This document shows, in pieces, positions 1-64,000 of a DNA stretch of 64,000 bases. The stretch is from Pirellulales bacterium (GTDB lineage: Bacteria > Planctomycetota > Planctomycetia > Pirellulales > Lacipirellulaceae). The stretch spans positions 33,871 to 97,870 of the forward strand of contig JAKVCB010000004.1 of NCBI GenBank assembly GCA_022448345.1, given 5' to 3'. Below the pieces are notes generated by a model that was not told the DNA's origin, ran no database searches, and was given only the letters and a program-made list of their open reading frames with translations. How positions within the stretch are numbered: position 1 is the first letter of the stretch; each line of letters starts with the position of its first letter. A program made the position numbers and the translations under genes.

Positions 1-1
1 C

Positions 2-196
2 GCTTTTGCTCCCTCTTTGATGGAGCTCACACCGCTGGCGGGTGTTAACCTGGCAGTCTGGTATGGTTTCGGATTGATTGTGGCAGCACTGGCTCTGGCC
101 TTGATCTATGGCTGGGTTGCCTCGAATCCAGCGGATGACCAGATCGATTCGCAATCTTCCGCTGGCGGAACCAACTCAGGGGAATCGGATCGGTGA
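2..196 (+). CDS. DUF485-like small membrane protein, C-terminal part (truncated by window start)
   Basis: Open frame AFAPSLMELTPLAGVNLAVWYGFGLIVAAALALIYGWVASNPADDQ...* ends TGA 194-196 and overlaps the GTG of the downstream SSS symporter; DUF485 commonly precedes ActP-like symporters. Confidence 0.65.
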   Translation, partial: AFAPSLMELTPLAGVNLAVWYGFGLIVAALALALIYGWVASNPADDQIDSQSSAGGTNSGESDR

Positions 197-2121
197 TTTA
201 CGAACCTTCGGTGACCGCTGTCGTTGTCTTTACGCTTTTCGTGTGTGTGACTCTGGGGCTCAGTTTCTATCTCGGCAGTCGAGCCAAGACCTCCCAGGGA
301 TACTTTGCCGCCCACGGCAAGATTCCCTGGTTTGTCAACGGAATTGCGTTTGCCGGCGATTATCTCTCGGCAGCTTCGTTCCTGGGCATCTGCGGAATGA
401 TCGCCTTTCATGGATACGACGGATTCCTCTACTCGATCGGTTATCTGGCTGGTTGGATTGTCGCTTTGTTCGTCGTCGCCGAACCAATCAAGAGGCTCGG
501 GAAATTTACGTTTGCCGACGCGCTGGACGCTAAATTCGGTTCGCGGGGAATCAAGCTTGCCGCCGGAATTAGCACCCTGGCGGTCAGCCTGTTCTACCTG
601 ATTCCGCAAATGGTTGGGGCTGGCGTGTTGATCCAGCCCCTGCTGGGATTTCCACACTGGGTTGGCGTGCTACTTGTAGGAACCACGGTCATTATTATCG
701 TGGTGACCGCAGGCATGGTCTCGACAACCTGGGTGCAATTTCTCAAGGGGTCGTTGCTCGTAATTTTTAGCGCCCTCTTGACGATGATGATCCTTCAGCG
801 CGGATTTGAAGCCGAGGAACCGACCTATCGATCCATTCGACTTCCGGACGCCACAAAACTGGATGTGCCAACTTTGCAACAATTACCTGCACTGGCCGGC
901 ATGGAGCTGCTACCCCGTCAAGCCAACTGGCAAAACAGCGATTTCATCAGATCTCGTGATCCAGCAACGGGTGAAACACTCGTTTGGAGGTTCCGCCGGA
1001 CTGAAGACGGAGTTGCTTACCTTGACGAGACACAAACCGTAACTCGAGAACCCGACGGCACGAAGCTGGTCAACGGATTGCCCCGGGGAATCAAGCCCGG
1101 CCAAGCAATTCTGCACCCGGTAGGCAACATTTCACGACTGCCTGACAATCAGGCCAAAACAGGCCCGCTTGGCCCGCTCTCCTTTATCAGCACGCTCCAA
1201 CAGAGCGAGGTCGTACTGTGGGGAAACCAGACGATCACGGATGCAAACGGGGCCAAGACAACCATCTACTACCCAAAACCGACTCCCGGGAAAAAGGTGC
1301 TGCGGCCAGGCGAACACCCTCGTTTCGTGGGTATTCGAGGTGATAAATTCTCCGACAAACTCAACTTTCTGTCGCTGATGTTGGCTCTATTTTGCGGAAC
1401 CGCATCTCTGCCCCACATTTTGATTCGCTACTACACGGTCAAAGATGCGGTCAGTGCCCGCCGCAGCACGATTGTGGGGATTGCCAGCATCGGATTTTTC
1501 TACGTCTTAACGCTTTATTTGGGACTGGGAGCGATGACCAGCGGAGCACTCGACGTGACCAACAGCAACATGGCTGCCCCCCTGTTGGCCAAAAGCATTA
1601 GCGGACTGCTGTTTGCCATCATTTCGGCAATTGCGTTTACTACCGTTCTGGGTACAGTCAGCGGACTGATCCTGGCCTCTAGTGGCGCTGTGACCCACGA
1701 TCTCCTGACCGATGTCTGCGGCCTGAAACTCGATGACCATCAAAAGGTACTGGTTGCCAAAATTGCGGCAGTCGTAGTCGGTATTGTTGCTGTTGTGCTG
1801 GGAATCTTGTTTCAAAAAATGAATGTCAGCTACCTGGTGGGGTGGGCTTTCAGCGTTGCTGCATCGGCAAATCTACCTGCACTTGTCATGCTGCTGTTTT
1901 GGAAAGGCACCACCAAACAGGGAATCATCGCCGCAATCATCGTGGGCATGACCAGTTCGCTGGCGTGGATTCTGCTCAGCGGCGACACGTTTACCAAGGT
2001 GTATGGCTTGGCTGCTGACGCGGCGTGGGTACCATTTAGCCAACCAGGAATTGTGACCATTCCACTCGGCTTTGCGACGCTGGTCGTCGTGTCATTGATG
2101 ACGCAAAAAACGTCGCGTTAG
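193..2121 (+). CDS. Sodium:solute symporter (SSS family, acetate permease ActP-like)
   Basis: 642 aa, multi-TM; motifs GDYLSAASFLGICGMIAFHGYDGFLYSIGYLAGW and GTASLPHILIRYYTVKDAVSARRS typical of ActP; GTG start coupled to the preceding DUF485 ORF. Confidence 0.9.
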   Translation: MIYEPSVTAVVVFTLFVCVTLGLSFYLGSRAKTSQGYFAAHGKIPWFVNGIAFAGDYLSAASFLGICGMIAFHGYDGFLYSIGYLAGWIVALFVVAEPIKRLGKFTFADALDAKFGSRGIKLAAGISTLAVSLFYLIPQMVGAGVLIQPLLGFPHWVGVLLVGTTVIIIVVTAGMVSTTWVQFLKGSLLVIFSALLTMMILQRGFEAEEPTYRSIRLPDATKLDVPTLQQLPALAGMELLPRQANWQNSDFIRSRDPATGETLVWRFRRTEDGVAYLDETQTVTREPDGTKLVNGLPRGIKPGQAILHPVGNISRLPDNQAKTGPLGPLSFISTLQQSEVVLWGNQTITDANGAKTTIYYPKPTPGKKVLRPGEHPRFVGIRGDKFSDKLNFLSLMLALFCGTASLPHILIRYYTVKDAVSARRSTIVGIASIGFFYVLTLYLGLGAMTSGALDVTNSNMAAPLLAKSISGLLFAIISAIAFTTVLGTVSGLILASSGAVTHDLLTDVCGLKLDDHQKVLVAKIAAVVVGIVAVVLGILFQKMNVSYLVGWAFSVAASANLPALVMLLFWKGTTKQGIIAAIIVGMTSSLAWILLSGDTFTKVYGLAADAAWVPFSQPGIVTIPLGFATLVVVSLMTQKTSR

Positions 2122-2348
2122 GTGAGATTGCGGAGACAAGTCCTTTTGCGTGAACTTGTTCTGCCGAGTCGATCTCTCACATTCACCGCGCCACAGTGGA
2201 GCAAGTCCTGCCGCTGACAATTTCGTAGCTGACTGCCGTCGAGGTAGCCAAATTCATGGTTGGACAAACGGCCCCATCAATCAGACACAAAGTTCGTTAT
2301 ACTTGTGTGGTGGCGGTTTCAAATCCTATCGATAAAAGGACGATATCC

Positions 2349-4235
2349 ATGAAATGTTTCTTCCCGGCAGTCTTACTTGCCTTACTTGCATCAGCCAACG
2401 CATTGTCAGCGACGGCACCAAACACCTTGTCAGAAATTGACCGCAAGTTGGGTTGGAGACTCCTTTTCGACGGCAAGACACTCGATGGCTGGCGCAATTT
2501 CCGCAAACAGGCCCCCAGCGATGGCTGGCAAGTCATCGACAGTGCGTTGGTCAGGGCAAAAAAGGGAGCTGGCACACTCATCACCAAGGATCAGTTTGGA
2601 AGCTTTGAACTGGTACTTGAATATAAAATCTCGCCGGCGGGTAACAGCGGTGTCATGTTCCATACCACCGAGGAATATGACAGGTGCTGGAAATCGGGAC
2701 CTGAAGTGCAACTGCTCGACAATGGGGTACACCCAGACACCAATCTCAGTGGTTGGATTTACGGCCTTTACTCCGCCGAGCAGGATGCCACTCGCCCGGC
2801 TGGCCAGTGGAATGAGGTTCGCATTCTGGTGACTCCCGACCTCTGCCGTACATCCGTCAACGGCATCACCTATAACCGTTTTGTCAAAGGCAGCGACGAG
2901 TGGAACAGGAAGGTTGCCGACAGTAAGTTTTCCAGGTATGCGAACTTTGGTAAAGCAACTCGGGGTCATATTGGTCTACAAGACCATGGTGATGAGGTCG
3001 CTTTTCGAAACATTAAAATTCGCGAATTTGAGGATCGGGCTGTCTACAATCCAATCGATGGCAAGCTGCCGCTGCGACCTGTTCTGGCATTTCCCAACAT
3101 CAAGTGGTCGGGGTGGTCACCTGTTACCGAAGATGGTATTGCCCAGCCGTTCCGGCCGCTGCAAATTACGCACGCCGGAGATGGTAGCAATCGGCTCTTT
3201 GTGTTGACCCAGCGCGGTGTCATTCATGTCTTCGAAAACAAGCAAGATGTCAAACAAAGCAAAGTCTTTCTCGATATCAGCAAACAAACAGGCTATTTCG
3301 ACGGGCAGTTCGAGCGTGGACTTTTGGGACTCGCATTTCATCCCCGCTATCACGAAAATGGCCAGTTTTTTATTAGTTACACCACCAGGGGCGACGTGCC
3401 TTTCGACGAAGTGATCTCGCGTTGGCAGGTCAATCCGAACGACCCAAATCGGGCCGATCCCAACTCCGAAGAAGAACTCCTACGAGTCCAGCAACCTTAC
3501 TGGAACCATGATGGCGGGACGTTGGTTTTCGGTCCTGACGGGTATCTCTACATTGCACTAGGCGACGGCGGTAGTGGAGGTGACCCCCAGGAAAACGGGC
3601 AGAACCTCCGTACACTGCTGGGAAAAATTCTCCGTATCGATATCGACCAGGCGGAGGGCAATCGACCCTATGCGATTCCCTCGGATAATCCATTTGTCGA
3701 GGACCCTTCCGCACGTGGTGAAATCTGGGCCTACGGACTGCGGAACGTGTGGCGGATGGCATTCGACCCAAAAACCCACCTATTGTGGGCAGCCGATGTC
3801 GGGCAGGACCTGTTCGAAGAAATCGATATTATTCAAAGAGGGGGTAACTATGGATGGAACCTCCGTGAAGGAAAGCACGTGTTTGGCAGGCGCGGCAGTA
3901 GCCCTCACCAAAAACTCATCGAACCCGTTTGGGAGTATGACCATGCCCTGGGAGTTTCGATCACCGGGGGACTCGTTTATCGCGGAACACAACTCCCTGA
4001 TCTCGTAGGCCTGTACGTGTACAGCGATTTTGTTAGCGGTCGAATGTGGGCTTTGCACTACGACCCGCAGCACCGCAAGGTGCTTGGCAATTATGCCATT
4101 CCTGGTCCGGCCTTACCAATCACCTCGTTTGGAACCGACGAGAAAGAGGAACTATTTTTTACGGCAATCGCTGCCAACGGCCAGGGGATCTATCGCTTTG
4201 AAAAATCGCCTGGCCGTCGTTCCCCCGAAGATTGA
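2349..4235 (+). CDS. Secreted DUF1080 (3-keto-disaccharide hydrolase) domain fused to a glucose/sorbosone dehydrogenase-like beta-propeller
   Basis: Signal peptide MKCFFPAVLLALLASANALS; LLFDGKTLDGWR...GNSGVMFHT (DUF1080); HAGDGSNRLFVLTQRGVIHVFENK...ERGLLGLAFHPRY...LYIALGDGGSGGDPQENGQNLRTLLGKILRIDID (GSDH). ORF opens at 2256; ATG 2349 preferred. Confidence 0.88.
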   Translation: MKCFFPAVLLALLASANALSATAPNTLSEIDRKLGWRLLFDGKTLDGWRNFRKQAPSDGWQVIDSALVRAKKGAGTLITKDQFGSFELVLEYKISPAGNSGVMFHTTEEYDRCWKSGPEVQLLDNGVHPDTNLSGWIYGLYSAEQDATRPAGQWNEVRILVTPDLCRTSVNGITYNRFVKGSDEWNRKVADSKFSRYANFGKATRGHIGLQDHGDEVAFRNIKIREFEDRAVYNPIDGKLPLRPVLAFPNIKWSGWSPVTEDGIAQPFRPLQITHAGDGSNRLFVLTQRGVIHVFENKQDVKQSKVFLDISKQTGYFDGQFERGLLGLAFHPRYHENGQFFISYTTRGDVPFDEVISRWQVNPNDPNRADPNSEEELLRVQQPYWNHDGGTLVFGPDGYLYIALGDGGSGGDPQENGQNLRTLLGKILRIDIDQAEGNRPYAIPSDNPFVEDPSARGEIWAYGLRNVWRMAFDPKTHLLWAADVGQDLFEEIDIIQRGGNYGWNLREGKHVFGRRGSSPHQKLIEPVWEYDHALGVSITGGLVYRGTQLPDLVGLYVYSDFVSGRMWALHYDPQHRKVLGNYAIPGPALPITSFGTDEKEELFFTAIAANGQGIYRFEKSPGRRSPED

Positions 4236-4269
4236 CCCAACAAGATTGCAAATCGCTTCTGCCCTTCCG

Positions 4270-5265
4270 ATGCCTGAAGTCTCTATTGTTCTTCCAGTGT
4301 TCAACAGTGCCTCGACACTTGCCAGGGCAGTTGCCTCAATCCTCGATCAAACGCTCCGAAACATCGAGCTGATCGTCGTGGATGACGGGTCGACCGACGA
4401 GACACCGCAAGTGTTACGCCAATTTACCGACCCGCGCATGCGTGTTATTCGGTCAACCCACCGCAATGTGGCCGATGCAACCAATGCCGCGACGGGCGTG
4501 GCGCAAAGCCCTTTGATTGCCCGGATGGATGCTGATGATTTTTCCTACCCGCAAAGAATCGAAAAGCAGTGCCATTTTTTGAACACACACCATCTTGATG
4601 CGGTTGGTTGCCAGGTTCGCATTGTCGATGACACAGGTCATCTAGCGCCATCAATGCGCCGTTACCAAAAGTGGATCAATGACGAAACCGCGGACAGGAC
4701 CACCATCGAGTCGCTGCGATTTGTGGAACTTCCCCTCGTTAATCCGACTATTCTGGCGCGGCGCCACTATTTTGACCTTGGTTTTCGTATGGGAGACTTC
4801 CCAGAGGATTACGATCTCTTGTTACGGGCCGCTAATCGCGGCATGCAGTTTGGCAAGCTGAATGAAGTTCTCTTCGATTGGACCGATGGTCCGAACCGGC
4901 TCACACGAACTGATTCTCGCTATTCTCCCGAAGCGTTCAACCGTTGCCGAAAGATCCATTTACTGCAAGGGCCATTGCGAGATGTAAAATGTGTCGACCT
5001 CTGGGGAGTGGGCGAAACCGGAAAACCATGGCTTCGCTGGCTACTCGATCAAGGAGTCACAGTTCGATGGGGTTACGATGTCAATCAACGCAAGGTGGGT
5101 GAATTGATTCACGGCGTTCGCATCAAGGCCCCGACACAAATGCCGCCGGCGGATGGTACATTGCTATTTATAGCCGTCGGTGCCTTTGGTGCGCGCGAGT
5201 TAATCACTGACCACCTGCGATCACGCGGCTATGTACTTGGGGCAGATGCCTGGTTCGTTGCATAG
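4270..5265 (+). CDS. Family 2 glycosyltransferase with C-terminal Rossmann-like domain
   Basis: MPEVSIVLPVFNSASTLARAVASILDQTLRNIELIVVDDGSTDET...RMDADDFSYPQRIEKQ; C-term VDLWGVGETGKPWLRWL. ORF opens at 4030 but the start at 4270 avoids overlap with the upstream gene. Confidence 0.88.
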   Translation: MPEVSIVLPVFNSASTLARAVASILDQTLRNIELIVVDDGSTDETPQVLRQFTDPRMRVIRSTHRNVADATNAATGVAQSPLIARMDADDFSYPQRIEKQCHFLNTHHLDAVGCQVRIVDDTGHLAPSMRRYQKWINDETADRTTIESLRFVELPLVNPTILARRHYFDLGFRMGDFPEDYDLLLRAANRGMQFGKLNEVLFDWTDGPNRLTRTDSRYSPEAFNRCRKIHLLQGPLRDVKCVDLWGVGETGKPWLRWLLDQGVTVRWGYDVNQRKVGELIHGVRIKAPTQMPPADGTLLFIAVGAFGARELITDHLRSRGYVLGADAWFVA

Positions 5266-5451
5266 CCTCTCTCCCAGTGTGGTCCTCACATGGAAAACCC
5301 CTATCATTTTCTTTTGCTGTAACCCACGGTAAACTGGTGTTTTCAAAGACCTGTAATTCGTTCAGTCCTCCAAGCAGGGCCGAACGAAGATCGGCCAACT
5401 TTCCAAGAAGCCAACTATAGCACTCACAGATCAACTTTGGAGAACACCCTG

Positions 5452-6447
5452 ATGTACAAAATGACAATCGCCTTCTTTATAGCATGTGCTTCCACAACAT
5501 GGCTTGCTTTTGGGGCAGAACCTACGGATGCCCCTACTTACACTGATCCAAACGATGTCGATGCTGACTTTGCTATCCAAGGAGAATACCGTGGTGAGAT
5601 CCCAACCGAATTTGGCCCCGAGATGTGGGGCATCCAGGTCGTCGCCCTGGGCCAAGGAAAATTCATGGCAACCGGCTACCGGGGTGGCTTGCCAGGAGAT
5701 GGAGGAACCAAACGAGAGGAAACTCGAGCCTACGGTGATCGCAAGGGGAATGTTGTTGAACTGCTCGCAGAAGATGTTGCGACGCTCGTCATTGCAGATG
5801 GGAAAATGAAGGTTTTTTCTCCTGATGGTGATGAGGAATATGGCACGCTGAAACGTGTTCACCGGAAAAGTCCAACACTGGGTGCCAAGCCTCCCGAGGG
5901 CGCGATCGTACTATTCGACGGAAACTCGCTGGACTATTGGGATGGCAATACGAGCAAAACAGATGATGGACTTTTGACCGAAGGCAGTACCAGTACAAAA
6001 AAGGGGCGCAGCTACAAAGCTCATGTCGAATTTCGGCTGCCATACATGCCCGAGTCGCGCGGCCAGGCCCGCGGCAACAGTGGGTTTTATGTGCAAGGGA
6101 GGTATGAAATACAAATGCTGGATTCGTTTGGGTTGGATGGGGAATCGAATGAGTGTGGAGGTGCCTATGGAGCTGCGCCACCCAATCTGAACATGTGCTT
6201 TCCCCCGCTGTCGTGGCAAACTTATGACGTCGACTTCACCGCACCTGAATTTAAAAATGGCAAAAAGATCAAGAATGCCCGACTAACGGTGCGGCACAAC
6301 GGCGTTGTTATTCATGATGACCGAGAACTTTCCAGCCACACGCCAGGAGGCGTCGACGAAGAAAGTGCCGACCCTGGCGTGCTGATGTTTTTGCAGAATC
6401 ACTCCAACCCAGTCCGGTACCGCAATATCTGGGTTGTTGAGCAATAA
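5452..6447 (+). CDS. Secreted DUF1080 family protein
   Basis: Signal peptide MYKMTIAFFIACASTTWLAFGAEP; IVLFDGNSLDYWDG...ARGNSGFYVQGRYEIQMLDSFG; ORF opens at 5437. Confidence 0.82.
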   Translation: MYKMTIAFFIACASTTWLAFGAEPTDAPTYTDPNDVDADFAIQGEYRGEIPTEFGPEMWGIQVVALGQGKFMATGYRGGLPGDGGTKREETRAYGDRKGNVVELLAEDVATLVIADGKMKVFSPDGDEEYGTLKRVHRKSPTLGAKPPEGAIVLFDGNSLDYWDGNTSKTDDGLLTEGSTSTKKGRSYKAHVEFRLPYMPESRGQARGNSGFYVQGRYEIQMLDSFGLDGESNECGGAYGAAPPNLNMCFPPLSWQTYDVDFTAPEFKNGKKIKNARLTVRHNGVVIHDDRELSSHTPGGVDEESADPGVLMFLQNHSNPVRYRNIWVVEQ

Positions 6448-6613
6448 GACTGGCACGGCGCACCATAGCCATAATTTGTCTGCAAAGTCACCTTGCCAGG
6501 GATCTCCTGTTTCATTTTTACATCAGCACTTTAAGCGACAGTCGCATGAAGCGTGCCTAATGCTCAATGTCATCCCGAGAATAGGGGAGTTTATAACTAC
6601 AGGAAACAGGTAA

Positions 6614-7042
6614 TTATGTGGAGCAATCGTTGCAATGGCCGCGAAGCAGGACTTCGGTGACCTCGCCAATTGTATTGCTCATCCGTTCGATATAAGCGGT
6701 CAATTTTTTTTGGTCCACACATGACACGTGGCCACAATCAATACACACGAAGTGTGGATGACTTGAGCTGTCATGACCGTCATCTTTAATCGCTTCAAAT
6801 CGCCAAACATGATCACCCAATTCGGCGCGTCGAAGTAACCCAGCTCCCACCAAATCATTCAAGTTTCGAAACACCGTTGCCTTATCGACTCCACGTCCAT
6901 CCAATTCCGCCGATACTTCAGCATGGGTCAACGGGGTGGGTGACTCCATCAACAGCTCAAGCGTTGCAATTCTTGCGGGGGTCGCGCGCAAACCTGATTC
7001 CCGAATCGAAACCTTGATGGATGATGGCTTCCTGTCTTTCAT
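6614..7042 (-). CDS. Fur-family transcriptional regulator (Fur/Zur/PerR type)
   Basis: GLRATPARIATLELLMESPTPLTHAEVSAELDGRGVDKATVFRNLNDLVGAGLL...HPHFVCIDCGHVSCVD: Fur winged helix and metal-binding CxxC. Confidence 0.88.
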   Translation of the reverse strand: MKDRKPSSIKVSIRESGLRATPARIATLELLMESPTPLTHAEVSAELDGRGVDKATVFRNLNDLVGAGLLRRAELGDHVWRFEAIKDDGHDSSSHPHFVCIDCGHVSCVDQKKLTAYIERMSNTIGEVTEVLLRGHCNDCST

Positions 7043-7219
7043 GGCGAGAACCTGCAGTTGTATAAACCGTTGTCTGCGTTTGCTACCGGCTTACCATTTT
7101 ATCAATTGTCCGAAGATCCGTCACTCTTTGTCTGAATGGGTGGGCTGGAACCACAAGAATGACTCCGAACAAAATTGAATGGACCGAATTTGAATCTGCT
7201 GAAAAAGGAACAACCTCCA

Positions 7220-7289
7220 TATGCAGCTATATTGCATTCAATTTTCTTGCATAACACCTATTTGCATACCACTTGCATTTGCATATAAT
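7220..7289 (+). promoter_or_regulatory. Cluster of five TTGCAT direct repeats overlapping a candidate sigma70-like promoter
   Basis: TTGCAT at 7232, 7247, 7262, 7273, 7279; ATGCA(7221)-N7-TGCAT(7233-7237) inverted pair; TTGCAT(7262-7267)-16 bp-TATAAT(7284-7289). Confidence 0.5.
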
Positions 7290-7552
7290 GTTCACTTTAG
7301 CCCCGAAAGATAGTTGGCTTGTCAATCCGTTTCGCAGGTTGGTCAAACGGCAGCATGGAATTCATACAGCAACCTCCAGAAGAGTTGGCCGACGTCCCGT
7401 CTCAAACCGATACTCGCAAACGATCGACTCAAAGGGTTAGAGCCACTAGCATTCGACTTCGTTTTCGGTTTTTGAGTACCAAACAATCTTGCCAGAATAT
7501 TGTTGGCAACTGGGGGCTGTATTCTTCACCTAGCGAAAACAAACGGGAAATG

Positions 7553-7732
7553 CATATGTCTAGACTTATGGAAATTCGTCTGGAAACAGAAAAAGCACTG
7601 CCACTGGAATCGTTAGGCGTCATGTGGGATCACATTCGTTCACGCCTTGAAGTCAAAGACGCATTTTTGTCGGTTCAATTCCGACGGTCTGTCGAAAAAC
7701 ACGCCAACCTCCGGCTTGCCGTGGCAACCTGA
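7553..7732 (+). CDS. Possible small protein of unknown function (dubious ORF)
   Basis: MHMSRLMEIRLETEKALPLESLGVMWDHIRSRLEVKDAFLSVQFRRSVEKHANLRLAVAT within the longer 7319-7732 ORF; no recognised family. Confidence 0.25.
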   Translation, partial: HMSRLMEIRLETEKALPLESLGVMWDHIRSRLEVKDAFLSVQFRRSVEKHANLRLAVAT

Positions 7733-7841
7733 TATCAACGTTTTCGTTGAAGGCTATTGCAGATACCCCACATGAGGCCGACAAAAGAATTTCATGGTTT
7801 CGACGTTTAACAGAAACCCTGGGAATCCCTCAAGGAAAAAC

Positions 7842-8477
7842 ATGGACGCGATTGAAATTGGAGTTTCAAAGCTGAATCTATTGGTGCCTGGAAACTCAAC
7901 TTGGAGAGACTGGCTTGGTATCGTAGCGTCTGTTGGATGCGCTATTCACTGTGCAGCAATGCCCTTTGTCATTGCTTATTTGCCTGCTTTGGGATTGAGC
8001 TTCCTCGCAGACGAATCATTTCACCGATGGATGGCATTGACCTGCTTTTTTATTGCTCTTATCGCCTTTATACCAGGCCTATTAAAACATGGTAGCTGGA
8101 TCCCGGTTTCGGCCGGTGTCGTAGGGCTGGTGCTCATTACAGTTGCGGCATTTGGTTTGACAGGTGATTGCTGCCCTTCGTGCGTTGGCGAAACAATAAT
8201 ATCTGCCGGGCCAGAAACAGAACCCGCATGCTGTGAAACCAAGTGTGAACATTGTGAAACAACGCAACCCAGCGCTGATGCAGAAGACACCTATATGTCA
8301 GTTGAAACATCAACTTTAGAATCAGGAAGTTGGCTGACTCAATTTGCTCCCTGGATTACTCCGATTGGCGGTGTACTGTTGGTCGCGGCACATCTGCTGA
8401 ACCGCAGATATGGGTGTTTGTGCAAGTGCTGTGAATCCAGGCCGATTGCAATCTCTGAAGCAAAGAGTATCCGCTAG
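7842..8477 (+). CDS. MerC-domain membrane protein with Cys-rich segments
   Basis: WRDWLGIVASVGCAIHCAAMPFVIAYLPALGLSFLADESFHRWMAL typical of MerC; CCPSC, CCETKCEHC and CLCKCC clusters. ORF opens at 7794. Confidence 0.78.
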   Translation: MDAIEIGVSKLNLLVPGNSTWRDWLGIVASVGCAIHCAAMPFVIAYLPALGLSFLADESFHRWMALTCFFIALIAFIPGLLKHGSWIPVSAGVVGLVLITVAAFGLTGDCCPSCVGETIISAGPETEPACCETKCEHCETTQPSADAEDTYMSVETSTLESGSWLTQFAPWITPIGGVLLVAAHLLNRRYGCLCKCCESRPIAISEAKSIR

Positions 8478-9427
8478 GAATCTCCGATTGAAGTTGTCTG
8501 CGTATTGCCAACGCGACGCTTGCGGCTCACGTAACGACGAATAATCGGTGCCGCACACAGGAACAGGGACATCCCGCCATAGAAAAGTGCAGCATAAAGT
8601 ACTCCCTCGCGTACTCCCTTACCAATTTCATCAAGCATGACACCGGCTGGCCAGATTGCTGCTTTTAAGAGAAGTGCCACGTTGCAGTTGCGCATTGTGA
8701 TCTCAATACCCACTGTGTACGCGTCGTCTTCCTTGAAACCGAGCAAAAAGGCCAGAATTTGCACCGGCCCAAGCAGGATGGCACCAAATAAAAGTAGCAC
8801 AAAAGGAACCTTGAAGCCGTGCTCAAAAACATCAATCTGTCCGCTAAACAAGGAACCGATGACGAGAATCGAGAGGAACAACAGGCACGCCCGGATGGAC
8901 CACTTTGACACGATGTGACGTACATCACGCCAGACATTTCCGATCACCATGCCCGTTGCCAGCGGGACAAGTAAACAAAAAATGATTTCCTGCAGAATGC
9001 GAACCACGGGCATTTGAAAATCGCCTGGCAATCCGGGAGGCTTCAGCAAATGGAGAATCGCAGGTGTAAGCACCAAACATGCCAAGGTCGAGGCAGTAGT
9101 CGCTGTAATCGAAAGCGGCACATTACCTCGTCCCAAATAAGTGTAAATATTCGACATCGCGCCACTGGGCATGGCCGAAACCACCAACAGCCCCAGTGTC
9201 ATGCCAGCCGACAAACCAAATAGTCTGGCCAGTCCAAGCGCTAAAAATGGACAAATCAAGTACTGGAAGATGAAAACGAAGACTACGCCCTGTGGACGAC
9301 GCAAGATGTCACGGAAATCGAGCAAGGTGAGCGTGGCACCCATTCCGAGCATCGCGAAGATGAGTTGCGCTGCCGCAACCCAGTATTCCCAGAAGTTCCA
9401 AGTGAGCAACATAGTCATAGGCGGCAA
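8474..9427 (-). CDS. Bile acid:sodium symporter (BASS) family transporter
   Basis: LGMGATLTLLDFRDILRRPQGVVFVFIFQYLICPFLALGLARLFGLSAGMTLGLLVVSAMPSGAMSNIYTYLGRGNVPLSITATTASTLACLVLTP. Confidence 0.87.
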   Translation of the reverse strand: MPPMTMLLTWNFWEYWVAAAQLIFAMLGMGATLTLLDFRDILRRPQGVVFVFIFQYLICPFLALGLARLFGLSAGMTLGLLVVSAMPSGAMSNIYTYLGRGNVPLSITATTASTLACLVLTPAILHLLKPPGLPGDFQMPVVRILQEIIFCLLVPLATGMVIGNVWRDVRHIVSKWSIRACLLFLSILVIGSLFSGQIDVFEHGFKVPFVLLLFGAILLGPVQILAFLLGFKEDDAYTVGIEITMRNCNVALLLKAAIWPAGVMLDEIGKGVREGVLYAALFYGGMSLFLCAAPIIRRYVSRKRRVGNTQTTSIGDS

Positions 9428-9522
9428 AAAGTATTGGACTCACATTTCTGAGCACTAGCAACTGGACAACCGAACCTGCAAACCAACTCGGTTCTCTACG
9501 AAGCCACTGCCAAAACCGTGGT

Positions 9523-10530
9523 TTATTCTTCTTTTTTTCCAGTAATCCAATCGAGTGCGACTTTGATTCCATCCTGAAAATCAACCTTGGGACAGTAACC
9601 CAATTCTCGCTTGGCCTTGTCAATCGAATAGGCCAGGTTCAAGGTCATAAACTTCATGCGGGCATGGGTAATTAAAGGGGCCTGCTGTTTACGAAGTAAC
9701 CGTGCAATCCGCTCCACGGGTCCGACTGCAGCCTTGGCAAACCACAGCGGTACGCGACGAGGAAAAGGAGTGCCAAGATATTGGACGACTGTTCCAATAA
9801 ATTCGTTGCGATCGACAAGCCGCTCATCACGGATATTAAATGCCTCGCCTTCAATACCTGGTTTTTCGAGAGCCAACATGACTGCATCGGCAAAATTTCC
9901 GATATAGGTATTATCGCTGAGCATCTTCCCATCACCAATCATCCGCACGCGACCCGCGCGGAGCAGTTGGACCAGCGGCGGCACCACGTGCCGATCTCCT
10001 TCGCCATACATAAAGCCAGGCCGCATTTTTACCACCGGTAAACCATATTCGGCCGTGTGCTTGTCGAGCAGGATGTCGGCCTCGGCCTTGGTCTGTGTGT
10101 AGCCATCAAAACCATCTAGATTCGGTGGTGTGGTTTCATCGAGTCCGTAGTGATGTTTTGCCGGGTAAACCCCCAGGGAACTGATCTGGATCCATCGACG
10201 CAACTTTCCTTCCCGACGCACCGCCTGTAAGAGTCGATCCAAACCATACACGTTGGCAGCCCGGTATTTCTCCGCCGGCCCCCAATCCCCTACGTGGGCG
10301 GCAGTGTGTACGATAATCTCCTGATCGGCTACGGCCGCAGGGAAGGAATCGGATTCCAACAGGTCCCATTCAACGATCTCGACTCCCAGTCGGGACAGTT
10401 CGCCATGATCATCCTCAGCCCGGACCAATGCTCGAACCTGGTAACCGGCTTGGACCGCCCGTCGTGTGACATGGGTTCCCACCATACCGTTGGCACCGGT
10501 GATAGCTAATCGCGTCGCTGGCATATACAA
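9523..10530 (-). CDS. NAD-dependent epimerase/dehydratase (extended SDR, 3-beta-HSD-like)
   Basis: RLAITGANGMVGTHVTRRAVQAGYQVRALVR; KMRPGFMYGEGDRHVVPPLVQLLRAGRVRMIGDGKMLSDNTYIGNFADAV. Confidence 0.9.
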   Translation of the reverse strand: MYMPATRLAITGANGMVGTHVTRRAVQAGYQVRALVRAEDDHGELSRLGVEIVEWDLLESDSFPAAVADQEIIVHTAAHVGDWGPAEKYRAANVYGLDRLLQAVRREGKLRRWIQISSLGVYPAKHHYGLDETTPPNLDGFDGYTQTKAEADILLDKHTAEYGLPVVKMRPGFMYGEGDRHVVPPLVQLLRAGRVRMIGDGKMLSDNTYIGNFADAVMLALEKPGIEGEAFNIRDERLVDRNEFIGTVVQYLGTPFPRRVPLWFAKAAVGPVERIARLLRKQQAPLITHARMKFMTLNLAYSIDKAKRELGYCPKVDFQDGIKVALDWITGKKEE

Positions 10531-10773
10531 TGGATCCTTATATGATGCTTATGTACTTTAATCGATTCAATCATTAAAGTCCGGTAAAGCTGATGGTCTC
10601 AAGGACGATCTACAGATAGAAGATAAACCTCCCGGCAGCTGAGTCAATTTTATTGTGGGCAATGGGGCAGCCGGTGGCCACACGCAGGATATCTTTTTTT
10701 TGCACGTTGAAGCCATACGATTTCCACGCTACTGGTTTCGAATTTCGTTCCCCTCACAACCGGTTGGTCCGCT

Positions 10774-11682
10774 ATGCTAACAACCCTCGACATTCAACAA
10801 GATTCTCAGCGATTTCTCGACGACTTCTACCCTCGCGACGAGCCTGTCTTGTTTCGGAATGCAGCTCGCGCTCCAGGTTCTGCAGCAGATATTTGCAGCC
10901 TCCTGAATGAACGTATTGCTGCAGACGACCGCAAGGCTGAGCGGATTATGTGGTACGACGTCCGCGAACAACTGCTCGACGAAATTTGTGGCACACCCGA
11001 ATTAATCTCGACGGTTATGAATCCAGCAGACGCTTTTCTGCGGGAAAACTGCGTCCGTATTTGGTTTAATCCACAGGGCCATATTTCCCCGTGGCACTAC
11101 GATGGTCACTCGCTCCACGTGTTTAATTTGCAGCTCAAGGGACGCAAGCATTGGTCTATCGTATCACCCGAAACGCCACTCGCCTGCATGCCGTTCAACA
11201 ACACCTGCCTGCTAAATCGCTACTCGATGCGCAATCGGCGGCATTATGAATTTACGCTTGAAGAAGGTGATATGATCTTCTTACCCCGGTATTGGTATCA
11301 CCTAGTGAAGTCGGAACATGCCATGAACGTGAACGTAAATTGGGTGCTAATGTCGAAGCAAAAGCCCGTCGATTCAAAGATTGCCCGACGCGAAGCCGAA
11401 CTGATGTGGATCAAAGAAACTTTTTATTCTGTGATGCCCCCCAAGAGTCGTTGGCTGGTTGACAACTATGCCGGTGGCGGCCTGGAAGCGGTGCAAACCT
11501 TGACAGAAAGTATTTCCGCTGCCGCCGGATTTAGCCGCCTGGCCAAAGAGGTGGCCATGATGCCAGCATTTATGCTTTTGCTACCCGTACAACTCCGCAA
11601 AGTGATAACTCTGAGAAGAAGTAAACGCGTGATGCGGAAAATGATTGCTGCGGAAGGGCAGAAACCATCCGAGGCGGCCTGA
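10774..11682 (+). CDS. Cupin-like / JmjC-domain putative Fe(II)/2OG oxygenase
   Basis: RIWFNPQGHISPWHYDGHSLHVFNLQLKGRKHWSIVSPE...GDMIFLPRYWYHLVKSE: HxD...H metal-binding pattern. Confidence 0.82.
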   Translation: MLTTLDIQQDSQRFLDDFYPRDEPVLFRNAARAPGSAADICSLLNERIAADDRKAERIMWYDVREQLLDEICGTPELISTVMNPADAFLRENCVRIWFNPQGHISPWHYDGHSLHVFNLQLKGRKHWSIVSPETPLACMPFNNTCLLNRYSMRNRRHYEFTLEEGDMIFLPRYWYHLVKSEHAMNVNVNWVLMSKQKPVDSKIARREAELMWIKETFYSVMPPKSRWLVDNYAGGGLEAVQTLTESISAAAGFSRLAKEVAMMPAFMLLLPVQLRKVITLRRSKRVMRKMIAAEGQKPSEAA

Positions 11683-11933
11683 ATTCAAAAGAGCGGGTTT
11701 CCGCCGGACATTATCAACGTGTTTCCACTGGTGTTACCGACAAAAACCGCACGATCGGCATGTTCGTTGTCGCTCGTACGATCTGAGTGAATCGCAAGTG
11801 TGCGTTTTCATCTGGGAAAGTCCGGTGCGGTGTCTCTCCAGCCAAGGGAAGCAGAACGTCGATAGTAAAAGTGGGGACCCGTGTCCTAAAGATCCCTTGC
11901 CAACAAAGGAAACAAGCACAAAGGAAACAAGCT

Positions 11934-12164
11934 ATGTGGCGATCATTCTTTCTGGGATTTGGAGCCTATATCACACTGCTTGGTGTTGAAGCTCTTGCCG
12001 TGGACAAGGCCGTATTGAAACCGGAAATGGTGGGCCAGGACAAATTCATCAAGAGCCGGGAGGTTATTCCTCCCGATTGGGCACCTTGGACTTTAATGGG
12101 AGCTGGCGCAGTGACTGTGCTGTATTCGTTCACCATCCCTCAGCGGGTCACCAAAAACAAATGA
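11934..12164 (+). CDS. Small conserved-looking membrane protein
   Basis: 76 aa MWRSFFLGFGAYITLLGVEALAVDKAVLKPEMVGQ...WTLMGAGAVTVLYSFTIPQRV; two TM segments; AAGGAAA RBS duplicated just upstream. Confidence 0.6.
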   Translation: MWRSFFLGFGAYITLLGVEALAVDKAVLKPEMVGQDKFIKSREVIPPDWAPWTLMGAGAVTVLYSFTIPQRVTKNK

Positions 12165-12389
12165 CCTATCGAGCCTTTCTGGTTATCCGGAAATCGTTGC
12201 TGACCGAGACCATTGGCACGGGCCGGTTGAACCGGAAGTCGGCGGAAAATACTTGTTTTTTCGCCTTAAACAGTCTATCATGAACCGGTTTCGAGGAGAC
12301 TCGCCGGGCGAACCTTTGCCATTCTGACGAAACTCCTTGTTCTCGCGATCAATCCCTTTCCATTCCCTCAAGTCACCGAGATAAGTACC

Positions 12390-14162
12390 GTGGCGACTGT
12401 TACGCAAGCGAAGAAAAAGAAGACTGAATTGACGAGTGGTGCTGATATCCTGGTCGAATCGTTGATCCGCCATGGAGTCGATACCATTTTTGCTTATCCG
12501 GGCGGTGCGAGTATGCCATTACACCAGGCATTGACCCGCTTTTCCGACCAACTGCGGACTATCCTTCCACGCCACGAGCAAGGCGGTGGCTTTGCAGCCC
12601 AAGGTGTTGCTCGAGCGACTGGTAAAGTAGGGGTTTGCATGGCCACCAGCGGACCTGGTGCCACGAACCTTGTTACCGCGATTGCCGACGCAAAACTCGA
12701 TAGTGTCCCCATGATTGCCATCACCGGACAGGTTCCGACGGCGTGGATCGGTAATGACGCTTTTCAGGAAACTCCGATTGTTGAGGTGTGTCGTGGCATC
12801 ACCAAACACCACTACCTCGTCACTGATGTGAATGACGTGGCACGGGTTGTGAAGGAAGCGTTTTTGATCGCATCGACCGGACGGCCCGGCCCGGTGCTGA
12901 TTGACATGCCCAAGAATGTGCAGCAAGCCACAACCATTCCGGACTTCGAGACTTCCGTAAATATGCCAGGGTTCTCCCTGGAGAACCCCCGCGCCAAGGC
13001 GGAACAAATTAACCAGATGGCAGCTGCCATCAAGTTAGCAAAACGGCCGGTTATTTACGCCGGTGGTGGTGTCGTCAGTGGCGAAGCAAGCAACGAATTG
13101 CGCGAATTGGTATGCAAGACCGGCATTCCAACCACTATGACCGTCATGGGGCTTGGCGCCTTCCCGGCCGCTGATCCGCTTTCCCTCGATATGCTCGGTA
13201 TGCACGGGGCAGTGTACGCCAATTATGCAGTCGATCAGGCCGATTTGCTAATTGCCTTGGGGGTGCGTTTTGACGATCGCGTAACCGGCAAAGTGGAAGA
13301 GTTTTGCAAGCATGGAAAAATCATCCATGTTGATATCGATGCTTCTGAACTGAATAAAAATAAACCAGCCCACATTTCCATCTGCAGTGACGTCAAATAC
13401 GCACTAGCTGAACTGAACAAGGTGGTGGAATCACCCAAGAATATTTCTGATTGGGTGACAAAATGCCAAGAGTGGAAAAAATCGAGCCCGTTCAAATACA
13501 ACCGCGATTTCAAGGGGATCCTCCAGCAACACGCAATCGAAGCGTTGTGGGAAGTTTGCCGCGACCGCGATCCCATTGTGGCGGTGGGAGTTGGACAACA
13601 CCAAATGTGGGGAGCCCAGTTCTACAAGTTCGATCAGCCACGTCGCTGGCTCTCCAGCAGCGGCCTGGGAACCATGGGCTTTGGCCTTCCCGCTGCAATG
13701 GGAGCCCAATCCCAATATCCTGATCGGTTGGTCATTGATATTGATGGGGATGGCAGCTTCCAGATGAATATTCAGGAGTTGGCAACTTGTTTCTGCGAAA
13801 AACTCCCTGTGAAAGTGCTGCTACTCAACAACCAGCATTTGGGCATGGTCGTGCAATGGGAAGATCGCTTTATGCAAGGCAACCGAGCCCACACCTACTT
13901 GGGGCCAATTCACCACCCAGAAGCTACCGGGCAAGGCACTGGCCCGACGCTGACAGAGCGGTACCCCGATTTTGTCCAAATTGCCAGAGGGTATGGTTGC
14001 GGCGCTTCTTCCATCAGCCAGAAAGCGGATCTTCTACCGGGGCTGGAAGAAATGATCAACTACGATGGACCCTACGTGTTGGATATCGATGTCCCCTACC
14101 AAGAACACGTGCTGCCGATGATCCCGACCGGACGGACCGTCAAAGACATGATCACCGAATGA
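12390..14162 (+). CDS. ilvB: Acetolactate synthase, large (catalytic) subunit
   Basis: [32 protein letters not shown]...[55 protein letters not shown]; ThDP motif [21 protein letters not shown] start. Confidence 0.96.
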
Positions 14163-14436
14163 TCGTGTATTGCGAAGCGTATCCCGCCTGATCGCATTCG
14201 ATCAGTTGTGGCTAGCTCCTGGCACAGCAGCCCATCCTCTTGCCGTCGTGGTATCCGCTAACTGCTGGACATCCTGTCCTTGCTTTCGCTCTCGGCAAAT
14301 TATCATACACTGCAACACGCGGGTCTTGCGACCGACAAGCGGTCAAATTGGCTTCCCGCTTGAACTCGCACGTCTATCGGTCTGCTGAGAAACCAAATCG
14401 TGCCCCTTTATTGCAATCCACAGATTCATAAATACC

Positions 14437-15246
14437 ATGCCTGACGATTTACCCCAAAATCCTTACCAAAGTTTTGGTCAACCCGACCCAACCTCCACCT
14501 TGGAAAACCTGCCTGAAGGCACACGATCGCTAATCCCCCGTGTGATCGGCACGCTGAACATCCTTTTCGGAGTTGCCCTGGGTTTGTGCGGATTGTGTCA
14601 GGGGTTTTCACTATTTAGCCAATCGGTTGCCGCACCACAAATGCAGCAAATGTTTCAGCAGCAGCAGGACAAACTCCAACAACAAATTGCAGAACTCCAG
14701 TTACAGATTGATCAGGAAACGGATGATCAAACCGTGCAAGAAATCGCCGCGAAAATTGAGGCCATCACGGAAGAAATAAAGGTTCTTAAAATCATGCCTG
14801 ACCCGATGGCGATGTGGGGCTTTGACAAGCCACAGGTGGTTGGCTTCTTCGCCATGGAATGTGTTTTTACCTTGCTCTTGAACCTCTTCATGTTCATTTC
14901 CGGAGTTGGCCTGCTAAGTTTTAACGAATGGGCCCGTAGAATGGCGATCTGGGTAGCCACGCTGAAATTAGTCAATATTCTTATCTTTGCCGTTTTTGTG
15001 CTGACCATCGTTGTCCCTCCCATGGTCGAAAGCATCCAGGAATTCATGCTTCAGGTTGTTCAAGAGCAAGAAGCTGCAGAACCTGTTCAGCTTGCAGAAA
15101 TACAGAATAGCATGCTGCACAGTACATCGATCGCGTTTTCCATCTTTGCAGCAGCGGCAGCCATTTACCCAATCATTTGCCTCTGGCAACTCAACCGCTC
15201 CTTGGTGAAGAAGGCCTGTCAGACAAAAGTGGCAACAGCCTCATAA
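14437..15246 (+). CDS. Hypothetical membrane protein with central Gln/Glu-rich coiled coil
   Basis: 269 aa; several TM segments; QQMFQQQQDKLQQQIAELQLQIDQETDDQ coiled-coil-like segment. Confidence 0.65.
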   Translation: MPDDLPQNPYQSFGQPDPTSTLENLPEGTRSLIPRVIGTLNILFGVALGLCGLCQGFSLFSQSVAAPQMQQMFQQQQDKLQQQIAELQLQIDQETDDQTVQEIAAKIEAITEEIKVLKIMPDPMAMWGFDKPQVVGFFAMECVFTLLLNLFMFISGVGLLSFNEWARRMAIWVATLKLVNILIFAVFVLTIVVPPMVESIQEFMLQVVQEQEAAEPVQLAEIQNSMLHSTSIAFSIFAAAAAIYPIICLWQLNRSLVKKACQTKVATAS

Positions 15247-15424
15247 AGCTAAAAACCAGTTATCGATATTTCTTCTCTAGATTATTCATTCTTTTCAAAC
15301 TTCTCAGCTTAAACTTCCGATGTTAATCCATAGGGCATAAATAGCCTGACAAAAATGGAGTGTTTACGAAGGATGTTGCCGGCATGACTGGTGGCCCAGT
15401 AAGAAGGAATGACCCAAGGTGACC

Positions 15425-16249
15425 ATGGTAACCCGCATTTATACTGAGCCGGGTGTTGCACAGCAGGAGCCTGCAATCCTGCGACGTGGCCACAAGTCGT
15501 CTCCGGGACTTTCCGACCGCAGACCCGATCCGCTGCGGATGGCCGACCAGGCCATTCAACGTCGTCGCCATCAACTTCCAGCGTTTGCACCCTTATTGGA
15601 AGAGTTTGAAATTGCCGGGTGGAGTTCACATCGTGACGAATTGGCGGGAAATTTTCACGATTGGCTACCCCTGGCAGATGGTAGCGTGCTGGTTGCCCTT
15701 GGTAAGGCCGTAGAATCTGCAACTGGCGACCCTATCGATGCTGCATTGGTCGCCCAATCAATTTGGACCTCCATTCGCTCCCATGCGATGCACACCGACA
15801 ATGCAGGGACGATTGCCTCTTTGGTTTCGAAAACCTGGGGTTCTGGTTCCATAGGGGGTGCAGCAGCTTCGGTAGCAATTGGTATTGTGGCCCCCACTGG
15901 AGGCCGAATTCGCGTGGCCGTGGCTGGGCACTGTCTGGCGATCCGCGTACGAGCTGCAACCTGCGAAACGTTACCCACTCATAAGTTCCCGGTAGGCACG
16001 CAACCGGCAACCCACTACCCATGCCAACAGTTTGAACTCCGGCCACGGGAACGTTTCGTGCTTTTTACTGCGATAAACGCAACCGCTGCCATGACAATCG
16101 AGAACTTAATTGAGCGTCATTTTTCCAATGTTTCGGCCGAATCCCATCGTAAGATGACAGCCACAGAGACTCTAAAACATTTGCGCAGCGCGGCTGAAAA
16201 GATGGACGATGCTGCTTCAACAAGCGGTCTGGTCGTACGTCGCCGGTAA
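15425..16249 (+). CDS. Degenerate SpoIIE/RsbU-like PP2C-family protein
   Basis: AGWSSHRDELAGNFHDWLPLADGSVLVALGKAVES resembles the SpoIIE phosphatase core (GGDFYDW..DG.L.VALGDVSGKG) with metal-ligand Asp replaced; C-term ERFVLFT...NLIERHF matches the family layout. Confidence 0.5.
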   Translation: MVTRIYTEPGVAQQEPAILRRGHKSSPGLSDRRPDPLRMADQAIQRRRHQLPAFAPLLEEFEIAGWSSHRDELAGNFHDWLPLADGSVLVALGKAVESATGDPIDAALVAQSIWTSIRSHAMHTDNAGTIASLVSKTWGSGSIGGAAASVAIGIVAPTGGRIRVAVAGHCLAIRVRAATCETLPTHKFPVGTQPATHYPCQQFELRPRERFVLFTAINATAAMTIENLIERHFSNVSAESHRKMTATETLKHLRSAAEKMDDAASTSGLVVRRR

Positions 16250-16409
16250 CTTCCTGGGATAATTTCTCGCGACCACGACTTGCCGGAAAAACCTGGCAGC
16301 CGTTTCGGCCTCTGCAGCACTGCGGCCGTACATTTCATCGGCTTGTTCTGCCGCACTGTCGAGCAAAGAGCAGAAGGGTCTTCCTTCAGACCGACAATCG
16401 TCCAGCGGA

Positions 16410-17402
16410 CTAGTCGACCGGTTGAAGCAGGAGGGCGGCCTTCTGAAGAAGCCGATCCAGCCCCTGACCTGTCACTGCGGAGAACAAGATAACTTCACGA
16501 TCGATTGCCGCTTCCAAGTGGTCACGAACCGATTGGGCATCGGGCAATTCGGCTTTGCTGACTGCAACCAGTTCGGCGCATTCTGCCAGACCATGACCGT
16601 ACTCATCTAATTCAGCTCGGATCGATTTGTAGTTATCCAACGGATCACTTCCATCCGTCGGAGATGGCTCTACAAGATGGATCACCGCCCGTGTCCGTTC
16701 GATGTGCCTGAGGAACTCGTGACCGAGTCCCACTCCCAAATGGGCCCCTTCGATCAAGCCAGGAATGTCGGCGATTACGAGAGATCGATCAATATCAACC
16801 TGCGCAATACCGAGATGCGGCTTCTTGGTGGTAAATGGGTAGTCCGCGATTTCAGGTCGGGCCCGCGAAACGCGGCTGAGCAAGGTGCTTTTTCCTGCAT
16901 TCGGTTTTCCCACTAGCCCAACATCGGCAATGATCTTGAGTTCGAGTTGGATGGATCGCAATTCGCCGTCCCCACCAGGTGTGAATTCCCGCGGGGCCTG
17001 ATTGGTCGACGATTTGAAACGGGCATTTCCTTTGCCACCGCGGCCACCGTGAGCAACTATCACCTGATCCCCAACATCGGTGAGGTCCTTGAGCAGCAGG
17101 TCATGTTTTTGGTCGCGAACCACAGTTCCTGGTGGCACACAAATCACGATATCATGCGCATTGGCACCATGGCGATTTGAGCCGCTGCCGGGTGTGCCAC
17201 TTTCAGCCCACCAATGTTTCCGATGCACCAACGCCGACAGGCTATCAGTTCCCGCTTTTGCAAGGACTAATACGCTCCCGCCGTTTCCACCGTCACCGCC
17301 GTCGGGGCCACCCCGTGGAACAAACTTTTCACGACGAAAACTCGCGCACCCATCGCCGCCACGACCCCCTTTGACTTCAATCGTGACTTGATCGACAAAC
17401 AT
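16410..17402 (-). CDS. obg: Obg/CgtA GTPase
   Basis: MFVDQVTIEVKGGRGGDGCASFRREKFVPRGGPDGGDGGNGGSV; GKPNAGKSTLLSRVSRARPEIADYPFTTKKPHLGI; ATG at 17402. Confidence 0.96.
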   Translation of the reverse strand: MFVDQVTIEVKGGRGGDGCASFRREKFVPRGGPDGGDGGNGGSVLVLAKAGTDSLSALVHRKHWWAESGTPGSGSNRHGANAHDIVICVPPGTVVRDQKHDLLLKDLTDVGDQVIVAHGGRGGKGNARFKSSTNQAPREFTPGGDGELRSIQLELKIIADVGLVGKPNAGKSTLLSRVSRARPEIADYPFTTKKPHLGIAQVDIDRSLVIADIPGLIEGAHLGVGLGHEFLRHIERTRAVIHLVEPSPTDGSDPLDNYKSIRAELDEYGHGLAECAELVAVSKAELPDAQSVRDHLEAAIDREVILFSAVTGQGLDRLLQKAALLLQPVD

Positions 17403-17524
17403 GGGACGCTTTAACCGCGGGTGGGGCATTCACACAGACGAGCCCCAAAAGAAAAAGGGATGCCTTTTGCCCAGCACTCCTGGGAATTCATTGCGTCGAA
17501 CCGATCCTCCGACGACTGACGTTT

Positions 17525-17776
17525 TTAGGTCCCGGCCGGCACGACGTTGATCCGGCGACCTTTCCGGTCAAACTTTACCTCACCGGGGACCATCGCATAG
17601 AGTGTGTAATCTTTACCTTGACCAACACCTTCGCCAGCATGGTATTTGTTTCCAACCTGGCGAACCAGGATATTTCCAGGGATCACTGCTTCTCCGCCAA
17701 ACCGTTTTACGCCACGCCGCTGAGCGTTTGAATCGCGCCCATTGCGGCTGGAACCCTGCCCTTTTTTGTGTGCCAT
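17525..17776 (-). CDS. rpmA: 50S ribosomal protein L27
   Basis: [40 protein letters not shown]. Confidence 0.96.
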
Positions 17777-17998
17777 CGATTCTCCCCAAAAAATTGAGGC
17801 TCCCCACAAGCAAATGTACTTGGTATGGCCGCCAATTCCAGTATCGAGGATCGTTCCCAACGTCTGACCTGGAGAAGATCGCTACGTCACCATCGATCGG
17901 GCTTGTGCCACACCCAGCAAGACCAACATCGCGAAAGGAAGATGGGTGACGAATCCCCCACCTATGTCCCCGCGACCAACTTCTACAGCCTTCTGAGT

Positions 17999-18970
17999 CT
18001 ATCGGTAAATCCAGCGAAAGGCAACCCCCGGGCCAACGTCGTAGAGTTGGGCCTTGCCCTTGGGAACGCCGAAGCGAATTTCCCCCTCGTGCTCGAGGAA
18101 TTCGTCGCCTGGCCGCCAGAAGTTCAGTTGTAGCGTCTTTCGCGCAAACTGGCGTCCTTTACCTGGAGAATCTCCAATTTGGTAGGCCCCGGGTGGGTCA
18201 ACCCATCGATAGGCGTTCGATAAACCCGAAACGTAAACTGAGAAAAAATCAATCCGCGGATCAACATCGGCCCAAGTTGCAACACCCCACACGCCCTGGT
18301 TGGAGCGCCCATTTGCAACCGGCAACACCTCATCGGCCATTTGCGCACTGTTCAAGAGGCGTCTGCCAGGAGTTTCCCGCTTTTGAATCGCTTCAACAGC
18401 TGCAGGAATAACCTGATCCAAATAGGCCTTGTAGATTGGCTTGCCCGCCGCATCCCTGTCTTGCCCTTCCAACACCATGTGAGGAATAAAACGAACAGGC
18501 TTACTCTGGCTTGGTTCAGCTACGAAACTTTCGTCTGGCTGCTCGATCGGACTCAGCCGGTTGCCAGTATTTTTCACCTCGTAAACCATGTACCAGATAC
18601 GCTTCCGCTGCATTCGTCCACTTGGCTGGGGAACGTCTACCTCAATCATGCGTACAGGCTTGAATGAAAACTCCAGGCACCAGATGTCCCGGCGAAACTT
18701 CACGGCCTCAGAGATATTATAAAGGGTGCGCGTCTCGGCTAAAAAGTTCGGCTTCCAAGAAAGATCCATATCGCCCCGAATCTCAACGATGTCGTGGGTA
18801 CTGACCGTTTCCTCGGGCTCAATTTCCGGAGCAATGGTATTCATCACGCCGGGAGCTAATTTGCGTGGCTTGGCAGCTTGCGCAGAAGCAAAATCAGAGA
18901 CCACCAGGATCACGATCAAAAAAACCAAAGAGAGGAGGCCCAGCGAAAGGCCCGAGCGGGGCTTGTGCAT
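17999..18970 (-). CDS. Hypothetical secreted/membrane-anchored protein
   Basis: 323 aa with N-terminal hydrophobic segment GLSLGLLSLVFLIVILVVSDFASAQA; good ORF, no recognised domain. Confidence 0.65.
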   Translation of the reverse strand: MHKPRSGLSLGLLSLVFLIVILVVSDFASAQAAKPRKLAPGVMNTIAPEIEPEETVSTHDIVEIRGDMDLSWKPNFLAETRTLYNISEAVKFRRDIWCLEFSFKPVRMIEVDVPQPSGRMQRKRIWYMVYEVKNTGNRLSPIEQPDESFVAEPSQSKPVRFIPHMVLEGQDRDAAGKPIYKAYLDQVIPAAVEAIQKRETPGRRLLNSAQMADEVLPVANGRSNQGVWGVATWADVDPRIDFFSVYVSGLSNAYRWVDPPGAYQIGDSPGKGRQFARKTLQLNFWRPGDEFLEHEGEIRFGVPKGKAQLYDVGPGVAFRWIYR

Positions 18971-19142
18971 AAATGCCTGCTGCCAGCTGTGATTGATTCA
19001 ATTCCAAAGCGTTTGGACGACAAACGACTTCCAGCTTCTATTTTAGACAGCCAGACAGGTCGCAGCAAGTTTTTCCTCGGCACCAAAACTTGCCCTAGAC
19101 CAGAATCGATTTATTCAGTCCAACCGCTACTCCCCACCCCCT

Positions 19143-19196
19143 AAAAAACCCGGTCCTGCGGATACCTGCTTTCGCAGGTTCTCACGCAGGACCGGG
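19143..19196 (-). terminator. Rho-independent terminator (minus strand)
   Basis: 12-bp perfect inverted repeat CCCGGTCCTGCG (19149-19160)/CGCAGGACCGGG (19185-19196) with inner 6-bp hairpin ACCTGC/GCAGGT; followed on the minus strand by TTTTTT. Confidence 0.85.
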
Positions 19197-19316
19197 AGTC
19201 AACGGACACTCAAATGCGGAGTGATCGGCTGGATGGTACTCATCTCACACTGCGGATTCCTCGCCCACCAAAGTGGAGGATTCCTCATTGGAAACAAGCT
19301 GCTTTGGACAATCCTT

Positions 19317-20045
19317 TTACCCCTCTTGGTTGCCACTTGCTCTACGAGCAGGACGCGGTGGGTTGCCAAAACCACGAACTCTGGGGCCATCGGGGCGTCG
19401 AAACCGCCCACCTGAGGGGGGAGGCCCAAATTGTTGACCCAGTGGCGGAGGACCACCTGGACCCAATTCTTGGTTCCCAAAACTGTCTTCCGAACGCCTG
19501 TGTTGCTCGCCATGTTGGCGCTTCATGTTTTGACGCATTTGGCGAACTTCTCGCGTTAGTAATTCGAATTCCTCACGACTGAGCGAACCGTCGCTATTCT
19601 TGTCGAACTGGTTGAACATACTGCCCAAGTCAACCGGTGATTGTCCATGGGGACCACGATTACCGCGGGAGCGACCCTCAGGACCACCAGGTCGCCGGTC
19701 GCCGCGGGAGCGGCCTTCAGGACCACCAGGTCTCCGATCGCCGCGGGAGCGGCCTTCAGGACCACCAGGTCCCCGGTCGCCCGATTTACGGCCACGTTGG
19801 CCCTCAGAGGGTCCACCCCGTCCTTCGGGATGGTCTTGGCGACGTTCACGCATCGACTGGCGGGCTTTCTGGCGTTCGACTTCGTTGAGTTCACCATCAC
19901 CGTCAGTATCAAACTCTGCGATCAGCTTTTGGCGTCGCTGGGGATCCAAACTTTGTCCTTTGCCATCAGGACCCTTGGCGGCGGCAGTCCCAGCGGTCCA
20001 TCCTAGCGCCAGAGCTACCCCGCAAATTAACAGGGAACTTTTCAT
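19317..20045 (-). CDS. Secreted EF-hand protein with Gly/Arg/Pro-rich repeat region
   Basis: Signal peptide MKSSLLICGVALALGWTAGTAAA; EF-hands FDTDGDGELNEVE and FDKNSDGSLSREEF; GGPEGRSRGDRRP repeats. Confidence 0.85.
   Translation of the reverse strand: MKSSLLICGVALALGWTAGTAAAKGPDGKGQSLDPQRRQKLIAEFDTDGDGELNEVERQKARQSMRERRQDHPEGRGGPSEGQRGRKSGDRGPGGPEGRSRGDRRPGGPEGRSRGDRRPGGPEGRSRGNRGPHGQSPVDLGSMFNQFDKNSDGSLSREEFELLTREVRQMRQNMKRQHGEQHRRSEDSFGNQELGPGGPPPLGQQFGPPPSGGRFRRPDGPRVRGFGNPPRPARRASGNQEG
19664..19782. repeat. 39-bp in-frame tandem repeat encoding GGPEGRSRGDRRP
   Basis: About three copies of gaccaccaggtc(g/t)cc(g/a)(g)tcgccgcgggagcggccttcag. Confidence 0.8.
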
Positions 20046-20257
20046 CTTAAATCTCCGGTGGATCCAATAAAACGACTCGGCCCGGCCACTCCGGGCAGAT
20101 CCTTGGTCACTCAGCCTAAGCGAAGCGATAAGGGGATCAACCCCGTCAAACCGGACGAGTTTCGCGGAATTTGGGCTGCAAGGAGAATTAAGGGGGTATT
20201 TTCCAGAATTGGCCGCGGATCTGCTGTCGGACAATGACTCACTGCCCCAGCAATCTA

Positions 20258-21094
20258 CTACGCTTTCGCTGGAACCAACCGCCAATTCTGGCCGGAGGAA
20301 ACACTGGCTGAAAGCCATTGTTCACCAGATGTATACATGTCTTGAGGAACCCGGCTGCCCGGAACGGAAAGGACCAATTCTGGAACTAAAAATGGCCACG
20401 GAGATACTTCCACAAGATGATTTTCTGCTGCGGCATCCGTATCCACCAGGACAAACCGGGCCGTTTGATTTCGCCGCAAGTTTTTCAACGGGTCCTTCCC
20501 GAGTATGTATTCGCCAGGTCGACCAAGAGAAAGCCACAAACTTAACCGATCAAACCACTGTAGCCATGAAAGTGCCTGATCGGCAAGTTGCCGTGTGTGC
20601 CTTTCGGGACATAGACCTTGCCACTGGGCTAACCATTCCCGTCGTCGCCCGGTTGTATCGACCTGCCAGGAGCGGCTTACTGGTTGGTCACGGGAATCGG
20701 CTTCTTCTCTGAAGGCGAGGAAATGTCCAGCCACCACCCACGCAGCGAGCAGACCAATATTTTCCGCCGCCAGCACGCTTCGCTGCCAGATGTCAATCGC
20801 TGCGGGCAGCTGCATTTCTAAAAAGGAAGGCAAACGCGCCTGATCAGGGTCTATGCTGGGTGCTGCTTCCCACGGAAGCCAGCCGTCGTCGTGGTGACAA
20901 ATCGCCGCCAGGACCTCGTTGCGGACGCCATGCAATGGATTTGCATCCCCATCGTACGGACTGCAGATGACTGGCGAAAACTGCCCAGCACCCCAACGAG
21001 ACGCCAGTTCGGCACTCAGGCGGGCGTGGTCGACTTGCGAAATGCGCAACCACCCAGGCTGACCATCTGGTAGTGTTACGTCACGACGGATCAT
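20258..21094 (-). CDS. DUF3891 family protein
   Basis: RISQVDHARLSAELASRWGAGQF...VLAAICHHDDGWLPWEAAPSIDP..ARLPSFLEMQL, characteristic of DUF3891. Confidence 0.8.
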   Translation of the reverse strand: MIRRDVTLPDGQPGWLRISQVDHARLSAELASRWGAGQFSPVICSPYDGDANPLHGVRNEVLAAICHHDDGWLPWEAAPSIDPDQARLPSFLEMQLPAAIDIWQRSVLAAENIGLLAAWVVAGHFLAFREEADSRDQPVSRSWQVDTTGRRREWLAQWQGLCPERHTRQLADQALSWLQWFDRLSLWLSLGRPGEYILGKDPLKNLRRNQTARFVLVDTDAAAENHLVEVSPWPFLVPELVLSVPGSRVPQDMYTSGEQWLSASVSSGQNWRLVPAKA

Positions 21095-21231
21095 GGAAAA
21101 GTGCGTGTTGTTGACTCAACCAGTTTGATTGGGCTAAAGGGCTACCCAGTGGCTGACAAAATCTGCACAGCTCTTTGGTTCCCCAATGTACCTACAGCCA
21201 TGCAAATTGCCGAGATGGTTCGTGACCTATC

Positions 21232-22209
21232 TCATTCCCGAACGAAAGGCGAACCCGAAAATGACTGGCTTTGCGGCACTTGTGCCAAGCGGATCACAAT
21301 CAGTTTTTGCTGATGGGCCGTGGCACCATCCACCGAATGGAAGTAGGTCCCGATTTTTCCTTCGGCGTCGGGGCGCCCCATCATAACCAGCATTTCACCT
21401 GGTGAAAGCGAAATGGTCATCTCTAACTCTTTAAAGACTTTGCGATCTCGCTTCGCCTCCTGACGCAGGACCCCATCTTCTCCTCCCATATAACGTAGTT
21501 TCTGAGGCCCATGATGAAGCTCGGGTACTAACCTTAGTTCAACCGACTGGTCGGGCTGCGGCGTCACATCGATCGCAAAGACCGCCTGGGCATCTGCATA
21601 GGTGCAACCTCCCAACTCACCATCAATCGCTAACAACAGAGGAACCTCGCGAATCAATCCTGAAGCCTGGATTTCCGCGCGGCAACCCGCTTTGAGCTGC
21701 AAGCGACGACGCCTCACCATCGGTTCCACCGACGGATCAACCTGGTTCAGAATCAGGTTGTCAGCAGGAGGATCACGAGTCCCTGATTCGCCGTCAAGCT
21801 GAAGCGCGCGAGCAAGGGGATCTGGCAAGAAACTACCGACCACCCCCACCCGGAAACCATTGGTCGCCAACCGACGCCGGACGTCAACCGGTATCGGTGT
21901 TTCGTCGATCTCTCGCCAACTCGCGTTGCTAATCTCCCCGTCACTGCACGGGTAACGTGCCCAGAAAATCTCGACTGCAACACTGTCGGGGGATGATCGG
22001 ATCGGGCGAAGTGGAGATTTGCCTACGGTCGCCGCAGGGTCATTCATCAACCGGCAACCGACCAGTAAGATTGGCAGCGAAAGCCCCCATCCACACCACC
22101 GTCTTAAGCGATACAGCTTGCTACATTTTTCCAGGGACACAACTGGGAAATTCTTTGATATCCACATTGGCAGAACGCCCATCGTTGCAACAAAGCAAAC
22201 ACCGAACAA
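21232..22209 (-). CDS. Hypothetical protein (possible lipoprotein)
   Basis: 325 aa; LPILLVGCRLMNDP lipobox-like; ends next to the DUF3891 gene. Confidence 0.6.
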   Translation of the reverse strand: MFGVCFVATMGVLPMWISKNFPVVSLEKCSKLYRLRRWCGWGLSLPILLVGCRLMNDPAATVGKSPLRPIRSSPDSVAVEIFWARYPCSDGEISNASWREIDETPIPVDVRRRLATNGFRVGVVGSFLPDPLARALQLDGESGTRDPPADNLILNQVDPSVEPMVRRRRLQLKAGCRAEIQASGLIREVPLLLAIDGELGGCTYADAQAVFAIDVTPQPDQSVELRLVPELHHGPQKLRYMGGEDGVLRQEAKRDRKVFKELEMTISLSPGEMLVMMGRPDAEGKIGTYFHSVDGATAHQQKLIVIRLAQVPQSQSFSGSPFVRE

Positions 22210-22408
22210 AAATCAATAGACGTTTCAGCATCAGCGACATCTGGCGATAAGGTTCGTCGATTCCCTCCCTCGACTCCTGATCCATTCAGTGAGGCAACCG
22301 TTTGGAACGACCCTGCCACAGTAGCACCGAAAACGAGCTGGCCTTGCTAGCATGCACAGAGGCAACTCGGGGGGCACAGGATACGAGAATCACAATCTCA
22401 GGTCAACG

Positions 22409-23014
22409 TTATGTTGATGGGATGATTTGTGGTGCAGGGATCCGTTCCCCGAATACGTGGCCATACTGCCCGGCCAAATCGTCGTACGAGTACTCCAAAA
22501 ACTCGTAAACACCATGTGGAGGATCCAACGAAAGCCACGATCTGGCTAGTCGATCCATGGTGGCGTTGTATTGTTCCTGCGATGCCCCGTGCACATAGCA
22601 TCTACCTTCATGACGTCGGAGATCGCCGTCAAATGCGGGGCTAATATGCCACAGTTCGTGCGCCACGGTGGAGAGCTTTTCTTCTACCGACTGATTCAGA
22701 AATCGCGGGAGATAGAAACTTAGAATGTAGAAATATTCAAGTCCGTTGTGATCTCGCACTGGCTGGCAACTGTACTGTCGACTGCCTCGCTGGATTGTAG
22801 TCGCGCCATGTTCGAAGCGCAAAGGAGTCAATGAAGCCTGCAAACCATGGCTGACATTTTTACGCGCCTGACAAAAACTAATAGCGACCCGCTCCAAGTC
22901 TATGTGATGCAATTCTGGCAAGCGTTGGCACATGTCGGTACAAAGATACCGCATGGCTAGCGTAAAATTAAACCCGCCAACGAGTTGATCGTCGTCGCCT
23001 GAATCAGAACACAT
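22409..23014 (-). CDS. Putative zinc metallopeptidase-like protein (HELWH motif)
   Basis: EEKLSTVAHELWHISPAFDGDLRRHEGRCYVHG; ORF opens at 23098, ATG 23014 plausible. Confidence 0.55.
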   Translation of the reverse strand: MCSDSGDDDQLVGGFNFTLAMRYLCTDMCQRLPELHHIDLERVAISFCQARKNVSHGLQASLTPLRFEHGATTIQRGSRQYSCQPVRDHNGLEYFYILSFYLPRFLNQSVEEKLSTVAHELWHISPAFDGDLRRHEGRCYVHGASQEQYNATMDRLARSWLSLDPPHGVYEFLEYSYDDLAGQYGHVFGERIPAPQIIPST

Positions 23015-23143
23015 GGTCGCACGGCAATCGCAAAAACCTGTGAGAAATCTACCGAGAGCTGCTGGCAGCTTCCCGCGCGGAAGGAGCCATCCTTCCACAC
23101 CGAGGAACTACGGTAATTTTAGCACGAATTGCGGATTTAACCG

Positions 23144-23851
23144 TTATGACTTTTCGTGCTTATCCGCTGGAGGTGATTCTACCGATTCATCAGCGGGTGC
23201 CATGTCTGCCTCAGCTTCTTCATCCTGCTCGCCAGCAGGCTCTGCATTTGCAGTTTCGACCTGTTCATCCGCTGAGTCATCGCTATCCGAGGCATCAAAG
23301 TCCGGCTTGAAACTCCGTTCTACCACCCGATCTCGAACTCCCACGAACTCAAGGATGGCTCTAGTCCCAGAATCTCCCAGGCGCGGCTTGCTAAGGCAGA
23401 TAATCCGCGTATAGCCACCCGGGCGTTCGAGAAATCTGGGGGCAACCTCATCAAAGAGAATAGTGACGGCGTCTTTGTCACCCAGAAGCTTCTGGCAGCG
23501 GCGGCGGGCATCAACAGCCGGAGCCATTGCCGCATTCCACTTTTGCCACTGTTCACTGGTCCGCCAAGCACGATACTCCTGGGTACCGCGATCGGCACTG
23601 CTTGCATATTCCGCAGCTGCGTCCACAGCGGCCAGGGAACGCCTTGCGATGGTCACACACTTTTCGACCAAAGGGCGAACTTCCTTTGCCTTACTGACGG
23701 TGGTAACCACCCTCCCTTTAACCTTAGGTGCATTCTCATCAAACTCCGCATCCCGCTCGGTAAGAATGAGGGAACTGGCCAAGTTGCGCAGGAGGGCGCG
23801 TTGATGTTTGGGGTTGCGACCGAGCTTGCGGCCACGTCGACGGTGTCGCAT
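23144..23851 (-). CDS. rplQ: 50S ribosomal protein L17 with insertions and acidic C-terminal tail
   Basis: MRHRRRGRKLGRNPKHQRALLRNLASSLILTER...FDEVAPRFLERPGGYTRI; located after rpoA. Confidence 0.95.
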   Translation of the reverse strand: MRHRRRGRKLGRNPKHQRALLRNLASSLILTERDAEFDENAPKVKGRVVTTVSKAKEVRPLVEKCVTIARRSLAAVDAAAEYASSADRGTQEYRAWRTSEQWQKWNAAMAPAVDARRRCQKLLGDKDAVTILFDEVAPRFLERPGGYTRIICLSKPRLGDSGTRAILEFVGVRDRVVERSFKPDFDASDSDDSADEQVETANAEPAGEQDEEAEADMAPADESVESPPADKHEKS

Positions 23852-23914
23852 GGAACTAGAATTCGGATTTTAGGGGAAACTGGATTTTGAAAAAATGTCT
23901 TACTAGCTGGCGGA

Positions 23915-24907
23915 CTATACGCTTGCAGGAACCGATATACGCATCCCTAAATGCAAACCAAGTTCGACGAGCTTGGCTTGAATTTCGGTCAATGTCGTTT
24001 CGCCAAAGTTCCGCACTTCCAACAAATCGTCCGGGTTGTGGATCACCAGGTCGCGAATCAACATAATGTTTTCCGATTCAAGGCAGTTACTCGCTCGAAC
24101 CGAAAGATGGAGTTCTGAAATCGGCAGGTTGAGCTTGGCTTCGACCGAAGGATCAATCGATGATCCTGTCACTGGCTGTCCTGCTGAACGCACCTGGGAT
24201 CCAAGTTGGCTGTACTGCACAAACGGGTTAAGGTGTTTGCGGAGGATTTTGGTCGATTCGACCAAGGCCATTTCTGGTCCAATGGAACCGTCAGTCCAAA
24301 TCTCTACGGTTAATTTATCGTAGTTGGTCTTTTGGCCAACGCGCGTTTCTTCGACCTCATAGCGAACTCGCACGACCGGGCTATAAACCGCATCGATGGG
24401 AATAATACCGATCTCCTGAATGTCTTCACTGTGCTCCGTTGCCGCAACGTAACCCCTCCCATTTTCAACCACCATCTCCATCACAAACGGGACGTCCTCG
24501 GTCAGGGTTGCCAGGACATGATCTGGATTGATGACTTCGACCGATTCATCTGTTTCAATATCAGCCGCAGTGATCGGGCCCTTTTGATTCTTTTCCACCC
24601 GAAGCACACGGGTCTGGCTACTGTGGTTTTTGACGACCAGCGACTTCACATTGAGCACAATGTCCGTGACGTCCTCAATGACGCCCGTAATGGTTGTGAA
24701 TTCATGCTGGGCATTATGAACCTTAATTTGAGTTACAGCACTCCCCTCCAAACTGGAGAGCAGAATTCGACGCAACCCATTGCCAATCGTCGAGCCAAAA
24801 CCACGTTCAAATGGCTCGGCAACAAACTTTCCATAAGTCGCTGTGAGAGTGTTGTCATCACACACAACGACACTCGGCAGTTCCAATCCACGCCATCGGA
24901 TATGCAT
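23915..24907 (-). CDS. rpoA: RNA polymerase alpha subunit
   Basis: [62 protein letters not shown]. Confidence 0.98.
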
Positions 24908-25022
24908 TTTTGTGTCTCTCCTCTGGTGAAAGCTGTTAACAGGTTTTCACAAAACCGCTTGCGTCGCCCGGCCCCATGTCTCAAACACAAGTTACCGAGA
25001 GACCTCCCTAGGTGGTAGCCGA

Positions 25023-25649
25023 CTACCTCGAACAGAGTTCAACTATCAACTGCGTCCGAACGGGCAACGAAACATCTTCGGCCCCAGGTAACCGTCCCAT
25101 GACGCCTTCAGGAATGTCGGTCTCAGCAACCGACAAAAAATCGGGGATATCCCGGGAAACTTCGGCTTTGGAAGCACGAATCATATCGAGGCTCTTGGCC
25201 CGATTCTTCACCCGGATGACATCGCCAACACGAACTTCATAGCTAGGTACATTCACGCGGTGCCCATTGATCGTGATGTGTCCATGGCAAATCATCTGTC
25301 TTGCCTGATTGCGGCTTAGGCCAAAACCAAGCCGATGCACGATATTGTCAAGCCTCCGCTCCAACAAACTCATCAAGGTATCACCGGTATTCCCCTTCGA
25401 CTTCTCCGCGTGACTGAAATAACGGCGGAATTGGCGCTCCAACACTCCATAACAGTGTTTGACTTTCTGCTTCTCACGGAGATGAATACCATAGTCGGTT
25501 GGCTTGCTACGTCTTCCGACATGCTGCCCTGGAGGTGCCTCGCGCCGCTCAAAGGCGCACTTGGGAGTATCACAACGGTTACCCTTGAGGAACAATTTCA
25601 TCCCGTCGCGACGACAAAGACGACAGACGGGACCGGTGTAACGTGCCAT
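25023..25649 (-). CDS. rpsD: 30S ribosomal protein S4
   Basis: MARYTGPVCRLCRRDGMKLFLKG...RLDNIVHRLGFGLSRNQARQMICHGHITINGHRVNVPSYEV. Confidence 0.98.
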   Translation of the reverse strand: MARYTGPVCRLCRRDGMKLFLKGNRCDTPKCAFERREAPPGQHVGRRSKPTDYGIHLREKQKVKHCYGVLERQFRRYFSHAEKSKGNTGDTLMSLLERRLDNIVHRLGFGLSRNQARQMICHGHITINGHRVNVPSYEVRVGDVIRVKNRAKSLDMIRASKAEVSRDIPDFLSVAETDIPEGVMGRLPGAEDVSLPVRTQLIVELCSR

Positions 25650-25748
25650 ATTTCTGAATACCAAATTAGCAGTTAGATTTTCTTGTTTTGGGCTCTCGGG
25701 CATCAACGAGTTACGCGTTTCACCCGCCGAGTCGTGACAACAGGGCCC

Positions 25749-26138
25749 TTACACACGACGCTTTTTGCGAGGTCGACATCCGTTGTGCGGCAACGGAGTG
25801 ATATCTTCGATTGATTTAACTTTCAAGCCAGCGGCTTCCAGTGACGTGATCGCACTCTCTCGACCACTGCCAGGCCCCTTGACCTTCACATCCACTTCTC
25901 TCATACCGAATTTTTTCGCTTTATCCGCTACCTGCTGCGCTGCCATCTGCCCCGCAAATGGCGTACTTTTGCGACTTCCCTTGAAACCACTGGTTCCCGC
26001 GCTTGCCCAACACAAGGTGTCACCCTTGGTATCGGTGATGGTGACGGTGGTGTTGTTAAACGTCGCTCGAATGAAAGCAATACCCACCGACACATTGCGG
26101 CGAACTTTCTTTTTCGTTTTCTTTTTCGCTTTAGCCAT
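25749..26138 (-). CDS. rpsK: 30S ribosomal protein S11
   Basis: [49 protein letters not shown]. Confidence 0.98.
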
Positions 26139-26245
26139 ACTAAACCACTGAAATTAGGACTTGTTCGTCTAAATAGCGGGTTCCTGAACACTTCATCGCA
26201 ACAACCACCACACAATAGCCGGTGTTGTTTTGTCCCGCCAACCAC

Positions 26246-26629
26246 TTAACGCAAATCTTTCACGCCTTTCTTGCCAGCAACTGTCTTCTTGGGCCCCTTG
26301 CGTGTGCGTGCATTTGTCTTTGTCCGCTGACCTCGCACTGGCAAACCCCGTCGATGCCGCAAACCGCGATAGCATCCAATATCCCGCAACCGCGATATGT
26401 TCTGCGTTGTTTGCCGACGCAACTGACCTTCGACAACATAGTCCTTGTCCAACAAGTTGGCGATCCGCGCCACCGCATCCTCACCCAAGTCACGGGCCTT
26501 CAACAGCGGATCAACACCCGCCTTATGGCACAGCTCTCGAGCGGTCCTCGAACCCACCCCATATAAATAAGTCAGCGATATGACTGTCGGCCGATCGGGC
26601 GGTATGTCTACACCTAGTAAGCGTGGCAT
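26246..26629 (-). CDS. rpsM: 30S ribosomal protein S13
   Basis: MPRLLGVDIPPDRPTVISLTYLYGVG...CYRGLRHRRGLPVRGQRTKTNARTRKGP. Confidence 0.98.
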   Translation of the reverse strand: MPRLLGVDIPPDRPTVISLTYLYGVGSRTARELCHKAGVDPLLKARDLGEDAVARIANLLDKDYVVEGQLRRQTTQNISRLRDIGCYRGLRHRRGLPVRGQRTKTNARTRKGPKKTVAGKKGVKDLR

Positions 26630-26766
26630 AACTTCAAGACTTTCTCTCGGTACTCAGGTCAGGGGGCAAACACGTTGGCAATGCTTGCCAAATCCGTGCT
26701 TGCTAAACCTGTTTTTAACTAACCCTGTTACAACGGTCTCTATCCCAACAACGTCTTCCGACGCTG

Positions 26767-26880
26767 TTACCCTTGACGCTGCTTGTGACGCGGGTTGGAA
26801 CAAACCACGTAAACAACACCACGCCTACGGACAACTTTGCATTTATCGCAAATCCGTTTCACACTCGAGCGAACTTTCAT
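26767..26880 (-). CDS. rpmJ: 50S ribosomal protein L36 (absent from the ORF track)
   Basis: Minus-strand translation [37 protein letters not shown], 37 aa, directly upstream of rpsM. Confidence 0.97.
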
Positions 26881-27294
26881 CGTCCGGACTCCTAATTTGC
26901 CTTTGAGGACTCGTGGTTCACTACAACTCCACGTTTTATCCAACCGGCTTAACTTACTTCACGCTTGTTCGCCAACGTAATTCTTCTTGTTCGTTTCCCA
27001 GGTCCACCAACGCATTTGCCAGGACCAACACTTCTACGGCTGGTTGCTGCAAACCCTCTTGGCACCATCCGAAACCACGCCAAACAGCCAATCAGTATCG
27101 GTCGACACTCCGCTTGTCCGCAGTTTGTTCGGGGCCCGCCTTCCGGACTGATACTCAGCCCGCCGACCGCCACAAACCAGCGACGGAAACACCGCTGGGA
27201 GACCATGGCAAACGCCTAAGTATAAGGAGTCGGATCCCCTGACGGCAACCCCCCCAACACCCCCAAAACAGCATCTTTTGCCGTTTCTGGGGAT

Positions 27295-28107
27295 CTAACC
27301 CACCGGCTCCGCCGCTTCTTCCGATCGGGGGGCCTGGGTCAACAAGAACGGACCATCGTGTCGTACTGCAATCGTATGCTCAAAATGGGCACTTAGCAGT
27401 CCATCGACGGTCATTTGCGTCCAGTAGTCTGGGGCCATTTTGACGGATTTACTGCCCATATTAACCATGGGCTCGACAGCCATCACCAAACCAGGCTCAA
27501 TCCGGAAATCTCCAGCCCCACGTAGCGAGCGGCTCAAAAAATTGGGTACTTGCGGCTCCTCATGCAATTGCCGACCAATCCCATGCCCGACAAAACACTC
27601 GACTACCGAAAAACCATGGTCGTAAACGTAGCTACCCATCTCACGTGCAACTTCGCTCCACATGCTTTTCTTTTTCATGAGCTCAACAGCAAGCTCAAGC
27701 GTTTCCCGAGTTACATTGAGGAGTTTTTCGGCCTCTGGTGCCAATTGGCCCACCGCGTAGGTACAGGCAGCATCTCCACACCAGCCATTTAGTTTTCCCC
27801 CTATATCGACACTGACAATGTCGCCTGCTTCGAGCGGACGATCATTGGGAATCCCATGCACAACTTCATCGTTAACGCTGGTACAGATGACTGCCGGAAA
27901 CGGAGGTTTGCCCTCAGAGGCGTTGGGATAATCAAGAAATAAAGGCGTTACATCCGTCTTGGCAAAATAGTCCGCCACTTTTGCGTTCAGCTGGGCCGTT
28001 GTCGCACCCGGCACAACCTGTTGGCTCACCAAATCATGCGCCTGCCACACGGCGAGCCCCGCCTGCCGCATGAGGTTGATTTCTCGTTCTGATTTGAGGT
28101 GAAGCAC
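27295..28107 (-). CDS. map: Methionine aminopeptidase, type I
   Basis: LKSEREINLMRQAGLAVWQAHDLV...DIGGKLNGWCGDAACTYAVG...GHGIGRQLHEEPQVPNF...EPMVNMG. Confidence 0.97.
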   Translation of the reverse strand: MLHLKSEREINLMRQAGLAVWQAHDLVSQQVVPGATTAQLNAKVADYFAKTDVTPLFLDYPNASEGKPPFPAVICTSVNDEVVHGIPNDRPLEAGDIVSVDIGGKLNGWCGDAACTYAVGQLAPEAEKLLNVTRETLELAVELMKKKSMWSEVAREMGSYVYDHGFSVVECFVGHGIGRQLHEEPQVPNFLSRSLRGAGDFRIEPGLVMAVEPMVNMGSKSVKMAPDYWTQMTVDGLLSAHFEHTIAVRHDGPFLLTQAPRSEEAAEPVG

Positions 28108-28193
28108 AGCAATACCAACTTAAACTCAATGAACGCTGCGCAGGTTACAAATTCCCTAACCGCGCAATGCAGGAGCGATCCAACATCTATGCG

Positions 28194-28754
28194 TTATTTA
28201 CCAACTTTATCTACGGCAACCTTTATTCTAGCAAATATCTCATCTGGATTACCTTCGCCACAAATGGTTTCGACCAAATCGCGTTGATGGTAATAACTGA
28301 TCACAGGTTTCGTCAAAGCGTCGTACTGCTGGAGTCGCTCCCGGATCACTTCTTCGGTATCGTCGCTACGCCCGCGTTGTAAAAGTCGCGAAATCAGCTC
28401 GTCTGTTCCTATTGAAAGTTCCAGCACGAGTTCAACAGCCAAATTCTTCTCGCCTAACAGGCGATCGAGTACCTCGGCCTGAGAAACTGTTCGCGGAAAT
28501 CCGTCGAACAAGAAACCCGTTTCACAATCGTCTTGGTCCAGTCGGTTAACAACGATATCCAAAACCGTTTCATCCGGTACCAATTTGCCAGCGTCGATAT
28601 AGGCTGCTGCCTCCCGGCCAGATTTGGTCCCTGCCTGACATGCGTCACGAAGCACCTCGCCGGTAGAAAGATGGGGAATTGCCAAGTCGCGTCCCAGTCG
28701 GGTCGCTTGTGTCCCTTTCCCAGCACCAGGTGGTCCCATGAACACGATTCGCAT
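28194..28754 (-). CDS. adk: Adenylate kinase (short LID form)
   Basis: MRIVFMGPPGAGKGTQATRL...LSTGEVLRDACQAGTKSG...FLFDGFPRTVSQAE. Confidence 0.97.
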   Translation of the reverse strand: MRIVFMGPPGAGKGTQATRLGRDLAIPHLSTGEVLRDACQAGTKSGREAAAYIDAGKLVPDETVLDIVVNRLDQDDCETGFLFDGFPRTVSQAEVLDRLLGEKNLAVELVLELSIGTDELISRLLQRGRSDDTEEVIRERLQQYDALTKPVISYYHQRDLVETICGEGNPDEIFARIKVAVDKVGK

Positions 28755-28801
28755 GACAATCACAACTCCTGACGATTCCGCCGATCAATTGGCTCAACAA
28801 A

Positions 28802-30160
28802 TCATTCGAGCAGGCCCTGATGGTTCCTCATCACGAGGTGACTATCAATTTTTTGCACCAGGTCAAATGCAACGCTGACCGCAATCAACAAGCTTGTCCC
28901 GCCATAAAAGCTCGCCACCAAAAAACTGACCCCCAGTGACGACGATATCAAAGTCGGAATGATCGCCACCAGAGCCAGAAAACCAGCACCAACGTACGTG
29001 ATCCGAACCATGACCTTCTCAAGATAGTCTGCAGTCCGCTTGCCTGGCCGATAACCCGGAATGAATGAACCAAAGTTTTTCAAGTTGTCCGCCATATCCT
29101 TCGGGTTGAAAGTAATGGCCGTCCAGAAGTAACAGAAAAAGTAAATCAATACCAAATAGCTAATATTGTAGAGGAAACTATTGCGGTCATAGACGTCGTT
29201 CAAGAATCCAAAGAAGGTGGCCAAAAAACCACCCTCCTCCCAGCGAATGGCCGCCATCTGCTGAACAACAATCAGCGGAAACATGAGTAAGCTGCTTGCG
29301 AAAATGATGGGCATAACGCCCGCCTGGTTGACTTTTAACGGCAGATATTGTCGCGTACCACCGAAAACCCGCCTTCCCCGAACGTGCTTGGCACTTTGCA
29401 TTGGTATCCGCCGTTGACCGAGCGTGATAAACACCACTCCCACGATTACCGCCACAAACACAAAAGCCAGCAGCACCAGATTCTCCACCCCGAGTTTTGT
29501 CCCGCCGCCGCCGATTTCGATCGTGGCCGACTCAAGCAGAGTGACACCCGCACCAGGCATCGATGCCAAAATACCTGCCATGATGAGTAAACTGATCCCA
29601 TTGCCAATACCATACTCGTCGATTTGCTCACCCAGCCACATTAAGAAGACGGTACCACTGGTCATGGTCAACACGCTGGTCACTTTCCAACCAAACTGCA
29701 GGTCACCACCTTCGGTGAGGAAACTTGGGTCAACTAAACCCTGCCCGACGACGAAGGTATTCACCCAAAACCAGCTTTGCACAATACAAATCACGACAGT
29801 CGCATACCGCGTGTATTCATTAATTTTTTTTCGGCCAGCCTCGCCTTCTTTTTGCAACTGCTCCAAGGGAGGATAAACACTGCCCAGTAGCTGAAAAATA
29901 ATCGATGCCGAAATGTAAGGCATGATCCCCAGGCCAAAAATTGTCACCTGGCTTAACGGACTGGCACTGAGCACGGCAACGGCTTGCAGCATGTCACCAA
30001 GTCCGCCGGAGCTGCTTTTTAAAGCCTCAACCGCAGCCGTATTCGTGATGGGTAGCGGCACCTGAAAACCGATACGGTAAATCCCCAGCATCCCCAGTGT
30101 CAGCAAAATTTTCTGACGCAGCTCAGGGATCATCCAGACTTCGCGGAGCTTTTCGAACAT
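28802..30160 (-). CDS. secY: Preprotein translocase SecY
   Basis: 452 aa multi-TM; FGLGIMPYISASIIFQLLGSVYPPLEQLQKEGEAGRKKINEYTRY; LPLKVNQAGVMPIIFASSLL. Confidence 0.98.
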   Translation of the reverse strand: MFEKLREVWMIPELRQKILLTLGMLGIYRIGFQVPLPITNTAAVEALKSSSGGLGDMLQAVAVLSASPLSQVTIFGLGIMPYISASIIFQLLGSVYPPLEQLQKEGEAGRKKINEYTRYATVVICIVQSWFWVNTFVVGQGLVDPSFLTEGGDLQFGWKVTSVLTMTSGTVFLMWLGEQIDEYGIGNGISLLIMAGILASMPGAGVTLLESATIEIGGGGTKLGVENLVLLAFVFVAVIVGVVFITLGQRRIPMQSAKHVRGRRVFGGTRQYLPLKVNQAGVMPIIFASSLLMFPLIVVQQMAAIRWEEGGFLATFFGFLNDVYDRNSFLYNISYLVLIYFFCYFWTAITFNPKDMADNLKNFGSFIPGYRPGKRTADYLEKVMVRITYVGAGFLALVAIIPTLISSSLGVSFLVASFYGGTSLLIAVSVAFDLVQKIDSHLVMRNHQGLLE

Positions 30161-30230
30161 GGGTTAGGACCGTCCGTGGTGGGGCATAGATTCCGAGAAA
30201 GCGGGCCTGCCACTGTAAATTTGGAGCCGC

Positions 30231-30725
30231 TCACGAACTTTGCGATTGCTGTTTTTTCTTTTCCTCAACCGAGGTTTTGCCTGGCACGATTACGACTTCG
30301 CCACCTGCTTTTTCAATTTTCTCTTGTGCTGTTTTGCTGAACCGATGGGCACTCACTTTGAGTTTTTTGGATAACTCACCGCCACCAAGCACCTTGAACA
30401 CATCAAACCGTCCCCGTGCCAAGTTGCGCGCGGCCAATGCCTCGAGCGTAACATCTTCTCCCGCCTCGAAACTACTTTCAAGATCTCCTACATTCACTAC
30501 CGCCACTCGCAACGACCAACGGTTGTTAAAACCTCGTTTGGGAACGCGCCGCACTAATGGCATGGCACCTCCCTGGAAAGTTACCAGTTGCGAACTGCCC
30601 GCACGCGACCCCTGCCCTTTATGGCCACGACCGCTCGTTTTTCCGTGACCTGAACCCGGGCCCCGCCCAATCCGTTTTCGCTTGCGGTTTTTGTTAATAC
30701 CGCGATGAACATCATTAAGAATCAT
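30231..30725 (-). CDS. rplO: 50S ribosomal protein L15
   Basis: [54 protein letters not shown]. Confidence 0.98.
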
Positions 30726-31216
30726 GACAGCGTAACTCCTCGCATCCGCTCAACCTCGACCCGCGGCCGCAGACTTTGAAATGCTGCAAATGTCGCTTTG
30801 ACCAGCGAAACCGGGTTGTTTGAGCCAAAGCTCTTCGTGAGGATATTATGAATACCGGCCGCCTCACATACGGCACGCACGGCGGCACCGGCAATCACGC
30901 CCGTACCCTGTGAAGCCGGTACGAGAACCACGTGGGCAGCCCCAAAGTGACCATGCGCGATATGAGGAATGGTTTCCTCCTCGAGCGGGACTTCAACCAT
31001 GCTCCGCATCGCCTCTTTTCGTGCCTTCTCAACACTCGGTGGCACTTCATTGGCTTTTCCATAACCCCAACCCACCTTCCCGGCGGTATCACCTACGACA
31101 ACCATCGCGGCAAAACTGAAGCGGCGACCCCCTTTAACAACGGCAGCGCAACGTTTGATCTTTACTACGTTTTCTGTTAGTTCGCCGCGGATGCGGTCTT
31201 CGGAGGTGGTAGCCAC
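30722..31216 (-). CDS. rpsE: 30S ribosomal protein S5
   Basis: [34 protein letters not shown]. Confidence 0.98.
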
Positions 31217-31330
31217 TGTGGGGACCTCAAATCGTTTAGTTTCAATGGCGCGCGATCACTTGGCACCAAGTCAAAAATATAGTCGGTTAACTATTCATTC
31301 CAAATCAAAATTAATTCGCATAACTGGAGA

Positions 31331-31699
31331 TTAAAAACTCAACCCGGCTTCGCGGGCAGCGTCTGCCAAAGCGGCAACCCGTCCATGGTATTTGTACGAC
31401 CCACGATCAAAACAAACTTGCGTGATCTCGATCTTCGACGCCCGCTCAGCAATAACTCTGCCAACTTCAGTCGCAGCATCCCGGTTGCCACCATACTGGA
31501 TCTTTTTGGCCAATTCTTTCTCTTGAGTCGAAGCAGAAGCAAGGGTTCGGCCACCCACATCGTCGATGATCTGGACTCCGATATGCTTGTGACTGCGTAA
31601 AACACTCAAGCGGGGCCTTTCTGCATCACCGCGGACCCGCTTCCGCACCCGCCGTCTGCGGCGAAGCCGCTGTCGAGAGATTCTTCTGTCTTCGTTCAT
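31331..31699 (-). CDS. rplR: 50S ribosomal protein L18
   Basis: [31 protein letters not shown]...[24 protein letters not shown]. Confidence 0.97.
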
Positions 31700-31809
31700 G
31701 GTCTCTTGAACCCGCTGCTCGAATCTACACCAGGCTGGACGCCCAGAGTTGTGTGGTGTGATGATACTGCCGGTATCAACTCTTTCTTCAATGGACTCTC
31801 ATTAATAAG

Positions 31810-32352
31810 TTACTGTGCTGTTTTTCCAGCCTTGCGACGAATCATTTCGCCTTCGTATCGAATACCCTTGCCCTTGTACGGTTCTGGCTTGCGAACTGCA
31901 CGGACTTCGGCGGCAAACTGACCTACCTGTTGTTTGTCGATTCCCTTAATCACGACATGCGTGGTGTCGGGACAAGTCACATCCAAACCAGCTGGTATTT
32001 TTTTCTTGATTTCGTTAGCAAAACCAACACGAAGCTCAATCCTGCCTTCTTGCACGGCACCTACGTAACCCACGCCGTGAATCTCGAGTCGCTTCTCATA
32101 ACCGCTCGAAACCCCGACCACCATATTCTGAATCAGCGACCGAGTCAGCCCATGATAGGCACGTACGGTTCGCTCATCCGACTCTCGCGTACAAACAACC
32201 TCTTTGCTGTCTTCATTAACCGCGACCTTGATTTCTGGTCGGTGGGTGTAGTTTAGTTTTCCCAGCTTCCCTTCGACAGTAAGCTCACGCTCTCGGAGGC
32301 TGACTTTCACGCCATCGGGAACTGTAACTGGTTTTTGGCCAATACGGGACAT
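31810..32352 (-). CDS. rplF: 50S ribosomal protein L6
   Basis: MSRIGQKPVTVPDGVKVSLRERELTVEGKLG...RKPEPYKGKGIRYEGEMIRRKAGKT. Confidence 0.98.
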   Translation of the reverse strand: MSRIGQKPVTVPDGVKVSLRERELTVEGKLGKLNYTHRPEIKVAVNEDSKEVVCTRESDERTVRAYHGLTRSLIQNMVVGVSSGYEKRLEIHGVGYVGAVQEGRIELRVGFANEIKKKIPAGLDVTCPDTTHVVIKGIDKQQVGQFAAEVRAVRKPEPYKGKGIRYEGEMIRRKAGKTAQ

Positions 32353-32430
32353 GGTTGTTTCTGATGCCTGCTTTACGGTTGGGAAAACCCTGTTTGTCGG
32401 TTATTTCAGCAGTCGCCTGCTACGTTACGC

Positions 32431-32832
32431 TTACCAGACCTCACAAAGCACTTCGCCGCCAAGGTTTCTCTGGCGGGCCTCCCGATCGCTTATCACACCA
32501 CGACTGGTGCTGATGATCGAAATGCCCAAGCCATTAAGGATCGGCCGCAACCGCGCGGCCCGACTATAAATCCTCCGGCCGGGTGTACTCACCCGTTTAA
32601 TGTGACTGATAACCCGTTCGCCATTGGGTCCATATTTCAACTCGATCAACAGCTGTTTTCCAGGCTTTCCTTGCTCAGCTGACTCACTCCAATCCCAAAT
32701 GTACCCCTCGCGCTTGAGCACTTCGGCAAGACCACGTTTTACTTTGGAAACGGGCATCTCTACCTGCGGCCGCTCGACGCGCACGGAATTACGAATGCGA
32801 GTTAGCATGTCAGCGATCGGATCGGTCATCAT
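32431..32832 (-). CDS. rpsH: 30S ribosomal protein S8
   Basis: MTDPIADMLTRIRNSVRVERPQVEMPVSKVKRGLAEVLKREGYI; C-term LGISIISTSRGVISDREARQRNLGGEVLCEVW. Confidence 0.98.
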   Translation of the reverse strand: MMTDPIADMLTRIRNSVRVERPQVEMPVSKVKRGLAEVLKREGYIWDWSESAEQGKPGKQLLIELKYGPNGERVISHIKRVSTPGRRIYSRAARLRPILNGLGISIISTSRGVISDREARQRNLGGEVLCEVW

Positions 32833-32932
32833 TTCGGGCCGGTCTCCATTGGACGGTTTACGTTTTGACGTTTTGATTCAAGTGCCCAAGACCTCCCTGG
32901 CCACCTAAACCTGGCAGGTCACAACTCCAGTC

Positions 32933-33118
32933 TCACCAACTCGCTTTGCGCACGCCTGGGATCAGCCCTTTGTCAGCCAATTTTCGAAAACAAATCCGGC
33001 AAATACCGAATTTGCGATAGACTGCTCTCGGGCGACCACACAGCTTGCAACGGTTTTCGCGTCGGGTACTGAATTTGGGCGTTCGTTCTGCTTTGGCAAT
33101 TTTTGACTTGCTAGCCAC
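32933..33118 (-). CDS. rpsN: 30S ribosomal protein S14, zinc type (type Z)
   Basis: 61 aa with [38 protein letters not shown]. Confidence 0.97.
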
Positions 33119-33213
33119 GGTAAATCTCTATCAGCTTGTAATTAACCTGTCTGGTTTTGGAAAATCTTAAACGAGTCTCTATCTTAGTGTCTGCTAAAGC
33201 TTCCTGTTTGGCC

Positions 33214-33768
33214 CTATTCATCGTCATCGCGCTTGAAGGGGAATCCAAACGCGGCAAGCAACTCACGGGCCTCTTGATTACTGGTAGCCGTTGTACAGAT
33301 GGCAATGTTCATTCCTTGAACCCGAACATACTTGTCCGGGTTGAGTTCTGGAAAAACTAACTGTTCCGGCAGCCCCAAACTGTAGTTGCCATTGCCATCG
33401 AAGGCCGTATCGCTGAGCCCGCGAAAGTCCCTCACGCGCGGCAAAGCCAGGGAAATGAGCCGATCCAGGAATTCGTACATGCGCTGTCTGCGGAGCGTTA
33501 CTTTGCAGCCAACTTCGCTCCCTGCCCGAAGACGAAAATTGGCTACGCTTTTGCGTGCTTTACATTGAACCGGCTGTTGCCCGGTGATCTCAGCAAGTGC
33601 TGAGACCGACTCCTCCAAATGCTTCTTATCGCTAATTGCACTCCCTACACCCATGCTGACTACAACCTTCTCGAGGCGAGGCAAGGAAAAACGATTCTTA
33701 CGACCCAGCGTTTCAGCCAGGCTGTCGACAATTTCTTTTTCAAACTTGTCTTGAAGTCGAGGGTTCAT
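33214..33768 (-). CDS. rplE: 50S ribosomal protein L5
   Basis: LPRLEKVVVSMGVGSA...VGCKVTLRRQRMYEFLDRLISLALPRVRDFRGLSDTAFDGNGNYSLGLPEQLVFPE. Confidence 0.98.
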   Translation of the reverse strand: MNPRLQDKFEKEIVDSLAETLGRKNRFSLPRLEKVVVSMGVGSAISDKKHLEESVSALAEITGQQPVQCKARKSVANFRLRAGSEVGCKVTLRRQRMYEFLDRLISLALPRVRDFRGLSDTAFDGNGNYSLGLPEQLVFPELNPDKYVRVQGMNIAICTTATSNQEARELLAAFGFPFKRDDDE

Positions 33769-33825
33769 GGCGTTTGGATCTATTTAGCGTTTACAAAAAT
33801 ATTTCTGTTCAAATCTTGCTGGACT

Positions 33826-34191
33826 TCAGTTACCTTTGGCCGGCTGTTTCTTAGCATAGGCCGCTTTGGCTGGGGCAATATCACCTGCAGGCGTGTCGCA
33901 ACGTTTGCAAAACCGCTCTTTGGATCCATCGTCTCGAAAACGCACGCCCAAACGGACACCACGCCCACACGATGAACAAAAATAAAGTAGGTTTGAAAGC
34001 TGGACGGGCATTTCTTTACTCAACCGACCACCTTGCGGATACTTCTGGCTTCGACGAACGTGTTTATAGACACGCGCCACGCCTTCTACGATCGCTCTGC
34101 CGCTACCTCGGTCGACCTTGATCACGCGATTTTGCACGCCGCTATCGGCACCCGCGATCACTTCGACAATATCTCCGGTTCGAATCAGCAT
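33826..34191 (-). CDS. rplX: 50S ribosomal protein L24 (4-Cys zinc-ribbon form)
   Basis: IRTGDIVEVIAGADSGVQNRVIKVDR...CSSCGRGVRLGVRFRDDGSKERFCKRC. Confidence 0.96.
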   Translation of the reverse strand: MLIRTGDIVEVIAGADSGVQNRVIKVDRGSGRAIVEGVARVYKHVRRSQKYPQGGRLSKEMPVQLSNLLYFCSSCGRGVRLGVRFRDDGSKERFCKRCDTPAGDIAPAKAAYAKKQPAKGN

Positions 34192-34291
34192 AGTTGACTT
34201 CCAATTTTTCGCACTGAACTTTTAACAGCCGGTCATACCCAGCTACCACCCAGCACTCTCAAACACCCAGCACCATACAACAGCCAGTGCC

Positions 34292-34666
34292 CTATACCAC
34301 CTCGCTTGCAAGACTCACAATTTTCATAAACCGGCGGTCTCGCAATTCTCGGGCAACGGCACCAAAAATGCGCGTTCCACGCGGATTGTTATCACTATCA
34401 ATAATCACAACCGCGTTAGAGTCAAATCGCACATAGCTCCCATCCGTTCTGCGGTTCGGAGCACGTGTTCGTACAATAACAGCCCGCACGATGCTTTTCT
34501 TCTTGATTTCACTGCCTGGAATTACGCTTTTCACACTGCAGACAATCACATCACCGAGCGTAGCAAATCGGCGCCGACTACCTCCCAGCACCTTGATGCA
34601 CATCACTTCCTTTGCGCCGGTGTTATCTGCAACATTCAATCTCGACTGCATCTGAATCATCGCCAA
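34292..34666 (-). CDS. rplN: 50S ribosomal protein L14
   Basis: [44 protein letters not shown]. Confidence 0.98.
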
Positions 34667-34736
34667 CCCTGCGTCCTGGTAATACTTTTGGAGTTCTTGA
34701 CTTTCTGTTGTGCGAACGGCCCGCCCTTAGCCAGAC

Positions 34737-34768
34737 ACCTTATTCACTTGCTACCTTATTCACTTGCT
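34737..34768. repeat. Perfect 16-bp tandem duplication spanning the rpsQ stop codon
   Basis: ACCTTATTCACTTGCT at 34737-34752 and 34753-34768. Confidence 0.9.
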
Positions 34769-35040
34769 GAAGTACGCATTGCAGCAAGATCAACTTGCTG
34801 ACTCTTGGCTACCACACGGATTAAATCCCAACGTTTCATTTTTGAGCGGGGCGGAACTTCTAAAATTTCGACCACGTCTCCATGATTTGACTGATTGGTT
34901 TCGTCGTGCACATGGCAGACCGTACGCCGGCGAAGGTATTTGCCATATTTGGAGTGCCTAACGAGTCGCTCGATTTCGACTCGCCGCGACTTATCCGATT
35001 TGGCGGATGTCACCACACCAACAACTTGTTTCTTAGGCAT
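34756..35040 (-). CDS. rpsQ: 30S ribosomal protein S17
   Basis: VGVVTSAKSDKSRRVEIERLVRHSKYGKYLRRRTVCHVHDE...GDVVEILEVPPRSKMKRWDLIRVV. Confidence 0.96.
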   Translation of the reverse strand: MPKKQVVGVVTSAKSDKSRRVEIERLVRHSKYGKYLRRRTVCHVHDETNQSNHGDVVEILEVPPRSKMKRWDLIRVVAKSQQVDLAAMRTSASE

Positions 35041-35100
35041 ACTGGACTCTCGGTCTTTCAGGCACGGTCGCTGGACACCAACGACGCATAACGGACAGTT

Positions 35101-35307
35101 TTACTCGGCACTGACTTGTTTGGCTCGTTCGGTTTGAATCGTCTTGACGCGGGCAACCTGTCGGCGATTGCTCCGCAATTCACTTGGTGCATCAAGTTTT
35201 TCGGTCTGCGACTGGATCCTCAACCGAAACAGGTTTTCACGCGACTCCTTCAGCGTGAGGTCCAACTGCTCATCGCTCATCCCACGTAATTCTTCAATGG
35301 TATCCAT
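35101..35307 (-). CDS. rpmC: 50S ribosomal protein L29
   Basis: MDTIEELRGMSDEQLDLTLKESRENLFRLRIQSQTEKLDAPSELRSNRRQVARVKTIQTER; ORF opens at 35328. Confidence 0.95.
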   Translation of the reverse strand: MDTIEELRGMSDEQLDLTLKESRENLFRLRIQSQTEKLDAPSELRSNRRQVARVKTIQTERAKQVSAE

Positions 35308-35430
35308 GGCCAGTGCTGGTATTTCCAATTATAAAAAGTTGAGTCCTGGCTTCTGACAACTTGTGATCAAGGACATACTTGGTTGCCCAGGCTCTGCTGG
35401 CCTTTTACCAGCCCTCTTCCGAAGCAGTTG

Positions 35431-35841
35431 TCAAACGGCCTGCCTTTTCACCATCCGCACACGGAGCGGCATTTTGTGTGCTAAGCGGGCGAAGCAAATC
35501 TTCGCCGCTTCCTCACTAACGCCCGATAGCTCGTACAAAATCGTACCCGGCTTCACCACAGCAGCCCAATAAGAGGGCTCCCCCTTACCCTTACCCATCC
35601 GAGTTTCGAGTGGGATTGAGGTAACTGATTTGTGCGGAAAAACGCGTATGTACAAATGTCCTTCGCCACGGATGTATTGCTGTGCCGCAATACGCCCGGC
35701 TTCAATCGTGGCTGCGCTCACCCACCCACCTTGGAGAGATTGCAATCCAAACTCACCAAATGCAACTGTATTGCCGCGGGTGGCGTTACCTCTTATACGC
35801 CCTCTTTGGCTTTTTCGATGCTTGACCCTCTTGGGCATCAT
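35431..35841 (-). CDS. rplP: 50S ribosomal protein L16
   Basis: MMPKRVKHRKSQRGRIRGNATRGNTVAFGEFGLQSLQGGWVSAATIEAGRIAAQQYI; start overlaps the rpsC 3' end; exact Met (35838 or 35841) ambiguous. Confidence 0.95.
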   Translation of the reverse strand: MMPKRVKHRKSQRGRIRGNATRGNTVAFGEFGLQSLQGGWVSAATIEAGRIAAQQYIRGEGHLYIRVFPHKSVTSIPLETRMGKGKGEPSYWAAVVKPGTILYELSGVSEEAAKICFARLAHKMPLRVRMVKRQAV

Positions 35842-36481
35842 CGCCATCAGTATCACCCTCGTATTCGCCTTGGTTAATCCACACTTGGATGCCAATGTGG
35901 CCCTGGGCCGTCTTGGCTTCTACAAATCCATAATCAATTTTGGCTCGCAACGTACTCAAAGGCATCGAGCCATCAATCTGTTTTTCGCGGCGGGCCATTT
36001 CCGCCCCGCCTAAACGGCCTGCCAATTGAATCTTGATTCCCTTGGCACCCGCTTCCATAGTTTGCCGCATCGCCTCTTTGATCGTCCGGCGAAAGGCTGA
36101 CCGCTTGGCAAGCCGCTCCGCAATATCTTCGGCCACCAGATGCGCCTCTAACTCCGGACGTGAAATTTCTTCAATCTTGATATTAATCCGCCGACCCACC
36201 AGGGCCTGCAATTCATCCTGCATTTGCTCGACTTGCTGACCTTTTCGACCGATGATCACTCCGGGGCGGGCCGCATGAAGCACCACTTTGACCTCATCGC
36301 GAGTCCGCTCAATTTCGACCTTCGGAATGCCAGCAAACTTGTACTTCTGAGTCACAAAGGTTCGGATTTTTTGGTCTTCTAGCAATAAATCCGCAAACTC
36401 CTTCTTGGACGCATACCAGCGACTCTTCCAGTCTTCCATCACGCCGGTTCGAAAACCGATCGGGTTAACTTTTTGACCCAT
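35786..36481 (-). CDS. rpsC: 30S ribosomal protein S3
   Basis: MGQKVNPIGFRTGVMEDWKSRWYA...RPGVIIGRKGQQVEQMQDEL...GAKGIKIQLAGRLGGAEMARREK. Confidence 0.98.
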   Translation of the reverse strand: MGQKVNPIGFRTGVMEDWKSRWYASKKEFADLLLEDQKIRTFVTQKYKFAGIPKVEIERTRDEVKVVLHAARPGVIIGRKGQQVEQMQDELQALVGRRINIKIEEISRPELEAHLVAEDIAERLAKRSAFRRTIKEAMRQTMEAGAKGIKIQLAGRLGGAEMARREKQIDGSMPLSTLRAKIDYGFVEAKTAQGHIGIQVWINQGEYEGDTDGDDAQEGQASKKPKRAYKR

Positions 36482-36566
36482 TTACTTGATCCATAGTTGC
36501 TTGAATCAGTCCCTGGCTCCCCACAATCGGGCCAGCCCTTCCCAACTCAACAGTTGACCGAGGCCC

Positions 36567-36893
36567 CTATTCCACGGCCACGATAATGTGCGAAAAACGC
36601 TTCTTGATCACATGTGCCATCCCACGTGCACGTGGGCGGAGTCGCTTGAACATCGGGCCTCCGTCAACACGAGCCTCGACGACCACTAGTCCACCAATAT
36701 TCGGGGCTCGCTGATCCTCGGCGTTCCCAAGAGCACTCTTGAGCACCTTCTCCAGCAACCGCGCACCACGGTGTGGCTGAAAGCCGAGAATCGCAAGCGC
36801 GTCATCAACCCGCTTTCCTCGAATCAACGAGGCCAGCGGCCGGACTTTCGTAGCACTAATGCGTGCGTGTCGATGAACTGCTTTGTAGGCCAT
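36567..36893 (-). CDS. rplV: 50S ribosomal protein L22
   Basis: AVHRHARISATKVRPLASLIRGKRVDDALAIL...GPMFKRLRPRARGMAHVIKKRFSHI. Confidence 0.97.
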   Translation of the reverse strand: MAYKAVHRHARISATKVRPLASLIRGKRVDDALAILGFQPHRGARLLEKVLKSALGNAEDQRAPNIGGLVVVEARVDGGPMFKRLRPRARGMAHVIKKRFSHIIVAVE

Positions 36894-36934
36894 AATTTCT
36901 CAGCTTCGGCCCTACCAGGCCAAAAGCTCTCTCA

Positions 36935-37201
36935 CTATTTACCTTTGCCCCCGTGACCACGGAAGTTGCGGGTAGGCGAAAACTCACCCAACTTGTGCCC
37001 CACCATATCTTCAGTCACAAAAACCTTGATGTGATTCTTACCGTTGTGAACCATGAACGTGTGCCCAACAAACTCCGGCACAATCGTGCAGGCGCGGGCC
37101 CAGGTCGTAATTGGTTGCTTCAAACCCGACTCGTTTTGACTGTCAACCTTCATGTACAGCTTCGGGTCGACGTAAGGCCCTTTTTTAAGCGAACGACTCA
37201 T
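36935..37201 (-). CDS. rpsS: 30S ribosomal protein S19
   Basis: [19 protein letters not shown]...[48 protein letters not shown]. Confidence 0.98.
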
Positions 37202-37253
37202 GGTTTCGACCCTGAATTGCGAGCGACTGACATCGAAGCCAAACGCTCCTGGC

Positions 37254-38117
37254 TTACTTTTTCACCAATTTCTGGACACCGTAACGCCTCGTCCGCCGTC
37301 GCCGTACAATGGCTTTGTTCGACGGCTTGCGACGCTTGCGGGTCATACCACCCTTCGCACATTTACCAGTGGGACTCACCGGGTTTCGACCACCCTTAGT
37401 GCGCCCTTCGCCCCCACCATGGGGGTGATCGACAGGATTCATGGCGGTACCCCGAACATGTGGTCGCCGCCCCTTCCACCGCTTACGGCCGGCTTTACCG
37501 AGCCGCACACTCATATGGTCACCGTTACCGATGACCCCAATAGTTGCCCGGCAAGTGGATGGCACTCGCCGGATTTCGCCACTTGGCAGTGCTATCTGCG
37601 CCCAATCGGCCTCACGCGCCATAAGCGTGGCACTACTTCCAGCACTACGACAGAGCACGCCGCCCCGCCCCGCCTGCAATTCGATGTTGTGGACTTCCGT
37701 GCCCAAAGGCATCCTGGAAAGCGGTAAACAATTGCCAACCGTGGGTGGCGATTCGGGACCACTTTCAACCAAATTTCCTTCCCGCAAACCGGCCGGCGCG
37801 AGGATGTATCGCTTCTCACCATCGGCGTAGTACAGCAGGGCAATGCGGGCCGAGCGATTCGGATCGTACTGAACCGAATGCACCTTGGCGGAAACACCAT
37901 CCTTATTACGACGAAAGTCAATCAACCGATAGCGCCGCTTGTGACCACCACCACGAAACCGGACTGTGATCTTCCCTTGATTGTTACGGCCTCCCGTTTT
38001 CTTCAAGGGGCGCAGCAAGGTCTTTTCTGGCTTGGCCCCAGAGGTCAAATCAGCAAAATCGCTCACTGACGCGTTGCGCCGCCCAGGAGTGGTCGGTTTG
38101 TATTTGCGAATACCCAT
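37254..38117 (-). CDS. rplB: 50S ribosomal protein L2
   Basis: [25 protein letters not shown]...[28 protein letters not shown]...[21 protein letters not shown] opens at 38195. Confidence 0.98.
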
Positions 38118-38163
38118 CAGATTCTCTTGGCTTAATGGCCCCGTACACTTAGAACAACTACTC

Positions 38164-38499
38164 TTAGAACAACTCGATCCTGTGCTCTGAATCAAGCGTT
38201 ACAATCGCCTTCTTCCAAGTATTGGTATAGCCGTAGACCATTTTGGTTTTACGTGGCTTGCCCTTGCGGTTTTGAGTGCGGACCTTCACCACCTTGACCT
38301 CAAAAAGCTGTTCCACCGCCCGCCGAACATCAGCCTTATTGGCTTGCCGATTGATCTGAAATGCATAAGCATTGCAACGACTCGAACGGTGCATGCCCTT
38401 TTCAGTAATCAGCGGTCGCAATATGACCTGGTGTGGCTCAAGTTCGAGCTTCGATTTAACAACCGGTTCTTTCGTCTTTGTTCGTCGGGGCATCATCAT
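38164..38499 (-). CDS. rplW: 50S ribosomal protein L23
   Basis: [59 protein letters not shown]. Confidence 0.97.
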
Positions 38500-38554
38500 T
38501 CATCCGTGGCGGCACTCAGCTGAACTGGAGTTATCCAATTCGTGAAATTAACAC

Positions 38555-39214
38555 CTACCGTTTGGACCCCCCTTTATGCTGCCCCTTTTCCGAGGCACTC
38601 TGCTTGAGTGCATCCAGCGCGGGCTTGGTAATCAACATCGATCGCGAACTGAGTATCGAAAGTGCATTCAGCTCACCAGCTGGCAAAACTGACACCTGAT
38701 CAAGGTTCCGGGCACTTTTGTAAACATTCTGATCGTACTGGGCAGTCGCAATCATCAGCGAACCGCTATCACAACCAATATTCTGAAGTATCGCCGCCAT
38801 GTCCTTCGTCCGAGGCTCATTGAAATCCAAGCTATCAATGATGATCAACTGGTCATCCTGAACCTTCGACGCCAATGCCATACCGGTTGCCAACTGCAGC
38901 GACTTGCGTGGCAAGCGATACGAATAATCTCGCGGCTGACGCGCAAAAATATGCCCGCCACCTCGCCGAACACCGCTGCGACGATGGCCCATCCGGGCGT
39001 TGCCGGTGCCCTTCTGCCGATACAGCTTCTTGTTTGAACCTGATACATCGCTACGCGACTTCGTCTTGTGGCTGCCCTGCCGCCGATTCGCCTGATACAT
39101 CACCACTGCATCGTGCAACAGTTGCTTGCATATGCGCGGAGCGAAATCGGTGGGCTCGACGTTGTACGTCCCCACTTTCTTCCCCTTGCGATCAACGACG
39201 TTTAGTTTTGGCAT
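38555..39214 (-). CDS. rplD: 50S ribosomal protein L4
   Basis: HDAVVMYQANRRQGSHKTKSRSDVSGSNKKLYRQKGTGNARMGHRRSGVRRGGGHIFARQPRDY. Confidence 0.97.
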   Translation of the reverse strand: MPKLNVVDRKGKKVGTYNVEPTDFAPRICKQLLHDAVVMYQANRRQGSHKTKSRSDVSGSNKKLYRQKGTGNARMGHRRSGVRRGGGHIFARQPRDYSYRLPRKSLQLATGMALASKVQDDQLIIIDSLDFNEPRTKDMAAILQNIGCDSGSLMIATAQYDQNVYKSARNLDQVSVLPAGELNALSILSSRSMLITKPALDALKQSASEKGQHKGGSKR

Positions 39215-39243
39215 AGTGATTTCGTCAAACCGACAGAATCGGC

Positions 39244-39930
39244 TTACAGCTTGTTTGTTTCTTTGATTACGACATAACCACCGTTCGGACCGGGAATGGC
39301 ACCGCGAATCAGTAGCAAATTGTTTTCGGCGTCGACCTGAACGACCCGCTGATTACGGACGGTCGTTTGCTGGTTGCCATACTGTCCCGGCATCCGCGTT
39401 CCCTTGAAGAGCCGACTCGGATAGGCACTGCAACCAGTACCGCCAATGTGGCGATGGCACTTCTTCACCCCGTGCGACGCCCGCTGGCCCTTAAAATTAT
39501 GGCGCTTCATGCCACCCGCGAACCCACGGCCCTTGCTGGTCGCGATGACATCGACTGCCTTGATCTCGGCAAACGCCTCAACGCTCACCTGATTGCCGAC
39601 TTCCAACTTGTCCGAGACACCTCGGATTTCGCGGATGAATCTCTTTGGCTCACAGTCGGCTTTCGACCGGGGCTCAATACCCGCTCCAGACTGCTTTTTC
39701 GCCCGTTTACTATCGAGTCGGGCAACGTGACCCCGCTCACTGCGACTGGCCAGCCGACGGGGTTTATCAAGATACCCAAGCTGGACTGCTTCGTATCCGT
39801 CACGTTCGATCGTGCGAACCAACAGCACATCACAGGGGCCAGCAGCCACGACCGTGACAGGCACCACGGCGCCCGCTTCATCGTACAGTTGTGTCATCCC
39901 GACCTTCTGGCCGAGGATCCCAACAGCCAT
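39244..39930 (-). CDS. rplC: 50S ribosomal protein L3
   Basis: MAVGILGQKVGMTQLYDEAGAVVPVTVV...TSKGRGFAGGMKRHNFKGQRASHGVKKCHRHIGGTG. Confidence 0.98.
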   Translation of the reverse strand: MAVGILGQKVGMTQLYDEAGAVVPVTVVAAGPCDVLLVRTIERDGYEAVQLGYLDKPRRLASRSERGHVARLDSKRAKKQSGAGIEPRSKADCEPKRFIREIRGVSDKLEVGNQVSVEAFAEIKAVDVIATSKGRGFAGGMKRHNFKGQRASHGVKKCHRHIGGTGCSAYPSRLFKGTRMPGQYGNQQTTVRNQRVVQVDAENNLLLIRGAIPGPNGGYVVIKETNKL

Positions 39931-40176
39931 CGCAATTCACCTTGTCTACGTTTTTTATCCTGAGGGAGACGCGGCCAACACGAAGACCGGCTTACCCACA
40001 GAACTTCCGTTCATCAAAATTTACTTATCGCTCCGGGCCAAGCCTCTAGGAACGTCCAATATCACTGCCTATCTCTCGGAAAATACCAAGTACAAGTAAT
40101 AACGCTGCCCGCCCTGGCCATAACCACAATGAGCTAACCCTAAAACCCCTTGGTATCTTTCATTGCCGACTCCGCT

Positions 40177-40500
40177 CTAGCCACTCGTGGCTTTGATCTT
40201 AATATCAACACCTGCCGGCAGGCTCAGTTTATTCAGCGCTTCAATCGTCTTGGCGGTTGCCTGAACAATGTCTATCAAGCGCTTGTGTGTACGAATCTCA
40301 AATTGTTGTCGCGACTTTTTATCCACGTGCGGGCCACGCAGAACTGTGTACCGCTCGATCCGCGTAGGCAACGGGATCGGCCCGTGAACTACTGAGTTGG
40401 TCCGCTTGGCTGTATCGACAATTTCGGCGGCGCTTTGGTCTAGCACCGAATGGTCATACGCCTCCATGCGAATCCGAATTATCTCGTGCGAAGCAGCCAC
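40177..40500 (-). CDS. rpsJ: 30S ribosomal protein S10
   Basis: [71 protein letters not shown]. Confidence 0.98.
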
Positions 40501-40699
40501 GCTGTGAGCTCCTCGAAAGCCAACCGAAAATAGATGTCAAACAACAACAAAAACAGTGTGACGCCCCAAAACATCTTCGAGGCGAATCGCTGATCATACG
40601 CCTGCCAACAATTGATGTCAACGGCCCAAATGGAGAACTGGCAAGAACTTATTGGCAACTTGTGCTGATTACGAAAAAGGAACCCTTGACAACTGTTTT

Positions 40700-40723
40700 A
40701 GTGTATTATTAACATAATACACT
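40700..40723. promoter_or_regulatory. Perfect palindrome, candidate autoregulatory operator of the GntR gene
   Basis: AGTGTATTAT-TAAC-ATAATACACT, 10-bp arms, 4-bp spacer, immediately before the ATG at 40724; TTGACA at 40686-40691. Confidence 0.75.
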
Positions 40724-41155
40724 ATGCCGCCTGAGTGCCCTCTTTTCGACCTCACGCCCAAATCCGACCTGCCCCTCTATCGCCAACTGATCAACCAGGT
40801 TTACGCCCTGATCGCCAGTGGCCATTTCCAGCCAGGCGATCCGTTGCCCAGCGTTCGTCAAGTCGCTCGGCTGGCGGACGTCAACCCGATGACTGTCAGC
40901 AAAGCTTATGCCCGCCTGGAGGCAGACGGTGTGCTGCAACGTGTTCGCGGGCAGGCCATGCGAGTGCTTGAACCCACCTCCAAGGCAACTTTTTCGCAGC
41001 GCCAGGAGCGGTTTTTCCAGCTTATCCGTCCTGCAATCCACCAGGGAAAACAGCTTGGCCTGAACGATGAACAGCTGATCGAAATTGTTCAATCAGTGAT
41101 TCAAGGGCAATCTGTGCCGCCAAAAAGTCTGGGCGAATCAGAAACGGAACGCTAA
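40724..41155 (+). CDS. GntR-family transcriptional regulator (YtrA-like)
   Basis: PLYRQLINQVYALIASGHFQPGDPLPSVRQVARLADVNPMTVSKAYARLEADGVLQRVRGQAMRVL. Confidence 0.92.
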   Translation: MPPECPLFDLTPKSDLPLYRQLINQVYALIASGHFQPGDPLPSVRQVARLADVNPMTVSKAYARLEADGVLQRVRGQAMRVLEPTSKATFSQRQERFFQLIRPAIHQGKQLGLNDEQLIEIVQSVIQGQSVPPKSLGESETER

Positions 41156-41246
41156 ACGGTCTCTTCCCGAGCTGCCCCGAAGCAGAACTTTTTCGCCGCG
41201 CAGCTGATATCGTCCGCAACTTTTCATTGGTAGTATATTAAGTGCT

Positions 41247-42470
41247 ATGCGATTGCTTCGTGTTCATCAAAACCTGGTTTCCAATCCGCTCACAGACGTC
41301 GTTGCCGAGGTCCGGGCACAACTCGATGCGCTTGAGTTGGAGGTACCACAAGGGGATGTGGGAATTACCGCTGGCAGTCGGGGAATCAGCAACATCGCCA
41401 CAATCACCAAGGCGGCCGGTGATTGGCTCAGGGAACATGGGGCCAGCCCATTTGTGTTTCCCGCAATGGGTTCGCACAATGGCGCAACGGGCGAAGGGCA
41501 GCGAAGCATGGTCGAATCGCTAGGCATTACCGAAGAAGCGATGGGAATGCCAATTCGGGCAAGCATGGAATGTGTAAAACTTGGCTCGGTGGCAACGGGT
41601 GATGTCTGGATGGATCGGTTTGCCTATGAGTCCGCTGGCGTCCTTGTGCTGAATCGCATCAAGCTTCACACCTGTTTTTCGGGAACCCTGCAGAGTGGCC
41701 TGACCAAGATGATGGTCGTCGGCATGGGAAAGATTCGTTCGGCTGAGACTTTTCATGCCGCGCCAGCATCGCAAATGCGGGATATGCTCCTGGAAATGGG
41801 ACCGGTCATTCTCAACTCGGGCAAGATCTGGGCTGGACTGACCATCCTGGAGGATGGTTTTGATCAAACCGCCGAACTCCATGCTATGCCCGCTGACAAG
41901 ATTCTTGAAATTGAACCGCAGTTGGTCGAGAAACATCACTCCTACTTCCCAAGTTTGCCCATTGACGATCTGAACGTGCTAATTGTCGACGAGATTGGCA
42001 AGACCTACAGTGGGACTGGGATGGACACCAACGTCATTGGTTACCGTGGAGTGAAAGGGCACGAAGACCTTGAAAAGCCTGATATTCGTATTATTGGTGT
42101 TTTGAATCTTGCTGAAAAATCGCAAGGCAACGCCATTGGTGTTGGCCTCGCTGATTTCTGCACCCAGCGATTGCGGGATGCCATGAGTGAAGAGAAAACA
42201 TTTATTAACGTCTACACAACCGGGGATATGCAACGAATAAAAATTCCGGCAACCCTGCCTGACGATGAAGTACTCATCGACAAGATCAAGGCTCGTTACG
42301 GTAGTGAGCGGTGGATGTTTATACCCAACACATTGCATTTGGGTGAGTTATTCGTAACCGAAGACCTCCGCCCAGAAATCGAGGCCCACCCACTCTGCGA
42401 GATTGATCCTTCACCGATCGAGCTCTCTTTTAAAAATGGGCGACACGAACTGATGTTTTCGTCGCCGTAA
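41247..42470 (+). CDS. DUF2088/LarA-like (lactate racemase N-domain-like) protein
   Basis: DVGITAGSRGISNIATITKAAGDWLREHGASPFVFPAMGSHNGATGEGQRSMVESLGI; family recalled by pattern, not searched. Confidence 0.55.
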   Translation: MRLLRVHQNLVSNPLTDVVAEVRAQLDALELEVPQGDVGITAGSRGISNIATITKAAGDWLREHGASPFVFPAMGSHNGATGEGQRSMVESLGITEEAMGMPIRASMECVKLGSVATGDVWMDRFAYESAGVLVLNRIKLHTCFSGTLQSGLTKMMVVGMGKIRSAETFHAAPASQMRDMLLEMGPVILNSGKIWAGLTILEDGFDQTAELHAMPADKILEIEPQLVEKHHSYFPSLPIDDLNVLIVDEIGKTYSGTGMDTNVIGYRGVKGHEDLEKPDIRIIGVLNLAEKSQGNAIGVGLADFCTQRLRDAMSEEKTFINVYTTGDMQRIKIPATLPDDEVLIDKIKARYGSERWMFIPNTLHLGELFVTEDLRPEIEAHPLCEIDPSPIELSFKNGRHELMFSSP

Positions 42471-42536
42471 AGGCGGGAAAAGGGCAGATCCCGCTTGAAT
42501 TGCCAAGTCAGGACGACTGAAGCATGCTTCCCGTAA

Positions 42537-44675
42537 TCACTCTTCGCCAAGAAATCGTTTCATGACTTCTTCTGGCGCGGCCGCATAGCAACTCGGTTCC
42601 ATCGAGCAACTGGCCCGACCCTGGCTGAGGGATCGCATTGCGCTGGAATAACCGAACAAGTTGGCAAGCGGCGCCTCCGCATGCAACACCGTGTCGGTGC
42701 CGCGCGACTCCGTTTGATGAATGATCGCCCTCCGTTGCTGAAGATCGCTCACCAAGTCCCCAACATGTTCTCCCGGGGTGGCAAGCTCGAGTTTCATAAT
42801 TGGTTCCAGCAGGATCGGTCCCGCCTGATGGAGGGCATTATTAAAGGCAACGTTTGCCGCCGTACGAAACGCGATTTCAGAGGAATCACTCACGTGGACT
42901 TCGCCGCCCAATACGGTCACCTTGAGTCTCATGAGCGGGAACCCCAGTATTCCACTACCCTGTCCGGCGATTTCCAGTTCTTCGAGAACCATAGATAGAA
43001 ACTGTGGTGTCAGGCCGTGATCAATCACATTGGTAGTTATCACCGGAGGAGCCTGTTTTGCCAGGGGACCCCGCATCTCGAAAGGTTCTAACTGCACCCT
43101 TACCTTGGCCGTGTGCTGCACGCCGGCCAGGAGCCGATTGCATTCGCCTTCTGCTTCGACCATCTGACCAACGGTCTCACGATAACTGACCCGAGGTTTG
43201 TGTACTTTGACATCGAGATTGAAGTCTCGCTTTAGCCGATGTTGAATGACCTCTAAATGAAGTTCTCCCATTCCACTGATGATTGTCTGTCCGGTTTCTT
43301 CGTTTTCCAGGGCCTGAAAGGTGGGATCTTGCTTCCGCAACATAGCAAGCGTTTCAGTCAATTTTTTGCGATCCGTCGTGTTTTCGGATTCAATCGCCAT
43401 AGAAAGAACCGTTTCGGGAAACTCGATCGATTCCAACAGGATTGGCGCCCGGGTGGCACAAATCGTGTCGCCGGTTACTGACTCCCGCAAGCCAATGATG
43501 CCAACGATGTCCCCTGCGCGGGCACTCGTGAGTTGCTCATCTTTTTTGGCAGCATGAATCCGCCACAATTGAGCCACGTTCTCCTTTTTGTCTTTGCCAG
43601 AATTGAGAACACGACTGTTGGGCTTTAATTCCCCTGAATAGATACGGACCCAATACAGATCTCCGGTCTTGTAGGGCAGGATTTTAAAGACCAGGCCACA
43701 AAAGGGTTCTTGCGGGTCGGGCTTGCGAATTCCCAGCACGGGTGGATTTTCATTCGAGGTGGTCTTACTTTTCCCCTTAGACTTCAAATCTGTTCCTTCG
43801 ACTGGTGGCCGCTCCAACGGGTTTGGCAGGTAAGCGGCCACCGCGTCGAGCAGAGGATTCACGCCAAGACCATGCAGGGCCGACCCGCAAATGACAGGCT
43901 GAATCTGCTGGGCGATTGTTGCCTCGCGAATTGTTTTGGTCACGAGCTGCTCTGGAACCGGCTCCTCAGAAAGGACCAGTTCTATAAGCTCATTACTGTA
44001 ATCACACAGGGTTTCCAGGAGCCTCTCGTGCCACAGTTCGGCAGATTCTGCCAACTCATCTGGGATTGGATCCGTCTGGACGTTTCGTCCTTCACGACCT
44101 TCCGGAAAGGTAATGAACTTCATTCGTACAAGATCAATGACCCCCCGAAAAGGATCGGCTACGTGGGCAGGCCCCTCGCCGACAGGTATTTGGAGGGCAA
44201 CCGGCTTTGCTCCAAGCCGGTCGCCAATGTCATCGAAAACTGTCTGGAAATTGGCCCCTTCACGATCGAGCTTGTTGATGAAGGCAATCCGTGGGACACC
44301 GTATTTATCCGCTTGGCGCCAAACTGTTTCACTTTGCGCTTCAACGCCTTCGCGAGCACTAAATACCACTACAGCGCCATCAAGAACTCGCAGGCTGCGT
44401 TCGACTTCCGCGGTAAAGTCGACATGTCCCGGCGTATCAATCAAATTGATGGTCACGTCTTTCCAAGGAAACTGGACGCATGCCGAATAGATGGTAATTC
44501 CACGTTCTTCTTCCTCAGAATCGTCGTCGGTAGTCGTGGTACCTTTATCGACGGCACCCACCCGATGTTTGCTGCCACTGAGATAGAGCATCTGCTCGGT
44601 GGTGGTCGTTTTTCCCGCATCGATGTGAGCAACAACGCCGATATTGCGGATTTTTTCGAGCGGTACGGTCGTCAT
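42537..44675 (-). CDS. fusA: Elongation factor G (divergent, EF-G-II/spd-type-like paralogue)
   Basis: IRNIGVVAHIDAGKTTTTEQMLYLSG...ERGITIYSACVQFPWKDVTINLIDTPGHVDFTAEVERSLRVLDGAVVVFSAREGVEAQSETVWRQADKYGVPRIAFINKLDREGA; in the str cluster after rpsG. Confidence 0.93.
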   Translation of the reverse strand: MTTVPLEKIRNIGVVAHIDAGKTTTTEQMLYLSGSKHRVGAVDKGTTTTDDDSEEEERGITIYSACVQFPWKDVTINLIDTPGHVDFTAEVERSLRVLDGAVVVFSAREGVEAQSETVWRQADKYGVPRIAFINKLDREGANFQTVFDDIGDRLGAKPVALQIPVGEGPAHVADPFRGVIDLVRMKFITFPEGREGRNVQTDPIPDELAESAELWHERLLETLCDYSNELIELVLSEEPVPEQLVTKTIREATIAQQIQPVICGSALHGLGVNPLLDAVAAYLPNPLERPPVEGTDLKSKGKSKTTSNENPPVLGIRKPDPQEPFCGLVFKILPYKTGDLYWVRIYSGELKPNSRVLNSGKDKKENVAQLWRIHAAKKDEQLTSARAGDIVGIIGLRESVTGDTICATRAPILLESIEFPETVLSMAIESENTTDRKKLTETLAMLRKQDPTFQALENEETGQTIISGMGELHLEVIQHRLKRDFNLDVKVHKPRVSYRETVGQMVEAEGECNRLLAGVQHTAKVRVQLEPFEMRGPLAKQAPPVITTNVIDHGLTPQFLSMVLEELEIAGQGSGILGFPLMRLKVTVLGGEVHVSDSSEIAFRTAANVAFNNALHQAGPILLEPIMKLELATPGEHVGDLVSDLQQRRAIIHQTESRGTDTVLHAEAPLANLFGYSSAMRSLSQGRASCSMEPSCYAAAPEEVMKRFLGEE

Positions 44676-44783
44676 TACAGTTTCACAGGCTGTTCAATAC
44701 AAGCGCACGAAAAAGGCCGGAACTTCAGGGCAAAGACTTGTAAAAATCTTTGCTGCGAAGGTCTGGCCATAAAACGACTTTAA

Positions 44784-45254
44784 TTACCAGGCAAAATGTG
44801 CAAACGCTTTATTGGCTTCTGCCATGCGATGGACATTTTCACGACGTGTCATCGCCGTGCCTTCGCGATTGTATGCGTTGCACAACTCATCCGCCAGCTT
44901 CTGAGCCGCGGGACGACCCTTCTTTTCACGAACGGCCATCAACAACCACCGGATCGCCAACGATTGTTGGCGAGCCTTATTGACCTGCATTGGCACCTGA
45001 TAAGCAGCACCACCAACACGCTTACTGCGGACCTCAATAGCGGGCTTGATATTCTCAATCGCCTGCGTAAAAACTTCGATTGGCTCCCGGTCGGAAATGC
45101 GTTCTTTCACAAGGTCCAATGCATCATAGAAGATACCCTGCACAATGCTCTTTTTGCCATCCAACATAAGGCAATTGATAAACTTGGCGGCCAACAAAGA
45201 CCCAAATCTAGGATCGGGTTTAAGTTGTTTACGGCTTGCAGTAATTCGAGCCAT
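44784..45254 (-). CDS. rpsG: 30S ribosomal protein S7
   Basis: [34 protein letters not shown]...[19 protein letters not shown]-type signature. Confidence 0.98.
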
Positions 45255-45266
45255 AGCGGTTACGTT

Positions 45267-45635
45267 TTACCCTTTCTTTGCACCATACCGGCTGCGGGAT
45301 TGTTTACGGCCATCAACGCCGAGCGTATCGAGCGCCCCGCGGACCACCTGATATCGGACACCCGGCAAATCGCGTACACGCCCACCCCGCACCAAGACGA
45401 TGCTGTGCTCCTGCAAGGTGTGCCCTTCGCCAGGAATGTAGACTGTGACTTCTTTGCCATTGGAAAGTCGCACACGGGTAATTTTCCGTAGCGCGGAGTT
45501 CGGCTTTTTGGGCGTCATCGTCCGCACCTGCAGACAAACACCTCGCTTCTGCGGGCAGTGGTCAAGCACTGGCGCCTTGCTAAATTTTCGCTTTTTCTTG
45601 CGGCCTCGTCGAATCAGTTGATTGACCGTTGGCAT
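45267..45635 (-). CDS. rpsL: 30S ribosomal protein S12
   Basis: [16 protein letters not shown]...[69 protein letters not shown]. Confidence 0.98.
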
Positions 45636-45671
45636 GGGCTTGCTTTCTTATTATCTCTCTAAAAAACGAAC

Positions 45672-45707
45672 CACGCTTGGCTCATCCAACACGCTTGGCT
45701 CATCCAA
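45672..45707. repeat. Perfect 18-bp tandem duplication in the rpoC-rpsL spacer
   Basis: CACGCTTGGCTCATCCAA at 45672-45689 and 45690-45707. Confidence 0.9.
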
Positions 45708-45808
45708 TGGGACAGGCATTAACAGGCAAAAATCGTTGGAACCCTTCAGCTTAGCGGCTTGACACTGGCTGTCAACCGCGAGCCACAGGATACGCTGCTT
45801 GCGGGAAT

Positions 45809-48800
45809 CTACTCGGTTGCGGGTCCCGCCGAATCTTCTCCTTCTCCTAGTAGTACATCGAGGCTCGTTGGAGCGGCTGGGATCGGATGCTCCGGAGCAG
45901 CGGGGGCCGATTCGCCATTGGAACCGTCCGCCGAGGGTGTTGCCGTCTCGAGCAATGGGAACGACCGCTCCAGGACCCGCTCTTTTTCAGCGGCCAGCGC
46001 TTCCAGGGCTTCAGGTCGAATACGAACTTCCGATTCATGGGTCGAGCGAAAGCCGGTGCCAGCTGGAATCAGGTGGCCAAGGATCACATTCTCCTTCAAG
46101 CCAACCAACCGGTCTGTTTTTCCACTGAGCGCTGCTTCCGTCAGCACCTTGGTAGTCTCTTGGAAACTGGCCGCAGATATAAAGCTCTGGCTCTGAACCG
46201 AGGCCTTAGTAATTCCCAGCAACTGGGTTGTCGCACTGGCCATCTTCGGCTTGCTTCCCTTAACGAGTGTCCCACCATCTGCTTCGATCTGCGCATTGGC
46301 CTGATCCAAGACATCTTTGGGTATGAGCGATCCGACTTCATAAGCGCCATCACCTTGCTCCGCTACTTTGAGACATTTTGAGATCTCGTCGTTGGCTACG
46401 CGGAACTCAAGCTTGTCCAGGACGCTGCCAGGTAACAAGCTGGTATCGCCGGGGCTTTCGATGTGAACCTTTCGCAGCATTTGCGAAACGATAATTTCGA
46501 TATGCTTGTCGTTGATTTCAACCCGCTGGCTACGATAGACATTTTGGATCTCTCGGGTGAGATACTGTTGCACAGCTTCTTCGCCACTAATCCGCAAGAT
46601 ATCGTGTGGGACCAAGGGTCCATCCACGAGCGAATCGCCAGCTCGCACCGTATCACCTGAGTGGACTCGCAAGTGCTTGTTATGGGTCACCAAGTGTTCA
46701 CGCTCGATGCCACTTTCACTGCGAACGATGATAGACCGCTTGCCGCGTTTCTTTTCAGCTTGAATTTCAACAACCCCGTCAATTTCGGCAATCACAGCTG
46801 GATCTTTTGGCTTACGTGCTTCAAAGATTTCAGTGACGCGGGGCAAACCACCGGTAATATCCTGAGTCCCGGAAGCCTCGCGTGGCGTTTTCGCAACGAG
46901 TGTTCCCGGAGAAATAAGATCCCCCTCGCGAACCTCAATGTGAGCCCGCTCAGGCATGTAGTAGAAGTCGAGGATTTTTCCATCCTTGGGGTCTTCAACC
47001 ACAATTTGCGGATGCATATCTCCCTTGTGTTCGGTAATAACAAAGCGCTGTCCACCGCTGGGATCCTGCTCAGTCCGCATCGTTTCATCCTCAACGAGGT
47101 CCTCGAAACGAATCTTTCCACCAGTTTCGGCAAGAATCGGAACACTATGTGGATCCCACTCACAAATAACATCGCCTTCCTTAATCAGCGTATTTTCTTC
47201 ATGCTGAATGACCGCACCGGTTGGAACCTCATACTTTTCAACCTCGCGACCTTTGTCATCCACGAGCGCGACTTCACCATTGCGGGTCAGCACAATGCGC
47301 TCACCCGCATCGTTGACGACCACTTTCAATTTCGTGTACTTGACGATTCCAGCCTTGGTTGCCTTGATATCGCTCTTCTCGACCTCACCGGTTGCAACAC
47401 CACCGATATGGAAAGTCCGCATCGTCAACTGGGTGCCCGGCTCACCAATACTTTGGGCAGCAATAATACCGACCGCCATTCCTTCTTCCACCAGCGATCC
47501 GGTCGACAGGTCCATGCCATAGCAGCGGCGGCATATACCGAGGGACGCATCGCACGTCATTGGGCTGCGAACCTGGATTTTTTCCAGGCCCAATTGCTCG
47601 ATCTTGCGGGCAATATCTGCCGTGATCAGCTCATTTTCGCTGAGGATCACTTCGTCGGTAATTGGATTCACAATGTTAGCACGACCAATCCGACCTCGAA
47701 TGGACTCGGCGAGACCCACCTCCACTTTTTCACCGCGGTAAATGATACCCTTGGTGATACCTTGCGTGGTGCCACAGTCGTCGGTGGTAATCACCACGTT
47801 CTGGGCAACATCTGCCAATTTACGGGTCAAGTATCCTGAATCGGCTGTCTTGAGAGCCGTATCGGCCAAGCCTTTTCGCGCACCGTGGGTCGAGCTAAAG
47901 TACTCGAGCACGGTAAGACCCTCCCGGAAATTCGCCTTAATGGGCGTTTCGATAATTTTTCCGGAGGGCTTCGCCATCAGCCCACGCATTCCGCCAAGCT
48001 GCCGCATCTGCTCAACACCGCCACGGGCACCAGAATGGGCCATTAGAAAAATCGGGTTGACGTAACCGCCATGACGGAAATCGGTCTCCAGGGCACTCAT
48101 CATTTCGGTGGTAATTTCTTCGCGGGCGTGAGTCCAGGCATCCAGCACCTGATTGTAGCGCTCGCCCTCGGTGATGATTCCGCGGTGGTATAGCTTGTTT
48201 CGCTTAAGTACTTCCTTTTCCGCCTGGGCGATGATCTTGCCTTTTGTGGCCGGAGTCACCAGGTCATCGGTAGCGAACGACAGGCCGCTGCGCGTTGCAG
48301 CGTTAAAACCAAGCTGATTCATATCGTCCAGCAATAAAATCGTCTTGCTCCTGCCCAGGAACTCGTAGCAGTCACTAATGACCCGGGCAAGTGAACTGGA
48401 ACGAAGTGGCATATTGTAAAATGGCATGCCCTCCGGCAGCATGTTGTTGAACACGACACGACCAATGGTTGTCTCGATTCGCTGGCCAAAGGCATCTGGA
48501 TTGCCAATTTCTTCGTGCAAACACTGAGTTGTCGGCAAGCGGACTTCAATCTTGGAGTGCGTACCAACCTTGCCCGCCGAATAGGCCATCAACGCCTCTT
48601 GAACCGAGGAAAATTTCATGCCGTCTTCCGGCGTTTCTGGCACCTCCATCGTGATGTAATAGCAACCCATAACGACATCTTGCGACGGGCTGATGATTGG
48701 GGCGCCATTAGCAGGGCTGAAGATATTATGCGTACTCATCATCAGCGTATGCGCTTCGACCTGGGCCTCAATGGAAAGCGGCAAGTGAACCGCCATCTGA

Positions 48801-50188
48801 TCCCCGTCAAAGTCGGCATTAAAACCTCTGCAGACGAGCGGGTGCAGCCGGATCGCATTGCCTTCGACGAGGGTTGGCTCAAAGGCCTGAATGCCCATTC
48901 GATGCAAAGTGGGTGCCCGGTTTAATAACACCGGGTGATTAGTGATGACCTCTTCGAGAATATCCCACACCTCTTCATCCTTGCGCTCCAGCATTTTTTT
49001 TGCGCTCTTGATGGTATCGGCGTGACCCAGTTCCTTGAGTCTCCGAATAATAAAAGGCTGGTAAAGTTCCAGTGCGATTTTCTTCGGCAAACCACACTGG
49101 TGTAGTCGCAATGTGGGGCCCACCACAATGACACTGCGGGCTGAGTAATCAACGCGCTTGCCGAGAAGATTTTCGCGGAAACGACCCTGCTTGCCCTTGA
49201 TCATGTCGGTTAATGACTTGAGTGGGCGGTTGGAAGATCCCAAAACAGGCCGCTTACAGCGATTATTATCGAACAGGGCATCTACGGACTGCTGAAGCAT
49301 CCGCTTCTCGTTGCGAATGATGACCTCAGGCGCATTGAGGTCCACCAATTTCTTGAGCCGGTTATTGCGATTGATGATGCGGCGATAAAGGTCATTAAGA
49401 TCACTCGTGGCAAAATTACCGCTGTCGAGCAGAACCAATGGGCGCAAATCGGGAGGAATTACCGGAACCACGTCCAGCACCATCCACTCTGGCTTGTTGT
49501 CCGAGTCACGGATCGATTCAACTGTCTTCAGGCGACCGATGAGATCTTTCGCCTTTTGTTTTGATCCCGTCTCCCGAAGATCCTGACGGAGCGAATCCGA
49601 AAGGGTTACCAAATCGAGTTGACCCAGTAGTTTGCGAATGGCATCGGCACCCATATCCGCTTCAAACGACCCGTCACCAAACTGTTCTCGCTTGGCCCGG
49701 TACTCTTCCTCGGTCAAGAGTTGTTGTGGTTTAAGATCGGTGTCGCCAGGATCAATGACCACGTAGTCTTGAAAATAAATCACTTTCTCAAGACTGGTCG
49801 TTTTCATGGCCAACAGGCTTCCAAGCCGGCTCGGCATTGCCTTGAAAAACCAGATGTGCACGATCGGGGCAGCCAGTTCGATGTGTCCCATCCGCTTGCG
49901 GCGGACACGACTATGGGTCACCTTCACACCACATCGGTCACAAATCATCCCCTTGTATTTCATGCCGCGATATTTGCCGCACGCACATTCCCAGTCTTTC
50001 TCCGGTCCGAAAATCCGCTCGCAAAACAAACCGTCCTTTTCTGGACGATAGGTACGGTAGTTGATCGTCTCAGGCTTTTTGACTTCACCGAATGACCAAC
50101 TGCGAATATCGTGAGGCCTGGCCAGGCTGATTTTCACAGAGGCATAGTCGTTGATGCGGTCAAAACTGGCAGTTTCCAGTAGGCTCAT
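45809..50188 (-). CDS. rpoC: RNA polymerase beta-prime subunit
   Basis: [46 protein letters not shown]...[25 protein letters not shown] before ATG 50188 (ORF opens at 50242). Confidence 0.98.
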
Positions 50189-50298
50189 GACTTTCTCCTG
50201 TTGGGAGCGTAACGCCCATGGGATAAAGGTATGTCGCTTCAAGGCCCAGGTTGGCTATACCAACTCCCAGACCAACAACTTACCCACTTTGGTCACTC

Positions 50299-53200
50299 TT
50301 AAATCCGTCGCTTTTCCAATTGCATATTCAACCCCAGACCGCGAATCTCGTTGGTCAACACATCGAAGCTGGCTGGTGTCCCCGCTTCGAGCGTGTTCTC
50401 GCCCTTGACCATGGATTCATAAATCTTTGTGCGACCTTCTACATCGTCGCTCTTGACGGTCAATAACTCCTGCAAGATGTATGCAGCGCCATAGGCTTCC
50501 AACGCCCAAACTTCCATCTCACCAAACCGCTGGCCACCAAATCTCGCTTTACCACCCAGCGGCTGCTGGGTAATGAGCGAATAGGGACCCGTACTTCGGG
50601 CATGCACCTTGTCGTCCACCAAATGGTGCAGTTTCAACATGTAAATGTAGCCGACGGTTGTTTCCTGCTCGAAGGGATCACCCGTACGACCATCGATCAG
50701 CCGTGTCTTCCCATGCTTCGGCAATCCCGCAGTCTCCAGCGCCCCATTGATGTCTTCCTCACTCGCACCGTCAAAGACAGGCGTGACCGAACGAAAACCG
50801 AGTTTTGCACCAGCCCATCCCAGGTGGGTTTCCAAAATCTGACCGACGTTCATTCGGCTAGGAACCCCGAGCGGGTTGAGCATAATCTGCACTGGCGTAC
50901 CATCCTCCAGGAACGGCATGTCTTCGACCGGCAAAATCTTTGAGATAACTCCCTTGTTGCCGTGACGACCTGCCATTTTGTCGCCGACCGAAATGACCCG
51001 CCTGGTGGCGATATAAACCTTCACCATTTGCAACACGCCGCTCCGCAATTCGTCACCCCGCTTCATCGAATTCAGCTTGCGGTCGCGGGCGTCTATGGCT
51101 TCCTCAACGTTGGGCCAAAGTTGGCGATAGATCTTTTCTACATCCTTCCTTCGTTGCGGACTGCGAATCTCAATCATGTCGTGCCTGAACCTGTTGGCCT
51201 GCTCTGCCACAAAGGCCAGATCCTGGTCATGCACCAGTGAATTGCCATCGTCGTCGGTCAGCTTTCGCTGGAGAATCCCCTCTATTTCGTTGACCAGTTC
51301 ACCGAACACGGTCGCAATCCGCTCGTTGCCTTCTTTTTCGGCAACTTTTAGCGATCGCTCGAAATCCTTCCGCTGGTCTTCCGTTAGGCTCATGCGGCGG
51401 CTAAATCGCTGGGTATCGATGACGATGCCCTCCACGCCCGAGGGAACTTCCAGCGAGTCATTTTTAACATCTTCGCCCGCCCGCCCGAAAATTGCGTGTA
51501 GTAGTTTCTCTTCCGGAGTCAGTTCCGTCTTACTCTTGGGCGAAACCTTGCCGACAAGGACATCGCCTGGCCGGACATAGGTACCGACCTGCACAACGCC
51601 ATTTTCGTCGAGATTCCGGAGCATCTTTTCGCTGACATTGGGGATATCACGCGTAAACTCCTCCCGACCGAGCTTGGTTTCGCGTATTTCGACGTCAAAT
51701 TCTTCGATGTGAATCGACGTGTAGGTATCATTTTTCACCAACTCTTCGCTGATGATGATGGCATCTTCAAAGTTGTAGCCCTGCCAGGACATGAAGGCCA
51801 CCAGCACGTTTCGTCCAAGCGCCAATTCACCCTGATAGGTAGCAGCCCCGTCGGCGATTACATCCCCCGGCTCCACCTTGTCGCCAGGTTTAACAATCGG
51901 TTTCTGGTTCTGACAGGTTCGCTCGTTAAGACCGACAAATTTGCGAAGATGGTGGACTTCCGGACCGATTTCGATCCGATTGGCATCGACATAGGTTACC
52001 GTTCCGCGATGGCCTGCCCGAACCAACATGCCGGAGTGCTGGGCCACATCTTTCTCCAAACCAGTACCCACGATCGGTGGATCCGTTACCAACAGTGGCA
52101 CCGCTTGTCGCTGCATGTTCGAACCCATCAATGCACGGTTTGCATCGTCGTGCTCCAGGAACGGAATGAGCCCAGCCGAAACACCGATCATCTGGCTTGG
52201 TGCGACATCGATATATTCAATTTTCTCGACGGGCACGAGGACAAAGTCGCTGCGATACCGGGCAACGATCGTGTCTCCTTGAATCTTGTCGTTTTCCACC
52301 CATGCATCGGCAGAAGCGACCAACGCCTTCGATTCCTGATCGGCTCGCAACCAGACAACGTCTTTGGTCAAACGAGCGCCTTTCACCTTCCGATAGGGTG
52401 TGATTAAAAAGCCATACTCGTCCACCGAAGCATACATGGCCAGACTTGAAATGAGTCCGATATTCGTACCTTCGGGAGTTTCAATCGGACAAATCCGACC
52501 GTAGTGCGAAATATGAACATCACGAACTTCGAAGCCGGCCCGCTTTCGATTCAAACCGCCTGGTCCAAGTGCCGACAGGCGTCGTTCGTGTGTGAGCATC
52601 GAAAGAGGATTGGTCTGATCGACCACTTGCGAAAGTTCGCCTCGCCCAAAAAAGTACTCGATCGCCGCCGAGATACTTTTGGGATTAATCAGGCTTCGGG
52701 GAGTCATGTCCTCTACATCTTTCAGACTCATGCGCTCTTGGACCGTGCGCCGCAGCTTGAGAAAACCCTTTCGCATCTCGTCGCACGCCAATTCATCAAT
52801 AGTTCGCAGTCGCCGATTCCCCAAATGGTCAATGTCATCGACCATCACATCCGGATCGGCAATTACCAACTTCAGGAGATATTTCACCGAATGGATTAAA
52901 TCGTCCGGACGGAGAATCAACTCGCTCTCCGGCACTTCCGTACCGAGTTTTCGGTTGATCCGAAAACGGCCCACCCGGCCAAGCCGGTAACGGTTTGTGT
53001 CATAAAACTTCTCGTGAAAGAGCGCTCTCGCTTTTTCGAGCTGCGGGGGATTCCCGGGACGCAACCTTTGGTAAATTCTCAGCAGGGCTTCTTCGTGACT
53101 GCTCGTCGCATCGTCCGCCAGGGCATTCAACAACAGCGGCGCGCGAGGCACGTCCATAACCTCCACCTGCTTGACACCGCTGGTAGCAACCAACTCGGCA

Positions 53201-54009
53201 GTGTTTTTGGTGACCCGCTGCCCACATTCAATAAGAATCTCTCCGGCTCGGTCACTGCCAACGGGGTAGATAATATCCTCTACGGCAATTTTGCCTTCGA
53301 TCTTGGAGGCACTCCGGCCATCCACAATCTTCTCCTTACTCGTTTCGTAAAACGTGCGGAGAATATCGCTATCGAGTCCAAACTTGGGATCCATCGCCCG
53401 AAGCAAAGTGACCACCGAAAACTTGCCGCTCTGGTCGATACGAACGGTAATGCTGTCTTTCTTTGTCGTATTGATTTCGATCCAACTGCCGCGTTCCGGA
53501 ATCACTCGGCAACTATGCAAACGGCGCTCGCCTGCATCAACTTCTGACACAAAATCGATGCCTGGACTACGATGCAACTGGCTGACAACGACCCGCTCGG
53601 CACCATTAATAATAAACTCTCCGCCACCCAACATGATCGGCAGGTCGCCTAGATAAACCTCTTCTTCAACAGGCTCCTCCTTGTTGAGTCGCATCCAAAT
53701 CCGAAACGGACGACCGTAGGTAAGGCGCAATTGACGGCACTCATCGGGTTCATAACGTGGCTTACCAAGCTCGTACCGCAAATAGTCAAGCGTAAGCGTC
53801 TTGTCGTAACTCTCGATCGGAAAGATCTCTCGCAGCACGCCCTCGAGACCGCTGTCATTGCGTTTGTCCGAGGCCACCTCGTTCTGCAGAAAGTAGTCAT
53901 AGCTGGCTGTCTGAATCTGGGTGAGATCCGGAATCGCCAGCGACTCACGGCCACTGCCAAACTTCTTTATTTCTTGTGTATCCAATCGACGCTGGGCTGT
54001 TACGGCCAT
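50299..54009 (-). CDS. rpoB: RNA polymerase beta subunit
   Basis: [83 protein letters not shown]. Confidence 0.98.
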
Positions 54010-54292
54010 AGGACCTTTTGCTCCCTAATTCAGGTGGAACACACTTCGACGCAAACAAACGGGCAGATCAAACCTGTAGCACAGTCCTGACCACCAACTG
54101 CCCCGTGAACAAATGACGCCCTTGGTTAGGCGGGCATAGCTATCCTGGTTGGCGACGCACGATAGACGCCGCGTATACCACCATCGCAATCCATCTAGCC
54201 AGGGTGCTAAAATTTCAAACGGATGGGTGGGGAAACTCATACATCTCGCATCGCGCCAAGGCGATGCACTACAAGACTGAGGCTCTCACAGG

Positions 54293-54323
54293 AAAACCCG
54301 TCGCGATCGCTGGTTGCGACGGG
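54293..54323 (-). terminator. Attenuator/terminator-like hairpin in the rplL-rpoB spacer
   Basis: CCCGTCGC (54297-54304)/GCGACGGG (54316-54323), 8-bp perfect stem, 11-nt loop; followed on the minus strand by TTTT; 16 nt after the rplL stop. Confidence 0.65.
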
Positions 54324-54338
54324 CAATGACTAACTCGA

Positions 54339-54752
54339 CTACTTGATCGAGACGGTTGCACCCGCTTCCTCGAGTTCGCCTTTGAGTTTCTCTGCATCTT
54401 CCTTCGAAACACCTTCCTTGATTTTTCCAGGTGCACCTTCCACCAAATCCTTGGCTTCTTTCAGACCGAGGCTGGTTGCGGCACGAACTACCTTGATGAC
54501 GCCAATTTTCTTGTCGCCAAAAGACTCGAGGACGACATCGAATTCGGTTTGCTCGGCCGGTTCTCCACCATCACCATCACCACCGGCACCGGCTGCGACG
54601 ACCATCGTTCCACCGCCAGCGGCTGGTTCAATGCCATGCACGTCTTTCAAGTAATCACTCAGTTCTTTGGCCTCCATCAAGGTAAGGCCCACAATTTGGT
54701 CCCCTAAGGTTTTGGTACCCTCGGTGAATTCTGCGACTGCATCGGTTGCCAT
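54339..54752 (-). CDS. rplL: 50S ribosomal protein L7/L12
   Basis: [25 protein letters not shown]...[42 protein letters not shown]. Confidence 0.97.
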
Positions 54753-54954
54753 GACTGTTTTTCCCTTTCTCAACGTGTAGGGCGGAGCGGGACCCGCCAC
54801 TTGTAAAACTTGTGATCCTTTAGATTGGTTAACTGGATGGTCTCAAACCACCCCACCAACAAAACCCCGTACTGATTTGAACCCTTTCGGATGCTATTCA
54901 ATGACCAACAGGTTTTGCTAGCTATCCTCTGTGACTGACTGCTTAACTTCCAGG

Positions 54955-55479
54955 TCAACTTTCGTCGCCCTCTCCCTTTTGCTTGATCTGACTCGCCAAT
55001 TGACGTCCCGTTCCCAACAACTGGGCACTGAGAGTTGCGCCTGGACTCAAGATCTGTCCTAATAGCAGGCTTAGTTGTTCGGTGCGACTCGGCCACTTAC
55101 TGACAGCTTTGACGTCCTCTGCCGAGAGCGGCTTGCCATCCATCACGCCGCCTTTTGCAGACAACGGCTCAAATGCCTCGTCGTCAGCCAGCTTCGTGAT
55201 TTCTTTCGCCAGCGAGATAAGGTCTTCGCCACCCCAAACAACAGCACACGTACCGTCAATCCCCTCGAAGGCTGGCGCCAAAACGGTTCCTTCGGTTGCG
55301 CGACGGGCCAGACTGTTCTTGACTACCAGCAAACAGATATCTTTTTCTCGCAAGTGCTTCCGCAAAATAACGTTCTTGTTGTTCTCCAAACCAATGATAT
55401 CGACAAGCAACAAATCGGATACTCCCTCCAACCGCTGGCGCAAATCATCGGTGATCAACTCTTTGACGTATTTACTCAT
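54955..55479 (-). CDS. rplJ: 50S ribosomal protein L10
   Basis: MSKYVKELITDDLRQRLEGVSDLLLVDIIGL...LVVKNSLARRATEGT; between rplA and rplL. Confidence 0.95.
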   Translation of the reverse strand: MSKYVKELITDDLRQRLEGVSDLLLVDIIGLENNKNVILRKHLREKDICLLVVKNSLARRATEGTVLAPAFEGIDGTCAVVWGGEDLISLAKEITKLADDEAFEPLSAKGGVMDGKPLSAEDVKAVSKWPSRTEQLSLLLGQILSPGATLSAQLLGTGRQLASQIKQKGEGDES

Positions 55480-55549
55480 GGCTTCCGTCGATGGTCTGCG
55501 GCAAGCCGCTGTTGGCTTGCCCCTTTGTTGCTATCTTGTTCACGGCCGC

Positions 55550-56227
55550 TTACACGGCTAACCGCACACTCGGACTCATGGTTGCACTCAAGTAGGTTCC
55601 TCGGAAGTAAGTCCCTTTCACCGCAGCCGGCTTGAGAGAATCAATCTTATCGACGAACGCCTGGATATTTTCTGCTAGCTTGCCGGGTTCAAAACTGGCT
55701 TTGCCCACGACCGCGTGAATCACACCCGCTTTGTCATTGCGAAATTCGACTTTACCCGCCTTGTATTCCTGCACCGTCTTACCAACTTCCGGAGTCACCG
55801 TGCCGGCACGCGGCGACGGCATCAAACCCCGCGGGCCTAAAACGCGACCGAGTGGTCCTACCAGCTTCATCATGTCTGGAGCAGCTATACAAGCATCAAA
55901 CTCAGTCCAGCCGTCCTTAATCTTCTTGGCTAGATCGTCGTCTCCCACAAAGTCCGCACCTGCTTCTTTGGCTTCTTCAGCGGCCGGCCCTTTGGCAAAT
56001 ACAACGACTCGCTGCTGTTTGCCAATCCCATGTGGCAACACGATCGAACCTCGCACAATTTGATCGGCCTGCGTGTTGTCGATGCCCAACCGGATCGCAA
56101 TCTCGACCGTTTGATCAAACTTGGTTGCGTCGTAACTTTGCAACTTTGCCACCGCCTCGGCGAGAGGCAGCGACTCAGGCACAACCTTCGCCAGTGCCGC
56201 CCGGAGTCGTTTCGATTTCTTCGCCAT
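55550..56227 (-). CDS. rplA: 50S ribosomal protein L1
   Basis: [15 protein letters not shown]...[43 protein letters not shown]...[16 protein letters not shown]. Confidence 0.98.
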
Positions 56228-56295
56228 CTCTACTTACACCATGTTTAGTATGTCAACTTTGTCATGCTCAACGGAGTCCGCGATACGCTTGCCTG

Positions 56296-56721
56296 TTAAC
56301 CCTTTACTTCCAGGCCCATACTTCGGGCCGTACCAGCAATCATCAGTACGGCGTGATCGACATCACGTGCATTGAGATCAGCACTTTTTGTCTTTGCGAT
56401 TTCCTCAAGTTGAGCACGGGTCACCGTGCCCACTTTTTCTTTGTTTGGTACACCTGATCCCTTGGCGATGTTTGCTGCTTTTTTCAACAAAACAGCTGCC
56501 GGCGGGCTCTTCGTAATAAACTCAAATGTCCGGTCGCTGTAGACGGTGACCTCGACCGGAATCATCATGCCCCCGGCTTCCTTGGTCTTGTCGTTAAACT
56601 GCTGTACGAACTGGCCCAGATTGATACCGAACTTACCTAACGCAGTACCAACCGGCGGAGCAGGGGTTGCCTGCCCTCCAGGAATTTGAAATTTTGCGAT
56701 GCCCGCAAACTGTTTGGCCAT
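56296..56721 (-). CDS. rplK: 50S ribosomal protein L11
   Basis: [38 protein letters not shown]...[19 protein letters not shown]. Confidence 0.98.
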
Positions 56722-56808
56722 AATTTCACCGCAATTGGCCCCCGGTTTTTAGCCCACTGCCAGAATCGCTTCTGACAGCTGTACACTCACCGATAACCAA
56801 TCGCCTCC

Positions 56809-57621
56809 TCACACAGATTCTACTTGCCAGTATTCCAATTCGACCGGCGTGCTGCGGCCGAAAATGTTGATCATTACGGTCACGCGACCACTTGCCCCGT
56901 CGATGGTTCCAACTTCGCCTTCGAAACTTTCGAAATTGCCCTCTTTGACCTTAACCTTATCACCTTCCTTAAACTTGATTGCCAGCTTAGGAGCTTCTTC
57001 TGTATCCGTTTCCTCGGTTTGCACCACCCGAGCTACCTCATGCGCCTGCATTGGTGTTGGCTTGCCAGCCGCGCCCGTGAAGTCACCGATGCCAGAAGTC
57101 TCGCGTACCGCAAACCAGGTATCGTCATTAATGTGCATATTCACGACGATGTAGCCGGGCCACAATTTGCGCTCCACAATTTTCTTCTTGCCGCCTTTAA
57201 ACTCCGTCACCTTTTCGGTCGGCACAATGACCTGGCCGAAATGCTGATCGAGGCCCTCGATGGCAATTTTCCGCTGTAGCGCTTCGGCAATGGACCGCTC
57301 CCGATTGCTCTGCACTTTGAGGATATACCAATCCATCGTGATTGGTTCCTCCGTTTCCGCCGCCAATCCGCTCTCGTCAGACACCACATCGGTATTGGCC
57401 GAGTCGACTTCGGGCGCAACTTCGCCAGATCCAGTTTCGGCGACATTTCCCGCCTCTGGGGCATCGGCCTCAAAATTACCTGCACCATCTGCGGCACTAT
57501 CAGCAACGACTGAAGCACCTCCCTCGAGAGCCTGCGATCCGGTTTCGACTGCAACCGGGTCGGGGCGCAACGACTGAGCAGCCTTTTCGTTGTCTGCCAA
57601 GTTGTGAGGCTCTTCATTCAT
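56809..57621 (-). CDS. nusG: Transcription termination/antitermination protein NusG with acidic N-terminal extension
   Basis: MDWYILKVQSNRERSIAEALQRKIAIEGLDQHFGQVIVPTEKVTEFKGGKKKIVERKLWPGYIVVNMHINDDTWFAVRETSGIGDFTG; KOW domain FKEGDKVKVKEGNFESFEGEVGTID. Confidence 0.95.
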   Translation of the reverse strand: MNEEPHNLADNEKAAQSLRPDPVAVETGSQALEGGASVVADSAADGAGNFEADAPEAGNVAETGSGEVAPEVDSANTDVVSDESGLAAETEEPITMDWYILKVQSNRERSIAEALQRKIAIEGLDQHFGQVIVPTEKVTEFKGGKKKIVERKLWPGYIVVNMHINDDTWFAVRETSGIGDFTGAAGKPTPMQAHEVARVVQTEETDTEEAPKLAIKFKEGDKVKVKEGNFESFEGEVGTIDGASGRVTVMINIFGRSTPVELEYWQVESV

Positions 57622-57700
57622 AGATATTCAATGTCTCAATCCCAAAATGGCCTGAAGCGACTAGGCCGAAACAAACGGGGCCGACCGTGCTGATTCAGCC

Positions 57701-58099
57701 TCATTGCAATAGCCAGCCAAACACACCTTTCCATATGAGATCATAAAAGTACAAGAGAGCCGCCAATAAAAATATGACTGCCATGACCACAAGTGAAGCA
57801 CGAATCAACTCCCCTTGCTTAGGCCATGTAACCTTGTTCATTTCGCCCTCTACGGAGATCAGAAAATCAGCAAACTTAGGCAACTGAACCAGCCGAAAAA
57901 TGATCCACCAACCGAGAACCAACACCCCTAGGGGGACGACATATCCCAATTGTCTATCTGCATCCGCCCGACCTTCGAGCCACACATTAAGCCTCCAGGC
58001 ACCCAGCGCAACGATGACCGCGAGGACGGCAAAAGTCACCTGCCGAGCAAAACGACCTTGACTACGCTTGTATAAGTTGAGCCGAAACAACTCGGCCAT
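57701..58099 (-). CDS. secE: Preprotein translocase SecE with extra N-terminal TM segments
   Basis: C-term FLISVEGEMNKVTWPKQGELIRASLVVMAVIFLLAALLYFYDLIWKGVFGWLL; two further hydrophobic segments; upstream of nusG; ATG 58099. Confidence 0.92.
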   Translation of the reverse strand: MAELFRLNLYKRSQGRFARQVTFAVLAVIVALGAWRLNVWLEGRADADRQLGYVVPLGVLVLGWWIIFRLVQLPKFADFLISVEGEMNKVTWPKQGELIRASLVVMAVIFLLAALLYFYDLIWKGVFGWLLQ

Positions 58100-58220
58100 A
58101 AACGCGGCCACGCAGGACCCTCCGATAAAGCAGGTGGAAAAATCTCCGTGCACAGCAATTGGCCAAATACGCTTCAATCGGCCAAGTGCGTCTCAATCCA
58201 TACTCGCTGTTCAAATCAGG

Positions 58221-58293
58221 CAGGGGCGGCGGGACTCGAACTCGCAACCCCCGGTTTTGGAGACCGGTGCTCTGCCAATTGAGCTACACCCCT
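58221..58293 (-). tRNA. tRNA-Trp (CCA)
   Basis: Minus strand AGGGGTGTAGCTCAATTGGCAGAGCACCGGTCTCCAAAACCGGGGGTTGCGAGTTCGAGTCCCGCCGCCCCTG; anticodon CCA. Confidence 0.95.
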
Positions 58294-58398
58294 GGGGAAT
58301 GCGGAATGCCAACGGCCAGCAACTTTCGACCTGTGACAATCATGGACCTAACCCCTCTCCATTGAACGACTAATGCCCACCCTCGCATCTAACACAAA

Positions 58399-59598
58399 CT
58401 ATTCACTAATTTTTGTTACCACACCGGAACCGACCGTCTTGCCTCCCTCTCGGATTGCAAATCGGACGCCATCGTCCATGGCGATTGGCTTGGACAATTC
58501 GACACTGATCCGGGCATTGTCCCCAGGCATGCACATCTCAGCATCGCCCACCAAGTTTGCCGAACCGGTCACATCAGTCGTACGGAAGTAAAACTGCGGT
58601 CGATAGCCGCTAAAGAAGGGAGTATGACGACCTCCCTCTTCTTTGCTAAGGACATAAACTTCCGCCTCAAACTTCGTATGAGGCGTGATCGACCCCGGTT
58701 TTGCCAAAACCTGGCCGCGCTGAATCTCGTCCCGCTTGACACCACGCAGCAAACAGCCAACATTGTCGCCCGCCTGGCCTTCGTCCATTGTCTTGTTAAA
58801 CGCCTCGACACCCGTACAAGTCGTCTTGGCTGGTTCAGCTGAGAGCCCGAGAATCTCGACCTCGTCGCCCACCTTGACCATTCCCCGTTCAATCCGGCCC
58901 GTAGCAACGGTCCCGCGACCTTCAATGGAGAACACATCTTCAACGGCCATCAAGAATGGCTTGTCCGTTTCGCGGGGAGGCTCAGGAATATAGGAGTCAA
59001 TCGCATCCATCAACTCGCCGATACATGCGTTGTAAGCTTCGTCACCCGGATTCTCGTAAGCACCTTTGGCGTTTCCGCGAATAAACGGGATGTCATCGCC
59101 GGGGAAGTCGTACTTGGTGAGCATCTCTCGAACTTCCATCTCCACCAACTCAAGCAGATCCTCATCGTCGACCAGGTCACACTTGTTCAGAAATACAACC
59201 AACGCAGGAACACCGACCTGACGCGCAAGCAGAATGTGCTCGCGGGTCTGTGGCATAGGCCCATCGGCAGCAGACACCACGAGAATGGCTCCGTCCATTT
59301 GGGCCGCACCGGTAATCATGTTCTTGATGAAATCGGCATGGCCCGGGCAATCAATATGGGCATAGTGCCGAGTGTCTGTCTCGTATTCAACGTGGGCAAC
59401 GGCAATCGTGACCGTCTTCGTGTCATCGCGGACAGTACCACCCTTAGCGATATCCGCATACGACTTGAAGTTGGCAAATCCTTTCTCGGCCTGCACGGCA
59501 AGAATTGAGCCAGTGCAGGTGGTCTTACCGTGATCGATATGACCAATGGTACCAACGTTGACATGAGGCTTCGTACGTTCAAAAGTGTCCTTTGCCAT
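58399..59598 (-). CDS. tuf: Elongation factor Tu
   Basis: [30 protein letters not shown]...[41 protein letters not shown]. Confidence 0.98.
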
Positions 59599-59705
59599 TT
59601 TTCTCCCTAACTCTCACTTAAACAGGGGGGTGCAAATAAAAGGGTCTCAATTGGCTATTGAGCAATTCAACTGGCGATCCAGTAACGAGTATAATTTTTC
59701 CCAAG

Positions 59706-59778
<73 letters not shown>

Positions 59779-59863
59779 GGATCAAGTCGTCGGTCTCCAA
59801 GATTAACTTCTCGGCTTCACTTTGGGTTAACCCTTCAGTTTCCTTATGCTTTCATATCTTAAT

Positions 59864-59889
59864 GCTCAGAAAGCCGAGGCTTTCTGAGC
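59864..59889. repeat. Perfect 11-bp hairpin with 4-nt loop between tRNA-Thr and tRNA-Gly
   Basis: GCTCAGAAAGC-CGAG-GCTTTCTGAGC. Confidence 0.85.
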
Positions 59890-59942
59890 TTGCGCGTGAT
59901 TCAAAACAGTCTGGCCAACCAGCTCTCTTCGACAACTTCAAA

Positions 59943-60013
59943 AGCGGGTGAAGGGAATCGAACCCTCGTCATCAGCTTGGAAGGCTGTTGCTCTACCATT
60001 GAGCTACACCCGC
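59943..60013 (-). tRNA. tRNA-Gly (TCC)
   Basis: Minus strand GCGGGTGTAGCTCAATGGTAGAGCAACAGCCTTCCAAGCTGATGACGAGGGTTCGATTCCCTTCACCCGC; anticodon TCC. Confidence 0.95.
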
Positions 60014-60130
60014 AGGTGAATGACGAACTTCAAGTCCTGCCCATGCCTTGCACCACGTCGCTTTACGCAACGCTAAACATCTACTTTCCTCTCGTACCGA
60101 ACAGTCGTTTCTCATTTCGCCATTAGCAAT

Positions 60131-60213
60131 TGGGGGGTGCAGGATTCGAACCTGCGAAGGCATAAGCCATCAGATTTACAGTCTGACCCGTTTGACCGCT
60201 TCGGTAACCCCCC
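60131..60213 (-). tRNA. tRNA-Tyr (GTA), long variable arm
   Basis: Minus strand GGGGGGTTACCGAAGCGGTCAAACGGGTCAGACTGTAAATCTGATGGCTTATGCCTTCGCAGGTTCGAATCCTGCACCCCCCA; anticodon GTA. Confidence 0.95.
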
Positions 60214-60605
60214 CGCGCGACACACTGCTCCTCAATCCCTGGGTCACGCAGCGCAGCTCCGTGAGTCTATTCCGCCTGGGGAAACCACCTTCCGTTCGCC
60301 AATTGCGTCACAATATATCTAAAGCCCGAAGCGCGTCGCTCACTCCATGCGGCCGGAGGGTCCGACTGGATCGCACGCCCGATTCACCTTGGGAAACAAC
60401 CCAAAAGTAACCAGCATACCGACCAGAACGCTCCGCCAGCAGGGCCTACCGACGGCAACCCTCTGAACACTCAACTCTTCCTAAATCAATCTCAAAAGCT
60501 ACTCGGAACCCGCGGCCCAAACCCTAGTCGTCTTGAACTTCACACCCCTAGGATTCAACCTACACTTTGGATTCAACCTGACTTGGCGCACGGACCCTGA
60601 TTTGG

Positions 60606-60678
60606 AGCTAGCGGAGGGACTTGAACCCACAACCTGCTGATTACAAATCAGCTGCTCTGCCAATTGAGCTACGCTAGC
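60606..60678 (-). tRNA. tRNA-Thr (TGT)
   Basis: Minus strand GCTAGCGTAGCTCAATTGGCAGAGCAGCTGATTTGTAATCAGCAGGTTGTGGGTTCAAGTCCCTCCGCTAGCT; anticodon TGT. Confidence 0.95.
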
Positions 60679-61117
60679 GCACGCAACGGCAAGCTCGTGC
60701 GAATCAATTAATATACCGGTCTTGACACAAGCCGCAAGGGTGAGTTGGCCTGGAATTCTTACGTTCATGCGATTTCCTCTCCAAGAGGAGGGGCAAAATC
60801 GGAATGAGCGTAAAATACCCCGCTAAATTCACTAATTCCAACAACCGGCGTCGGTATCCGCCAAGGAGATCTGCCCAATTCAAGAAACTTGGGGGTTGGC
60901 CCATGTGGAAGTCCCGTCGTTTTACTGAGAAAACCACTTTAGTCGAAGGCGCACGGGAGCCGCCTGGCGGGAAACTAGTGGCGACGAACCAGTAGAAAAA
61001 CGGGCCTACAACCCCAGTCGTGGACGCCCATAATACTTAACCTGATTAGCCTGAACCGCAAAAAACCGCTGAAATCATCAAAAAACACCGATCTTCCACT
61101 GAGGTCCACCCTGCCGG

Positions 61118-62788
61118 TCAAGACTCCAGGGCGATCTTTTCCTCCTGGACTGCCAGGCGCAGTTTGTTCAAGGCGCGTGCCTCAATCTGCCGGATTCGCT
61201 CCTTGGTAACCCCCATCGAAGCCCCTACTTCTTTCAGGGTCTGGGGTTCCTGGGAATGATCCAGGCCAAACCTTCCAATAATGATCTGTTGCTCGCGTTC
61301 ATCCAGCCGACGCAAGATCTTGCCAATCTGGGTCTCACGGTGTTGCTGGGCACTTTCTTCGACCAAGGGATTACCCCGATATTCCTGCTTGGCTGCAAAG
61401 AGCTCTTCGTGGCTCGTGCGAAACCGATCACGATGCTTGTACTCGCCAGGAATCGTGCGGGCGTAGTTTTTCATAATGGCCCAACTCGCGTAGGTACTAA
61501 ACTTGTTGCCTCGCGAAAAATCGAATTTTTCAATCGCCCTTAGTAACGACATATTTCCATCGCTAACCAATTCAAAGAAGTTTTGATCTGGCGAAACGTG
61601 CCGCTTGGCAATCGATACCACTAACCGCAAGTTTGCTCGGGCAATCTGGTTCTTGGCGTCGACAATCTTGTCGTACAACGCCTCGATCTGATCCATCAAG
61701 CTTGCCTTCGGCTGTGCCACGTCGAGTTGTTCGCGAAGTTTAGTCGCCTTGTATTTCAAGAAGTTGTACCCCCGAAACAGGTGAGCTTCCTGTTCTCGTG
61801 TCAACAACTTCAATTCATAAAGGCTAGCCAGATAAGGTGGCAAACCACTAGGCCGTCGGGGCTTGCGAGTTGACGAATCACTTTCGGGCATGGGTCCCAG
61901 GCAAAACTTTTCCGCGCCGCGCCGAGAAAAACGCGGATTTGGAATAAAGTCCAGGGGCAATTCCATGATCTTGCTCGCGCGGACTTCATTGATCACGCGA
62001 TAAATCGTCGTCTTCGTTCGCTCGTAACGTCTAGTGAGTCGATCTACCGAGATGTCGCGGCAATACTCGTGGTAAATCATCGTTTTTTGGGCGTCGTTTA
62101 ACGGGCCATGGATATCGGGGAAAATCGCCAGCTCGGGATTCTCGCGATCAAACTGCCGAATCGTAGAACGGATTGTCTCTACACTCCGCCCTGCACGCTT
62201 GGCAAGTCGGCGCGCGATTTCGCTCTGGCAACCACCGGAGGTGGCCATGCGTCGCGCGCGATCTATGATCTCGCGTCGTTGTTCGTCGTCCATTTGGCTG
62301 AATCGAGCACCACGAGATACCCGCTCGTGATTGTTCTGTACGAACCGGTCCACGCTGCTGCGCAAGAACCCTACCCGCTTGCGACCATCAAAGACCAGAC
62401 GGCGACTCACCAGGCCAAGTTCCCGCCAGCGGGAAATGGTCTTTGTCGAAACATTAAATTGGCGAGCTAGCTGTTCGACCGTCAACACTTGCTCACCAAT
62501 CGCTTCGGCCGACAGATCGATCGAATCCGAAAAATCTTCGATCAACAATCGCAAATCGTGGACAAGGTGGCTGCCCAAAATTTGGGTTGCCGCATCGTCT
62601 TCGGGACGATATCCGGTGATCCGAAAACAGACGTATTCGTAAGTGTAGACCTTCTGCTGGTCGATTTCTGAAGCCAATTGCTCAGCCGCTTCTAACTGCT
62701 GCAGGCGTTTGTCTCGCGGAGCATAGCGAATTTGCGAATCGCGCAGCTGTAACAAAATGGAATTTTGATAGCCTTGATGCATTCTCAA
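61118..62788 (-). CDS. Sigma-70 family RNA polymerase sigma factor with multi-HTH N-terminal region
   Basis: ANLRLVVSIAKRHVSPDQNFFELVSDGNMSLLRAIEKFDFSRGNKFSTYASWAIMKNYART (region 2); QTLKEVGASMGVTKERIRQIEARALNKLR (region 4.2); N-term LTVEQLARQFNVSTKTISRWRELGLV. Confidence 0.9.
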   Translation of the reverse strand: MRMHQGYQNSILLQLRDSQIRYAPRDKRLQQLEAAEQLASEIDQQKVYTYEYVCFRITGYRPEDDAATQILGSHLVHDLRLLIEDFSDSIDLSAEAIGEQVLTVEQLARQFNVSTKTISRWRELGLVSRRLVFDGRKRVGFLRSSVDRFVQNNHERVSRGARFSQMDDEQRREIIDRARRMATSGGCQSEIARRLAKRAGRSVETIRSTIRQFDRENPELAIFPDIHGPLNDAQKTMIYHEYCRDISVDRLTRRYERTKTTIYRVINEVRASKIMELPLDFIPNPRFSRRGAEKFCLGPMPESDSSTRKPRRPSGLPPYLASLYELKLLTREQEAHLFRGYNFLKYKATKLREQLDVAQPKASLMDQIEALYDKIVDAKNQIARANLRLVVSIAKRHVSPDQNFFELVSDGNMSLLRAIEKFDFSRGNKFSTYASWAIMKNYARTIPGEYKHRDRFRTSHEELFAAKQEYRGNPLVEESAQQHRETQIGKILRRLDEREQQIIIGRFGLDHSQEPQTLKEVGASMGVTKERIRQIEARALNKLRLAVQEEKIALES

Positions 62789-63437
62789 ACCTCGTTCTTG
62801 GCTAGCAACCGATCTCTACGGTCGCCAGCACCTTGCCGCGGCGTCGTTGCCCGGCACGCGATACGCGCCGGATAACTCACGCTGCCTTACGAAATCTTCC
62901 CTATCCCTTTATTCGTTGCCCTCGACCCCAAAGTTGTCGCATCAGCCAAGTTCATCCGCTTAGCCACAATGTTTGCAACTACCATCAGTCACAAGGTTTG
63001 CAACCGGTTGCTGCCACATTGCGACGCGTAGCGGCTGCGATGCTGCTGTCAACCGGTGACATCGCTGGCACACCCGTCCTTGTTTTACGCAAAGAAGTCG
63101 ATTTGGGTCGAGACAAAGTTCGCGCCGATCTATCAGAATTCTTCCCGGAATCCCCCCATCTTAAAGGCAAAATATGCATAACTCATTATACATAAAGCAT
63201 TTACGGAATTTCAGGGTCCCAGATTGGAGTTATTGCAGGCGGGTCCAACCCACAAGGATCCGACTGGAGCTCAATGAGCCCTAGCGAGACCCCGCATGGG
63301 ATCCCCCTTTGCGGTGGACAATCCAGCCGCCGTCGGTCGATTTAGGCAAAGAATGCGTTTTGGCGAGGTTCGTTCGCAGGAAAGGGGTCCGCCGCACGCT
63401 CAATCGACCTATTAACCCCCCCTCGGGAGGCGTATTT

Positions 63438-64000
63438 GTGGCTCTCTCCAGAAATCCGATCACCTTGACTTTACTGCTGGTTAGCTTTTCACCCATAGCA
63501 ACTGGCCTGACTGCAACCTTGGATCTCACCTCCCGGCTGCCGGCCGAGGACCTTAGCCGTGTCCGCATTGAATTAGAAGTAGGTGGCATGCTGCAATGGA
63601 ACCAGGAAGGCCTGGGCCAAGCAGGCAACCCCGATCACCTGTCGGATCAACTGCCGATCCACGTCGACGCCAAGCTGTCGTACCACGAGCGGCGACTTGA
63701 CCGGACGACTGAACTCGCCTCCGACGAGAACTTCCCGCCTATCCTGTCTGCACTACGACACTACCACCAGGCAGAAGCCAAGATCCGTATCGATCAACAA
63801 ATCCATGCGCGGAGCCTCGCACCGACAAATCGCATCGTCTTGCTGCGGCAACCAGCTGCTGCCCGGGCAACTTTTCTGGGCATTGACAATTTTCTCGAAC
63901 GGGAACAACTCGATTTGATCGATGTGATCGGCAACTCTTTGACGGTCAACCGGCTTTTACCCTCCAAGCTCGTGAGTGCGACCGACTCCTGGAACCAGGA
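63438..64000 (+). CDS. Secreted protein of unknown function, truncated by window end (absent from the ORF track in this frame)
   Basis: GTG start after GGGAGG RBS; MALSRNPITLTLLLVSFSPIATGLTATLDLTSRLPAEDLSRVRIELEVGGMLQWNQEGLG...; open to 64000. Confidence 0.65.
   Translation, partial: MALSRNPITLTLLLVSFSPIATGLTATLDLTSRLPAEDLSRVRIELEVGGMLQWNQEGLGQAGNPDHLSDQLPIHVDAKLSYHERRLDRTTELASDENFPPILSALRHYHQAEAKIRIDQQIHARSLAPTNRIVLLRQPAAARATFLGIDNFLEREQLDLIDVIGNSLTVNRLLPSKLVSATDSWNQ

Follow-up and report, generated by a model that had tools for sequence, protein, structure and literature searches.

What is a dense cluster of TTGCAT repeats doing between a gene for a Fur-family regulator and a gene for a MerC-like membrane protein? 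The question is raised by a 64,000-nucleotide stretch of DNA from a Pirellulales bacterium, the whole of which is here termed the window. The hexamer occurs on the forward strand at 7232, 7247, 7262, 7273 and 7279 (spanning 7232-7284), and the last two copies form a perfect tandem pair, TTGCATTTGCAT, at 7273-7284. These five copies had been predicted at exactly these positions and lie far beyond chance: five within 53 bp were found in none of 300 first-order Markov simulations of 64 kb (maximum three, once) and 5000 simulated versions of the 276-bp intergenic region contained no such cluster either (maximum three, twice). An inverted pair that formed part of the same prediction is likewise present, with ATGCA at 7221-7225 matched by TGCAT at 7233-7237. 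The core shared by the whole array is TGCA, which occurs six times (7222, 7233, 7248, 7263, 7274 and 7280) at spacings of 11, 15, 15, 11 and 6 bp, and six copies within 62 bp were absent from all simulations, both of the 64 kb and of the intergenic region. TTGCAT is not enriched across the window as a whole (33 copies versus 47 expected), hence it is the cluster itself that constitutes the signal. The genome search for TTGCAT clusters proposed at the outset yielded one further TTGCAT-N9-TTGCAT, which lies inside a coding gene and has been taken as chance. No Rfam match to a structured RNA was found in 6400-8700 at E values up to 0.1.

Fur-family orthologues were compared using 80 loci, mostly from Pirellulaceae and other Planctomycetota (Rhodopirellula, Rubripirellula, Mariniblastus and Stieleria); individual loci are given L numbers below. 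TGCA spacings were counted over 450 bp of upstream sequence for each of the 33 closest orthologues, with the expectation taken from the rest of the same loci: pairs at 11 bp were seen 27 times versus 1.6 expected, pairs at 17 bp 18 times versus 0.6 and pairs at 6 bp 11 times versus 1.0, whilst most other spacings were near background. The repeats are therefore conserved, conservation in relatives having been set beforehand as one half of the test by which the original prediction could be refuted. A matrix built from 34 sites in relatives describes a symmetric box of 27 bp, roughly YGCA-N2-TGCAA-N5-TTGCA-N2-TGCR, with A after the left core and T before the right core. What underlies the array is an inverted repeat of the form TGCAA-N5-TTGCA, in many cases accompanied by outer TGCA half-sites, and this, together with the symmetric flanking bases, overturns the direct-repeat architecture that had been proposed. 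TGCA is its own reverse complement, so that inverted copies are indistinguishable from direct ones, and in the window the flanks have drifted to T-TGCA-T, which produces the TTGCAT appearance. A true direct-repeat operator of contiguous hexamers would have a precedent in the three TGCATC repeats bound by Bradyrhizobium japonicum Fur (cited in PMC3037356), and the tandem pair at the end of the array would suit it; it is nevertheless improbable, and was rejected on the spacing and symmetry of the relatives, where the dominant spacing is 11 bp rather than 6 bp and the flanks are symmetric about the dyad centre. The hexamers are not contiguous at 6 bp either in the window (11, 15, 15, 11, 6) or in relatives (11, 17, 6), and with spacings of 15 and 11 bp consecutive repeats do not keep to a 6-bp register. 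When the more distant orthologues (L100-L146) were searched for dyads, no clear alternative to the box emerged, and some of these loci carry the TGCA box. The pattern TGCA-N7-TGCA-N2-TGCA was also sought over 148 genomes, where many matches are coding or due to chance and a reversed control matches too, so this noisy pattern was used solely to pick candidates.

The window was scanned with a position weight matrix (PWM) trained on relatives' sites only, with no window site included, and the array is predicted to be one strong box (C) with two weaker boxes (A and D) and a doubtful fourth (B; Table 1). Box C leads the next-best 27-mer of the 64-kb scan by 13 bits; this runner-up (38356-38382, 11.8 bits) lies in a ribosomal protein operon and is probably there by chance. 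The centre of box D is 17 bp from that of box C, which is a spacing enriched in relatives. The unpaired TGCA at 7248 falls within possible box B, and both this copy and the 15-bp spacings are poorly fitted by the geometry common in relatives. The TTGCAT-16-TATAAT promoter that had been proposed is found, with TATAAT starting 16 bp past the TTGCAT at 7262-7267; the promoter scan, which considers consensus only, prefers TTTGCA-17-TATAAT, and promoter-like sites overall in the region are no commoner than in shuffles. The candidate -35 and -10 lie within boxes C and D. The proposal that the Fur-family metalloregulator next door acts on a multi-site operator lying over a promoter thus gains support from the TGCA geometry kept in relatives.

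Table 1. Predicted features of the locus, in window coordinates.
Feature	Positions	Strand	Score or match
Fur-family regulator, 142 aa, proposed Zur	6614..7042	-	Pfam FUR 1.1e-14, residues 15-123
Box A, TGCA(7222)-N7-TGCA(7233)	7216..7242		PWM 10.7, fourth-best 27-mer of 64 kb
Possible weak box B, TTCA(7237)-N7-TGCA(7248)	7231..7257		PWM 0.1 only; doubtful
Box C (main), TGCA(7263)-N7-TGCA(7274)-N2-TGCA(7280)	7257..7283		PWM 24.8 (bits), best of 64 kb
Box D, TGCA(7280)-N7-TTCA(7291), overlaps -10	7274..7300		PWM 8.1, sixth best of 64 kb
Candidate promoter, -35 TTTGCA/TTGCAT 7261-7267, -10 TATAAT 7284-7289	7261..7289	+	10/12 consensus matches
folE2 (GTP cyclohydrolase IB) remnant	7319..7732	+	PF02649 6.4e-10, profile 1-108 of 260
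merC-like Cys-rich membrane protein	7842..8477	+	PF03203 4.6e-22, profile 1-108 of 108

The gene context had been described as a Fur-family gene and a MerC gene with the array between them. Both genes are present, but MerC is the second gene downstream: a remnant of folE2, missed in that description, comes first, and this was the clue to zinc rather than iron. FolE2 and COG0523 proteins are standard Zur targets (PMC6103462, PMC2770081), and it was this piece of a classic Zur target beside the array that turned the analysis to zinc. The remnant has its likely start at ATG 7355 and keeps only residues about 13-120 of about 270 (37.6% identity over 13-120 by tblastn with the intact FolE2 of L071). 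The CPCS-bearing region is missing, so that the catalytic domain is incomplete, and short out-of-frame similarities beyond residue 120 suggest the remains of the rest of the gene. The locus L071 holds the intact order of box, folE2 and merC; in a Mariniblastus locus (L069:5152-5475) only folE2 residues 161-268 are found between box and merC; and in further loci merC comes straight after the box with nothing between. The decay is thus of opposite kinds, an N-terminal part being left in the window (7319-7803) and a C-terminal part in L069. This suggests that folE2 has been lost repeatedly whilst the operator was retained for merC. Nearly all of these genomes are metagenome assemblies, where an isolated break might be an artefact of assembly; that folE2 was lost in two different ways makes this less likely. 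The merC frame is open from 7794, with its likely start at ATG 7842 after AAGGAAAA, and the predicted protein (7842-8477) carries the complete Pfam MerC domain. A gene of the sodium/bile-acid symporter family (8474-9427, reverse strand) runs towards merC, and the ends of the two genes overlap by four bases.

The genes that stand behind the box in relatives point the same way. With the relatives' matrix, 60 sites score at least 15 in the 80 loci, of which 37 immediately precede a gene for MerC, ZIP, COG0523 or FolE2 and 29 precede the fur gene, counts that are not fully independent in that part of the training set had been picked beside zinc genes. A target-first test on MerC, which is not based on fur adjacency, was run for this reason: among 17 MerC genes found across the order, 8 carry an upstream box of at least 18.8 bits, versus a background of 9 in 1085 blocks scoring at least 18 (about 1e-12 by a simple binomial on these counts). 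Individual loci add further targets, with three boxes in L067 each before a different zinc gene, a box in L160 ahead of a ZnuABC/AztABC-like operon from which a COG0523 gene diverges, and one in L158 before a ZigA-like GTPase followed by HisI. Boxes also precede genes of the all3515 family, named Zur-repressed by NCBIfam, in L022, L164, L168 and L175. Only 3 of 15 such ZepA genes have a box immediately upstream; some of the remainder follow the fur gene closely and may be transcribed as part of its operon. The box-preceded set (MerC, ZIP, COG0523, FolE2, ZnuABC-like and ZepA) is, as annotated, a zinc-starvation regulon. This evidence comes from relatives, the window genome contributing only folE2'-merC: in its assembly (83% complete, 439 contigs) the strict box pattern occurs at 18 places versus 8 for the control, and the array is the only one both high-scoring and beside a zinc gene. 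With all the patterns tried, box C is the sole site of its kind found close to a zinc gene in this genome.

Several other genes lie beside boxes. Small Cys/His-rich proteins, probably secreted, are encoded directly behind a strong box (L070:283-693, L070:3000-3356, L072:1303-1680, L073:107-532, L131:6677-7114, L139:5928-6347 and L154:2597-3013) and are candidate new zinc-starvation proteins; three of them show weak, sub-threshold similarity to DUF2946. Prepilin peptidase-like and DUF1559 (prepilin-like) genes are found beside boxes at L079:2312-3766, L159:4291-5781 and L092:7919-8647. In L025, L080 and L113, ArsR/SmtB-type regulator genes adjoin genes for ZIP or Fur proteins, which suggests paired sensors of zinc uptake and excess.

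The adjacent Fur-family protein is best read as a Zur, given that the boxes precede a predicted zinc-starvation regulon. Its membership of the Fur superfamily is indicated by a Pfam FUR domain and by a structural Cys4 zinc site of two CxxC motifs (C100, C103, C137 and C140), which is invariant in 24 relatives, as are the candidate metal ligands H40, E83, H95 and H97. Characterised Zurs have a cysteine in the regulatory metal site. The candidate site of this regulator (His/Glu/His/His) is unlike these in being free of cysteine, hence the residues alone do not name the metal and the assignment to zinc rests on the regulon; this would lower the claim to the classical Zur subfamily rather than the claim to function as a zinc regulator. 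No Zur model of NCBIfam matched the protein; the equivalogs listed in that collection are of Fur, PerR and Irr only, and all scored far below cut-off. Sequence matches in the PDB include Fur, PerR, Zur and Nur. The zur of the window is 71% identical to that of Pirellulaceae assemblies (L068) versus at most 50% to same-family genomes, and the locus from 6614 to 8477 as a whole resembles the former more than the latter. Contamination of the assembly as the source of the contig is unlikely, because its ilvB shares 81% identity with same-family genomes, and the mismatch between the two genes suggests transfer or a retained paralogue. A second Fur-family copy, 63% identical and broken by a contig end, is found in the same genome (L148:1-375, G000:C404).

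Could the array instead be the operator of a Nur-like nickel regulator? The core and the 11-bp TGCA spacing are identical to the Nur consensus as quoted in PMC3919588. The genes behind the box are nonetheless zinc genes, with no sodF or nikABCDE homologue among the box-preceded genes examined; the M-site of Nur consists of four histidines (PMC7055735), whereas the equivalent set here holds the invariant Glu83; and in sequence the regulator matches another structure more closely than that of Nur (3eyy). Such a role is hence very unlikely. Equally, the array might serve another regulator, for example an ArsR/SmtB-type repressor, with the adjacency of the Fur gene being incidental, and the ArsR-family genes of the three loci named above would favour this; yet what the boxes have in common as a neighbour is the Fur gene, and no ArsR gene occurs in the listed neighbourhood of the array, which leaves little probability for this explanation. 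A functionless chance or low-complexity repeat, as might be imagined in an AT-rich region where promoter-like matches are no commoner than in shuffles, can be dismissed, since the cluster was never reached in simulations and its position and geometry are conserved.

The array is most likely a multi-dyad operator of the Zur encoded by the divergent gene, controlling a folE2-merC promoter in response to zinc. What the sequence shows is the array, how far it exceeds chance, the conservation of the 11/17/6-bp geometry among relatives and the position of the array before zinc genes; from these we infer DNA binding, the identity of the metal as zinc, repression, the promoter and the transcription of merC together with folE2. 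When zinc is present, Zur dimers would bind the TGCA-N7-TGCA dyads A, C and D, and perhaps B, and since the -35 and -10 fall within C and D, Zur bound there would silence the folE2-merC promoter. When zinc is absent, Zur would leave and MerC would be made; FolE2 would have been the original first product of this transcript, now reduced to a decayed remnant. More speculatively, and on balance doubtfully, planctomycete Zur might read TGCA half-sites as modules, with dimers loading side by side into an extended repressor filament. The dimers would then be set in steps of 6, 11 or 17 bp, here also 15 bp, with one to several dyads per operator, and the operators would grade how early each zinc gene is released. 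Were this so, a Zur would be recognizing the sequence used by the nickel regulator Nur of Streptomyces.

The proposed box would fill a gap in the description of zinc regulation. A blind motif search published in 2024 covers Planctomycetota zepA neighbourhoods with a presumed zur and, in the available part of the report, gives motifs for zepA of cyanobacteria and proteobacteria and a single site from Verrucomicrobia, with none for Planctomycetota (PMC10957091); the Pirellulales would now have a Zur box. No published description of a planctomycete Zur box was found in the open-access papers searched. The zinc regulon of a large and abundant group of aquatic bacteria would become predictable from sequence, and the MerC-family proteins of the group would point to a role in zinc starvation rather than one concerning mercury.

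Compared with known systems, the arrangement agrees with the zur-zepA neighbourhoods described in PMC10957091 in that a planctomycete Fur-family gene stands beside zepA and other zinc genes. The operators of Zur in other phyla are likewise inverted-repeat boxes over the -35/-10, the usual position of Zur boxes, of COG0523, FolE2, ZnuABC and ZIP genes, and more than one box per promoter occurs there too, promoters with two Zur boxes being known (PMC6103462). The boxes of those phyla are AT-rich, whereas the core here is TGCAA-N5-TTGCA, with outer TGCA half-sites at 6 bp, a 17-bp step between adjacent dyads, as many as four dyads in the window and MerC as a frequent target. At irr of B. japonicum, too, a Fur-family protein binds TGCATC-like hexamers (cited in PMC3037356), three direct hexamers there in contrast to inverted dyads at 11 bp here. 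The closest likeness in half-site and spacing is to the Nur box of Streptomyces coelicolor, tTGCaa-N5-ttGCAA, whose consensus, as quoted in PMC3919588, is without outer half-sites. The downstream genes differ from those of Nur, being zinc genes rather than sodF or nikABCDE, as do the metal-site residues (PMC7055735). A Fur-family regulator with a predicted zinc regulon on a nickel-box sequence would be a good case in which to study how metal specificity and DNA specificity change separately in this family.
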